Below, in pieces: positions 1-44,404 of a stretch of DNA of 44,404 nt; the stretch's first letter is position 1, and each line of letters opens with the position of its first letter. The stretch is from an uncultured Acidaminococcus sp. (GTDB taxonomy: Bacteria > Bacillota > Negativicutes > Acidaminococcales > Acidaminococcaceae). The notes beneath the pieces were generated by a model, which ran no database searches, was not told the origin of the DNA, and worked only from the letters and a program-made list of their open reading frames with translations. The stretch covers positions 1 through 44,404 of the forward strand of contig CADBQR010000086.1 in NCBI GenBank assembly GCA_902796945.1, in the 5' to 3' direction. The position numbers and the translations under genes are program-made.

Positions 1-105
1 ACTGCTTTCGATGGTCAGCTCGATGCCATTGGTACCGGGTTCAACGGTGATCTGGGCATCGGAGGACTCAACAGTGCCGGCCATGGCTGCCTTCTTTAAT
101 TCCAT
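1..105 (-). CDS. citD: Citrate lyase acyl carrier protein (gamma subunit), 5' part only
   Basis: The first 35 codons of a leftward gene whose remainder lies outside the window. The N-terminus reads MELKKAAMAGTVESSD, which matches the start of CitD. In the family Ser14 carries the 2'-(5''-phosphoribosyl)-3'-dephospho-CoA group, and Ser14 is present here. CitD is the swinging-arm carrier of citrate lyase, which splits citrate into acetate and oxaloacetate in the cytoplasm. A strong ribosome-binding site (AAAGGAGGAA) precedes the ATG. The gene diverges from a LysR regulator and a citX-citG fusion that makes its prosthetic group, so citE and citF are expected just beyond the left edge. Identification is from a short segment but the motif is characteristic. 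Confidence 0.85.
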   Translation of the reverse strand, partial: MELKKAAMAGTVESSDAQITVEPGTNGIELTIESS

Positions 106-195
106 GAAAATTCCTCCTTTGTAGTTACAGGTAACTTTATAGAATCTTACAATTGAATACTATCACAGGAAAAAATGGAAAACTAATATAAATAA

Positions 196-204
196 TGGTA
201 TAAT
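196..204 (+). promoter_or_regulatory. Extended -10 promoter of the LysR gene
   Basis: TGG followed by TATAAT gives an extended -10 element in the 234-bp divergent region between citD and the LysR gene. No good -35 is visible, which is acceptable for extended -10 promoters. It places the transcript start near 211, upstream of a stable hairpin. Confidence 0.5.
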
Positions 205-233
205 GTCCATAAGTCTAATCTTATTATGAGCGC

Positions 234-258
234 AAAACCCGCATGGAGAGCGGGTTTT
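234..258 (+). terminator. Leader hairpin (possible attenuator) before the LysR gene
   Basis: AAAACCCGC and GCGGGTTTT form a perfect 9-bp stem with a 7-nt loop. The stem ends in TTTT followed by a T-rich run. It lies between the predicted promoter and the LysR start codon, so it would terminate or pause the leader transcript. It could also act on the opposite strand. Confidence 0.5.
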
Positions 259-339
259 CAAAGTTTCTTTTGTTTTCTTAAATAACGGTAAATTAAGAAA
301 AATTCTGAAATCAAGCTTGTGCAAACAGGAGAAAGTGAG

Positions 340-1284
340 ATGGGAATGAATTTAAAGCATGCACAGTATATTATGGAAATCATCAAGCAGGGGAGCATCA
401 CCAATGCCTCCAAGACCATGCACGTTTCCCAGCCCGCCCTGAGCCAGACCATCAAGGCGGTGGAAAAATATCTGGGAGCGCCGATTTTCCTGCGCAATAC
501 GAAACCCATTGTCCTTACGGAAGCGGGTAAAAAATATATTGCCGCCGTCAAGAAGATCATGATGATCAGCACGAACCTGCTTCATGAGGTTTCCGATATC
601 CAGTATGAAGGGCGCGGCACTTTACGCCTGGGAATCCCCATTCAGCGTGCCATGACGATGCTGCCCCGGGTCATGCCTGTTTTTCGTCAGCGTTATCCCC
701 ATATCAAGCTGGAAATCAAGGAAGCAGGCAGCAATATTACAGAAAAAGCCTGCCTTAACGGCGAGGTCGATGTTGCCGTCGTGACGACAACGCCCAGCAA
801 TGACGAACTGTCCTATGAACTGGTAGAAACCGAAGATGTGGTCCTGGTGGCCAACCGGCTGACCATGCTGGCCCAGCGGGTGGAGCCGGGAACGCCCATC
901 CATATTACGGAAGCCAAAGGGGAGTCCTTTGTTTCCATTACGGAAGGCCATAACGCCCGGCGGATCCAGGATACCCTCTTTGATATCTATGAAATCAAGC
1001 CCCATATCGTTCTGGAAACATCGAGCATTGAGGTGGGCAAACGAATGGTAAACAGCATGGAGACGGTCTTTATCTGTCCGGATGTATACCTGGACCGTTA
1101 TTTCATGGAACAGGCCAACTGCGTCATTTATCCGCTCCTGGGGATACCCAACAAGCGCTATTGCTATGTCTGTGTCCGCAAGGATGCTTACCTGAGCCCC
1201 TATGCCCGCGCCTTCATCAACCTGATCAAGACCCTGGGCAAATCCGCTGGCAGAGAAAGGATTCCATTTTCGAATGAAAAATAA
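340..1284 (+). CDS. LysR-family regulator, probably of the citrate genes
   Basis: A 314-residue LysR-type regulator. The N-terminal winged helix-turn-helix (about residues 3-62) contains QGSITNASKTMHVSQPALSQ, typical of the family, and the rest is a periplasmic-binding-protein-like effector domain. The start at 340 is chosen because AGGAG lies 8 nt upstream; an in-frame GTG at 319 has no such site. The gene diverges from citD and its last 11 bases overlap the citX-citG gene. In many citrate-fermenting bacteria a LysR or other regulator sits beside citrate lyase, so control of citD and citXG is likely, with citrate or a related acid as effector. The effector is inferred, not seen. Confidence 0.85.
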   Translation: MGMNLKHAQYIMEIIKQGSITNASKTMHVSQPALSQTIKAVEKYLGAPIFLRNTKPIVLTEAGKKYIAAVKKIMMISTNLLHEVSDIQYEGRGTLRLGIPIQRAMTMLPRVMPVFRQRYPHIKLEIKEAGSNITEKACLNGEVDVAVVTTTPSNDELSYELVETEDVVLVANRLTMLAQRVEPGTPIHITEAKGESFVSITEGHNARRIQDTLFDIYEIKPHIVLETSSIEVGKRMVNSMETVFICPDVYLDRYFMEQANCVIYPLLGIPNKRYCYVCVRKDAYLSPYARAFINLIKTLGKSAGRERIPFSNEK

Positions 1285-2668
1285 GCTTGATTTTCCGCCT
1301 GAGCTGATGGTGGAAGTTCCTGATATGCTTCGCGCCCGTGACGGCAGGGCCATGGCCCAGCGTAAACTTCTGGAACGCTTCCATCAGCCGCTGCTCTTTT
1401 TTACCATGAACATTCCCGGGCCCGTCAAGGTATCCCCCCTTATCCGTATCGGCTTCAGGGAAGGAATACGCCGTCTGGAACTGGCACTCCAGGAAGCGGG
1501 AATTTCCGTTGTTTATGAGAAGGTCATTGATTATAAGACCGGTTTCGAAAAATATTATGTCCTTGACGGCGATGTGAAGGAAATCAAACGGGTGGCTGCC
1601 GGCCTGGAAAACCAGGACCGCCTGGGGCGCCTGTTTGACATGGATGTCCTGGATGTGGATGGACGGAAGCTATCCCGCCAGGAACTGGGCCTTCCGGGAA
1701 GAACCTGTTTTGTCTGCTCCCAGCCGGCCCAGGCCTGTGCCCGGAGCCGCCGGCACACGGTGCCGGTCCTGGTACGGAATGTTCATCGCATCCTGGAAAA
1801 CTTTATCCTCGAATCAACGCGGGTGTTCATGAAGGAAGCCCTGCTGGGAGAGGTGGCTGCCACCCCAAAACCCGGCCTCGTTGATATGGACAATTCCGGG
1901 GCTCATACCGATATGGACTGCCATACCTTTGCCGCCAGCACGGAGGCAATCCTGCCCGGCCTGATGGAGATGGCCCAAAAGGGCTGGAGCTGGCAGGGAA
2001 GCGGAACGGAACTGTTTCTTTCCCTCCGTCCGATGGGAGCTGCTGCTGAAAAGGCGATGTTCCGTGCTACGGGAAATGTCAATACCCATAAAGGCATTAT
2101 CTTCTCCATGGGCCTGACAGCGGCCTTTACCCTATGGCACCTGGCCGCTGGACAGGGCGTCGACAGTGAAGGAATCCTGCAGGATATCGGCCGGAGTGTA
2201 ACACCGGTGCTGGAACAGGATTTTGCCAGGATCGATCCCTACCATCCCCACACCCATGGGGAAATCCTGTATGTAAAGGAAGGCTGCCGGGGAATCCGCG
2301 GCGAGGCGATGGAAGGGTTTCCGGCAGTGGCAGCCATCGGCCTGCCGGCCTTACGGCTCTATATGAAAGAACGGCGCCCCGTCAATGAGGCCTATATCCA
2401 GACCCTGCTGCTCCTGATGAGCAAGGTAGAGGACACCAATATCCTGAGCCGCTCTGACCGGGAAACCCTTCGCTATGCCCAGGGGGCGGCCGCTTCCATT
2501 TTGGAAAAGGGCGGTGCCTTCACCGCGGAGGGCCTTGATGCCGTATGGAAACTCAACGATGATTTCGTCCGCCGCAACATCAGTCCCGGCGGATGTGCCG
2601 ACCTTTTGATCTTATCGGTTTTCCTGGCTAAAATGGAATACCTTTTCGGAAGAAAAGAAGAGCCATGA
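1274..2668 (+). CDS. citXG: CitX-CitG fusion: citrate lyase prosthetic-group synthase and transferase
   Basis: A 464-residue bifunctional protein. Residues 1 to about 175 are CitX, apo-citrate lyase phosphoribosyl-dephospho-CoA transferase, with the motifs DRLGRLFDMDV (115-125) and GRTCFVC (142-148). Residues from about 185 to the end are CitG, triphosphoribosyl-dephospho-CoA synthase, with EVAATPKPGLVD (193-204) and GNVNTHKG. CitG makes the cofactor precursor from dephospho-CoA and ATP, and CitX attaches it to Ser14 of CitD. Fused CitXG proteins are known, for example in Haemophilus. The ATG overlaps the end of the LysR gene, so the two are translated from one message. AAAGG lies 12 nt before the ATG, which is rather far. 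A strong terminator follows. Confidence 0.93.
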   Translation: MKNKLDFPPELMVEVPDMLRARDGRAMAQRKLLERFHQPLLFFTMNIPGPVKVSPLIRIGFREGIRRLELALQEAGISVVYEKVIDYKTGFEKYYVLDGDVKEIKRVAAGLENQDRLGRLFDMDVLDVDGRKLSRQELGLPGRTCFVCSQPAQACARSRRHTVPVLVRNVHRILENFILESTRVFMKEALLGEVAATPKPGLVDMDNSGAHTDMDCHTFAASTEAILPGLMEMAQKGWSWQGSGTELFLSLRPMGAAAEKAMFRATGNVNTHKGIIFSMGLTAAFTLWHLAAGQGVDSEGILQDIGRSVTPVLEQDFARIDPYHPHTHGEILYVKEGCRGIRGEAMEGFPAVAAIGLPALRLYMKERRPVNEAYIQTLLLLMSKVEDTNILSRSDRETLRYAQGAAASILEKGGAFTAEGLDAVWKLNDDFVRRNISPGGCADLLILSVFLAKMEYLFGRKEEP

Positions 2669-2711
2669 CGCCTTGCCTTAAATCCTTATCCCGTCAAGCT
2701 TGTACAATCAT

Positions 2712-2750
2712 CGCAGCCGGCCCTTATTGAGGGGGCCGGCTGCGATTTTC
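2712..2750 (+). terminator. Terminator of the LysR-citXG unit
   Basis: CGCAGCCGGCCC (2712-2723) pairs with GGGCCGGCTGCG (2733-2744), followed by ATTTTC. A second perfect 24-bp palindrome built on TTGCCGGCCATGGCCGGCAA lies just downstream at 2769-2792. Confidence 0.75.
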
Positions 2751-2794
2751 ATCCTGAAAAGAAACGAGCCTTGCCGGCCATGGCCGGCAAGGCC

Positions 2795-2828
2795 AAAAAA
2801 GAGGCTGCCGCGGAGCGACAGCCTCTTT
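2795..2828 (-). terminator. Terminator of the citrate-carrier gene
   Basis: On the minus strand GAGGCTG and CAGCCTC form a stem followed by TTTTTT. It lies about 40 nt past the stop codon of the CitS-family gene. Flanking A/T pairs lengthen the stem, so some termination in the opposite direction is also possible. Confidence 0.75.
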
Positions 2829-2862
2829 ACTGTGAAACAAAGTCAACGTCATGTCAATGATC

Positions 2863-4170
2863 TTATTTACCCAGGAACATACCGAAGAGAACGGAGCCGA
2901 TGATCAGCACGATACCGCCGCCGAGACGGGAAGACAGCTGTGCATAGGCAATCAGGCCCATTCTGTGGGAAGCACCCAGAACGGCAAGGTCACCGGAACC
3001 GCCGCGGTTAGCCATGCAAAGACCAGCCGTAATGGCGGAATCAATCGGATAGAAGCCAACCATCTGACCAACGATGGCAGAACCTACGATAGCACCGATA
3101 ACAATCAGGAGAGCGATAACCACGTTGCTCGGATTGATAGCGGCAATCAACTGGTTCAGGTCCGTATCGGCACCTACGCCGATCATGATGATCAGTACCA
3201 GGCAGGAACTCATGAAGGATTGCAGTCTCTTGGCTGCTGCTTTGGTGGAGTTCGGAATGATGCCGAGCATGGCAGCAATCGTAACGATGATGATCATCCA
3301 GGCAAAGGGGTGAATGGCTACGCCGAACACTTTCGGCAGAATGGCCTTGCCCATCAGGCGGCCGGCGGCATAGAAGCCGATACCCATGAAGAAGGCACCG
3401 CCCATTTCCTTGATGGTAGGTACAGCGTCATTCTTTTCTGCTTCAATGTCAACGCCTTTACGAATCAGGGTGGAGCCATCACCGGTCATGTTCGGATGCT
3501 TTTTGCCGATCTGGTCCAGCAGGGCTGCGGTCAGGATTGCAAAAATATTGGCAATGGTCAGGATGGTAATGGCAAAGGTATAGTAGTTAGCCGCTTTGTC
3601 GCCCGTTACCGTTTCATAGATCTGGGACAGGGGAACTGCACCGGCACCGTTGCCGCCGCCCATGATAGGAAGGACGTAGTTCAGCATGATCAGTTTCGGC
3701 CCGATGCCGAACATCAGACCACCGACGATACCCAGGATGCTGGCACCAATCAGGCCACCGAAAATAGCAGGAAGATAACCGGCAAAAGATTTCAGTAACA
3801 ATTTCTTTTCCAGGCCAAGAATGGAACCGCAAATCAGGAAGACGATGAAGAAGCTCAGGAAGTCGGCCTTGTCCATAACCAGGCTGACCGCCTTGGCATA
3901 CTTATCCGGAATCATTTTGTTGGTGAACAGGTAAGCGGAACCCAGGAAGGCCAGTACCAGACCGCCACCGATGTAGGAGTTCCAGAAAGGAATGCGTTCG
4001 CCAATTTCATTAAAGATAATACCAAGAGCCAGCATCAGTGCAAAACCGCCGGCCAGATCCGTGCTCAGGGCACCGGTGAACATTGCTGCCAGGACAATTA
4101 CAATAAAGCCCAGGCAAATCGGCCAATCAAGACCGAAGGGAGTAAATTTCTTTTTCTTTTCGTCGCTCAT
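2863..4170 (-). CDS. citS: 2-hydroxycarboxylate transporter (CitS/CimH family), probably citrate:Na+ symporter
   Basis: A 435-residue integral membrane protein of the 2-hydroxycarboxylate transporter family. Its two reentrant-loop motifs are present: GGGNGAGAVP (171-180) and GGSGD (390-394). A C-terminal SSRLGGG carries the arginine that binds substrate carboxylate in CitS. Eleven or so hydrophobic segments are visible, and the length is normal for the family. It would import citrate, or citrate/malate, with sodium ions or in exchange for a product. The gene converges on citXG and has its own terminator. The ribosome-binding site is GAAAGGGG, not the usual AGGAGG. Members differ in substrate, so citrate is supported mainly by the neighbouring citrate lyase genes. 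Confidence 0.88.
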   Translation of the reverse strand: MSDEKKKKFTPFGLDWPICLGFIVIVLAAMFTGALSTDLAGGFALMLALGIIFNEIGERIPFWNSYIGGGLVLAFLGSAYLFTNKMIPDKYAKAVSLVMDKADFLSFFIVFLICGSILGLEKKLLLKSFAGYLPAIFGGLIGASILGIVGGLMFGIGPKLIMLNYVLPIMGGGNGAGAVPLSQIYETVTGDKAANYYTFAITILTIANIFAILTAALLDQIGKKHPNMTGDGSTLIRKGVDIEAEKNDAVPTIKEMGGAFFMGIGFYAAGRLMGKAILPKVFGVAIHPFAWMIIIVTIAAMLGIIPNSTKAAAKRLQSFMSSCLVLIIMIGVGADTDLNQLIAAINPSNVVIALLIVIGAIVGSAIVGQMVGFYPIDSAITAGLCMANRGGSGDLAVLGASHRMGLIAYAQLSSRLGGGIVLIIGSVLFGMFLGK

Positions 4171-4865
4171 AATGAACCCCTTTCTCTACTTATGACGTTG
4201 TGCCTCGTTTCGGTACCGGAAATCGATGAATGGTTTATGTCCGGCTGGTTCCGGCAAGAACCTTCAAACCGATTCCCGTTTTTCGCCATATCCATGGTAT
4301 CATGCCGGATTCTACATTGCCACTAAAATTTCAGTAATAGACTTCATAAGAACTTTATTATGAAATGCCGGAAAAAGCGTCAGTGATGCGGTTTTTAAGG
4401 ACAGGGCATAAATTTTTCAATTTTACTAAAAATGAGATTTCTTTAACCGTCACCGTCATTTGGCACTGGGGAACTGATACAAATGATATTTTAATATCCC
4501 TTTTTAACATGATCTTTCCAAAAAGGCTTTCCTGAATGCCAACCGTTTCGTCGGTCTGACTGGAAGGTCTCCCGGGCTGCCGGATTCCGTGATCCAGATA
4601 CTGCGGAACAGGCGGAAAGGAAGGCCGGTGCTTTGATTCATGCAAAAGGCACCGGTTCATAGGGTGGGGAAGAACGGGGATGTTATAAGATAAAAATTAT
4701 AAAATTAAGGAAAAGAAAACCATCTGCCTTATTTTGGGGAGACGGGCTGTTGAAAATGCTGCGGGCAGCCAAAGCAACAGGGGGTAGCCGCCAAAAATCC
4801 GGATTTCCGGCCTGCCGGCTTTTTCGGCTTTTCCTGATACCGGCACCCGGCAAGGCTTCCGGATG
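4171..4865. other. Gene-free region upstream of the citrate carrier
   Basis: About 700 bp without a convincing gene. The part next to the carrier gene must hold its leftward promoter. A weak candidate on the minus strand is TTACTG, 17 bp, TAGAAT near 4310-4335. An open frame at 4358-4660 (minus) has no ribosome-binding site and unlikely composition. The A/T-rich 4680-4710 segment contains the imperfect dyad TTATA-N10-TATAA. I see no known RNA motif. Confidence 0.4.
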
Positions 4866-4893
4866 AAAAAGGACCGCCGGTTCGCGGCGGTCC
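4866..4893 (-). terminator. Terminator of the pot operon
   Basis: On the minus strand GGACCGCCG and CGGCGGTCC form a perfect 9-bp stem with a 5-nt loop, followed by TTTTT. It begins 6 nt after the potD stop codon. Confidence 0.88.
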
Positions 4894-4899
4894 TGCAGT

Positions 4900-5970
4900 T
4901 TATTTAATGGTTTTCAGTTCGGTCCAATCCTTGTCATAAAGAGTAATGGCATCGCCAATATCTGTCAGCCATTCGCCGCGGTCAATCTGGTCGACGGCCG
5001 TCTTCAGCATCGGGTCCTCGATGAAACTCTTTGCGTGGAGGGAAGCTGCCTTGGTGTTCGGATCGTTGTAGCCGATGTACTCGTAGTTCTTTACGCTGAC
5101 TTCCGGATCGTACAGGTAATTGATGAATTGCTCAGCCAGTTCCTTATGCTTGGCTCCTTTGGGAATTGCAAAGGTGTCGGCCCAAACGGTGGTGCCCTCC
5201 TTCGGGATGACAAAGGCGATATCCGGATTGTCCTTATGGGTGAAGTAAGCGTCTCCGGACCACATCGTTCCAATCCAGGCTTCTTCGGCAATGAACTTCT
5301 GCTTGATGCTGTCCGTGTCATAGGCAAGGACATTGGGGGCCAGCGTTTTCAGGTCATCAAAGGCTTCCTGGATCTGTGCCGGATCCGTGGAATTGTTGGA
5401 ATGACCGTGTTTTTTGAGAGCCATACCGAACACTTCACGGCTGTCGTTGAGAAGAATGACACGTCCCTTATATTCGGGATTCCATAAATCGTTCCAGGAA
5501 GTGGGTGCGGTCTTGATGTATTTCGTGTTATAGACAATACCGGTCATGCCCCAGGTGTAGACGACTGAATACTCCCCGTTCGGGTCAAAGGTTGTATGCT
5601 GCAGTTTGTCCATGATATTGGCTGTATTGGGCATCTTGCTCTTGTCCAGTTTTTCCAGCAATCCCAGCTTGGTCATGGTGGTTACCATATAGTCGGAAGG
5701 CTGGATCACGTCGTATTGGGACCCGCCGGCCTGCAGCTTTGCCAGCAGTTCCTCGTTATTGGCAAAAACGTCATAGTTGACCTTGCAATTGTATTTCTTT
5801 TCGAAATCCTTCAGGACCTGGGGATTGAAATTATCAGCCCAACTGAAAATGTTGAGCACCTTTGCTTCCTCTTTCTTGGCATCCTTGCTTCCGCCGCAGC
5901 CGGCCGCAAACAGGAGAAACAGCGAAAGGGACAGGGTAAACAGGGAACGAAGTTTTTTCATGGTTTTCAA
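4900..5970 (-). CDS. potD: Spermidine/putrescine-binding lipoprotein
   Basis: A 356-residue substrate-binding protein of the PotD/PotF type. It begins with a lipoprotein signal: basic MKTMKKLR, a hydrophobic stretch, then the lipobox FAAGC with Cys25 as the lipid-modified residue. The mature part contains features typical of PotD, such as NIFSWADNF at the start and DVIQPSDYMV near residue 86. It would capture polyamines outside the cytoplasmic membrane and pass them to PotBC. It is the last gene of a four-gene operon and its ATG overlaps the potC stop by 4 nt. A terminator follows directly. Which polyamine it prefers cannot be read from the sequence. Confidence 0.9.
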   Translation of the reverse strand: MKTMKKLRSLFTLSLSLFLLFAAGCGGSKDAKKEEAKVLNIFSWADNFNPQVLKDFEKKYNCKVNYDVFANNEELLAKLQAGGSQYDVIQPSDYMVTTMTKLGLLEKLDKSKMPNTANIMDKLQHTTFDPNGEYSVVYTWGMTGIVYNTKYIKTAPTSWNDLWNPEYKGRVILLNDSREVFGMALKKHGHSNNSTDPAQIQEAFDDLKTLAPNVLAYDTDSIKQKFIAEEAWIGTMWSGDAYFTHKDNPDIAFVIPKEGTTVWADTFAIPKGAKHKELAEQFINYLYDPEVSVKNYEYIGYNDPNTKAASLHAKSFIEDPMLKTAVDQIDRGEWLTDIGDAITLYDKDWTELKTIK

Positions 5971-6764
5971 TCCTTTCTTGAGGCATGATAGCTCTTCATC
6001 TGCAGAAGCTGGGAAATGACCACCAGGGATACAGTCACCGTCATCATGCAGGTGGAAAGCGCGTTGATCTGGGGTGAAATACCCCGTTTAACCATTGCGT
6101 AGATGTAAAGCGGCAGCGTTGTCGAATCGGGCCCTGCCACGAAGAAACTGATGACAAAATCATCGATGGACAGGGTAAAGGCCATGAGGGCTCCCGCAAT
6201 GATCCCGGGCAGGATCATGGGCAGTGTGATATACCGGAATGCCTGCCAGGGTGTGGCATAGAGATCGCCTGCCGCTTCCTCCAGATCATCCCGGCTGCCT
6301 TCCAGGCGGGCTCCCACCGTGATGATGACAAAGGAAAGACAGAAGGTGATGTGGGCGATGATCAGGGTTGGTTTCCCCAGGGGGACCCCGGTCTGGGAGA
6401 AGAGGATGAGCAGCGACAGGCCCATGACGATTTCAGGAATCAGGATGGGCAGATAAAGCAGGCTGTTCAGGAACGTACGGCAGCGGTACTGGTACCGATG
6501 CAGCGCCAGGGCAGCGAAAGTACCCATTACCGTGGACACCACCGTCGTGATGGACGCGACAATCAGGCTGTTGGTAAGGGCTTCCAGGACCCGGTCATTG
6601 GTCATCAGGGAAGCATACCACTTAAGGGTAAAGCCCGTCCATACGGCATTGATCCGGGAATCATTAAAGGAATAGAGCGTCAGGATGAGCAGGGGCAGGT
6701 ACAGGAAGGCAAGAATGGCCAGCGTGTAGGCTGCCAGGGTTGCGCTACGCCAGGTTTTTTGCAT
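5967..6764 (-). CDS. potC: Spermidine/putrescine ABC transporter permease PotC
   Basis: A 265-residue inner-membrane permease with about six transmembrane segments. The coupling (EAA) loop that contacts the ATPase is EEAAGDLYATPWQAFRYITL. Length and motif order are those of PotC. It pairs with PotB to form the polyamine channel. Its start lies 20 nt inside the end of potB and its stop overlaps the potD start by 4 nt, so translation is probably coupled through the operon. Confidence 0.92.
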   Translation of the reverse strand: MQKTWRSATLAAYTLAILAFLYLPLLILTLYSFNDSRINAVWTGFTLKWYASLMTNDRVLEALTNSLIVASITTVVSTVMGTFAALALHRYQYRCRTFLNSLLYLPILIPEIVMGLSLLILFSQTGVPLGKPTLIIAHITFCLSFVIITVGARLEGSRDDLEEAAGDLYATPWQAFRYITLPMILPGIIAGALMAFTLSIDDFVISFFVAGPDSTTLPLYIYAMVKRGISPQINALSTCMMTVTVSLVVISQLLQMKSYHASRKD

Positions 6765-7605
6765 GGGCCTGACCTCCTTTCTGCGCCTGCAGGGCCTTGT
6801 AATAGAGCAGGATCATGACCAGGGCCAGCAGCGCCAGGATAATGGACAGGGCACTGCCAAACGGCCAGTCGCGGGCTGCCAGGAACTGGTTCTGGATAAT
6901 GTTGCCAATCAGGGCGCTTTTGGCACCGCCCATGATATCGGGAACGACAAACATTCCCAGGGAAGAAATGAAAACAAGGATGGAACCAGCTGCTACGCCG
7001 GGCATGGTAAGGGGCAGGGTGATCCTGCGGAATGCCGTCACCGGCGGGGCTCCCAGGTCACTGGCCGCTTCCAGGAGGCGCTTATCCATCTGCTCGAGGG
7101 ATACGTAAATCGGCAGGACCATGAAAGGCAGCAGGGCGTAAACCATTCCGAGCAGGACCGCTGCGTCGTTGTAAAGAAGGGTCAGCGGTTTCTGGATCAA
7201 TCCCAGATGGAGCAGGATGGTATTGACAACCCCCTGGGAACGCAGAATGATGACCCAGGCAAAGGAGCGGATCAAAAAGTTGATCCAAAAGGGAATCATG
7301 ACCAGGATGATCCCGGCCTGCTGCCATTTCTTCGGCAGGATCATGGCAATCGTATAGGCCACGGGGTATCCCATGGCAAAGGTCAGCAGCGTCGTGCCCA
7401 GGGCTGTCACAATGGTCGTGGCAAAGATGGTCATGTACAGCGGTTCAAAGAAACGAATATAATTGGCCAGTGTCCAGTTGAAAACGACTTGCCCGTAAGC
7501 GGTGCGGGAAGCAAAGGACACGACCACGACAATGAGGAGGGGCAGGGCAAAGAAGAGGCTCAGCCACCCCATGGCCGGAACGACCAGCAATTTGCCCCGT
7601 TTCAT
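6745..7605 (-). CDS. potB: Spermidine/putrescine ABC transporter permease PotB
   Basis: A 286-residue inner-membrane permease, partner of PotC. The coupling loop reads [20 protein letters not shown]. The start at 7605 ([10 protein letters not shown]) is chosen because it gives a normal N-terminal membrane segment and a 4-nt ATGA overlap with the potA stop. Longer versions would run back into potA with a charged, unlikely N-terminus. The upstream GAAGGTGAC serves as ribosome-binding site. Confidence 0.92.
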
Positions 7606-8609
7606 TTTGTCACCTTCACGGCATCTTCGGTTTTCCATCTGATGGCAACGCGGTCGTCCGCTTTCCACCGTTTTTTGTCATCATAATATTGATAGGCCGT
7701 GACCATCTGGTTTGTGTTATCGAGCCGGATATAGACTTTATCAATGGTGCCGGTAAAGAGGATTTCCACTACGCTTCCATAATAGAAAGGCGCCCGGGAA
7801 GAATCTTCCGGTTCCTCCTTTTCGTCAGATACTTCAATATATTGGGGGCGCACGGCCAGAAGATGCTGATCGTCTCCCTCAATGGCAAAAAAGTTGTTTT
7901 CCCCAATGAAATTGGCGGCAAACTGGCTTTTCGGATACTGATAGATGCGGGCCGGCGGATCATCCTGTTCGATGCGTCCCCCGTTTACGATAATGACCCG
8001 GTCGCTCATCGTCAGGGCTTCTTCCTGGTCATGGGTTACATAGATGAAGGTGATGCCCAGGCCGCGTTGCAGGTTCTTCAGCTCCAGCTGCATCTTCTTC
8101 CTCAGTTTATAGTCCAGGGCCCCCAGCGGTTCATCAAGCAGCAGGACCTTCGGATTGTTGACCACGGCGCGGGCGATGGCCACGCGCTGCTGCTGTCCGC
8201 CACTCATCTGCTGGGGCTTGCGATACCGCAGGTCTTCCAGCTGCGTCAGGTAAAGGACCTGGTTGATGCGGTTATCCTGCTCCTCCCTGGGGACTTTCTT
8301 CATCATCAGTCCGAATCGAATGTTTTCTTCCACCGTCATATGCGGGAAAAGCGCATAATGCTGGAACACCATGTTCACATTTCGTTTATAAGGTGCCAGG
8401 GATGTTACGTCCTCGTCATCAAGATAGATGTGCCCCGTTGTCGGATGTTCCAGGCCGGCAATCATGCGCAGTATGGTGGTTTTTCCGCAACCGGAAGGAC
8501 CCAGCAGGGTTACAAATTCCCCATCATTGATGGTGAGGTCCAAAGGAGGAATGATCGTCGTGTGATCGAATTCCTTTGTAATCCCCACCAAACGTATCAT
8601 CTCTTTCAT
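7602..8609 (-). CDS. potA: Spermidine/putrescine ABC transporter ATPase PotA
   Basis: A 335-residue ATPase, first gene of the operon. It has Walker [10 protein letters not shown], the Q-loop in [13 protein letters not shown], the signature [14 protein letters not shown], Walker [13 protein letters not shown] and the switch histidine in [10 protein letters not shown]-terminal TOBE-type domain follows (AVRPQYIEV). It energises polyamine uptake through PotBC. An ATG further upstream (8657) is rejected because it lies inside the -10 box of the operon promoter, so it cannot be on that transcript. The next ATG in frame, at 8609, is used; its ribosome-binding site is weak (AAAGG about 16 nt away), and 8600 is also possible. 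Confidence 0.9.
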
Positions 8610-8655
8610 CTTTGGTGTGTCACAACCTTTCTTTCTGTCATTTGCTTTAAACTCC

Positions 8656-8684
8656 ATTATATAGCATGCTGCTTAATTGTACAA
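8656..8684 (-). promoter_or_regulatory. Promoter of the potABCD operon
   Basis: On the minus strand TTGTAC (8679-8684), a 17-bp spacer and a perfect TATAAT (8656-8661). Transcription would begin near 8649. The -10 box overlaps the most upstream in-frame ATG of potA and so decides against that start. Confidence 0.8.
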
Positions 8685-8873
8685 AAAAATTTACATATAA
8701 TAAAGAAGGATTTTGATAAAAGCGGAGAATAAGAAGAATAAGGGCTTTTCAGGGAACGGGCCGAGAGCCCCTGGAAAATGGCTGGCCCATTTCGTGGAAT
8801 CGTTTGCAGGAACGGGAGCGTCCTTTTGAAGGTCGATTCAGGTTCCCTTTTTTCTGATCAAGGAGGTGCGCCT

Positions 8874-10097
8874 ATGACGCAGTTAGAAACCCTGGGACTT
8901 CCCAAGGACCTGATCCAGTTTGTTTTTGAAGCGGCTCATATCCAGCGGTGGAACGATCATATCCGCCCGCAGGGTTTTACCGAACTGGATAAGCAGGCCC
9001 ATAAGATGATGATTATGTATGTCCTGGCCCGTTATGAGGAACAGGACCACGGGGCAAAACTGGACTGGGAGGTCCTGGTGGAAGGCGGTATCTTTGAATT
9101 CCTTCACCGCATCGTGCTTACCGATATCAAGCCGCCGGTCTTTCATGAACTGATGAGGGAAAAGGGCCCCCTTCTCAATAAATGGGTGTACCGGGAACTG
9201 GTGCGTCGCGTGCCTTCCCTGGAGGGAAGCCCCTTCATGGAGAAGATGAAGCAGTATTTTGACGGGGATACCCATCCCCTTGAAAAACAGATCCTCCGCG
9301 CTGCCCATTATCTTGCCACGGAATGGGAATTCCGCATCATCTATCGCATGAACGAGGGAATCTTTGGCGTCGAGGAAATCAAGAGCGCCATTGCTGACGA
9401 AATCGAAGAGCATTACAACCTGGCCGGTGTCCAGAAAATTGCCATGAATGGAAAGACCCGTAAATTCGTTGATCTCATCGGCAAGCTCCGCTTTCAGAAA
9501 CGCTGGTCCCAGTCGCCGAGGGTGCCGGAAACGTCTGTCATGGGACATGTCCTTGTAGTGGCCATCATGGGATATTTCTGTGCACAGAAAATCGGCGCCT
9601 GCCGGGGGCGTGTCGTGAATGACTTTTTGGGAGGCCTGTGGCATGATCTGCCGGAAGTCCTTACGAGGGATATCATTTCTCCTATCAAACGGTCCATCGA
9701 AGGGCTGGATGACCTGATCAAGGAAATCGAGGAACGCCAGATGAAGGAAATCCTGCTGCCACTCCTGCCGGACGGCTGGCAGAAGGATATCCTGAACTTT
9801 ACCATGAACGAGTTCCGCAACCGCATTCGCGAAGACGGTGCCATTCATATAATTGAAGGCGATATCCCTGACCGCTATAACGAAGATCGTTATGAACCCA
9901 TCGATGGGGAAATGCTCAAGGGCTGCGATCACCTGGCGGCCTTCATGGAGGCCTGGGTCAGCATTCAGTGCGGTATTACATCTTCGCATTTATCCAATGT
10001 CCTGATTACCCTGCCGGCCCGTTATGAGGGAAAAATTATCGGCGGAATTCCTTTTGGTAAAATCTATCAGCAGTTTGCTGAAAACCCGAAAGGCTAG
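8874..10097 (+). CDS. HD-domain protein, probable metal-dependent phosphohydrolase
   Basis: A 407-residue protein. The C-terminal half contains an HD signature: a His in PETSVMGHVLVVA (about residue 222) and the HD pair in GLWHDLPEVLTRD (His257-Asp258). HD proteins use such residues to bind metal and cleave phosphate esters, often of nucleotides. The N-terminal half also has a His-rich helical stretch (ELDKQAHKMMIMYVLARYEE), which may be a second, degenerate HD-like unit. The start at 8874 is set by AAGGAGGT 8 nt upstream. The gene is transcribed alone, divergent from the pot operon, and ends inside the hairpin of its own terminator. The substrate is unknown. Confidence 0.7.
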   Translation: MTQLETLGLPKDLIQFVFEAAHIQRWNDHIRPQGFTELDKQAHKMMIMYVLARYEEQDHGAKLDWEVLVEGGIFEFLHRIVLTDIKPPVFHELMREKGPLLNKWVYRELVRRVPSLEGSPFMEKMKQYFDGDTHPLEKQILRAAHYLATEWEFRIIYRMNEGIFGVEEIKSAIADEIEEHYNLAGVQKIAMNGKTRKFVDLIGKLRFQKRWSQSPRVPETSVMGHVLVVAIMGYFCAQKIGACRGRVVNDFLGGLWHDLPEVLTRDIISPIKRSIEGLDDLIKEIEERQMKEILLPLLPDGWQKDILNFTMNEFRNRIREDGAIHIIEGDIPDRYNEDRYEPIDGEMLKGCDHLAAFMEAWVSIQCGITSSHLSNVLITLPARYEGKIIGGIPFGKIYQQFAENPKG

Positions 10098-10117
10098 ATA
10101 AATTCTAGCCTTTTTTT
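10089..10117 (+). terminator. Terminator of the HD-domain gene
   Basis: AAAGGCTAG and CTAGCCTTT pair around a 7-nt loop, followed by TTTT. The stop codon TAG is part of the left arm. Confidence 0.88.
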
Positions 10118-10174
10118 AGTTAAACAACAAATTGTATACAAAATACAAAAAAATACTCTGTCATTTCTGAATTA

Positions 10175-10183
10175 TGCTATAAT
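10175..10183 (+). promoter_or_regulatory. Extended -10 promoter of glutamate dehydrogenase
   Basis: TGC-TATAAT gives a perfect extended -10. The transcript would begin near 10190, about 38 nt before the start codon, with AGGAGG before the ATG. The upstream region is rich in A tracts. Confidence 0.7.
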
Positions 10184-10227
10184 GGGCTCGTAAGGGTTCA
10201 GTAGATAATTTTTAGGAGGCGCTAAAA

Positions 10228-11466
10228 ATGAGTTTATTTGAAATGGCAAAAATCCCGATGGAAACCGCCAGCAAACTGATTAACCTGGATCCCAACGCAG
10301 AGGCTGTTATTTCCCAGCCTGAGCGTACCCTGGAAGTCAGCATTCCTGTAAAAATGGATGACGGCACGGTCAAGGTGTTCACCGGCTATCGTTCCCAGAA
10401 CAGCACGGTCCTGGGTCCTGTAAAGGGTGGTATCCGTTTCCATCAGAATGTTTCCATGGACGAAGTGAAGACCCTGGGCTTCTGGATGACCACGAAGAGC
10501 GCTATTGCCGGTCTGCCTTATGGCGGTGGCAAGGGCGGTATCGTTGTTGATCCTTCCAAGCTCTCCAAGGGCGAACTGGAAAGACTGACCCGCGGCTATG
10601 TTGACCGCATTGCTCCGCTGGTTGGCGAAAAGAAAGATATCCCGGCTCCTGACGTGAACACCAACGCTCAGATCATGGCCTGGATGATGGATGAATTCTC
10701 CAAGATCAACTGCGAATACTCTCCTGGATTCATTACCGGCAAAGCCATCAGCATGGGCGGCTCCCTGGGCCGTACTTCCGCTACGGGCCGCGGCGTGATC
10801 ACCGCTACCCTGGAAATCCTGAAACGGAAGGGCATTAAACCGGAAGATGCAACGCTGGCAATCCAGGGCTTCGGCAACGTTGGTTCCTGGACGGCTAAAT
10901 GCGCAGCTGAAAAGGGCCTGAAGATTATTGCCCTGTCCGATATTTCCGGCGGTATCTTTGATCCGAACGGCTTCGATCCGTACAAAGTCGAAGAATACGC
11001 CAAGAAGAACGGCGGCGTGATCAAAGGCTATCCTGGTGCCAAAGCCATTTCCAACGAAGAAGTTCTTGAAACCGAAGCAACGGTCCTGATTCCGGCTGCC
11101 CTGGAACTCCAGATTACGGCTAAGAACGCCGACAAGATCAAAGCAAAGATGATCGTTGAAGCAGCCAACGGCCCGACGGATGCTGACGCTGATAAGATCC
11201 TCGAAAAGAGAGGCATTCCTGTTGTTCCTGACGTCCTGGCCAACGGCGGTGGCGTAACCGTATCCTACTTTGAATGGGTACAGAACCTGTACAGATACTT
11301 CTGGTCTGAAGAAGAAGTCATTGAGAGACAGGAAAAAATGATGGTCAAGGCTTTCGGCAATGTTTATGACGCTGCTGAAAAATACCATACCACGATGCGT
11401 GTCGGTGCTTACATCGTAGCACTGTCCGCTCTGGCTGAACCTCTGAAACTGAGAGGCATTATCTGA
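10228..11466 (+). CDS. gdhA: Glutamate dehydrogenase
   Basis: A 412-residue enzyme interconverting glutamate and 2-oxoglutarate plus ammonia with NAD(P). The substrate domain has GPVKGGIRFH (63-72) and the catalytic lysine in LPYGGGKGGI (Lys102), plus PAPDVNT. The Rossmann domain has GFGNVG as its nucleotide-binding loop. Length and motifs match the hexameric bacterial enzyme. It would be the entry point of glutamate fermentation, or the link from citrate-derived 2-oxoglutarate to glutamate. Its codon use is more uniform than that of its neighbours (GGC, AAC, ATC), and with a perfect promoter, AGGAGG and a strong terminator this suggests a highly expressed gene. Cofactor choice cannot be read safely. 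Confidence 0.97.
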   Translation: MSLFEMAKIPMETASKLINLDPNAEAVISQPERTLEVSIPVKMDDGTVKVFTGYRSQNSTVLGPVKGGIRFHQNVSMDEVKTLGFWMTTKSAIAGLPYGGGKGGIVVDPSKLSKGELERLTRGYVDRIAPLVGEKKDIPAPDVNTNAQIMAWMMDEFSKINCEYSPGFITGKAISMGGSLGRTSATGRGVITATLEILKRKGIKPEDATLAIQGFGNVGSWTAKCAAEKGLKIIALSDISGGIFDPNGFDPYKVEEYAKKNGGVIKGYPGAKAISNEEVLETEATVLIPAALELQITAKNADKIKAKMIVEAANGPTDADADKILEKRGIPVVPDVLANGGGVTVSYFEWVQNLYRYFWSEEEVIERQEKMMVKAFGNVYDAAEKYHTTMRVGAYIVALSALAEPLKLRGII

Positions 11467-11509
11467 TTGAACCCTAAATCGGAACGTGTTGGTCAATAAC
11501 ACGGGAAAA

Positions 11510-11538
11510 GGGCATCACCAAAAGGTGATGCCCTTTTT
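11510..11538 (+). terminator. Terminator of glutamate dehydrogenase
   Basis: GGGCATCACC and GGTGATGCCC form a perfect 10-bp stem with an AAAA loop, followed by TTTTT. Confidence 0.95.
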
Positions 11539-11798
11539 GGATGTCTTTTTCAGGTGAAGGTCCAGGTCCTTCTCCGGTTCTGTCAGAAAACAGGGAGCAG
11601 GTGCCGGGAAAGGCTTTCCTTGTGGCGGGAACGGTTTTGTTTATGATTGAAAAATGACGCCTTCAAAATGGATATCGCCGCGATGACGAATTGTGGAGAG
11701 AATGCAATAAAATAATCACCTTGATGAATAAATAAAGTACAATTTGTAAACGCGATTAAAATGTGTTCGTGACTGGTATACGAATTGATATTTTGTAG

Positions 11799-12197
11799 TA
11801 TAATTAGCGTATGCAATTATGCATGCCAAAGGAAATACGGATGGTGTTCCCAAGTCCGGACAAAGCAAAGAACCTTTGGAAATCACCCGGGGATTCCCGG
11901 TATCCTGATGGTGGTTTCCCGGGGCCTGCTTCTTATCTTGTTTGCCCCTGCGGCCTTAAGGGCTGCCTTTACCTGGAAGAGTCCCGGTTTTCCAGGTCCT
12001 GTCAGGGGAATGCTCTGGGGAGCACCGGGGAGTCCGTTTTCCTTTGAGCTGGAGTCATATTAAAGAGGAGACGGCAGTAGTGTGTGCTGCCCGATAAAAG
12101 CTTTATTTGCGGTTATATTCGTTGAAGCTTGCATGGGGATTGCGAAAACCGCCTGGCTATTGCTATGGAGAAAATGTAAAGAAAAGGGGTCGCAACC
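11799..12197 (+). other. Long, hairpin-rich untranslated region before the TetR gene
   Basis: The 11541-12197 stretch holds no convincing gene. A TATAAT at 11799-11804 could start a leader of nearly 390 nt. Several hairpins follow: GGAAATCAC...GTGGTTTCC enclosing CCGGG-GATT-CCCGG (11878-11919), ACCTGGAA...TTCCAGGT (about 11970-11998), GCTC-TGGG-GAGC near 12010-12022, and GCGGTT...AACCGC (about 12109-12152). Two short open frames here (from 11785 and 11811) have no ribosome-binding sites. I cannot match the structure to a known RNA family. Confidence 0.4.
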
Positions 12198-12914
12198 ATG
12201 TTTGACGATGATGCCACCAAACTGGAACCTGTCGAAGAAGTACACCTGAATCCTCTGCAGCGGCAGAATATGAGAATATTTATTGAAGCCACAAAAAGCC
12301 TGCTTAAAGGCTATGGAGCAGAAGGCCTGTCCATACGGAAAATCGCCGGAAAGGCAGGGTATAACAGTGCTACGCTTTATAACTACTTCCAGGATGCGGA
12401 AGAACTGATCCTGTTTGGATCGGTCAGCCTGTTTCGTGACATGCTGCAGGAAATTACAAAGGCACTCCAGCCTGACATGACAGAACGGGAACGGTACGTC
12501 ACTTACTTCCGTTCTTTCAATCGGTTCAGTTTTCAAAATGCCCGGATTTTCTATAACCTGTTTTATGGCGCCCATAGCCATGAACTGGGTCATATCCTGC
12601 GCGTATATTTCCAGCAGCTGTATCCCCATGAATTGGATGGCCTTACGCCGCACCTTGCCAAATCGCTGCGGGAAGGGACCATCGTTCAGGGCGACCGGGT
12701 GCGGTTTGCCAAAATCTTTGGTGAAGCTTCCTTATCCCCGTCGATTAAAATGACAACGCCTGTTCTCTTGAACGCGCTTTACCATACATATCTTCATGAG
12801 GCCGTGATGCAGGGAAAGGAACTGGACGTAGAAGCCCATGTGGCCAAATTTGAAAAAATGCTGGAATTCATGCTGGATTCAGCGGCCATTCTTTCCAAGT
12901 ACAAGAAACAGTAA
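12198..12914 (+). CDS. TetR-family transcriptional regulator
   Basis: A 238-residue regulator. A helix-turn-helix of the TetR type spans about residues 25-72 and includes GAEGLSIRKIAGKAGYNSAT and LYNYF, the usual end of the DNA-binding domain. The remaining helical part would bind an unknown ligand. The ribosome-binding site is AAAAGGGG. It stands alone on its transcript, with a very long leader upstream and a terminator behind, and next to it is a convergent LysR gene. Its target is not evident; TetR proteins usually control their own gene or a neighbour. Confidence 0.85.
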   Translation: MFDDDATKLEPVEEVHLNPLQRQNMRIFIEATKSLLKGYGAEGLSIRKIAGKAGYNSATLYNYFQDAEELILFGSVSLFRDMLQEITKALQPDMTERERYVTYFRSFNRFSFQNARIFYNLFYGAHSHELGHILRVYFQQLYPHELDGLTPHLAKSLREGTIVQGDRVRFAKIFGEASLSPSIKMTTPVLLNALYHTYLHEAVMQGKELDVEAHVAKFEKMLEFMLDSAAILSKYKKQ

Positions 12915-12944
12915 AGGCGTGACAAGGTTCCCGGCAGACAAGGA

Positions 12945-12990
12945 CCGGAAGGAAATGAAAAAGGTTTCCTTCCGGCCTTTTTTCTTTTTT
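12945..12990 (+). terminator. Terminator of the TetR gene
   Basis: CCGGAAGGAAA (12945-12955) and TTTCCTTCCGG (12965-12975) form a perfect 11-bp stem, followed by CCTTTTTTCTTTTTT. Confidence 0.9.
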
Positions 12991-13035
12991 CTGCGGGATC
13001 CAGGCGAATCCGTTTTTAGCTTCCGCCGGTCCGCC

Positions 13036-13962
13036 TTAGGAACCGCCAAGGAGCTGATGGAAACGCTGTCTCAGTGCCCTGGCAATGGATTCCAGGCGTT
13101 CTTCCCTGAAACGGGAACGCAGGCAGGCAAGACCGATGGACCGTCTGGCCAGGGGCGTAGAAAGTGGAAAATAATGGACACGCTGGCTTTTTTGTAAAGT
13201 GGGGAGCAGCGTGCTGGGGAGGAAGGCCACCCCGTAATTATGGCTGACCAGGGAATAGACAGTATCCAGGCTGTCCGATTCATATACCGCCTGGGGCTGG
13301 AATCCGTAATCGTTGCAGATGGCCGTTGCCAGGTCATGGAACTTCAATCCCCTGCGCAGCATGACAAATGGCAGGGCACGAAACGCGTACAGGTCCAGTT
13401 TCTTTCCGTCCCAGGCGGTACGGGCGATGCGAAGGGCTTCTTCGTTGGCGGAAGGAATTACAAAATACAGGGATTCCTCATAAATGGAATGCAGCCTGAT
13501 ATCCGGATGGCGGACCGGTTCCGGAAAAACGCCCAGATCCAGCCGGTGGGAAAGAAGTTGTTCTTCCAATAATTCGGAAGAACCTTCTACCAGACGGATC
13601 CGGTAATCCGGCACCAGGGTACGGAGAACATCCAGCAATGGGACAAGGACATATTTCCCGTAGAATTGGGACGCACCGATGCTCAGTTCCTTTTCAGTGT
13701 CTTCACTGAATTTTTTCATATCCTGCTCCAGGGCGTGAATGTCCTCCAGGATTCCCCGGGCCCGTTTCATAAAGAGTACTCCGGCGGCTGTCAATTCGAC
13801 CCGCTGGGTATCCCGCTGAAAAAGACGGCAGCCCAGGCGCTTTTCCATGCGGCGAATGTATTGGCTCAGGGCGGGCTGGCTGACCCGCAGACGGACGGCT
13901 GCCTGGGAAAAGCTCTTGGTTTCTGCGATGGCAATGACGTATTCCAATTCCCGACTGTCCAT
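13036..13962 (-). CDS. LysR-family regulator divergent from aconitase
   Basis: A 308-residue LysR regulator with the N-terminal helix-turn-helix (KSFSQAAVRLRVSQPALSQY) and a two-lobed effector domain. It is a clear paralogue of the LysR gene at 16099-17082: both begin MDSR and share RTAWDG, the ESxxxDTxYSLVxHNYGVxFL stretch and other segments. The start is set by AAGGAGG 6 nt upstream. It is divergent from the aconitase gene across 115 bp containing two dyads at positions expected for LysR binding relative to the aconitase start. One dyad covers its own -10 (TATAAT, 13986-13991, minus strand), so autorepression is likely. The same operator recurs at 18636 and 18834. Confidence 0.9.
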   Translation of the reverse strand: MDSRELEYVIAIAETKSFSQAAVRLRVSQPALSQYIRRMEKRLGCRLFQRDTQRVELTAAGVLFMKRARGILEDIHALEQDMKKFSEDTEKELSIGASQFYGKYVLVPLLDVLRTLVPDYRIRLVEGSSELLEEQLLSHRLDLGVFPEPVRHPDIRLHSIYEESLYFVIPSANEEALRIARTAWDGKKLDLYAFRALPFVMLRRGLKFHDLATAICNDYGFQPQAVYESDSLDTVYSLVSHNYGVAFLPSTLLPTLQKSQRVHYFPLSTPLARRSIGLACLRSRFREERLESIARALRQRFHQLLGGS

Positions 13963-13973
13963 CCCGCACCTCC

Positions 13974-14040
13974 TTATAATACTATATTATAAAACTATCA
14001 TAAGCAAATATTATGCTAAATGCAAGACCCGTGGTAGGAT
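13974..14040 (+). promoter_or_regulatory. Aconitase promoter with LysR-type operators
   Basis: An operator TTATA-N9-TATAA (13974-13992) is centred 52 bp before an extended -10 TGG-TAGGAT (14035-14040). With a start near 14047 this is about -64, the usual recognition site of LysR activators. A second dyad CATAA-N7-TTATG (13999-14015) is centred near -40, the usual activation site, and overlaps the -35 (TATGCT, 14012-14017). Confidence 0.65.
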
Positions 14041-14077
14041 AATGGGAGAAAATCCAGGGTGAAAGGGGTTATTTTTT

Positions 14078-16024
14078 ATGAAGGAAAATGTAGCACAAAA
14101 GCTGATCCGCCGCCATTTGGCAACACCTGCCGAACTGGTGCCGGGAACGGAAATCCGGCTGACCGTTGATCATACGCTGACCCATGATATCAACGCCGTC
14201 ATGGCTTATCTGGCTTTTGAAGCGCTTGACGTTCCCCGTGTCAAAACGAAACTGTCCGTCAGTTATATTGACCATAACCTGCTCCAGATCGATAACAAGA
14301 CACCGGATGACCATATCTATCTGCAGACGCTGGCCAAAAAATATGGCCTGGTCCTTTCCAAGGCGGGAAATGGAATCTGCCATACCCTGCATTGCAGCCG
14401 GTTTGGCAAACCCGGCGCGATGCTGCTTGGCGGTGACAGCCATACACCGAGCTGCGGGGCCCTGGGGATGCTCGCCATCGGGGTGGGCGGGATGGACATT
14501 GCCACGGCACTGGCCGGCTTCCCTTATGTCCTGAAGATGCCGAAAATCGTCCGTGTCCATTTAAGGAATCATTTAAGACCGGGCGTGGCAGCCAAGGATA
14601 TCGTCCTTGAAATGCTTCGCCGGGTTTCGGTCAAGGGCGGTACGGGCAAGATCTTTGAGTACGTGGGCGAAGGAGCTGCCTCGCTTTCCGTACCGGAACG
14701 CATGACCATCACCAATATGGGCGCCGAAATGAATGCCACGACGTCAGTTTTCCCTGCCGACGAAGTCGTCCGTAAGTACCTGAAAGCACAGGGTCGTGAA
14801 GCTGATTTTACGGAAATCCTGCCGGATGAAGGCTGCACGTATGATGAAGAAATGGAAATCGACCTGGCGGCGCTTGAACCCCTGGTGGCTCTGCCGCACC
14901 TGCCGGATCATGTTGTAACGGTCCGGGAAGCCCCGAAGGTTCCTGTCAATCAGGTCTTTATTGGCAGCTGCACGAACGGCTCCTATTCTGATTTCCGCAA
15001 AGCGGCGGCTGTGCTGAAGGGCCATCAGGTAGCCGAAGGCACAAGCCTTGTCTGCGGGATCAGCTCCCGCCAGATTTATTTGAAACTGATGGAGGATGGC
15101 GTCATTGCCGACCTCATGAATGCCGGTGCCCGTGTCCTGGAACTCGCCTGCGGACCTTGCTGCGGGATTGGGTGCGCCCCGAATACGAAGGGTGTGTCCG
15201 TGCGTACGTCCAACCGGAACTTCAAGGGGCGCAGCAGCACCCCCGATGCATCCCTGTGCCTGGTAAGTCCGGAAGTTGCTGCCGCAACGGCCGTCAAGGG
15301 CGTTCTTGCCACACCGGATGAAGTGATGGATGATGTGTCCGTCCTTGCAGGGATCCATGAACCGGAAACCTATCCCATCAACGATAACCTGTTCCTGCCA
15401 CCAGCGCCGGAAGGGAACGCTGTGGAAATCGTCCGCGGTCCGAACATCAAGCCGCTGCCGGTGGCTGATCCGCCTGAAGACGACCTCACGGCCTGCGTCA
15501 GCCTGAAAGCCCGCGATAACGTATCGACGGATGACATTACGCCGGCAAGTGCCCAGTTCTCTTCCATGCGTTCCAATATGCCGGCCATGGCACAGTATGC
15601 TTTCTGCCGCTATGATCCGGAATTTGCCAAACGCGCCCAGGCCATGAAAAAGAGCTTCATTATCGGCGGGGCCAACTATGGCCAGGGTTCCTCCCGTGAA
15701 CACGCCGCCATTACCCCGATGTACCTTGGCGTCAAGATGATCATCACGAAGGGGTTTGCCCGGATCCATAAGAACAACCTGATCAACCACGGAATCATTC
15801 CGGCTGTCTTTGTCAATCCGGCCGATTATGACAAGATCGACCAGGAAGATGAACTGGCCATTCGTGGATTGCGTCAGCAGCTGAAGGACCGGCTCTTCAC
15901 GGTGGAAGACAAGACGAAACACGTTACCTTCCAGGCCAAACTTGAAGTGAGCGACCTGGAGGCGGATATCCTGCTGGCTGGCGGGAAATTGCGGTATACG
16001 AAGAAAATGCTGGAGGAAAACTGA
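14078..16024 (+). CDS. acnA: Aconitate hydratase (aconitase), monomeric short type
   Basis: A 648-residue aconitase interconverting citrate and isocitrate through a [4Fe-4S] cluster. The three cluster cysteines are visible: Cys298 in GSCTNGS, and Cys358 and Cys361 in ACGPCCGIGCAP. The C-terminal swivel domain contains GGANYGQGSSREHAA, with the substrate-binding serine and arginine. The protein is shorter than AcnA/AcnB of enterobacteria and corresponds to the compact 'putative aconitase' branch. It would channel citrate to isocitrate and, with an isocitrate dehydrogenase elsewhere, to 2-oxoglutarate for glutamate dehydrogenase. It is transcribed alone from a promoter with LysR operators, has the ribosome-binding site GAAAGGGG, and ends in a strong terminator. 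The symbol denotes the activity, not the branch. Confidence 0.93.
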   Translation: MKENVAQKLIRRHLATPAELVPGTEIRLTVDHTLTHDINAVMAYLAFEALDVPRVKTKLSVSYIDHNLLQIDNKTPDDHIYLQTLAKKYGLVLSKAGNGICHTLHCSRFGKPGAMLLGGDSHTPSCGALGMLAIGVGGMDIATALAGFPYVLKMPKIVRVHLRNHLRPGVAAKDIVLEMLRRVSVKGGTGKIFEYVGEGAASLSVPERMTITNMGAEMNATTSVFPADEVVRKYLKAQGREADFTEILPDEGCTYDEEMEIDLAALEPLVALPHLPDHVVTVREAPKVPVNQVFIGSCTNGSYSDFRKAAAVLKGHQVAEGTSLVCGISSRQIYLKLMEDGVIADLMNAGARVLELACGPCCGIGCAPNTKGVSVRTSNRNFKGRSSTPDASLCLVSPEVAAATAVKGVLATPDEVMDDVSVLAGIHEPETYPINDNLFLPPAPEGNAVEIVRGPNIKPLPVADPPEDDLTACVSLKARDNVSTDDITPASAQFSSMRSNMPAMAQYAFCRYDPEFAKRAQAMKKSFIIGGANYGQGSSREHAAITPMYLGVKMIITKGFARIHKNNLINHGIIPAVFVNPADYDKIDQEDELAIRGLRQQLKDRLFTVEDKTKHVTFQAKLEVSDLEADILLAGGKLRYTKKMLEEN

Positions 16025-16046
16025 TTCCCATTCCTCTTATAAGGCT

Positions 16047-16080
16047 AAAAGCTGTCGCAGGATGCTGCGGCAGCTTTTTT
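16047..16080 (+). terminator. Terminator of aconitase
   Basis: AAAAGCTGTCGCAG and CTGCGGCAGCTTTT pair around GATG with one T-G position, followed by further Ts. Confidence 0.92.
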
Positions 16081-16098
16081 CGTCCCGGCCCATACCGG

Positions 16099-17082
16099 TT
16101 ATTTATTTTTCTGCATGGCTTCAAAGGTGATGTTCTGTTTTGCCAGATAGTGTTCAATGGCATTGAAGCTTTCCCCAATCTGTTTCCGCAAAGCCTTGGC
16201 AACGGCCCGCATGGCACTGTCCTGCCGTTTACCACGGCGGTAGAAAATTCCCCAGTTCAGGCAGGAACTGTCATCTTCCACTGGAAAGAAGAGGACCCGG
16301 TTATTGGTCTTATCCACGTTCTGCAATAAGGTCAGGGACAGGAATCCGACACCGTAGTTGTGGTTAACCAGGGAATACAGGGTATCCTGGGTTTCTGATT
16401 CGCAGATCGGTTTCGGCTGGAAACCAAATTCCTCGCAAATATGGACCATATGATCCCTCAGTTTGGCACTCCGGGTCAGGAGGACAAACGGAAAATCACG
16501 GAATACCCGCAAATCGACACGATGGCCATCCCAGGCTGTCCTTAACAGTTCCATTGCTTTTTTGTTGTCCTGGCATACGGCAAAGTAAAGTGGTTCCCGG
16601 TAGAGCAGGATGGAGGCCGTTTCGTTCTGCAGCGGCGGCATGGGAAAAATTCCCAGTGTGATCCGTCCTTCCAGGATCTGTTTTTCCAGTAAGGTCGATA
16701 CGCCGTCGATGAATGTGATGTTCGTATGCGGGTAAAGCTGCTGGAGGGTGGAAAGGATTGTCGGAAGCAGGAACTTGCTGTAGGATGTGGAAAGACCGAT
16801 ACGGATTTCATGGCTACCATCCTCTTTTACCTGGGAAAGACGGTATTCCATGCGGTCCATCTGGGCCAGGACTTTTTGTGCCTCCTCAGCATAGATTTTT
16901 CCAAAAGGAGTGAGCATGACCTGGGATTTATCCCTGTAAAAAAGTTCGCGCCCCAGCCGTTTCTCCAGACGATGGATGTATTGACTGAGGGAAGGCTGGC
17001 TGATGTAGAGCTTTTCGGCGGCTTTGGAAAAGCTGCCCATTTCATCGATGACAAGTACGTATTGAAGATCCCGGCTGTCCAT
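16099..17082 (-). CDS. LysR-family regulator divergent from the racemase gene
   Basis: A 327-residue LysR regulator, paralogous to the one at 13036-13962 through most of its length. The helix-turn-helix contains GSFSKAAEKLYISQPSLSQY. The C-terminus extends about 20 residues beyond its paralogue and ends in a charged tail. The ribosome-binding site is AGGAAG, 7 nt before the ATG. It diverges from the alanine racemase family gene, so control of that gene is the simplest guess. Just upstream lies CTATA-N9-TATTA (17094-17112), which differs by two bases from the TTATA-N9-TATAA operator at the aconitase promoter, as might be expected for the operator of a paralogue. Confidence 0.9.
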   Translation of the reverse strand: MDSRDLQYVLVIDEMGSFSKAAEKLYISQPSLSQYIHRLEKRLGRELFYRDKSQVMLTPFGKIYAEEAQKVLAQMDRMEYRLSQVKEDGSHEIRIGLSTSYSKFLLPTILSTLQQLYPHTNITFIDGVSTLLEKQILEGRITLGIFPMPPLQNETASILLYREPLYFAVCQDNKKAMELLRTAWDGHRVDLRVFRDFPFVLLTRSAKLRDHMVHICEEFGFQPKPICESETQDTLYSLVNHNYGVGFLSLTLLQNVDKTNNRVLFFPVEDDSSCLNWGIFYRRGKRQDSAMRAVAKALRKQIGESFNAIEHYLAKQNITFEAMQKNK

Positions 17083-17093
17083 GGTTTCACTTC

Positions 17094-17112
17094 CTATAGT
17101 TTTAAATTATTA
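17094..17112. promoter_or_regulatory. Possible operator in the LysR-racemase divergent region
   Basis: CTATA-N9-TATTA resembles the three TTATA-N9-TATAA sites elsewhere in the window. It lies immediately upstream of the LysR gene's ribosome-binding site. No matching -10 occurs 52 bp to its right, so it is more likely involved in autoregulation than in activating the racemase gene. Confidence 0.35.
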
Positions 17113-17360
17113 ATATAATAATAACGGTATCCTATGGATAAAGCAAGGAAATCGAATGGAAATAACGGGGCTGTACCCTGGAAAAATCCTGAAAAAAGAA
17201 ACGGCGCTTCCCAAACCGGGCAACCGGGATTCCATTGACGAAAGGAACCATGGGAATGATAGCGATGGCAGAAATACTGCCCCTGAAAGCGAAAAGGCCC
17301 GGGTTTATCCAGGCGTGCGCTGCCGGGAGTTGTTATGGGCCTGCAAAGGAGGATTGCGTA

Positions 17361-18578
17361 ATGGATAAAGTGAATCCTGCTTATTATACCAGCCGCCTGG
17401 AAATCAATTTGGATACAATCGGAGAGAACGTGGCCAGGATCCGGAACTGTCTTTCTGGCATGGGAATCATTCCCGTGATCAAAAGCAACGCCTATGGCTT
17501 TGGTACGGTTGCCATTGCCCGCTATCTCGTTGAGGAATGCGGCCTTGATTCCATCGCAGTGGCACGCCTTTATGAAGCCTGTCAGATCCTGGAAGCCGGT
17601 ATTCACCCCCGTATGTTGATGCTGCTTGGCCCGCTGCCAGATGCTTCCGTTCCCCTCGCTGTGGAAAAAAACATTGAAGTTCCCCTGTTCCGCTCCCACA
17701 CGGCGGCTCTTCTCAGTGAGACGGTCCGCCGCCTGGGGAAAGAGAAGGTGCCTGTGCAGCTTGCCATTGAAACCGGTATGAACCGCATTGGTGTCCGGCC
17801 AGGAAAGGAACTGGAAGCGCTGCTGCAGCAGGTAAAACAGCTGGGCAATCTTGAAATTGACGGGGTCTTTACCCATTTCGCAACGGCGGATGATGTCAAT
17901 CAGGGGAAGGGAAATGCTTTTACCCGCACCCAGTTCCGGCGCTTTTGTGAGGCCCTTTCCCAAGTGCGGCGCGGCGGATTTTCTCCCCGGTTTATCCACT
18001 GCTGCAATTCAGGGGCTTCCGTATGGCTCCGGGAAGCCGCTTCCGTCTGTACCCATATACGAACGGGGAGTCTTTTGCTGGGCTATGCCGCCGTTCAGGA
18101 CGATTGGAACCCCATTGGCGTGGAGGAGCCGGCTTCCTGGAAAACAACCATTGTCAACCTGAGGGAAATCCAGCCAGGGGAGAGTGTGGGGTACGACCGG
18201 GCCTTCTGTCCGGACCGACCGGCACGGGTTGCTGTCATTGCCGTTGGTTATGGGGACGGCTATTCACGGCGCTTTGCTGTAAACGGAGCGCCTGCCCTTG
18301 TCCGCGGCCGGCGCGTACCTTTCGTCGGAACCTGTATGGACATGAGTTTTCTCGATGTCAGTGGCGTGGAATGTGAAATCGGGGACGAAGTGACCCTGTT
18401 TGGGGATGACGGCACAGGTCACCGGATTTCCGGTCTGGAAATCGGGCATCTGATGGGGGAGACGCGCCTGGCCATGTTTACCCATATTACTGAGCGGGTG
18501 GCCCGCGTTTATTTCCAAACGGAAAACGATCAGAAGACCGATCCGGCGGCTGTGGGAAATTGCCTTCCCTGGAAATGA
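17361..18578 (+). CDS. alr: Alanine racemase family PLP enzyme
   Basis: A 405-residue fold-type III PLP enzyme. The lysine that binds PLP is Lys41 in KSNAYGFG, where most alanine racemases have KANAYG. The second catalytic residue is the tyrosine of VGYDRAF (Tyr278). CMDMSFLDVS near the C-terminus is also typical. The start at 17361 is set by AAAGGAGG 7 nt upstream; earlier in-frame ATGs lack such a site. It interconverts L- and D-alanine, or acts as a broader amino-acid racemase; the serine in KSNAYG and the dedicated divergent LysR gene hint at a catabolic rather than cell-wall role. The gene stands alone, with two candidate small RNAs downstream. Confidence 0.88.
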   Translation: MDKVNPAYYTSRLEINLDTIGENVARIRNCLSGMGIIPVIKSNAYGFGTVAIARYLVEECGLDSIAVARLYEACQILEAGIHPRMLMLLGPLPDASVPLAVEKNIEVPLFRSHTAALLSETVRRLGKEKVPVQLAIETGMNRIGVRPGKELEALLQQVKQLGNLEIDGVFTHFATADDVNQGKGNAFTRTQFRRFCEALSQVRRGGFSPRFIHCCNSGASVWLREAASVCTHIRTGSLLLGYAAVQDDWNPIGVEEPASWKTTIVNLREIQPGESVGYDRAFCPDRPARVAVIAVGYGDGYSRRFAVNGAPALVRGRRVPFVGTCMDMSFLDVSGVECEIGDEVTLFGDDGTGHRISGLEIGHLMGETRLAMFTHITERVARVYFQTENDQKTDPAAVGNCLPWK

Positions 18579-18634
18579 TGGTTCCCTCTGCTGGAAGAAG
18601 CAGGGATCTTCGGTGCTTTTTATACAATGGACTG

Positions 18635-18702
18635 CTTATAGTGTCTGCCTATAAGAGAATAATAAGAAGATATTATACAAGCGATGGTCCCTATGGTAGT
18701 AT
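18635..18702 (+). promoter_or_regulatory. Promoter 1 of the racemase-downstream region, with LysR-type operators
   Basis: CTTATAG-N7-CTATAAG (18635-18655) contains TTATA-N9-TATAA centred at 18645. ATAATA-N6-TATTAT follows (18659-18676). A -35 TATACA (18674-18679), 17-bp spacer and extended -10 TGG-TAGTAT (18697-18702) complete the promoter. Spacing from operator centre to -10 is 52 bp, identical to the aconitase promoter. No protein gene follows. Confidence 0.6.
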
Positions 18703-18708
18703 ACAGAT

Positions 18709-18814
18709 ATGGACAGGCACACCTGTCCGAAGTAGAACAGGCTACTCCTAGAAAAACATCCATAAAGCGAAAGAACCGGATCCGTTTGCGGCGGCTTCGG
18801 TCCTTTTGCTTTTC
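18709..18814 (+). ncRNA. Candidate small RNA 1 (about 106 nt)
   Basis: Predicted to start about 7 nt after the -10 of the promoter just upstream. It opens with a perfect hairpin GGACAGG-CACA-CCTGTCC (18711-18728), then AGTAG-AACAGG-CTACT (18731-18746), a short single-stranded A-rich link, and a long terminator-like hairpin. The last pairs AAAGCGAAAG (18764-18773) and CCGGA with TTCGG and CTTTTGCTTT (18803-18812) with one mismatch, and ends in TTTT. There is no start codon with a ribosome-binding site. A 5' hairpin at the start site and a 3' terminator are usual in stable bacterial small RNAs. I cannot assign it to a known family. Confidence 0.42.
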
Positions 18815-18833
18815 CGGGCATTGTTTTTCTTTT

Positions 18834-18900
18834 TTATAGTTTAAAACTATAAGGATATAATCATCATGTATTATACAGCACATGATGACCGTGGTATGAT
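18834..18900 (+). promoter_or_regulatory. Promoter 2 of the racemase-downstream region, with LysR-type operators
   Basis: TTATAGTTTAAAACTATAA (18834-18852) is a perfect 19-nt dyad of the form TTATA-N9-TATAA centred at 18843. ATAAT-N8-ATTAT follows (18857-18874). A -35 TATACA (18872-18877), 17 bp, and extended -10 TGG-TATGAT (18895-18900). Operator-to-minus-10 distance is again 52 bp. An extra perfect dyad TCATCATGT-N10-ACATGATGA (18861-18888) encloses the -35 and may bind another protein. Confidence 0.62.
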
Positions 18901-18906
18901 AAGGAT

Positions 18907-19105
18907 GCATCGGAAACCGATCGCCGATACATTTTCTTGAGTCCCCCTCAAGAAGCTTAAATTCATCTTACCCTGAGGAATCATGGATTCCTTCTTACCC
19001 ACCCTGGATGGATTTATTCCTTTGCTCCCCGTCCGGAAAACCGCCGGGAGCACTCCACAGGAAAATGGAACCTGCTGCCCTGAACGGGCGCGGCAGGTTC
19101 TTTTT
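18907..19105 (+). ncRNA. Candidate small RNA 2 (about 199 nt), C-rich loops
   Basis: Predicted to start about 7 nt after TATGAT. Hairpins in order: ATCGG-AAA-CCGAT (18909-18921); TTCTTGAG-TCCCC-CTCAAGAA (18934-18954), whose loop is UCCCC; GGAATC-ATG-GATTCC (18977-18991); GCTCCC...GGGAGC (19024-19051); and the terminator at 19068-19105. The second and fourth hairpins are perfect or nearly so. The linkers repeat TCTTACCC (18966-18973 and 18993-19000). C-rich loops are a known feature of Gram-positive small RNAs that bind Shine-Dalgarno sequences. An 11-codon frame from 18905 lacks a ribosome-binding site on this transcript. Start and function are inferred. Confidence 0.48.
19068..19105 (+). terminator. 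Terminator of candidate small RNA 2
   Basis: GAACCTGC (19068-19075) pairs with GCAGGTTC (19093-19100), with an inner GCCC/GGGC stem, followed by TTTTT. No protein gene lies upstream that it could serve: the racemase gene ends 490 bp earlier, with another terminator-like hairpin between. Confidence 0.88.
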
Positions 19106-19387
19106 CTCTATATGGAACCAGGCCGTCGGCAGAACGTTTTTAGTCCACGAAAATGACGTTTTCCTCAGGGAATCCGAAAAGAGGGGGCCCTTGCTTTCCA
19201 CTGCTGCATAAAAATAGAGCAATTTGGAAATCAGGTATTGACTTTCCAAGCGTTTTGGATGAAGATTATTCTGTATCAATTGACGGTTTATCCGGCATCT
19301 CTTCCGGAGGTCTTCCTCATTGCCTGCCGTGTGGCTGCAGGAGGCGGGGCCCATCGGACCTTGCCGGTTGAATCGATAGGAGGAACC

Positions 19388-20353
19388 ATGATGAAATTTT
19401 TCCATAAAGTGGCAGCACTGGTCCTTGCTGCGTCCTGTTTCCTGCCTTTTTCGGCCTTGGCAGCCGATAAATCAGCGGCAGTCCAGAAAATCATTGATTC
19501 CAGCAGCCGGCTGGGGCAGGAAAAGTATTTCCAGTACACCGTAAAGGGGTACCTGTCCACAACCCTTGGACGCGGGGATTATGAACTGAAAGGGGAAGCC
19601 ATTCAGCACCCGGTACTGAAATCAAAGGCAGTCGGACAGGTGACACTCAATACCATCGGGGGCAGCGCAGCCATTACGCCGATTTCTTTCTATGTGATGG
19701 AAGATAGCAAAAACTATGTCGTTTACGCAAAAAAAGGCGATTCCTGGGTCAAGAGAACAATGCCCCGGGAGAAGGAAAATGACCCGGATAAGCTGTCGGA
19801 TATCCTGACAAGGGCCATCCAGACGGCCCATGTCCTTTCTGACGAAAAAGAAAGGGAAACCATTCTTTTCACGATTGACCCGACACCAGCGGCCGTCGAT
19901 GCCCAGAAAGATGTTTTTCTCAGTACCGCCAAAAAAGAGGATGCTACTTTTACAAAAGAGGATGAAAAAAGGATCCTGGGTTCCCTGCGGGAACAGAATT
20001 ACCTGGTTACCATTGATAAGAAATCGAAACGGCCCCTGGCTTACGAAGCGGATTGTACGCCTTTTGCCAAAGCGGTGATGGGAATCATTTCCAGTAAGGT
20101 CACCGAAGGCGCCAAAATGAATGAATTCCAGAAGCAGTTCCTGAAGAGCATCAGCGATTCGGCCAGGATGCAGTTCAGCATGAACCTGACCTACAACAAG
20201 GGAAAGGACATTCTACTTCCCGACGAGGCAAAAAGTGCACAGGAGGAAGAGGAAAAAAAGGAATCCATAACAGCAGGGCAGAAAAATGGGGTGTCCGCGT
20301 CCAGAGAAAGGGAAAAACCGGATGCGTTGCTGAAAGCTTCTCCTGAAAAATAA
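19388..20353 (+). CDS. Exported protein of unknown function
   Basis: A 321-residue protein with a Sec signal peptide: MMKFFHK, a hydrophobic core and a likely cleavage site after SALAA (near residue 26). No lipobox is present, so it is secreted or periplasmic. The mature part alternates short strands and charged turns (YFQYTVKGYLSTTL, YELKGEAI, SFYVMEDSKNYVVYAKKG), as in the LolA/LppX-like fold, but this is only a resemblance. The C-terminus is a charged, low-complexity tail rich in Glu and Lys. AGGAGG lies 4 nt before the first ATG and 7 nt before the second (19391), which may be the true start. It has its own terminator. I do not recognise the family. Confidence 0.72.
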   Translation: MMKFFHKVAALVLAASCFLPFSALAADKSAAVQKIIDSSSRLGQEKYFQYTVKGYLSTTLGRGDYELKGEAIQHPVLKSKAVGQVTLNTIGGSAAITPISFYVMEDSKNYVVYAKKGDSWVKRTMPREKENDPDKLSDILTRAIQTAHVLSDEKERETILFTIDPTPAAVDAQKDVFLSTAKKEDATFTKEDEKRILGSLREQNYLVTIDKKSKRPLAYEADCTPFAKAVMGIISSKVTEGAKMNEFQKQFLKSISDSARMQFSMNLTYNKGKDILLPDEAKSAQEEEEKKESITAGQKNGVSASREREKPDALLKASPEK

Positions 20354-20360
20354 AAGACCG

Positions 20361-20414
20361 AAAAGGGAATCGTTTTTCCTGGAATCCAGACAGGAAATAC
20401 GGTTCCTTTTTTTC
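20361..20414 (+). terminator. Terminator of the exported-protein gene
   Basis: An interrupted stem pairs AAAAGGGAA and TTTCCTG with CAGGAAA and TTCCTTTT, followed by TTTT. Confidence 0.75.
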
Positions 20415-20487
20415 TTTATTTATAGTATTCTAGAAAAATAGGAATTATTTGTTCTGTTGAAACTGGTTTGATAAGGAGTGTTGTCCT

Positions 20488-21021
20488 ATGAACGAAATCA
20501 TCCAGGCCATGCTGGACCGCCGCAGTGTCCGCAAATATAAAAAAGATCCTGTACCGAAGGAAATGCTCGATGAAATCATCCAGGCCGGGCTTTATGCGGC
20601 AAGTGGAATGGGACGTCAGCCAACGCTGATCCTTGCCGTGACTGACCCTGAAATGATCAGGAAACTCTCCCGGGTCAATTGCCGGATCGGCGGTTGGGAC
20701 AATGCTTTTGACCCCTTCTACGGCGCACCTGCCATTTTGATTGTACTGGCCAAAAAGGATGTTCCCACAGCAATATACGACGGCAGCCTGGTCATGGGCA
20801 ATCTGATGCTGGCAGCCCATTCCCTTGGATTAGGCAGCTGCTGGATCCATCGTGCCAGGGAAGAATTTGAAATGCCGGAATGGCAGGCGTGGCTACGCAG
20901 TCTTGGCATCCACGATGAATATATCGGCATTGGCCACTGCATTGTCGGTTATGCGGCGGAGCAGCCGAAAGCGGCACCCCGCGCCAAAGGCCGCGTATTC
21001 TATCAGGAAGCAGAAAAGTAA
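20488..21021 (+). CDS. Nitroreductase-family flavoprotein
   Basis: A 177-residue FMN-dependent oxidoreductase. The N-terminal LDRRSVRKYKKDPVPKEML is the usual FMN-binding start of the family, and AASGMGRQP and LGLGSCWIHRA also fit. Such enzymes reduce quinones, nitro compounds or other electron acceptors with NAD(P)H; the natural substrate is not predictable. AAGGAG lies 9 nt before the ATG. The next gene starts 12 nt after the stop, so the two form an operon with the acetyltransferase behind them. Confidence 0.9.
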   Translation: MNEIIQAMLDRRSVRKYKKDPVPKEMLDEIIQAGLYAASGMGRQPTLILAVTDPEMIRKLSRVNCRIGGWDNAFDPFYGAPAILIVLAKKDVPTAIYDGSLVMGNLMLAAHSLGLGSCWIHRAREEFEMPEWQAWLRSLGIHDEYIGIGHCIVGYAAEQPKAAPRAKGRVFYQEAEK

Positions 21022-21033
21022 GGAGGAAAAACC

Positions 21034-22059
21034 GTGAAATTATTTTTTGAAAATGACTACAACTGCGGTTGTGCACCGGAAATCCTGCGCCGCCTGGAAA
21101 AAGAAAACAATAACCCGCGTGTTGGCTACGGCAATGATGATCTGACGGCAGCGGCCGCTGCCAAAATCCTGAAGGCCGTAGGCAAGCCCGCAGGGGAAGT
21201 GTATCTGGCGATGGGTGGGACCCAGACGAATGCTACGGTCATTTCGGCTTTTCTCCGGACCTATCAGGGGGTTGTGGCCGCCCAGACCGGCCATATCGGC
21301 GTACATGAAGCCGGTGCGATTGAAGCGACGGGTCATAAGGTGCTGGCTGTTCCCAACGTGGTGGATAAGATTTCGCCGGCGGACCTCAAGGCATACCTTT
21401 CTGCCTTCTATGCGGATGAAAACCATACCCATATGGTTCAGCCGGGAATGGTCTATATTTCCCATCCGACGGAATATGGCAGCCTGTACAGCAAAAAGGA
21501 ACTGGAAGAAATCCGGCAGATCTGCACGGAGTATCAGCTTCCGTTGTTTGTGGATGGTGCCCGTCTGGGCTATGCGCTGGCTGCACCGGAAAATGAAATT
21601 ACACTACAGGATCTGGGCCGCCTGGCCGATGTATTCTATATCGGCGGTACCAAGGTCGGTGCCCTGCTGGGGGAAGCCATCGTATTCCCGAAGGGCATGC
21701 CGCCCTTTTTCCCGACCCATGCCAAGCAGCACGGCTCGATGCTGGCCAAGGGCTTCGTAACGGCTGCCCAATTTGATGAATTGTTCACGAATGACCTGTA
21801 TGTAAGACTGGGGCAGCATGGCATCGACATGGCCATGAAACTGAAAAAAGGCCTGGCCGCCAAGGGTTATGGCTTCCATATCGATTCCCCTACCAATCAG
21901 CAGTTCATTATCGTGACCAATGAGCAGGCAAAGGCGCTCCATGAAAAAGTGTTCTTTGAAGACTGGGAGAAAAAGGATGCCGCCCATATGGTCATCCGTT
22001 TTGTGACCAGCTGGTCCACGCGGGAAGAAGATGTGGATGCACTGCTTCAGATGATGTAA
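21034..22059 (+). CDS. ltaE: Threonine aldolase / beta-eliminating lyase family PLP enzyme
   Basis: A 341-residue fold-type I PLP enzyme. Family features are FENDYNCG at the start, [21 protein letters not shown] (the PLP-binding Asp and Arg) and the Schiff-base lysine in [11 protein letters not shown]. The length matches low-specificity threonine aldolase, which splits threonine into glycine and acetaldehyde. The start codon is GTG at 21034, preceded by AAGGAGG. It is the middle gene of a three-gene operon; the acetyltransferase gene begins 16 nt after its stop. Substrate range is uncertain, because related lyases act on other beta-hydroxy amino acids. Confidence 0.88.
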
Positions 22060-22075
22060 GGAAAGTGCCCGTTCT

Positions 22076-22720
22076 ATGAAAGAGAATGTGTATCCCTGTT
22101 CCTGGGATAAGGAAACGGTGTATTTGAAAAACGTGATCGAGGATCCTCGTATCATTGTTGGTGATTATACCATGTACAATGATTTTATCCATGATCCCAG
22201 GGATTTTGAAAAAAATAATATACTGTACCATTATCCTGCCTTGAATCAGGAAAAACTCATCATGGGGAAATTCTGCTCCATTGCCTGCGGTGCAAAATTT
22301 ATGTTTACCGCAGCCAATCATGCCTCAGGCTCATTGGCTTCCTATCCTTTCCCTGTCTTTGATGAGGAATGGGGCCTGGATCCGGAGCAAATCCGGGATG
22401 CCTGGGATAATAAGGGAAACATTACCCTAGGCAATGATGTCTGGATTGGCTACGAGGCCATCATTATGCAGGGCGTAACGATTGGTGATGGTGCCATTGT
22501 CGGCGCACGGGCCGTGGTGACAAGGGACGTGCCTCCCTACACCATTGTAGGCGGTGTACCGGCGCGTCCGATACGGAAGCGCTTTGATGAAGGAACCATT
22601 CGGCGCCTGATGAAAATCAGATGGTGGGACTGGCCCAGGGAAACCATCGCTGCCCATATCGAGGATTTGAAGAAGGGCAGGCTGGAGGCTTTGGAAAAAG
22701 CCGGGGAAGGCAACCGGTAA
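22076..22720 (+). CDS. Vat/CatB-type xenobiotic acetyltransferase
   Basis: A 214-residue left-handed beta-helix acetyltransferase. The hexapeptide-repeat core includes [20 protein letters not shown], the loop with the catalytic histidine (ANHASGS), [20 protein letters not shown] and [13 protein letters not shown]. These match the Vat (streptogramin A) and CatB (chloramphenicol) acetyltransferase group, which is also common as chromosomal housekeeping genes, so resistance cannot be assumed. AAGGAAAG precedes the ATG. It is the last gene of the operon with the nitroreductase and threonine-aldolase-like genes, and about 170 bp without a gene separate it from a strong bidirectional terminator. 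Confidence 0.88.
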
Positions 22721-22894
22721 CGGACAGGCCCTGTGACTTGTCGTGAATTGCCTTGCCATGTTCCTGGCTTCAGGAGCCGTACAGAACAGAAACTTGCTGC
22801 CGCCTTGCGGTTGCGTCTTTCAACCCCGGTTCCCGTGCGGAATCCGCTGACAGGTCCCTCGATTGCGTTCCTGCGTACTGACGGAACTTCATAA

Positions 22895-22930
22895 AAACAG
22901 GCCATCACAAAAAATTGTGATGGCCTGTTT
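22895..22930. terminator. Bidirectional terminator between convergent genes
   Basis: AAACAGGCCATCACAA and TTGTGATGGCCTGTTT form a perfect 16-bp stem around AAAA, with Ts on both strands. It serves the acetyltransferase operon and the leftward zinc-ribbon gene. Confidence 0.93.
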
Positions 22931-22959
22931 GCGTTGCTCGAAAAGGGAACGAAAGGTTT

Positions 22960-23700
22960 CTATTCATTTAGTTTTTCAGCTTCAATCTGGATTGAAATGA
23001 TTGTCGGGTCCTTCTGCGGTACGATTCCCATGCATTTTCCCTGAGCTGAAACAAAATCACCGAATTTGACCTTATTGACCTTGTCGGCATCTTTATGAGG
23101 AACCGAAATGATGATTTTATAATATTTCCCGCCTACATGACGGGTATAAATATTGATTCCATAATCCTGGGCATTCGAAAACTGTCCCTTATGCACCACT
23201 TCTCCCGTAATATCCAGGTTCTTTCCCTTATATTTTTTATCTGCCGCTGCCTGATCGCGGATATAAGCATTGGCCAGGTCCTGCGCCTTGATATGGATTG
23301 GTTTTTGGAAAGAGGAGAAACAGAAAAACGCGGCAATTACAATGATAATGGCTCCGATAATGGCAAAAAACCGTTTTTGGTTGCCCACAGGTCCCTGCGC
23401 AGGAAGCTTGTACGGAAAATGTTGCGAATTGGCAGGACCGGTTCCCTGCTGGGGTTGACCGTTGAACGGCGGAACGGGTGGTACGGGAGGAACGGTTCCC
23501 TGGGCGTCAGGAGTGCCTGCTCCCGGCGCGTCCTGTTTCAGGGACTTCCCGCAATTTCCGCAAAAAACCGCGTCTTCTTCATTTTCGGCACCGCAATAGG
23601 GGCATTTCCGTGCAGCAGGCGCTTGTTTTGCGCCACATTCCGGGCAGAATTCCGCATCATCGGGAATCATCATTCCACAGGATTCACACTTTTTACTCAT
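22960..23700 (-). CDS. Double zinc-ribbon membrane protein with C-terminal OB-fold-like domain
   Basis: A 246-residue protein. Two zinc ribbons lie at the N-terminus (Cys5, 8, 19, 22 and Cys33, 36, 47, 50). A Pro/Gly/Gln-rich linker follows (about 55-105), then a single membrane segment (111-130). The C-terminal domain (about 138-246) contains NAYIRDQAAADKKYKGKNLDITGEV-type sequence (split here over residues 145-170), which resembles the tRNA_anti-like OB fold found in many exported proteins. The zinc ribbons would be cytoplasmic and the OB domain outside. Function is unknown; a sensor or scaffold role is guesswork. AGAGG precedes the ATG. Confidence 0.8.
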   Translation of the reverse strand: MSKKCESCGMMIPDDAEFCPECGAKQAPAARKCPYCGAENEEDAVFCGNCGKSLKQDAPGAGTPDAQGTVPPVPPVPPFNGQPQQGTGPANSQHFPYKLPAQGPVGNQKRFFAIIGAIIIVIAAFFCFSSFQKPIHIKAQDLANAYIRDQAAADKKYKGKNLDITGEVVHKGQFSNAQDYGINIYTRHVGGKYYKIIISVPHKDADKVNKVKFGDFVSAQGKCMGIVPQKDPTIISIQIEAEKLNE

Positions 23701-23789
23701 TTGTTTTCCTCTTTTCCTTTAAATTTTTCAACGGTGGCTTTCCTTACGACCGTTTTAATGAAAGGTCCTTCTTGCGAAAAGCCGTTTAT

Positions 23790-24608
23790 TCATTCCCCTG
23801 TAAAAATTTCTGAATGAGCCGTGCGGGTGTAGTTCTTTTCCAGCATGGCCTTATGGGACAGGAAACGGTCATCATGGAAAAATTTTGCCTGCTTCGGGCA
23901 ATAGACGATACAGGCCTGGCATTTGATACAGATGCCGGGTACTTCATCTGTATTGTCCTTATTGATGGACCCCATAGGGCAAACGGCAGCACATTTACCA
24001 CAGTGATCGCATTTCGCCGGATCGGTCAAAGGTTTTGCCTTCAGGAATTTAGCCGGCTGGCCATCCTCTCCCAGCGGGATATAGTAAGGGGCCACGGGAG
24101 CGCCTCCCTTGATTACGGCATCACTGAAGTTTCCGTTTTGTACTTTTTTGGCTGCGTTTTCAACCAGTGTATTCAACAGGGCCTTGTCCTCTTCCGTGGG
24201 ATGCTCCAAACCAATTGTGGCAAAGGCATGGGGACGGGCAAAAGCACCTGCCGCGAAGACCGAAAAACCACGGGAAGTCAATTCATTGTGAAGTTCAGAA
24301 AGAGCGCTGTCGTAGCTGCGGTTGCCAAAAGTCACAAGGGCGATGGCGGGAGTTCCATGCCCTTCAAATAAAGTCTGTACAAAGGGCAGGGCTTTATTGG
24401 GAACCCGGCCGGCATACGTTGGCGTTCCGAAAACTACGAGCGTATCCGGACCATAGGAACGCAGTTTTTTCTGTCCCGCCGGCAGGGTGAAGCTGTCATG
24501 GCTGACCGGGACTCCCAGTTTCCCTGCCAAAGCCGTGCCGACTTCCTTTACCAGGGCTTCTGTACTCCCTGTTGGACTGAAAACGACTGTCTTGATTTCT
24601 TGGATCAT
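23790..24608 (-). CDS. Flavodoxin-ferredoxin fusion (EFR1-family ferrodoxin)
   Basis: A 272-residue electron-transfer protein. The N-terminal flavodoxin-like domain (about 1-165) has the FMN phosphate loop SPTGSTEALV (11-20). The C-terminal part carries two [4Fe-4S] motifs: Cys200, 203, 206, 210 and Cys227, 230, 233, 237. This is the layout of the EFR1 family of clostridia and relatives. It would pass electrons between FMN and iron-sulfur clusters in anaerobic metabolism; partners are unknown. The ribosome-binding site is AGGAGG. Its promoter and that of the divergent LysR gene share an 11-bp sequence as an inverted repeat, suggesting common control. Confidence 0.9.
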   Translation of the reverse strand: MIQEIKTVVFSPTGSTEALVKEVGTALAGKLGVPVSHDSFTLPAGQKKLRSYGPDTLVVFGTPTYAGRVPNKALPFVQTLFEGHGTPAIALVTFGNRSYDSALSELHNELTSRGFSVFAAGAFARPHAFATIGLEHPTEEDKALLNTLVENAAKKVQNGNFSDAVIKGGAPVAPYYIPLGEDGQPAKFLKAKPLTDPAKCDHCGKCAAVCPMGSINKDNTDEVPGICIKCQACIVYCPKQAKFFHDDRFLSHKAMLEKNYTRTAHSEIFTGE

Positions 24609-24777
24609 AGTAGGTACCCTCCTGAATGAATTTTCCGGTCATGAAACGAAAAATCCCGAAGCAGCCTCTTTTTATCGGCTCTCTTACCGAATCAGCCGCG
24701 GGAACGGATGGGCCCGTGAGGACGCAATGGGCGGGTGATGGGGCCCTCTGAACAGGAAAATCCATATAGTTAACTCT

Positions 24778-24806
24778 ATTGTATCGTGAAAATGAGAAAA
24801 ATTCAA
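24778..24806 (-). promoter_or_regulatory. Promoter of the flavodoxin-ferredoxin gene
   Basis: On the minus strand TTGAAT (24801-24806), 17 bp, TACAAT (24778-24783). The start region carries AATAGAGTTAA (24770-24780), which recurs in opposite orientation at the divergent promoter (25010-25020). The 200 bp between the two promoters hold no convincing gene; an 81-codon frame from 24786 has no ribosome-binding site. Confidence 0.7.
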
Positions 24807-25003
24807 AAAAATTTAAAAATTACCGAAAAGCCCGGTTGGACAGGGAGACAGGACTCCTGTTTTACCCTTGCATCATTGAAAAGCGTGCTGGGGCGTCAGG
24901 AATCTCCTTTTTGCGAAGCTTATCCCCTTCCGACGGAGTCGGATTACGGGAAGACCTGCCTTGGATTCGTAGGAGAAAACTGCTTATTCAATGCCTTGAA
25001 GTA

Positions 25004-25020
25004 TGGTAAAATAGAGTTAA
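25004..25020 (+). promoter_or_regulatory. Promoter of the LysR-crcB unit
   Basis: Extended -10 TGG-TAAAAT (25004-25012) followed by AGAGTTAA, giving the same AATAGAGTTAA as the divergent promoter. The start codon of the LysR gene is 42 nt downstream. Confidence 0.55.
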
Positions 25021-25061
25021 AAAGAAATTGAGTATCATGACCGCGGAAGGAGGCATAAACC

Positions 25062-25967
25062 ATGGAATTGCGCGTGCTGCGATACTTTTTGGCGATAGCC
25101 AGGGAAGAAAATATTACCAGGGCAGCCCAACTGCTTCATATTACCCAGCCTACTTTATCCAGGCAGATCCAGCAGTTGGAGGAAGAACTTCATGTACCGC
25201 TTTTTCAACGGGTAAAACACCGGATTATCCTTACGGAAGCAGGTATGCGGCTGAAACTGAGAGCGCAGGACCTGGTGGAACTGGCCGATCGGACCGAGCG
25301 GGAAATGCAGCAAAAGGATGAAATTGTTTCCGGTGAAATCTCCCTTGGTATCGGAGAAACCCGGAATATGCATTTTCTGGCTCATGTAATGAAGGAGTTC
25401 CAGGCCACCTACCCGGAGGTTTATTTCTCGGTTTATACGGGCATTGCCGATGACGTCATGGATCGTCTGGAAAAGGGACTGCTTGATTTTGGCGTTCTCA
25501 TCGAACCCGTCGATATCAGCCGCTATCAGTTCCTGCGTATGCCCCATGGTGACGCGTGGACCGTATTGCTGCCGAAGTCCCATCCGCTGGCCGCCAAAGC
25601 GGCTATCGCGCCACAGGACCTGGCCCGCGAAAAACTGATCCTGGCGGGGAGAAGGTCCGTCAATAACCAGTTGGAACATTGGTTCGGGCAGTATGCCGAT
25701 GAGCTGGAACAGGCCACCTATATGAACCTGTCCCTTTTTAATAAATGCGTTATGGTACAGGAAGGGATGGGACTGGCCCTGGGACTTGATTTTTCCTATA
25801 TCCCTGAAGGCCTTTGCATGCGGCCCATGGATCCACCTATCGTGAACGGGTCGTATCTGGTGTGGAAGAAACAGCAGCTGCTGGCACCGGCGTTGGGACG
25901 TTTCACGGACGCCGTACGTCGTGCCCTTGCAGAACAGGCTCCCGATGAAGAAACTCATCGCTGCTAG
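25062..25967 (+). CDS. LysR-family regulator next to crcB
   Basis: A 301-residue LysR regulator with the N-terminal helix-turn-helix ENITRAAQLLHITQPTLSRQ and a standard effector domain. It is not closely similar to the pair at 13 and 16 kb. AAGGAGG precedes the ATG. It diverges from the flavodoxin-ferredoxin gene, its likely target, and crcB begins 55 nt after its stop on the same strand, so the two are probably co-transcribed. Confidence 0.9.
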   Translation: MELRVLRYFLAIAREENITRAAQLLHITQPTLSRQIQQLEEELHVPLFQRVKHRIILTEAGMRLKLRAQDLVELADRTEREMQQKDEIVSGEISLGIGETRNMHFLAHVMKEFQATYPEVYFSVYTGIADDVMDRLEKGLLDFGVLIEPVDISRYQFLRMPHGDAWTVLLPKSHPLAAKAAIAPQDLAREKLILAGRRSVNNQLEHWFGQYADELEQATYMNLSLFNKCVMVQEGMGLALGLDFSYIPEGLCMRPMDPPIVNGSYLVWKKQQLLAPALGRFTDAVRRALAEQAPDEETHRC

Positions 25968-26022
25968 CCATTATGAATGGTTCTTTCCTGTCAATCACGC
26001 GAATGGGAGAAAGGAGTTTACC

Positions 26023-26385
26023 ATGACCTTTTTTGCGGTGGGCTGTGGGGGTGCCCTTGGAGCCATGGCCCGTTATGCCTTGTCCCTCGTGCCCGTGGGA
26101 ATTGATTTTCCTTTGATCACGCTGATCACTAATTTCCTGGGGGCAATCCTTATCGGGATTGTGACCGGTCTTGCGGAAATCCGGGGACTGTCTCCCCAGA
26201 GGATCCTCTTTTGGAAGACCGGCGTCTGCGGCGGCTTTACGACATTTTCGACCTTTTCCCTGGAAACGGTACGGCTGTTTCACCAGGGACAGCCCTTGAA
26301 AGGCGGCTTCTACATCATGGCCAGCGTGGTTCTTTGCGGCCTTGGGGTGCTCATCGGAACAAGCCTGGCACGGTTCATCAAATAA
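26023..26385 (+). CDS. crcB: Fluoride channel CrcB/Fluc
   Basis: A 120-residue membrane protein with four hydrophobic segments. Family motifs are GGALGAMARY at the start, TNFLGAILIG and CGGFTTFSTFS, which contains the conserved phenylalanines and TTFST of the pore. Fluc channels are dimers that let fluoride leave the cell. The start at 26023 has AAAGGAG 6 nt upstream. It follows a LysR gene closely. I see no fluoride riboswitch in the 55 bp before it, so expression probably depends on the upstream promoter. Confidence 0.93.
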   Translation: MTFFAVGCGGALGAMARYALSLVPVGIDFPLITLITNFLGAILIGIVTGLAEIRGLSPQRILFWKTGVCGGFTTFSTFSLETVRLFHQGQPLKGGFYIMASVVLCGLGVLIGTSLARFIK

Positions 26386-26481
26386 CAGGAACCGTCTGGC
26401 TATCAAGGTTCCTGCCAAAGGCTGCTGCGCCGAATGCATTGATGCAGCTAAGGATGTTCCTGAAGTACGGAAAAGGAGCAT

Positions 26482-26513
26482 AAAAATCGCCAGCGGAGTC
26501 ATCCGCTGGCGAT
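26482..26513 (-). terminator. Terminator facing the aspA gene
   Basis: ATCGCCAGCGGA and TCCGCTGGCGAT form a perfect 12-bp stem around a 4-nt loop. On the minus strand it ends in TTTTTA, so it stops transcription coming from aspA. Confidence 0.82.
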
Positions 26514-26531
26514 GGTAAGGCCCTTGTTTTT

Positions 26532-26558
26532 AAGTCTCCTCTTGAGGGGACTTTTTTT
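26532..26558 (+). terminator. Terminator of the LysR-crcB unit
   Basis: AAGTCTCC and GGGGACTT pair with one G-T position, followed by TTTTT. It lies between the minus-strand terminator and the end of aspA, so each read-through transcript crosses the other's terminator first. Confidence 0.8.
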
Positions 26559-26600
26559 ATAATCGTTTTTTGGGAATTGAGCGGGAACAGGTTCGGAACG

Positions 26601-28016
26601 TCAGCCCTTACGGATATGGGATTCCGGTACACCGGCAATGCCCGGCTGGGTCATTTCCAGAGGGGAAAGGATTTCGTCCAGGCGTTCCTTGCTGAGGATG
26701 TGTTCCCTTTCCAGAATGGTCCGCACCGGGGTGTGGGTCGCATAGGCTTCCTTGGCAATGGCGGAACATTTTTCATAGCCGATATGGGGCAGCAGGGCTG
26801 TAATGATGCCCACGCTGTTGTCCACCCATTTCTTGCACTGTTCCCGATTGGCCTGCAGCCCTTTCAGCAATTTCTCCGTAAACGTGTTGATGGCGTTTGT
26901 CAGGTACCGGAAGGAGTTGAACAGGTTAAAGGCCACTACCGGTTCCATGACGTTCAGTTCCAGCTGCCCGTTTTCGACGGCCAGGGTAATGGCCAGGTCG
27001 TTTCCGATTACATGGTAGCAGGTTTGATCCAGGACTTCCGCAATGACGGGGTTGACCTTTCCCGGCATAATGGAAGAACCGGGCTGACGGGCCGGCAGGG
27101 TAATTTCGTTGAGCCCGCAGCGGGGACCGGAAGCCATGAGGCGAATGTCATTGGCAATCTTGATCAGGGACAGGGACGATACCTTGAGGGCACCGGAAAT
27201 TTCGGCATAACTGTCGGTACTGTTTGTCGCGTCCACCAGGTTGCTGGATGTTTCAAAATGTTCGCCCACGAGTTCCGTCAGGACCTCCGGGAATTTATAG
27301 ATGTATTCAACTTCAGAGTTGATTCCTGTTCCCACCGCGGTACCGCCCATATTGATGGAGCGAATGGCGTCAAGGGAACGGTTGATGCGGGAAATACAGC
27401 GCCGCACGATGGAAGCATAGGCGGCCATTTCTTCCCCTAAGGTGATGGGAACCGCATCCTGCAGATGGGTCCGTCCCATCTTGATGACATCCTTGAATTC
27501 CACGCCTTTTTTCTCAAATTCAGTTGCCATTTTTTCCATGGCATCTATCAGGATCCGGGCTTTGGTAAAGACACAGACCTTGATGCTGGTAGGGAAGGCG
27601 TCATTGGTGGATTGAGCCATATTGGCATGGTTATTGGGCGAAATGAGGTCATAGCGTCCCTTGGGCAGGCCCTTCATTTCCAGGGCCCGGTTACAAAGCA
27701 CTTCATTCATGTTCATATTGATGGACGTGCCGGCACCACCCTGAATTGGATCAAGGGGAAATTGATCCAAAAGTTTGCCCGCGATGATTTCATCGGCAGC
27801 AGCAACGAGATAATCGCCAATGTCATGAGACAGGCGGCGGGTTTTCATATTGGTCAGGGCTGCTGCTTTTTTGACAATGGCCATGGACTTGATGAAATCC
27901 GGGTCGATCCGGGAACCTGTAATCTGGAAATTGTCAATGGCCCTCATGGTCTGGACACCATAGTAACAATCGTCCGGTACCTGCATATCACCTAAAAAAT
28001 CATGCTCTGTACGCAT
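26601..28016 (-). CDS. aspA: Aspartate ammonia-lyase
   Basis: A 471-residue member of the fumarase/aspartase superfamily. The signature GSSIMPGKVNP, with the catalytic serine loop, is present, as are QGGAGTSINMNMNEVL and the SPNNHANMAQSTND region. These favour aspartase (fumarate plus ammonia from aspartate) over fumarase. Length is normal. AAGGAGG precedes the ATG. It is a single gene with its own terminator; the A/T-rich region upstream (28030-28200) holds a TATAAT on the minus strand at 28142-28147, with only a weak -35. It would feed aspartate to fumarate in amino-acid fermentation. Confidence 0.93.
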   Translation of the reverse strand: MRTEHDFLGDMQVPDDCYYGVQTMRAIDNFQITGSRIDPDFIKSMAIVKKAAALTNMKTRRLSHDIGDYLVAAADEIIAGKLLDQFPLDPIQGGAGTSINMNMNEVLCNRALEMKGLPKGRYDLISPNNHANMAQSTNDAFPTSIKVCVFTKARILIDAMEKMATEFEKKGVEFKDVIKMGRTHLQDAVPITLGEEMAAYASIVRRCISRINRSLDAIRSINMGGTAVGTGINSEVEYIYKFPEVLTELVGEHFETSSNLVDATNSTDSYAEISGALKVSSLSLIKIANDIRLMASGPRCGLNEITLPARQPGSSIMPGKVNPVIAEVLDQTCYHVIGNDLAITLAVENGQLELNVMEPVVAFNLFNSFRYLTNAINTFTEKLLKGLQANREQCKKWVDNSVGIITALLPHIGYEKCSAIAKEAYATHTPVRTILEREHILSKERLDEILSPLEMTQPGIAGVPESHIRKG

Positions 28017-28259
28017 TGCGATAACCTCCTTGTATCAACTGTCATTTCAAGGCGTTTCATCCGTTTTGAAATGATAGGTTTACTGTACTACTTTTTCCGA
28101 ACAATTTCAATAAATTATTAAAAATATTACGGAAAATAATGATTATAAATGATATTTTGCTAATGAATTAAAAATAAAGTTCGGGAAACAGCAACGACAG
28201 TCACTATCGATGATGTTACCACAACCGACAGGTGACGCCTCTGGGCGTGTGATCCATGG

Positions 28260-28799
28260 TCAGACGTGCTTGCCCATTTCATAGGCCTTCAGCAGGGCAT
28301 CATGCTTTTCGATGTCTCCGGGGTTCCGGACCCCTCCGGCAAAGACCGCTCCGGAAAAGGCGGCCTTTGGATAGCAGGAAATCCAGCCGGAGAATCCCTG
28401 GACCGTGCGGTTCGATGTCGTTTCGGCTTCTTCCGTCGCTGCCATGAGAAGGTAAACGGAACGGAACCGATATTCCGTTGAATACATCGGGTACGTGCGA
28501 TCCAGCAGGGTTTTCAGCTGGCCGCTCATTTCATAGAAATAAATGGGTGTGGCAAATACCAGGATGTCGGCTGCTTTCATCTTTTCCAGAATGGATGCCA
28601 TGTCGTCAGGAAGGACGCATTTTTGTGTTTTCCGGCAGGCCTGGCAGCCAAGACAGAAACGAATATTCTTACCGATGAGGCTGATTTTTTCTGTCTCACA
28701 GCCTGCTTCCTGTGCGCCCCGGCAGAAAGCATCACATAGATGCTCTGAGTTACTGTTTTTTCTTTGGCTGGTAGAGAGAACGAGGACTTTCTTTGCCAT
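28260..28799 (-). CDS. Flavodoxin-like NAD(P)H-dependent FMN reductase
   Basis: A 179-residue flavoprotein of the NADPH-dependent FMN reductase / iron-sulfur flavoprotein group. The FMN phosphate loop is STSQRKNSNSEHLC near the N-terminus, followed by a cysteine cluster CLGCQACRKTQKC and the flavin-contacting FATPIYFYEMSGQLK. The compact cysteine spacing resembles the [4Fe-4S] site of iron-sulfur flavoproteins of anaerobes. It is a single gene, head-on to nothing and 240 bp beyond the aspA start on the same strand. Electron donor and acceptor are unknown. Confidence 0.87.
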   Translation of the reverse strand: MAKKVLVLSTSQRKNSNSEHLCDAFCRGAQEAGCETEKISLIGKNIRFCLGCQACRKTQKCVLPDDMASILEKMKAADILVFATPIYFYEMSGQLKTLLDRTYPMYSTEYRFRSVYLLMAATEEAETTSNRTVQGFSGWISCYPKAAFSGAVFAGGVRNPGDIEKHDALLKAYEMGKHV

Positions 28800-29135
28800 G
28801 TTGCACCTCCGCTGTTTTCAGATAATTCTACCAATGAAGAACTTCTTCTACATTGTAAGAAAAGAAACAGAATTTTCCAAATGAAATTTACTCATGAATA
28901 AACCTGAATTGATGAATTTTTTAAGGGAAAATACGGTAAAAAAGCTTGTGCCTGTAAGGGGATGACACTTTCCTGCAAGTGATACAATACAGGGAGGTAC
29001 TGCGAGCGGTTTCGGCACGTTTGTATCTTTTTCAAATTTCTAATATTGTGTATTATCCGGAACAGGGATTTTTCTTATCCGGCCCGTTCCGGTATGATAA
29101 GGAAAGCAGAAAGAATCCAGGAGGAGGTTTTTCAG
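28800..29135. other. Gene-free region before peptidase T
   Basis: About 336 bp between divergent genes. A -10 TGN-less TATGAT lies at 29093-29098 on the plus strand with a poor -35, and an ATG inside it (29094) is the reason for rejecting that start for the peptidase. GGTATGATAAGGA here also occurs at 18893-18905, but the 52-bp-spaced operator is absent. No other feature is seen. Confidence 0.4.
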
Positions 29136-30401
29136 TTGAAATCCATTCGGGAACGATTGCTTGAACGGTTTTATCGATATCTGGCCATTCCATCCCAAAG
29201 TCAGGCCAACGGCGGCATGAAGGTGCCAAGTACGGAAAGCCAGTGGAATATGGCAAGAACCTTGAAACAGGAATGTGAGGCGCTGGGGCTCCGGGACCTT
29301 TATCTGAGTCCGCACTGTGTCCTGACAGGCTGGCTGCCGGCCCGTCTGCCGGAAGGACACCCTCACCAGGTGCCAAAGGTCGGTTTCTGCACCCATATGG
29401 ATACGGTGAATGTCAATTTATCACCGGAAATTCACCCTCACCTGATCCGGAATTATGATGGCAGGGATATCCTCCTCAATGCTTCCCGGGATATCGTCAT
29501 GAAAACCTCGGAACATCCCGAATTGCTCCGTTATAAGGGGCAGGACCTGATCGTAGCAGATGGGACGAGCGTTCTTGGTTCCGATAACAAGGCCGCTGTC
29601 GCCAATGTCATGACGGCCTTGGAAACCCTGGTGGAAAATCCGCAGCTCCCTCACGGGGATCTCTATGTTGCCTTTGTCCCGGACGAGGAAGTGGGACTTT
29701 TTGGTTCCAAAAACCTTGATTTTTCCCGTTTTCCAGTTGATTTTGCCTATACCATTGACTGCTGCGAACTGGGCGAGGTCGTTTATGAAACGTTCAATGC
29801 CGGCAGCGCTGAAATTACCATTCATGGAATCAGTGCCCATCCCATGAGTGCCAAGGGGGTCATGGTGAACCCGACCTTGCTGGCTGTGGACTTTGTCAAC
29901 TTCTTTGACCGCGCGGAAACACCGGAATGTACGGAAGGAAAAGAGGGGTATATCTGGGTGCAGGCCCTGCGGGCCAATAAATCCACGGCGGTTGTCGAGC
30001 TCAGCATCCGGGATCATGACAAGACGAAATATGAGGCCAAAAAGGCAACGGTCCTGCGGAATGTGGAACGCCTCCGGAAGCAGGAACCACGGGCCCGCAT
30101 TGAATGTATGATCCACGACACCTATGGGAATATTGCCGATGCGGTCACAAAGGAAAACCATAAGGCCATCGACCTTCTTTATGATGCCATGAAAATTCTC
30201 GGCATCACGCCAAAGACCATTGCTATGCGGGGCGGGACGGATGGATCCTTTATTTCTACCAAGGGCATCCTGACCCCTAACTATTTTACCGGGGGCATGA
30301 ATTTCCATTCCCGGTTTGAATTCCTGCCCGTTGATTCTTTTGAAAAGTCCTATGAGATGACGATGACACTGATTGACCTGATCAGTCAAGGTGGAAAATA
30401 A
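29136..30401 (+). CDS. pepT: Peptidase T (tripeptide aminopeptidase, M20B)
   Basis: A 421-residue zinc peptidase that releases the N-terminal residue of tripeptides in the cytoplasm. Metal-site and catalytic motifs are visible: THMDTVN, GSDNKAAV, PDEEVGLFG (catalytic Glu) and SAHPMSAKG. Length and order match PepT. The start is taken as TTG at 29136 because AGGAGGAGG lies 8 nt before it and the protein then begins MKSIRERLLERF, the usual PepT N-terminus. The in-frame ATG at 29094 sits inside a probable -10 box. It is a single gene before a strong bidirectional terminator. Confidence 0.9.
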   Translation: MKSIRERLLERFYRYLAIPSQSQANGGMKVPSTESQWNMARTLKQECEALGLRDLYLSPHCVLTGWLPARLPEGHPHQVPKVGFCTHMDTVNVNLSPEIHPHLIRNYDGRDILLNASRDIVMKTSEHPELLRYKGQDLIVADGTSVLGSDNKAAVANVMTALETLVENPQLPHGDLYVAFVPDEEVGLFGSKNLDFSRFPVDFAYTIDCCELGEVVYETFNAGSAEITIHGISAHPMSAKGVMVNPTLLAVDFVNFFDRAETPECTEGKEGYIWVQALRANKSTAVVELSIRDHDKTKYEAKKATVLRNVERLRKQEPRARIECMIHDTYGNIADAVTKENHKAIDLLYDAMKILGITPKTIAMRGGTDGSFISTKGILTPNYFTGGMNFHSRFEFLPVDSFEKSYEMTMTLIDLISQGGK

Positions 30402-30560
30402 GGAAGCCAAAGTCCGCTCTGGCAGGCTCCCCAACCGGGGTGCATTCTGCAAAAGATTCATGGCGGGCAGGGGAGTTCGGGGAAACGGCATATTACAGGA
30501 AGGAACCTGTTTTTGTTTCGATAAGGTCCTTTTTCCGCTATTATGGATTGGAAACAATGG

Positions 30561-30597
30561 AAAGGGGGCTGACGCACATCGTGCGTCAGCCCCCTTT
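30561..30597. terminator. Strong hairpin between peptidase T and the ABC operon
   Basis: AAAGGGGGCTGACGCAC and GTGCGTCAGCCCCCTTT form a perfect 17-bp stem around ATC. It lies 10 nt after the end of the leftward ABC operon. The T tracts are short (TTT). A weaker hairpin with TTTTT at about 30501-30535 may be the actual terminator of pepT. Confidence 0.75.
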
Positions 30598-30606
30598 GAG
30601 CATATG

Positions 30607-31713
30607 TCAGATGGTTTGCCTCTTGGCCCGTTCTTCCGCTGCTTTTTCATCTTCTTCCGGATACCACATAACCTTGACGAAGCGAATGCAACATGCTTCG
30701 CCTTCTGCAAAAGTAATGCGGTGTGGGGTCTGTATGGTAAGCAGCTGGTCACCGACACGGACGAGATATTGCGTCGTATCGGTCAGGAAGATCCGGTTTT
30801 CAATGCGGGATTTGAAGCCCGTCGTCCGGTTGAGGTCCAGTTCATTCGGCCGTGTGGCAATGACCATTTCGCCCTGGATATTGGGCGGTACCGGAATTGG
30901 CAGCGGCTGGTCCATATCCCCGCGGGCATAGACCTTGTCGCCTTTGACCACGACGTGAAGGAAGGTGGACTGGCCGAGAAAGTTGTGGACGAACCGGGTG
31001 CGCGGCTTATTGTACAGCTCTTCCGGCGTCCCTACCTGGACAATGTTACCCATGTCGCAGACCATCATGCGGTCCGAAATTGCCATGGCTTCGCTCTGGT
31101 CGTGGGTTACAAAGATGATGGTAAAACCGAATTTCCGCTGCAGCGCCTTGATTTCAAAGCGCATGCTTTCCCTCAGTTTCGGGTCGAGGTTGGAAAGCGG
31201 TTCATCCAGGAGCATGACCTTCGGGTTCGTGACAATGGCCCGGGCCAGGGCAATCCGCTGCTGCTGCCCGCCGGACAGGTCGCTGGGATAGACTTCTTCC
31301 ATACCGTCCAGACTGGTGTGGTGGAGGGCTTCCTTGACCCGTTCACGGATTTCCGTCTGGGACAGCTTCCGGATCTGGAGCGGAAAAGCAACGTTATCGA
31401 AGATGTTCATATGGGGCCATACGGCAAAAGCCTGGAAGACCATGCCAAGTCCCCGTTCCTCCGGCGGAACGTAGAGGTGCTGGTCCTTGCTGGATACGAG
31501 GCGCCCGCACAATTCGATTTCACCTTCCGACAGATCCTCGAAGCCGGCAATCATGCGGAGCGTTGTTGTCTTGCCACAGCCGGATGGTCCCAGGAAAGAG
31601 AAGCATTCCCCTTCCCGGACTTCCAGGTTGAAGTTGTTGACGGCTGTAATGGTACCAAGTTTTTTGGTCGTAAAACGTTTGGTTACGTGACGGAGCACAA
31701 TCTGGTTTTCCAC
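30607..31713 (-). CDS. ABC transporter ATPase (Fe3+/anion importer type), second copy
   Basis: A 368-residue ATPase of the FbpC/PotA/PhnT group: Walker [10 protein letters not shown], signature LSGGQQQRIALARA, Walker B VMLLDEPLSNLD, switch THDQSEAM, and a C-terminal TOBE-type region. The start codon is GTG at 31713, 3 nt after the permease stop, with AGGGGTG as ribosome-binding site. It is the last gene of an operon that already contains another ATPase (33441-34535). The two differ throughout, so they are not a recent duplication. Having two distinct ATPases flanking one fused permease is unusual; they may form a heterodimer on the two permease halves. Confidence 0.9.
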   Translation of the reverse strand: MENQIVLRHVTKRFTTKKLGTITAVNNFNLEVREGECFSFLGPSGCGKTTTLRMIAGFEDLSEGEIELCGRLVSSKDQHLYVPPEERGLGMVFQAFAVWPHMNIFDNVAFPLQIRKLSQTEIRERVKEALHHTSLDGMEEVYPSDLSGGQQQRIALARAIVTNPKVMLLDEPLSNLDPKLRESMRFEIKALQRKFGFTIIFVTHDQSEAMAISDRMMVCDMGNIVQVGTPEELYNKPRTRFVHNFLGQSTFLHVVVKGDKVYARGDMDQPLPIPVPPNIQGEMVIATRPNELDLNRTTGFKSRIENRIFLTDTTQYLVRVGDQLLTIQTPHRITFAEGEACCIRFVKVMWYPEEDEKAAEERAKRQTI

Positions 31714-31716
31714 GTT

Positions 31717-33444
31717 TTACACCCCTCTCTTGTCCTTAGTGATATGAGTGACAATGGCGTTGCAAATGATGATGATGCAGATTGCGATGCCAGCCAGTGC
31801 GGAAGCCTGGGGAATCTGGCCGCTGTCACGAAGCGCGAAGATCTGTACGCCCAGCGTTCTGGTATAAGGTCCGTAAAGCAGGATGGACGTGGTCAGTTCA
31901 CGCATGGACGGCAGGAAAATCAGGAAGAAACCGGCAATCATGGCTGGACGGATGAGCGGCAGGGTAATGTCCTTCAGGGATTCCGTATGGGAAGCACCGC
32001 AGGCCCTGGCAGCCTCTTCCAATGATGGATGGACCTGCTGCAGGGAAGCCGACGCGCTCTTCATGGAGAAGCTCAGGTACCTTGCCATATAGGCAACCAA
32101 AATGATCCATACCGTATTATACAGGTTGATTCCCAGCTGGCCGGACCAGGAAAGGATGACGCCGATAGCGAGGACCGTGCCCGGAATGGAATAAGGCAGG
32201 ACGGAGAGCATTTCCAGGATTTCCTTGCCTTTCGGTTTAATCTTGATGACTACGTAGGCAATCATGACGCCGAGGAACATACAAAGGACACCGGCGCTGA
32301 TTGACAGGAACAGGGAGTTGCGAATGGCATCCAGGGTCTGTTTACTCGAAGCAATGGCCTTGAAGTTGTCCAGCGTGAAGTTTTCCGGTACCAGGGGCAG
32401 GCCATATGCCTTTACGAGGCCTTCCAGGAAGATCATGATCAGCGGGACCAGAACAATCAGGATCAGGGTCACAATGGCCAGCAGCAGGAGCGGGTACTTG
32501 GCGCCCCGCAACTTGATCAGGGTCGGGCGCATGCTCTTGCCCTTGATGATGTCATAGGATCCGCTGCTCAGGACAATTTTCTGCAGGATAAGGGCCATGG
32601 TCACGACAAAGACCAGCAGAATGGAGAGGGCCGCACCCTGACGAATGCCTTCGAAGCTGCCGCCGGCACGGTCAATGTAGGCATAAATGACAGTGGGCAG
32701 CGTGTAGATCTGTTTGGAAAAGCCCAGAATGGCAGGAACGCCGAAATGGGCCAGGGAAGAAATCAGGATCAACAGGGCCCCGGCTGAAATTGCGGGCGTT
32801 ACAAGGGGAAGGGTAATGCGGCGGATGACGGTGCTCTGACTGGCTCCGGCAATCCGGGCAGATTCTTCCAGGGTCGGGTCCATACGTTCCAGGGCACTGA
32901 CCACCTGCATAAAGACGAAGGGGAAGTAATAGGAAACTTCGACGAAGATGATACCGCCCAGGGAATTGATATTGAACGGCGGGGCCGTAAGGCCCAGATG
33001 CGTCATGAGCCAGGTATTGACGTATCCGCCGCGGCCGGAAAGCAGCATATCCCAGGCCATGGCACCAAAGAAGGGCGGGAACATGTAAGGAATCATGAAC
33101 AGGGCCCGCATGAGGGATTTGCAGGGAATGTCACTGCGTCCCAAAAGCCAGGCATAGAACAGGCCGATGATGGTTCCGACGACGGTCACGCTGACCCCGA
33201 TGATGACGGTATTTGTGATGGCAGAAATATTATCCTTGCTGAATACGACGGTGCGGAACATTTCCAGGTCCAACCGGCCTTTATAGAAGAACGCGTTGTA
33301 GACAATCATGAAGATAGGAATGACGACAATGATGAGCAGGAGGATGAAGCTGATGATGGTCATGGCTTTATCCAGGTTGAACGTCTTGCCGTCCAGGGCT
33401 GCCAGGTCACTGCTGCCCTGACGCTGCATCATACCGAACTTCAT
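31717..33444 (-). CDS. Fused double-domain ABC permease (Fe3+/anion type)
   Basis: A 575-residue permease made of two repeated halves, each with about six membrane segments. Each half has its own ATPase-coupling loop: EESARIAGASQSTVIRRITL in the first and EEAARACGASHTESLKDITL in the second. This layout is that of FbpB/AfuB, SfuB and 2-aminoethylphosphonate or thiamine permeases. Its ATG overlaps the stop of the upstream ATPase gene by 4 nt (ATGA). It would form the complete membrane channel of the importer. The imported compound cannot be settled: ferric iron is most common for this architecture. Confidence 0.92.
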   Translation of the reverse strand: MKFGMMQRQGSSDLAALDGKTFNLDKAMTIISFILLLIIVVIPIFMIVYNAFFYKGRLDLEMFRTVVFSKDNISAITNTVIIGVSVTVVGTIIGLFYAWLLGRSDIPCKSLMRALFMIPYMFPPFFGAMAWDMLLSGRGGYVNTWLMTHLGLTAPPFNINSLGGIIFVEVSYYFPFVFMQVVSALERMDPTLEESARIAGASQSTVIRRITLPLVTPAISAGALLILISSLAHFGVPAILGFSKQIYTLPTVIYAYIDRAGGSFEGIRQGAALSILLVFVVTMALILQKIVLSSGSYDIIKGKSMRPTLIKLRGAKYPLLLLAIVTLILIVLVPLIMIFLEGLVKAYGLPLVPENFTLDNFKAIASSKQTLDAIRNSLFLSISAGVLCMFLGVMIAYVVIKIKPKGKEILEMLSVLPYSIPGTVLAIGVILSWSGQLGINLYNTVWIILVAYMARYLSFSMKSASASLQQVHPSLEEAARACGASHTESLKDITLPLIRPAMIAGFFLIFLPSMRELTTSILLYGPYTRTLGVQIFALRDSGQIPQASALAGIAICIIIICNAIVTHITKDKRGV

Positions 33445-34535
33445 TGTGCATTCACCTCCTCAGGTTTTGCTTCATAATAGCGGGGCTGCAGGAAAGCCAG
33501 GCCGACTTCCTGATTTTCGGCAACCGGGTCGCGTTGCATGACATCAAGGGCATTGGACTGCATCCGAATGGTCCGGTCACCGAGACGAATGAAATAAATG
33601 TATTCACTGCCCAGGAAAATGATCCGTTCAATGGTGCCCCGGACGGGGGAATTTTCATCAAAGACGATATCATTCAGGCGTACGCCCATTTCCATCGGTT
33701 TTCCTGAAGCAAAGATTTCAGCAGGGCAGCTGTCATAGGGGAATTTCCTGCCGCCCGCTTCCAGATAGGTATGATCCTTTTCTCGAACCAGGGGGAAGAA
33801 ATTCGATACGCCAATGAATTCAAAGACAAAACGGTTGGCCGGACGCAGAATGATGTCCTCATCCTGACCAATCTGGCAGAGCGAACCATCCCGGTCCATG
33901 ATGGCCATGATATCGCACAATTGCAGGGCGGCTTCCTGATCATGGGTGATGTACAGGATGGTTGTTCCGATATCATGCTGGATCAGGCGGATTTCATTCA
34001 GCATTTCCTCGCGCAGCTTGGCATCGAGGTTGGTAATCGGTTCATCCATGATGATGACTTCATCACTGGAAACAAGGGCCCTGGCGATGGCAACACGCTG
34101 TTGCTGACCACCGGACAACTGGCTTGGCAAATGATCCTCATAACCGGTCATACGGACCTGTTCCAGGGCATGGTGGGCGCGGGCTTCCCGTTCCTCTTTC
34201 GGCAGCCCCATTTTCTTCATCGGATAGAGGACGTTTTCCCAAACTGTCATATGCGGCCAGACGGCATAGTCCTGGAAAACAACGCCGATATGACGGTTTT
34301 CCGGAGGGACGTTGATGCCGCGGTCCGCATCAAAGAGGCAGCGGTCTCCTACATAGATGGCACCCGTTTCCGGCTTGATGAATCCCAACAGACAGCGGAC
34401 CAGGGTGGTCTTGCCGCAGCCGGAAGGACCGACCAGACAGAGAATCTGGCTTTCTTCCACCGTCAGGGACAGATTCTTGAAAATACAATGTTTACCATAA
34501 TGAAAGGTAACGTTTTCAAAGCGCACATTGGCCAT
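33441..34535 (-). CDS. ABC transporter ATPase (Fe3+/anion importer type), first copy
   Basis: A 364-residue ATPase with Walker [10 protein letters not shown], signature [14 protein letters not shown], Walker B EVIIMDEPITNLD and switch THDQEAAL. The Walker B region is less usual than in its operon partner (VIIMDEPITNLD). The C-terminal domain again resembles TOBE. The gene follows the binding-protein gene after 137 bp that include a terminator-like hairpin, and overlaps the permease start by 4 nt. AGAGGTG precedes the ATG. Confidence 0.9.
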   Translation of the reverse strand: MANVRFENVTFHYGKHCIFKNLSLTVEESQILCLVGPSGCGKTTLVRCLLGFIKPETGAIYVGDRCLFDADRGINVPPENRHIGVVFQDYAVWPHMTVWENVLYPMKKMGLPKEEREARAHHALEQVRMTGYEDHLPSQLSGGQQQRVAIARALVSSDEVIIMDEPITNLDAKLREEMLNEIRLIQHDIGTTILYITHDQEAALQLCDIMAIMDRDGSLCQIGQDEDIILRPANRFVFEFIGVSNFFPLVREKDHTYLEAGGRKFPYDSCPAEIFASGKPMEMGVRLNDIVFDENSPVRGTIERIIFLGSEYIYFIRLGDRTIRMQSNALDVMQRDPVAENQEVGLAFLQPRYYEAKPEEVNAQ

Positions 34536-34609
34536 TCTCTTATCACCTCTTTCTCCAGTCCGGGGACCGGTATTGCCTGTTCCGGTTCCTCCGGTCTGAC
34601 GAAATTAAA

Positions 34610-34661
34610 TATGAAAAAGGAAAAGAAGGGAGGCGCATGATTCCCGTCCTCCGCTTCTTTT
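34610..34661 (-). terminator. Partial terminator between binding-protein and ATPase genes
   Basis: On the minus strand AAAAGAAG-C-GGAGG pairs with CCTCC-CTTCTTTT (one bulged base), followed by CCTTTTTCAT. It starts 12 nt after the binding-protein stop. A second GC-rich hairpin without a T tract lies at about 34560-34600. This would leave the binding protein in excess over the membrane parts. Confidence 0.7.
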
Positions 34662-34672
34662 CAAAAGAAAAC

Positions 34673-35698
34673 TTATTTCTTGAAAATCTTGTCAAAGTCA
34701 GCCAGCATGGACTTAGCGTCTTTTGCCAGTTTTGCCAGATCGACTTTCATGGCACGTTTCGCAATATCCTCAATCGTTACGCTCTTTTGTTTTACGTCCT
34801 TACGAACGGAAAGCATATTGTTCTGGACAAGGACTTCCTGACCTTCTTTGGAGAGGATGAAGTCATACAGTTTCTTTGCGTTTTCCTCGTTCTTCGCACC
34901 CTTTACCAGTGCAATGGGGCTGTAAATGGAAACGATGTCTTCCTTCGGGTATACGAATTCAATCTTGGAACCTTTTGCCTTCAGGTTTTCCGTTACATAG
35001 TCCAGGCACATACCCACTTTATAGGCTCCAGCGGCAATCTGGTTATGGGTAGCCGTCGTACCGGACTGCAGTTCCGTTCCATTGCCCTTCAGTTTTTCAA
35101 AATAGGCCTTGCCGTATTTCGGATTGGCCATGAGGGCACCGACGGCGTATTTCGTTGTTCCTGCCGTGCCCGGGTCGGTCATGACAATCTGCCCTTTCCA
35201 TTTCGGATCCAGCAGGTCATTCCAGGTCTTCGGGGCTTCGTCCTTGGAAACTGTGTTGGGGTTATAGGCAATGCCCATGTTCATCATGCGGGCACCGGTA
35301 TAGTATCCTTCCGGATCGATGAAGATCTTATCGATGTTCTTGGCTTCCGGGGAAGTATATTTTGCGAGGATGCCCATGGATTTGAACCCGATATAGTCGG
35401 CAGGGTCACCGACCCAGATCAGGTCAGCTGCAACCTGGCCGGATTTGGCTTCCGTCGAGATCTTTGTGATTACCTTGCCCGTACCGGCAAAGTAGTAATC
35501 CATGGTAATATCCGGATACTTTTTCTCAAAGGCTTTCTTGATGGCGTTCAGCTGGTCTTCCTGCATGGAAGAGTAGAGCATGACTGTTTTTCCGGAGGAT
35601 TTCTTTTCCTTCCCGGCATTTCCGCCGCCGCCACAGGCCGCTGTAGCCAGTGCCAGGGAACAAAGCAATCCTGCTGCAACCATTTTTTTCCAATTCAT
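34673..35698 (-). CDS. Extracellular solute-binding lipoprotein (FbpA/AfuA-like)
   Basis: A 341-residue binding protein. The signal MNWKKMVAAGLLCSLALATAAC ends in a lipobox with Cys22, followed by a Gly-rich linker. The mature protein starts VMLYSSMQEDQLNAIKKAFE, the typical beginning of the FbpA/AfuA/PhnS class, and has DLIWVGDPADY and a PKTWNDLLDPKWKGQI stretch common to it. Candidate ligands are ferric iron, phosphonates or sugar phosphates; the tyrosine pair that binds iron in FbpA is not clear to me here (one region reads GMCLDYVTEN instead). First gene of the operon; AAGGAGG precedes the ATG. Confidence 0.88.
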   Translation of the reverse strand: MNWKKMVAAGLLCSLALATAACGGGGNAGKEKKSSGKTVMLYSSMQEDQLNAIKKAFEKKYPDITMDYYFAGTGKVITKISTEAKSGQVAADLIWVGDPADYIGFKSMGILAKYTSPEAKNIDKIFIDPEGYYTGARMMNMGIAYNPNTVSKDEAPKTWNDLLDPKWKGQIVMTDPGTAGTTKYAVGALMANPKYGKAYFEKLKGNGTELQSGTTATHNQIAAGAYKVGMCLDYVTENLKAKGSKIEFVYPKEDIVSIYSPIALVKGAKNEENAKKLYDFILSKEGQEVLVQNNMLSVRKDVKQKSVTIEDIAKRAMKVDLAKLAKDAKSMLADFDKIFKK

Positions 35699-35828
35699 AC
35701 AAATGCCTCCTTACTGAACTTCGTAAAATTGGCTCGAAAAAAAGAATTTTACAAAATCCTTTCAATATTTTTACATAAATTTTACCATAAATTTATAATG
35801 AATACCATAAAATACAAAATAATTTGAA

Positions 35829-35858
35829 ATTATATACAATTATGAAGATACGTGTTAA
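35829..35858 (-). promoter_or_regulatory. Promoter of the ABC importer operon
   Basis: On the minus strand TTAACA (35853-35858), 18 bp, perfect TATAAT (35829-35834). The leader is about 125 nt and very A/T-rich. I see no clear Fur box. The rest of the 436-bp gap (35860-36060) shows no gene. Confidence 0.6.
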
Positions 35859-36062
35859 ATCATCATATATAATCGGGTGAATCCTTGTATAGCGACTGTT
35901 TTTTCTGAGGAATAAAATCGGTAGAACGGCTTATCTCGTCCGAAAAGATTCCTAGTATTGAAATAAAAAGCAGGGGGATCATCGCGTTCTGGCCGTTGGG
36001 AAAACGGAAAGCAGGTCTTTATTGCTGTTCCTGGAGCTTTTTCTTTCCCTTTTTCAAAATCC

Positions 36063-36071
36063 TGCTATAAT
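36063..36071 (+). promoter_or_regulatory. Extended -10 promoter of the DUF2939 gene
   Basis: TGC-TATAAT gives a perfect extended -10. The start codon is 64 nt downstream, with AAGGAGA 8 nt before it. Confidence 0.6.
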
Positions 36072-36134
36072 AGAACGGTGCAAGTTTTGAGGAAGGGCAT
36101 CTGTCTGCCCTTTTTTCGCAAGGAGATGCAGTTC

Positions 36135-37211
36135 ATGACCAATATGAATGACCGATACAGTGAAGAATATGATCGCATGAAGAAGGGAATTCCGTTAACG
36201 GAGGAACCGTTGGAAGATAAGAAAGCTGCGAGGAAGAAGCGCCGTCGCAGGGAAATCCTGCTGGCCGCCCTCCTGCTCGCAGTCAGCGCGCTTTCCTGGT
36301 ACTTCTTTTACTATACCAGGACGCCGCGTTATGCAGTCCGGGAAATCCGGGATTCCGTGCGGGAACATGATCTTGTCACTTTCCATAAACGGGTGGACCT
36401 GGATGGCCTGCTTTCCAAGGGCTTTGATGCCGTTCGGGAAGCGGAATGGCAGCATACGGAAAATGGCGAATTCAGTGAAGAAGATAAACCCACGTATGTC
36501 GCCCATATGAAAGAAGTTGTTGAAAACGGCATCAGGAACGGGGACTGGAGCGACTCCTACCGGAAGAGCCAGCCGGAAAAAGCACTGAAGGTCAATCTGG
36601 GCAATCTTTCCATGCAGGACATCAGGGGCGCAAAGGAATCTGGCAACCAGGCTTTTGTCAATGTAGTGATGGAAAATGAGGACCTGGGAAGCCGGGACAA
36701 CCTGGTACTCCGTCTTCGCAAAGGTCGGGAAGGCTGGAAACTGGAAGAAATCATGAACCTCACCTGGTATTATGGGAAAATCCTGGACCGTCGTGGTGAA
36801 GCTTCCGGAAAGACTGCCGGAAACAGCCGTACCACTCCTTCCGATGAAGAAATCGCACTTTATCAGGCAATAAGGGATCAGATAACCAGGGAAGTACCGG
36901 AAGCCAAAGTTATTTTGGAGCACCTGCCTGAACCGGGCAAGGAAAACGGAAAGTCCCTGACAAAGGAGGAAATCAGGGATTTACCGAAAAAGGCCGAAAA
37001 AGTAAAGGATATCCTTGACAAACCCATTGTTGGAAGCATCCTCCGCGGCCTGTTGGAACATCAAAGCGAACTGGAGGCGAAAACCAGGGAACTGCTGGAG
37101 ACACTCCGCAATGGAAACGAAACCCAGGAGCTCATGAAGGAAATCAGTCATAACCAGCAGCTGCTGAAACTGGGCAACCAGGTATTGCATATGATCCTGC
37201 AATATATGTAA
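36135..37211 (+). CDS. Membrane-anchored DUF2939-type protein
   Basis: A 358-residue protein with a highly charged cytoplasmic start (KKAARKKRRRRE), one membrane segment (about 41-60) and an external domain. The part after the membrane, TPRYAVREIRDSVREHDLVTFHKRVDLDG (read from residue 63 on), matches the beginning of DUF2939 domains, in which a cysteine-free alpha/beta fold of unknown function recurs. The C-terminal third is helical and rich in Glu and Lys. The start at 36135 is chosen for spacing from AAGGAGA. It has its own promoter and terminator. No function can be given. Confidence 0.75.
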   Translation: MTNMNDRYSEEYDRMKKGIPLTEEPLEDKKAARKKRRRREILLAALLLAVSALSWYFFYYTRTPRYAVREIRDSVREHDLVTFHKRVDLDGLLSKGFDAVREAEWQHTENGEFSEEDKPTYVAHMKEVVENGIRNGDWSDSYRKSQPEKALKVNLGNLSMQDIRGAKESGNQAFVNVVMENEDLGSRDNLVLRLRKGREGWKLEEIMNLTWYYGKILDRRGEASGKTAGNSRTTPSDEEIALYQAIRDQITREVPEAKVILEHLPEPGKENGKSLTKEEIRDLPKKAEKVKDILDKPIVGSILRGLLEHQSELEAKTRELLETLRNGNETQELMKEISHNQQLLKLGNQVLHMILQYM

Positions 37212-37242
37212 GGAGCGGGAAGGGAATTTTCACGTACGATGG

Positions 37243-37288
37243 CAGGAAAATCGCAGGCTTGATACAACTTGCGATTTTCCTGTTTTTT
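37243..37288 (+). terminator. Terminator of the DUF2939 gene
   Basis: CAGGAAAATCGCA and TGCGATTTTCCTG form a perfect 13-bp stem, followed by TTTTTT. Confidence 0.93.
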
Positions 37289-37385
37289 TATTGGAATGAC
37301 CATCCTGGGGAACCCTTTTTTGACCGCTGCTGCCGTTTTGACCACTTGGAAAAACAGGACGACCTGAAAAAATCAGGGCCCGGTG

Positions 37386-37414
37386 TTGGCGCAGGGCAAA
37401 AACACGGGTATAAT
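37386..37414 (+). promoter_or_regulatory. Promoter of niaR
   Basis: TTGGCG (37386-37391), 17 bp, perfect TATAAT (37409-37414). The leader is about 125 nt and contains a small hairpin ATGGCC-N8-GGCCAT near 37483-37502. No obvious palindrome of the NiaR operator type is seen. Confidence 0.65.
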
Positions 37415-37544
37415 AAACATAACAGCCACCATCGAATCAACAGAAGAGGAACATGAAGGGTTTTCAGGTGGCACTCCGGACGATGGCCTTTCGTTGGGCC
37501 ATACGATTGCCGGGTGGGGGTAAAGGAAAAAAGGAAGGGAAATT

Positions 37545-38060
37545 ATGGAAAGCAATGAAGGTGTAAAAAGACGGGAAAAGATCAAGGAAAAGCTTCGGGA
37601 AGCCAAGGCCCCGGTTTCCGGGTCGGAACTGGCCCGCAAATTTCATGTGAGCCGTCAGGTCATTGTGCAGGATATAGCGCTGCTGCGTGCTGCTGAAGAA
37701 CCCATAATTGCAACGCCGCGGGGTTACCTGATCCAGTCGGATGAAAGGCGCGTACGTCGTTTTAAGGTGCGTCATGACCTGTCCCGCATGGAAGAGGAAC
37801 TTAATATATTTGTGGATGCCGGTGCGACGGTACGGAATGTGATCATCGAGCATCCTGTCTATGGCACCCTGGAAGGAATCCTGAACCTTTCCAGCCGGCG
37901 GGACATTCGCCAGTTTATGGAAAAGATCCATGCCCATCCTGATGCACCTCTTATGAATATTGCCGGTGGTCTCCACTACCATACCGTGGAGGCGCCGAGC
38001 CTGGAAGCCCTGGATGAAATTCGGGATACCCTGGAAAAAGCAGGCATCCTGGTGAAATAA
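37545..38060 (+). CDS. niaR: Niacin-responsive repressor NiaR (YrxA, 3H-domain)
   Basis: A 171-residue regulator. The N-terminal HTH_11 domain (about 8-62) has GSELARKFHVSRQVIVQDIA. The rest is a 3H domain, named for three conserved His-containing segments, here EHPVYG (102-107), IHAHPDAPL (128-136) and GGLHYHTVEA (141-150). NiaR represses NAD synthesis and niacin uptake genes when niacin is present, with a metal ion bound in the 3H domain. No NAD gene lies nearby, so it acts elsewhere. AAGGAAGGG precedes the ATG. Confidence 0.9.
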   Translation: MESNEGVKRREKIKEKLREAKAPVSGSELARKFHVSRQVIVQDIALLRAAEEPIIATPRGYLIQSDERRVRRFKVRHDLSRMEEELNIFVDAGATVRNVIIEHPVYGTLEGILNLSSRRDIRQFMEKIHAHPDAPLMNIAGGLHYHTVEAPSLEALDEIRDTLEKAGILVK

Positions 38061-38171
38061 TGGACCCGGAGACGAAGCGGCTCTGCCGGCAGGACGCTGG
38101 TTTATCCGGTTAAAGCCGCTGAACGGAAAGGACGTAATAACAGGGGCTATTGGAGAGGTCGTGGAATCATC

Positions 38172-38945
38172 ATGAAAACAGCAGATAAATCGCTTCGGAA
38201 CCGGCTCCTTCTTTATGCCCGCAAAACATATGGCACAGAGCCGGACTACCCCTGGACGTCCGCACCGGGCTATGCCGTTCTACGGCATAAGGAAAATCGC
38301 AGGTGGTACGGCATCATCATGAATGTGACCCCCGATAAAATCGGCGCCAAAGGGAGAAGGGAACTGGATATCCTTTGTTTCAAGGTGCAGGACCGCATGT
38401 ACCATGACATGCTGCTGCAGGAACCGGGTTACGGGCCGGCTTACCATATGAACCGGCTGCATTGGCTGGCGGTCCGGCTTGACGGGTCGGTTCCTCTGAA
38501 GGAAGTGTGCAGCCGCCTGGGTGAAAGTTACCTCGCCACGTTGGCCAGGCAGAAGAAAAAGGCCTTCCGCGGGCCAAAGGAGTGGCTTGTGCCGGCGAAC
38601 GCCCATTATTATGACCCGTTGAAATTCTTTGACGGAAAGGACGAAATGATGTATAAGCAGGGCAGTGATATCCGCGTCGGGGATACGGTCTACATCTATG
38701 CCGGTCTTCCCATTGGTGCTGTCCTGTATCGCTGTAAGGCCACCGAGGTTGACATACCTGCCAATGAGGTGGACCAGTATCAGATCCGGACCACCCATCG
38801 AATGCGCCTGCATCTGGAAGAACGGTATCCAACCAATCAATTTACCCGTGCCCTGATGAAAGAAGAATATGGCGTCTACTCGGTGCGCAGTCCCCGCAGT
38901 GTGCCCTATGGTCTTTCCCTGGCCCTGCGTCATAAGGAAGAATAG
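38172..38945 (+). CDS. MmcQ/YjbR domain fused to an EVE-like domain
   Basis: A 257-residue two-domain protein. Residues about 5-118 are MmcQ/YjbR-like (WTSAPGYAVLRHKENRRWYG, LDILCFK, RLHWLAVRLDGSVP). Residues about 138-255 resemble the EVE/PUA-like fold (EWLVPANAHYYDPLKFFDG, IRVGDTVYIYAGLPIGAVLY). MmcQ/YjbR domains are a small DNA-binding-like fold of unclear role. EVE domains bind modified nucleobases. The fusion therefore suggests a nucleic-acid-related function, but nothing in the neighbourhood tests this. It is transcribed with or just after niaR; 111 bp separate them. Confidence 0.72.
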   Translation: MKTADKSLRNRLLLYARKTYGTEPDYPWTSAPGYAVLRHKENRRWYGIIMNVTPDKIGAKGRRELDILCFKVQDRMYHDMLLQEPGYGPAYHMNRLHWLAVRLDGSVPLKEVCSRLGESYLATLARQKKKAFRGPKEWLVPANAHYYDPLKFFDGKDEMMYKQGSDIRVGDTVYIYAGLPIGAVLYRCKATEVDIPANEVDQYQIRTTHRMRLHLEERYPTNQFTRALMKEEYGVYSVRSPRSVPYGLSLALRHKEE

Positions 38946-39060
38946 CCATGTTTCCCGGGAATGCCGCGGTTCCGCCGATGTTCTTTCCGGATTGGCAACC
39001 AGGACGCGGCTTCCTGTCAGGAAGCGGGGGTGCCCGAATGGTCCGGAAAACATGACAAAA

Positions 39061-39106
39061 ACCGGAAATATCCCTGATCTGCAAGGATATTTCCGGTTTT
39101 ATTTTT
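39061..39106. terminator. Bidirectional terminator
   Basis: ACCGGAAATATCC and GGATATTTCCGGT form a perfect 13-bp stem, with TTTTATTTTTT on the plus strand and TTTTT on the minus strand. It separates the convergent MmcQ-EVE and PNPOx-like genes. Confidence 0.92.
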
Positions 39107-39120
39107 TCTGTTTCGGTGCC

Positions 39121-39597
39121 CTATTTTTCATGCACCCGTTTTCCCGTCATGTGATCGATATGAAGGACCAGAGCCTGCAAATGGCCGCTTGTCCCGGCCA
39201 GGACAGCTTCTACGCTTTTCGCGTCAGGGTAGTATTTAAGCCCGATGGGGCGGGCCTTTTCAATGATTTCTTCTTCCTTGTCCAGGATTTCGATATGGCC
39301 GAACAGAATGACGCTGGTCACGTACCAGGCCCAGTCGCCCTCTTTTTTATATCCTTGATCAAGAACGGTCAGACTGACTTTGCTGCATCGCCTGAGGGCA
39401 TCCATCTTATGGCCTTCCTTGGCCCCGTGCAGGTATACTTCGTTCGTTTCCTCATCATAGTAAAAATTGACAGGCACCCCGTAAGGATATCCATCATCCC
39501 CAAGAACGGAAAGAACAGCCCGGCGTCCTTCCTTCAGGACACGGATACATTCTTCCCGGGATACTTCCTGTTTGAAGCGTCGCATGGCTCGAAACAT
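39121..39597 (-). CDS. PNPOx-like flavin-binding protein (NimA-related)
   Basis: A 158-residue split-barrel protein of the pyridoxamine 5'-phosphate oxidase-like fold. Features are MRRFKQEVSREECIRVL, AVLSVLGDDGYPYGVPVNFY and YLHGAKEGHKMDALRR, the pattern of NimA-type and related flavoproteins. Nim proteins reduce nitroimidazoles, but most relatives have unknown roles, so no resistance is implied. The start at 39597 is set by GGGAGG 9 nt upstream; a longer version has no such site. It is a single leftward gene. Confidence 0.87.
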   Translation of the reverse strand: MFRAMRRFKQEVSREECIRVLKEGRRAVLSVLGDDGYPYGVPVNFYYDEETNEVYLHGAKEGHKMDALRRCSKVSLTVLDQGYKKEGDWAWYVTSVILFGHIEILDKEEEIIEKARPIGLKYYPDAKSVEAVLAGTSGHLQALVLHIDHMTGKRVHEK

Positions 39598-39717
39598 AAA
39601 ACAAGACCTCCCTTGACTGCTGATTGTCCAAAACAGGGCCTGGAAGCTGCCCATTGGTTTTGTTCATTGTACCATGGGACAGGGAAAAAAGGAATCATTG
39701 CCAGGAAAGCAGGAAAC

Positions 39718-39742
39718 CGGGGGAAAAATTATTTTTCCCCCG
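39718..39742. terminator. Isolated perfect hairpin in the 39.6-40.0 kb gap
   Basis: CGGGGGAAAAAT and ATTTTTCCCCCG form a perfect 12-bp stem around a single T. No gene end is near on either strand: both neighbours start away from it. A loop of one base must open to form, so the lower GC part is the stable section. The remaining gap holds no gene; TATACT at about 39906 may be the -10 of the M20 gene. Confidence 0.5.
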
Positions 39743-39994
39743 CAGCTTCCCTTGATGCGGAGTGCTTTTACAGGGCCCTTTCGCATTTTTTCAGGGAAAG
39801 GGACGTTCTGTTTGCACCGCCGACAGGAATCTACTGGTTCCGGTTTGGTCGGGAGCGGTTCCCCAAAAAGCAGAACCTGTTCATACTTTTCAGTCATTTT
39901 TTTGATATACTATGGGTAACGTGACAAAAGGGGATTTTCTTCCCGCTGATCCGGATTACCGGACGCATTGGAAGAAAACCAGGAGGTCATCTTT

Positions 39995-41182
39995 ATGAAG
40001 GAGGTCAGGCAGGACATGGACAGAAACAAAATCGTCGAAGCAGCGAGAAAAGGAGCAGAGGCCTGTGAAAAGTTCGAAATCGAAAAACTCAAGGCATTTT
40101 CCCGCATTGACTGTGGAACGGGGAACGAGGCAGGAAATAAAAAAGCCGTAGCCATCGTTGACGAAATGCTGCATCAGATCAAGGGAATCGTTATTGAACA
40201 CAAGCATTTCCCCGGATATGGGGATGTCGTGGTGGGCCGGCTGAAACCGGAGCATCCGACGGGCAAAATCATTTTGAATGCCCATACGGATACCGTCTTC
40301 AAGGAAGGCGATGCCGTCCGGCATCCATTCCATGTGGAAGAGGACCGGGCATACGGTCTGGGAATTGCGGACTGCAAGGGCGGCATCATTGTAGCCATCC
40401 ATGCTGTCAAGATCATGCAGGATGCGGGCCTCCTGCCGGACAAGGAAATCGTATTCATCTTCAACTGTGACGAGGAAGTAGGAAGCCCTGTCGGGACCAA
40501 GGTGTTCGAGGAGGAGCTGCCCAATACGGAAATGTTCTTTGCTTTTGAACCGGCCCGGCTGGAAAATGGGGTGCTGACGGCCCGTAAGAGTTCCTGCATC
40601 ATCAAGGTCGACGTGAAGGGAAAACAGGCCCATGCCGGTGTTAATTATTCGGAAGGTCGCAGTGCCATTACCGAGGTGGCCCATATTATCCAGCGCTTCT
40701 ATGAAAGCAATATCGATGAGCGGGGCATTCAGTTCAATTGCGGTCCTGTCGTCAATGATGACGTTGTCAACATTGTTTCCGGCCATGCGACGGCAACCCT
40801 GGGTGTACGGGTGGCCTGCCAGGCCGATATTGATACGGTCAGGGCCATCGTCCAAAAAATCAATGACGAACCGCCCTACATTGAAGGGGTTGAGGAAAAA
40901 GTCTTTATTGAAAAGATGAAACAGCCCATGGAACGGAATGATAAAAATGTGGCCCTGTACAAAAAAGTCTACGAGGCGGGAAAACTGCTGGGCTATGAAC
41001 TGCCGGAACAGTCCAGCGGCGGCAGCGGCGATGCCAACTTCTTCAGCGGCCATGGGGTTGCTTCCGTGGATGCCCTGGGACCCTATATGTACAAGATCCA
41101 TTCTACGGAAGAATCCATGAGGCTTTCTTCCATGAAAGAAAAGACAGAACTCTTTGCCGTGGTTCTTGGAACGCTGTCATAA
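39995..41182 (+). CDS. M20-family metallopeptidase, glutamate carboxypeptidase-like
   Basis: A 395-residue zinc-dependent peptidase of the M20A/CPG2 type. Metal and catalytic motifs are NAHTDTV, GLGIADCKGG, CDEEVGS (catalytic Glu) and GGSGDANFFS. These fit carboxypeptidase G2 and related enzymes that release C-terminal glutamate or cleave N-acyl amino acids. The start at 39995 follows AGGAGG by 8 nt; a second ATG at 40016 also has AAGGAGG. The gene is a single transcription unit converging on a transporter gene. Substrate is inferred from family only. Confidence 0.86.
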   Translation: MKEVRQDMDRNKIVEAARKGAEACEKFEIEKLKAFSRIDCGTGNEAGNKKAVAIVDEMLHQIKGIVIEHKHFPGYGDVVVGRLKPEHPTGKIILNAHTDTVFKEGDAVRHPFHVEEDRAYGLGIADCKGGIIVAIHAVKIMQDAGLLPDKEIVFIFNCDEEVGSPVGTKVFEEELPNTEMFFAFEPARLENGVLTARKSSCIIKVDVKGKQAHAGVNYSEGRSAITEVAHIIQRFYESNIDERGIQFNCGPVVNDDVVNIVSGHATATLGVRVACQADIDTVRAIVQKINDEPPYIEGVEEKVFIEKMKQPMERNDKNVALYKKVYEAGKLLGYELPEQSSGGSGDANFFSGHGVASVDALGPYMYKIHSTEESMRLSSMKEKTELFAVVLGTLS

Positions 41183-41187
41183 AAAGT

Positions 41188-41225
41188 AAAAGAACTGCCA
41201 TTTTTCGATTTGGCAGTTCTTTTTT
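41188..41225. terminator. Bidirectional terminator
   Basis: AAAAGAACTGCCA and TGGCAGTTCTTTT form a perfect 13-bp stem. T tracts occur on both strands (TTTTTT and TTTTACTTTTT), so it can serve the M20 gene and the leftward transporter gene. Confidence 0.9.
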
Positions 41226-41354
41226 GTTGTCTTCATCCGATTGACGGAATCCGATGGATACCCTGCTTTCCGACGATGGCCCGTGCCTTTCCCCTGCGGT
41301 ACAGGCAACTGATATGTGGGGCCGGACCGCTTCTGCGAAATTTGCTGTCAAGCG

Positions 41355-42668
41355 TCAGAACAGCATAGCTACCAGGAAATTGTAAGCAGCACAGCAAAGG
41401 ATGCTGACTGGGACGGCAACCAGGAGCAGTCGATTGAACAGGGTTGTCCGGTCTTCTTCTTTCGGCGTGGAGCCCAGGATCAGGGAGCCACCGGAGGAAA
41501 AAGGACTGATGGCGCTTGACTGGGCGCCCAGGACTGTGCAGGCAAACAGGACCGGTGCAGAAAGGCCGGTATTTGCCGCCAGTTCAGGAATAAGTGGGAA
41601 CAGGGCGGGTGTAACAACGCCCGTAGTGGAGCTGAAAAAGCTCATAATGGCACCGATGATTGAGAAGGCGATGGGAATCAGGGCCTTTGGAACATTCGAT
41701 CCGACCCAGTTGCTCAGCATCAGGATGGTGCCGGCCTTTACCGCTACTGCAATGAGCATGCCAGCACCGGCAATCATGATGATCGTGTTCCAGGGAATCT
41801 TGGCAATGGATTCTTTTTGCGGTGCCAGTTTGAGGAGCAGGGCGGCTACTGCAAAAATAATGGCCACCAGGCCTACGTCGACTTTTCCGGCCATGAAACG
41901 GATCAGCTCATTGCCTGGAAGGAATGTCTTAAGCAGCGGGAAGATAAGGACCGTGACCATCATGAGAATCATCAGGGTCAAGGTCATTTCCTGCGGCTTT
42001 GTAAAGGCTTCCGGTTTGGAGAAAACAACTCCTTTTCCGATATTCCGGTTGGCTTTCAGGCCAAAACGGAAGATTGCAATCAAGGCAAGGCAGAAGACCA
42101 GGGAAAAGAGAAAGATTTCCATTTCCATCTGAAAGGTGTCGATGGTTCCGAGGTTTTTGTTGGCTTCATAAGCCGATTCGGCAAGGCCGCGGAAAATGAC
42201 GCCCAAATTCGAGGTGGGAAAATTTCCGCCGCACAGGGCACCACAGTTGATGGCCACGGCACCGGTCAGCTTATCCATGCGTGATTCATCACAGATGACC
42301 AGGGTAATTGGTGCCAGAAACGCCAGTACCGTAAAATAGGTGGCTCCCATAATGGACAGGATCACAGCTACTGAAAAAAGGGCAAAGGGCAGCATGCCAG
42401 GAAATTTCCGGCAGGCATAGAGCAGGGAACCGGACATTTTTTCCAATGTCCCGTTGATGGCGGCTACATTATAGAAAAGCGAGACCGAAAGAATGACAAA
42501 CATCGTGTTGGTTGGCCAGAAGGCGATGAGCTGCCGTGGTTTCAATCCCATCAGGAAGCAGCCGATGATATAGGCAAATATAATACAGAACAGGCCGGTA
42601 TTCAGCTTTGTCTTATAGCCGAGGAAAATTGCCACGGCGATGGCCAGAATAATGAATGCGCTTAACAT
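41355..42668 (-). CDS. IT-superfamily (SLC13/MatC-like) anion transporter
   Basis: A 437-residue membrane protein with about ten to twelve hydrophobic segments in two similar halves. It resembles SLC13-type and MatC-N dicarboxylate permeases: GALCGGNFPTSNLGV in the first half and FFSSTTGVVTPALFPLIPEL plus GAQSSAISPFSSGGSLILG in the second are the reentrant loops with the SNT-like pattern. Such proteins move di- or tricarboxylates or other organic anions. The start at 42668 follows GAAGGG by 9 nt. It is downstream of the DUF6282 amidohydrolase on the same strand (171 bp), so its substrate is perhaps that of the enzyme. Confidence 0.83.
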   Translation of the reverse strand: MLSAFIILAIAVAIFLGYKTKLNTGLFCIIFAYIIGCFLMGLKPRQLIAFWPTNTMFVILSVSLFYNVAAINGTLEKMSGSLLYACRKFPGMLPFALFSVAVILSIMGATYFTVLAFLAPITLVICDESRMDKLTGAVAINCGALCGGNFPTSNLGVIFRGLAESAYEANKNLGTIDTFQMEMEIFLFSLVFCLALIAIFRFGLKANRNIGKGVVFSKPEAFTKPQEMTLTLMILMMVTVLIFPLLKTFLPGNELIRFMAGKVDVGLVAIIFAVAALLLKLAPQKESIAKIPWNTIIMIAGAGMLIAVAVKAGTILMLSNWVGSNVPKALIPIAFSIIGAIMSFFSSTTGVVTPALFPLIPELAANTGLSAPVLFACTVLGAQSSAISPFSSGGSLILGSTPKEEDRTTLFNRLLLVAVPVSILCCAAYNFLVAMLF

Positions 42669-42839
42669 AATGGATTTCCCTTCTTTCAACTCATTTTTGC
42701 AAGGAACCTTCTATCGAGATCAAATCGGAAGGATGATGTGAGGCCCCGTTTCCTTTTTTGCCAGGGACGGTATGTCAGTGCGGGCTGCTGCCCGTTGACC
42801 TCCTCCTCTCCGCGGACCTGCCGGCTTTGTCCTGTCCGT

Positions 42840-43736
42840 TCACTCTTTGGCAGCGCCTGTCGGCTCATCCTTCAGGCCAAGGAGACGGTAGGGAATGGTC
42901 TTGGTCATGTAATAGACCTGTTCTGAAGGAATCCCGGCCTCGACCAGGTAATGCATATATTCATACATTTCCGTTTCCCAGTCCGGGTTTTCGACCTGGC
43001 CCCCGTCCGTAGCAACCATTACATGGCGATATCCGACTGCCCGAATGACTTCCGCGTTTTCCTTTAAATTCAGGTGGTAGGGGTGGGGCTGTTGATTTCC
43101 CATGTTCTGTGCATAGCAGCGCTCCAGGATGGCGTCATAATCGTTGACCAGGCGGATCTGGTCTTCCAGGGTATACGCGCATACCCACCATTCCGGATGG
43201 GTAATGACAATCTTTTTGACTCCCGCCGTACGGGCTGCCTCAACCACCCGGAAAGCTTCGTCCGGCGAAACATGGGCCGTGGCCAGGACGGCATCATGAT
43301 CACGAATCAGGCGAAAGACATCGATCAGTTCGGGAACGACCTTGCCATCCTTCAGAAGGGGGATTCCATCATCGGGATTCTTTCCCATTTTTTCAAGATG
43401 GCGGCGGGCTGACTGGGTGGGCAGCCAGATGACCTTGGCACCCAGCTTCAGGCCCTTTTCAACAGCTTCAGGATTGATCCCGCCGATTACCCGGTTCATT
43501 ACAACCCCGCCGAACATGGTGAAATTCGTAGCATCCCCGTACACTTTCTTTACATATTCGGTAGCAATAGCAGCACGATTGACCGTAAATCCCAGATGGG
43601 ATTTAATCACGATGGCGCGGGCTCCGACGCGGACGGCAGCATCGGCCAGCTGCAGGTCTGAATAGGCCCTTGTCCTCAGGTCCGGATTGGTGTGGACGTG
43701 CATATCGCAAATGCCCTTTAATGAAACACGACTCAT
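42840..43736 (-). CDS. DUF6282-type metal-dependent amidohydrolase-like protein
   Basis: A 298-residue TIM-barrel-like protein of the amidohydrolase superfamily, DUF6282 branch. The metal-binding HxH is in CDMHVHTNPDLRT (Asp11, His13, His15). Further His and Asp candidates lie in ATAHVSPDEAF, VITHPEWWV and VATDGGQVENPD. These are the positions expected for metal ligands at strand ends. It would hydrolyse an amide or lactam-like bond of an unknown compound. AGGAGGG precedes the ATG. It diverges from a LysR gene and is followed by an anion transporter, which suggests an inducible catabolic unit. Confidence 0.8.
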   Translation of the reverse strand: MSRVSLKGICDMHVHTNPDLRTRAYSDLQLADAAVRVGARAIVIKSHLGFTVNRAAIATEYVKKVYGDATNFTMFGGVVMNRVIGGINPEAVEKGLKLGAKVIWLPTQSARRHLEKMGKNPDDGIPLLKDGKVVPELIDVFRLIRDHDAVLATAHVSPDEAFRVVEAARTAGVKKIVITHPEWWVCAYTLEDQIRLVNDYDAILERCYAQNMGNQQPHPYHLNLKENAEVIRAVGYRHVMVATDGGQVENPDWETEMYEYMHYLVEAGIPSEQVYYMTKTIPYRLLGLKDEPTGAAKE

Positions 43737-43785
43737 GAAAGGTCCCTCCTCGTTTCAAAATTCTGAAATCTGTTGAAATCAGCAT

Positions 43786-43828
43786 ATTATAAAAAGAGCA
43801 ATAGCAGAATCCAAAGATTTGATATAAT
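43786..43828. promoter_or_regulatory. Divergent promoters of the DUF6282 and LysR genes
   Basis: Leftward: TTGGAT, 17 bp, TATAAT (43786-43791 for the -10). Rightward: TATAAT at 43823-43828, followed by a hairpin ATCGG-AAAAA-CCGAT (about 43832-43846) at the transcript start. The -10 boxes are 31 bp apart, so one bound LysR protein could affect both. Confidence 0.55.
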
Positions 43829-43884
43829 ATATATCGGAAAAACCGATGGGTTGAAAGACACAAAAAGGGATAAAGGAGCGAAGC

Positions 43885-44404
43885 ATGATGGATATCCGGG
43901 ATCTGCATTATGTCATTGCCATTGCCGAGGAACAAAGTATTTCCAAGGCGGCTGAACGTCTTTATATGGCCCAGTCAAGCCTTTCCCAGTTTCTGACAAC
44001 ATTGGAAACCAATCTGGAATATCCGCTCTTTGTGCGAAAAGCACGGGGCGTCCGTCTGACGGAAGAGGGGAAGGCCTACCTTCGTTTTGCCTATGAAACG
44101 GTGAGGGCCTTTCACCAGGTCCGGGATGAAATGCAGGATATCAGCCAGCTGAAAGGCGGCCGTGTCATTCTGGGGATCAGTACCTTTCGTGGTTCCTACC
44201 TCCTGCCGCCCGTCTTGAATGTATTTAAACAAAAATATCCCCTGGTTCAGGTCCGTATCGTGGAAGGGGATTCACTGGCCCTGGAACAGAAACTGCTTAC
44301 GGGGGACATTGATCTGGCACTTTTGGTCATGCCTGAAAAGGAAAGCCGTATTCATGCGGATTTCCTGATGCGTGACGAAATCTGCCTGATTGCCCATCCA
44401 GGGC
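43885..44404 (+). CDS. LysR-family regulator, 5' part only
   Basis: The first 173 codons of a LysR regulator cut by the window end. The helix-turn-helix is clear: EEQSISKAAERLYMAQSSLS near residues 16-35, then LTTLETNLEYPLFVRKARGV. The effector domain begins normally (GRVILGISTFRGSYLLPPV). AAAGGAG precedes two adjacent ATGs (43885 and 43888). It is divergent from the DUF6282-transporter unit, its likely target. Its first residues (MDIRDLHYVIAIAE) resemble those of the LysR pair at 13 and 16 kb, so it may be a third member of that group. Confidence 0.9.
   Translation, partial: MMDIRDLHYVIAIAEEQSISKAAERLYMAQSSLSQFLTTLETNLEYPLFVRKARGVRLTEEGKAYLRFAYETVRAFHQVRDEMQDISQLKGGRVILGISTFRGSYLLPPVLNVFKQKYPLVQVRIVEGDSLALEQKLLTGDIDLALLVMPEKESRIHADFLMRDEICLIAHPG

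Follow-up and report, generated by a model that had tools for sequence, protein, structure and literature searches.

Introduction

LysR-type activators that adjoin the gene of a small RNA (sRNA) are known from Escherichia coli, in the pairs oxyR-oxyS and gcvA-gcvB; the repeats lie at -66, -44 and -35 in oxyS and at -65 and -43 in gcvB (PMC5002191). In Bacillus, aconitase is regulated by CcpC, a LysR-type protein whose ATAA/TTAT boxes are found at -66 and -27 (PMC8514465), and the C-rich sRNAs FsrA and RoxS of Bacillus subtilis have targets in central metabolism, citB among those of FsrA (PMC8216469). The gut genus Acidaminococcus ferments glutamate, citrate and trans-aconitate, all of which its type species is known to use (PMC3035267). 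A literature search turned up no publication on sRNAs of this genus.

Here we analyze a stretch of 44,404 nucleotides from an uncultured Acidaminococcus sp. (assembly GCA_902796945.1, contig CADBQR010000086.1), hereafter referred to as the window. It contains three promoters of one architecture, namely that of aconitase (P1) and two others further downstream (P2 and P3). We consider it likely, with appreciable room for doubt, that P2 and P3 each drive one of two tandem sRNA genes and are extended -10 promoters activated by a LysR protein, probably LysR2, a paralogue of the LysR protein encoded next to aconitase (LysR1).

Results

Three promoters share one operator-promoter module

The sequence TTATA-N9-TATAA occurs at 13974-13992, 18636-18654 and 18834-18852, and, as stated in the original prediction, nowhere else in the window. 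In dinucleotide-preserving shuffles, the mean was 0.01 copies per window, and three copies were reached in none of 100. The whole genome (2.17 Mb in 153 contigs) contains one additional copy, on contig C119. P1, P2 and P3 constitute a common module of 67 bp that aligns without gaps. Dyad 1 is centered at position 10 of this module and dyad 2 at position 34, i.e., 24 bp further on; the TG of the extended -10 element occupies positions 59-60 and the hexamer positions 62-67 (Table 1). The predicted spacing of 52 bp between the center of dyad 1 and the -10 element is indeed identical in all three promoters, provided that it is measured to the first base of the hexamer rather than to the TG of the extended element. 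In each promoter, a TATTAT sequence also ends 20 bp before the hexamer. The intervening ATAA/TTAT dyad, likewise predicted for all three, is exact in P1 and P2 but differs by one base in P3 (ATCA). With transcription starts placed 7 nt downstream of the -10 element, as was done throughout for dyad positions and RNA 5' ends, the dyads are centered at about -64 and -40. This arrangement, a recognition dyad near -65 and an activation site near -40 to -35, bears out the geometry of a LysR activator that had been proposed.

Pairwise, the three promoters are identical at 41-46 of 72 bases. Their upstream and downstream flanks, by contrast, resemble one another only at the level of chance, with 15-25 identities in 60-100 bases; thus, we conclude that the three promoters are not a recent duplication. 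The partial operator at the promoter of LysR2 itself is accompanied by neither a second dyad nor a -10 element on the + strand.

Table 1. Features of the locus, in coordinates of the window
Feature	Position	Strand	Description
LysR1, divergent from aconitase	13036..13962	-	Pfam HTH_1, LysR_substrate; helix SQPALS (Ala31)
P1, aconitase operator-promoter	13974..14040	+	ATAA-N7-TTAT centered at 13983, second centered at 14007; extended -10 TGGTAGGAT
Aconitate hydratase	14078..16024	+	NCBIfam PRK07229, 860.6 bits (cut-off 612)
LysR2, paralogue of LysR1	16099..17082	-	Helix SQPSLS (Ser31); proposed regulator of RNA1 and RNA2
Partial operator at LysR2's own promoter	17097..17115		CTATAGTTTTAAATTATTA
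P2	18636..18702	+	ATAG-N7-CTAT, second dyad ATAA-N7-TTAT; extended -10 TGGTAGTAT
RNA1, predicted, ~105 nt	18709..18815	+	Two small hairpins and a terminator-like hairpin
P3	18834..18900	+	ATAG-N7-CTAT, second dyad ATCA-N7-TTAT; extended -10 TGGTATGAT
RNA2, predicted, ~200 nt	18907..19110	+	Ends in a G+C-rich stem and T run
Conserved hairpin in RNA2	18934..18954	+	UUCUUGAG-UCCCC-CUCAAGAA, loop exposed

Two paralogous LysR proteins

LysR1 and LysR2 both possess the HTH_1 and LysR_substrate domains, and are therefore LysR-type proteins. LysR2 shares 42% identity with LysR1 and 55% with its counterpart in A. intestini; a search for LysR2 recovered it from the window genome and from A. intestini only, all other matches being LysR1. 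Residue 31, in the recognition helix, is alanine in the LysR1 proteins and serine in the LysR2 proteins. Neither protein can be equated with CcpC, as they score 67.6 and 83.4 bits against the CcpC equivalog (NCBIfam NF058504), whose cut-off is 400, and as the second site is not at -27, although the boxes are alike. Against the OxyR equivalog of NCBIfam (cut-off 329), LysR1 scores 126.8 bits and LysR2 104.5 bits. Searches among solved structures and folds retrieved the general LysR family, with OxyR, BenM and an itaconate regulator (7w06) among the nearest; these matches point to no inducer for either protein.

The surroundings of these genes vary within the genus. In the other members examined (L031-L036), a lactonase-like gene and a MatC/CitMHS-like transporter come after aconitase, and in some of them PrpF-like and second aconitase-like genes are nearby; in the window, LysR2 and alr take their place. 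The alr gene, within 17083-18635, separates LysR2 from the RNA genes, unlike in A. intestini. Together with the partial operator beside LysR2, this placement of alr appears from the sequence to be a local rearrangement relative to A. intestini.

Conservation of the module across genomes

Nine Acidaminococcus genomes were compared, including those of A. intestini DSM 21505 (G004) and A. provencensis (G008). In seven of them, LysR1 and aconitase are divergent, and all seven of these aconitase-bearing genomes carry the 67-bp module between the two genes; the other two lack aconitase, LysR1 and the operator alike. Over 11 aligned promoters, 20 of 72 columns are invariant. When up to 3 mismatches are permitted, the full pattern is found at 1 to 5 places in each aconitase-bearing genome (n = 7) and at none in the other two, while the reversed pattern, used as a control, gives 0 or 1 match per strand. 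The scan had been proposed with the proviso that many random hits in coding regions would count against the prediction; where the surroundings of the extra matches were examined, each match lies in a promoter from which another LysR gene diverges, and the prediction withstands this test. The composite pattern thus marks LysR promoters and not random coding DNA.

In A. provencensis, an operator of the LysR1 type is located upstream of a 2-hydroxycarboxylate transporter-like gene (G008:C8:14535-14600; L047, L158), which suggests that the aconitase regulator might also control citrate uptake in this species. With zero mismatches, the ATAG form was present at just three places among 300 genomes of the class, namely P2, P3 and the promoter of A. 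intestini RNA-a (see below). A composite ATAG-N7-CTAT operator with the same geometry was also observed in another Negativicutes family (L203-L206; G109, G245, G186, G167), divergent from its target; there the LysR protein has an SQPTVT helix, and the operator is LysR-divergent in 3 of 3 loci examined.

Two predicted small RNAs and the A. intestini loci

The original prediction that P2 and P3 drive two non-protein transcripts agrees with our analysis, in that no plausible protein gene lies between either promoter and the terminators. RNA1 is predicted to fold with -41.2 kcal/mol (z = -4.3 relative to shuffles) and RNA2 with -78.5 kcal/mol (z = -5.4). At gathering score, an Rfam scan of the window produced no family match. 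Matches at a relaxed threshold were judged to be due to chance or to terminator resemblance; among these, a weak match of the end of RNA2 (19042-19102) to the DnaX frameshift element, with 28.9 bits against a threshold of 35, probably reflects a resemblance of its hairpin.

A DNA search with the whole stretch 18560-19130 against 40 relatives returned only the match to itself; it was the operator that led to relatives. In A. intestini, copies of the module flank LysR2 on either side, at C30:15884 and C30:17101. Each is followed by a non-coding stretch with a strong terminator hairpin (RNA-a and RNA-b, the latter after C30:17101) and then by a convergent gene. The -10 elements of the two copies are at L031:9946-9951 and L031:11163-11168, and the predicted RNAs are about 125 nt long. 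In both species, therefore, the RNA loci have a promoter module of their own and a terminator-like hairpin, as expected of sRNA genes, and the frames at the predicted 5' ends, of 8-11 codons, are not conserved.

RNA2 and RNA-b have a 13-mer in common, TGAGTCCCCCTCA, of which either genome contains just one copy, 27-30 nt from the predicted start. Both contain a hairpin with a 9-bp stem and a UCCCC loop, located in RNA-b near L031 11205-11225. Between the two RNAs, the stem has undergone two compensatory changes and a further one that yields G-U; a stem of at least 7 pairs arose at that position in only 3 of 20,000 shuffles of the RNA-b sequence. By sequence alone, the similarity of RNA2 and RNA-b is modest (25 of 1000 shuffles), and no significant sequence similarity was detected between RNA1 and RNA-a.

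These comparisons bear on whether the stretches could instead belong to downstream genes as leaders or attenuators, or else be short decaying transcripts with no function. In the window, a lipoprotein-like gene does start at 19391, about 280 nt past the RNA2 terminator. Both A. intestini RNAs, however, run into convergent genes, i.e., they have no downstream gene to lead and are not leaders; in addition, the loop of the hairpin is kept and its stem is compensated. We consider this alternative improbable. Taken together, the shared module, its A. intestini copies with terminated non-coding stretches, and the kept UCCCC hairpin indicate that these are probably LysR-controlled sRNA genes.

Assignment of the promoters to LysR1 and LysR2

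Dyad 1 is ATAA-N7-TTAT in 9 of 9 operators of the aconitase type (the seven aconitase promoters of the genus, that of a citrate-transporter-like gene in A. provencensis, and that of aconitase in Anaerosphaera), and ATAG-N7-CTAT in 4 of 4 RNA promoters, two from the window and two from A. intestini. The base pair that distinguishes the two forms is at positions 6 and 14 of the dyad. This split, 9/0 versus 0/4, has a Fisher p of 0.0014 when relatedness is ignored; the A. provencensis citS-like site and that of A. intestini RNA-b have other mismatches to the full pattern. LysR2 and the RNA sites are both present in two of the nine genus genomes and both absent from the other seven. With only two species that have LysR2 and the sRNAs, this co-occurrence may reflect a single ancestral event. 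Outside the genus, residue 31 and the half-site base show a trend (p of about 0.10 by protein) that is not significant by cluster, and a rule relating the two in the wider family was accordingly rejected.

The original prediction assigned all three promoters to the LysR protein encoded at 13036, that is, LysR1. For P1, the conserved divergence of LysR1 from aconitase in seven genomes agrees with this assignment, and makes LysR1 the candidate regulator of aconitase. A single LysR1 regulon of the citrate type, comprising aconitase and both RNAs, is the main rival to our explanation. It would account for the identical geometry of P1, P2 and P3, for the second dyad of P2, which has the ATAA-N7-TTAT form seen at P1, and for the presence of aconitase and the RNAs at one locus. 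Nevertheless, we regard it as unlikely, given that the half-sites of aconitase and RNA promoters differ consistently, that the RNA sites were not found in five other species that have LysR1 without LysR2, and that RNA-b in A. intestini is divergent from LysR2, across the operator, just as aconitase is from LysR1. For these reasons, we do not uphold the earlier assignment of P2 and P3, for which LysR2 is a better candidate. The ATAA form of the second dyad of P2 implies, all the same, that LysR1 could bind there as well, and the retention of only a partial operator upstream of LysR2 in the window is a point against our explanation.

The genome encodes about 46 LysR proteins (46 HTH_1 matches), and another of these, for example one similar to OxyR, might conceivably drive P2 and P3. 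The E. coli OxyR repeat at oxyS is in fact ATAG-N7-CTAT, at -66/-44/-35 (PMC5002191). This too seems to us a poor prospect, as LysR2 is encoded close to these sites in two species, and divergently from the RNA in A. intestini, and no further LysR gene was observed next to the RNA sites.

Discussion

The mechanism that we propose is as follows. A LysR protein would bind the recognition dyad at about -64 and the activation dyad at about -40, and would recruit RNA polymerase to a promoter that has no recognizable -35 box. P1 would be the aconitase promoter under the adjacent LysR1, whose inducer is probably a tricarboxylate, i.e., citrate or aconitate; P2 and P3 would most likely be under LysR2. 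We propose that the Ala31 helix of LysR1 reads ATAA-N7-TTAT and the Ser31 helix of LysR2 reads ATAG-N7-CTAT. RNA2 would act in trans through its exposed UCCCC loop, which would pair with Shine-Dalgarno sequences, possibly with the aid of Hfq, a protein encoded by each of the nine genus genomes.

A bolder and more doubtful proposal is that a duplicated aconitase regulator exchanged Ala31 for Ser, that its operator changed at one symmetric base pair from ATAA to ATAG, and that the new pair acquired a private regulon made up solely of sRNAs, one of which has a C-rich loop that, through Shine-Dalgarno pairing, tunes citrate and aconitate metabolism. The locus would then be a case of transcription factor paralogues whose DNA preferences were separated by a single residue and a single base pair, and the sRNA branch would attach to central carbon metabolism. 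Target prediction for the UCCCC loop over a few ribosome sites ranked the A. intestini aconitase 2 of 15 and gave -9.1 kcal/mol for that of the window; we set this result aside as too weak. In A. intestini, the GTG start of a CrcB-like gene (L031 16938-17303; G004:C30:22937-23302) is preceded by GAGGGGGA, which is complementary over 8 nt, without mismatch, to the sRNA loop sequence UCCCCCUC; this gene is a possible target.

The Acidaminococcus locus resembles CcpC/citB of Bacillus and Listeria, in that a LysR regulator of aconitase is associated with ATAA/TTAT boxes; in Acidaminococcus, the aconitase promoters have ATAA-N7-TTAT at dyad 1 as well as at dyad 2. It differs in the position of the second site, at about -40 rather than -27, and in the divergent gene arrangement. 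With RoxS and FsrA, RNA2 shares an exposed C-rich loop of a kind that could pair with Shine-Dalgarno sequences, but there is no sequence family match, and the regulators are different. In oxyR-oxyS and gcvA-gcvB, too, a LysR activator adjoins an sRNA, as is predicted here. The repeats at oxyS (-66/-44) and gcvB (-65/-43) match the dyad positions of about -64 and -40; the OxyR repeat has the same half-sites as dyad 1 of P2 and P3; and the divergence of LysR2 and RNA-b in A. intestini reproduces the arrangement of both E. coli pairs. Unlike in those pairs, the window has two RNAs in tandem, with alr between them and the LysR gene, the RNAs have no Rfam match, and the regulator is a paralogue of the aconitase regulator. 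The kind of system, a LysR protein with an sRNA, is thus already known, and the predicted Acidaminococcus RNAs would be new members of it; they would add to oxyR-oxyS and gcvA-gcvB a LysR-sRNA neighbor pair from outside the Proteobacteria.
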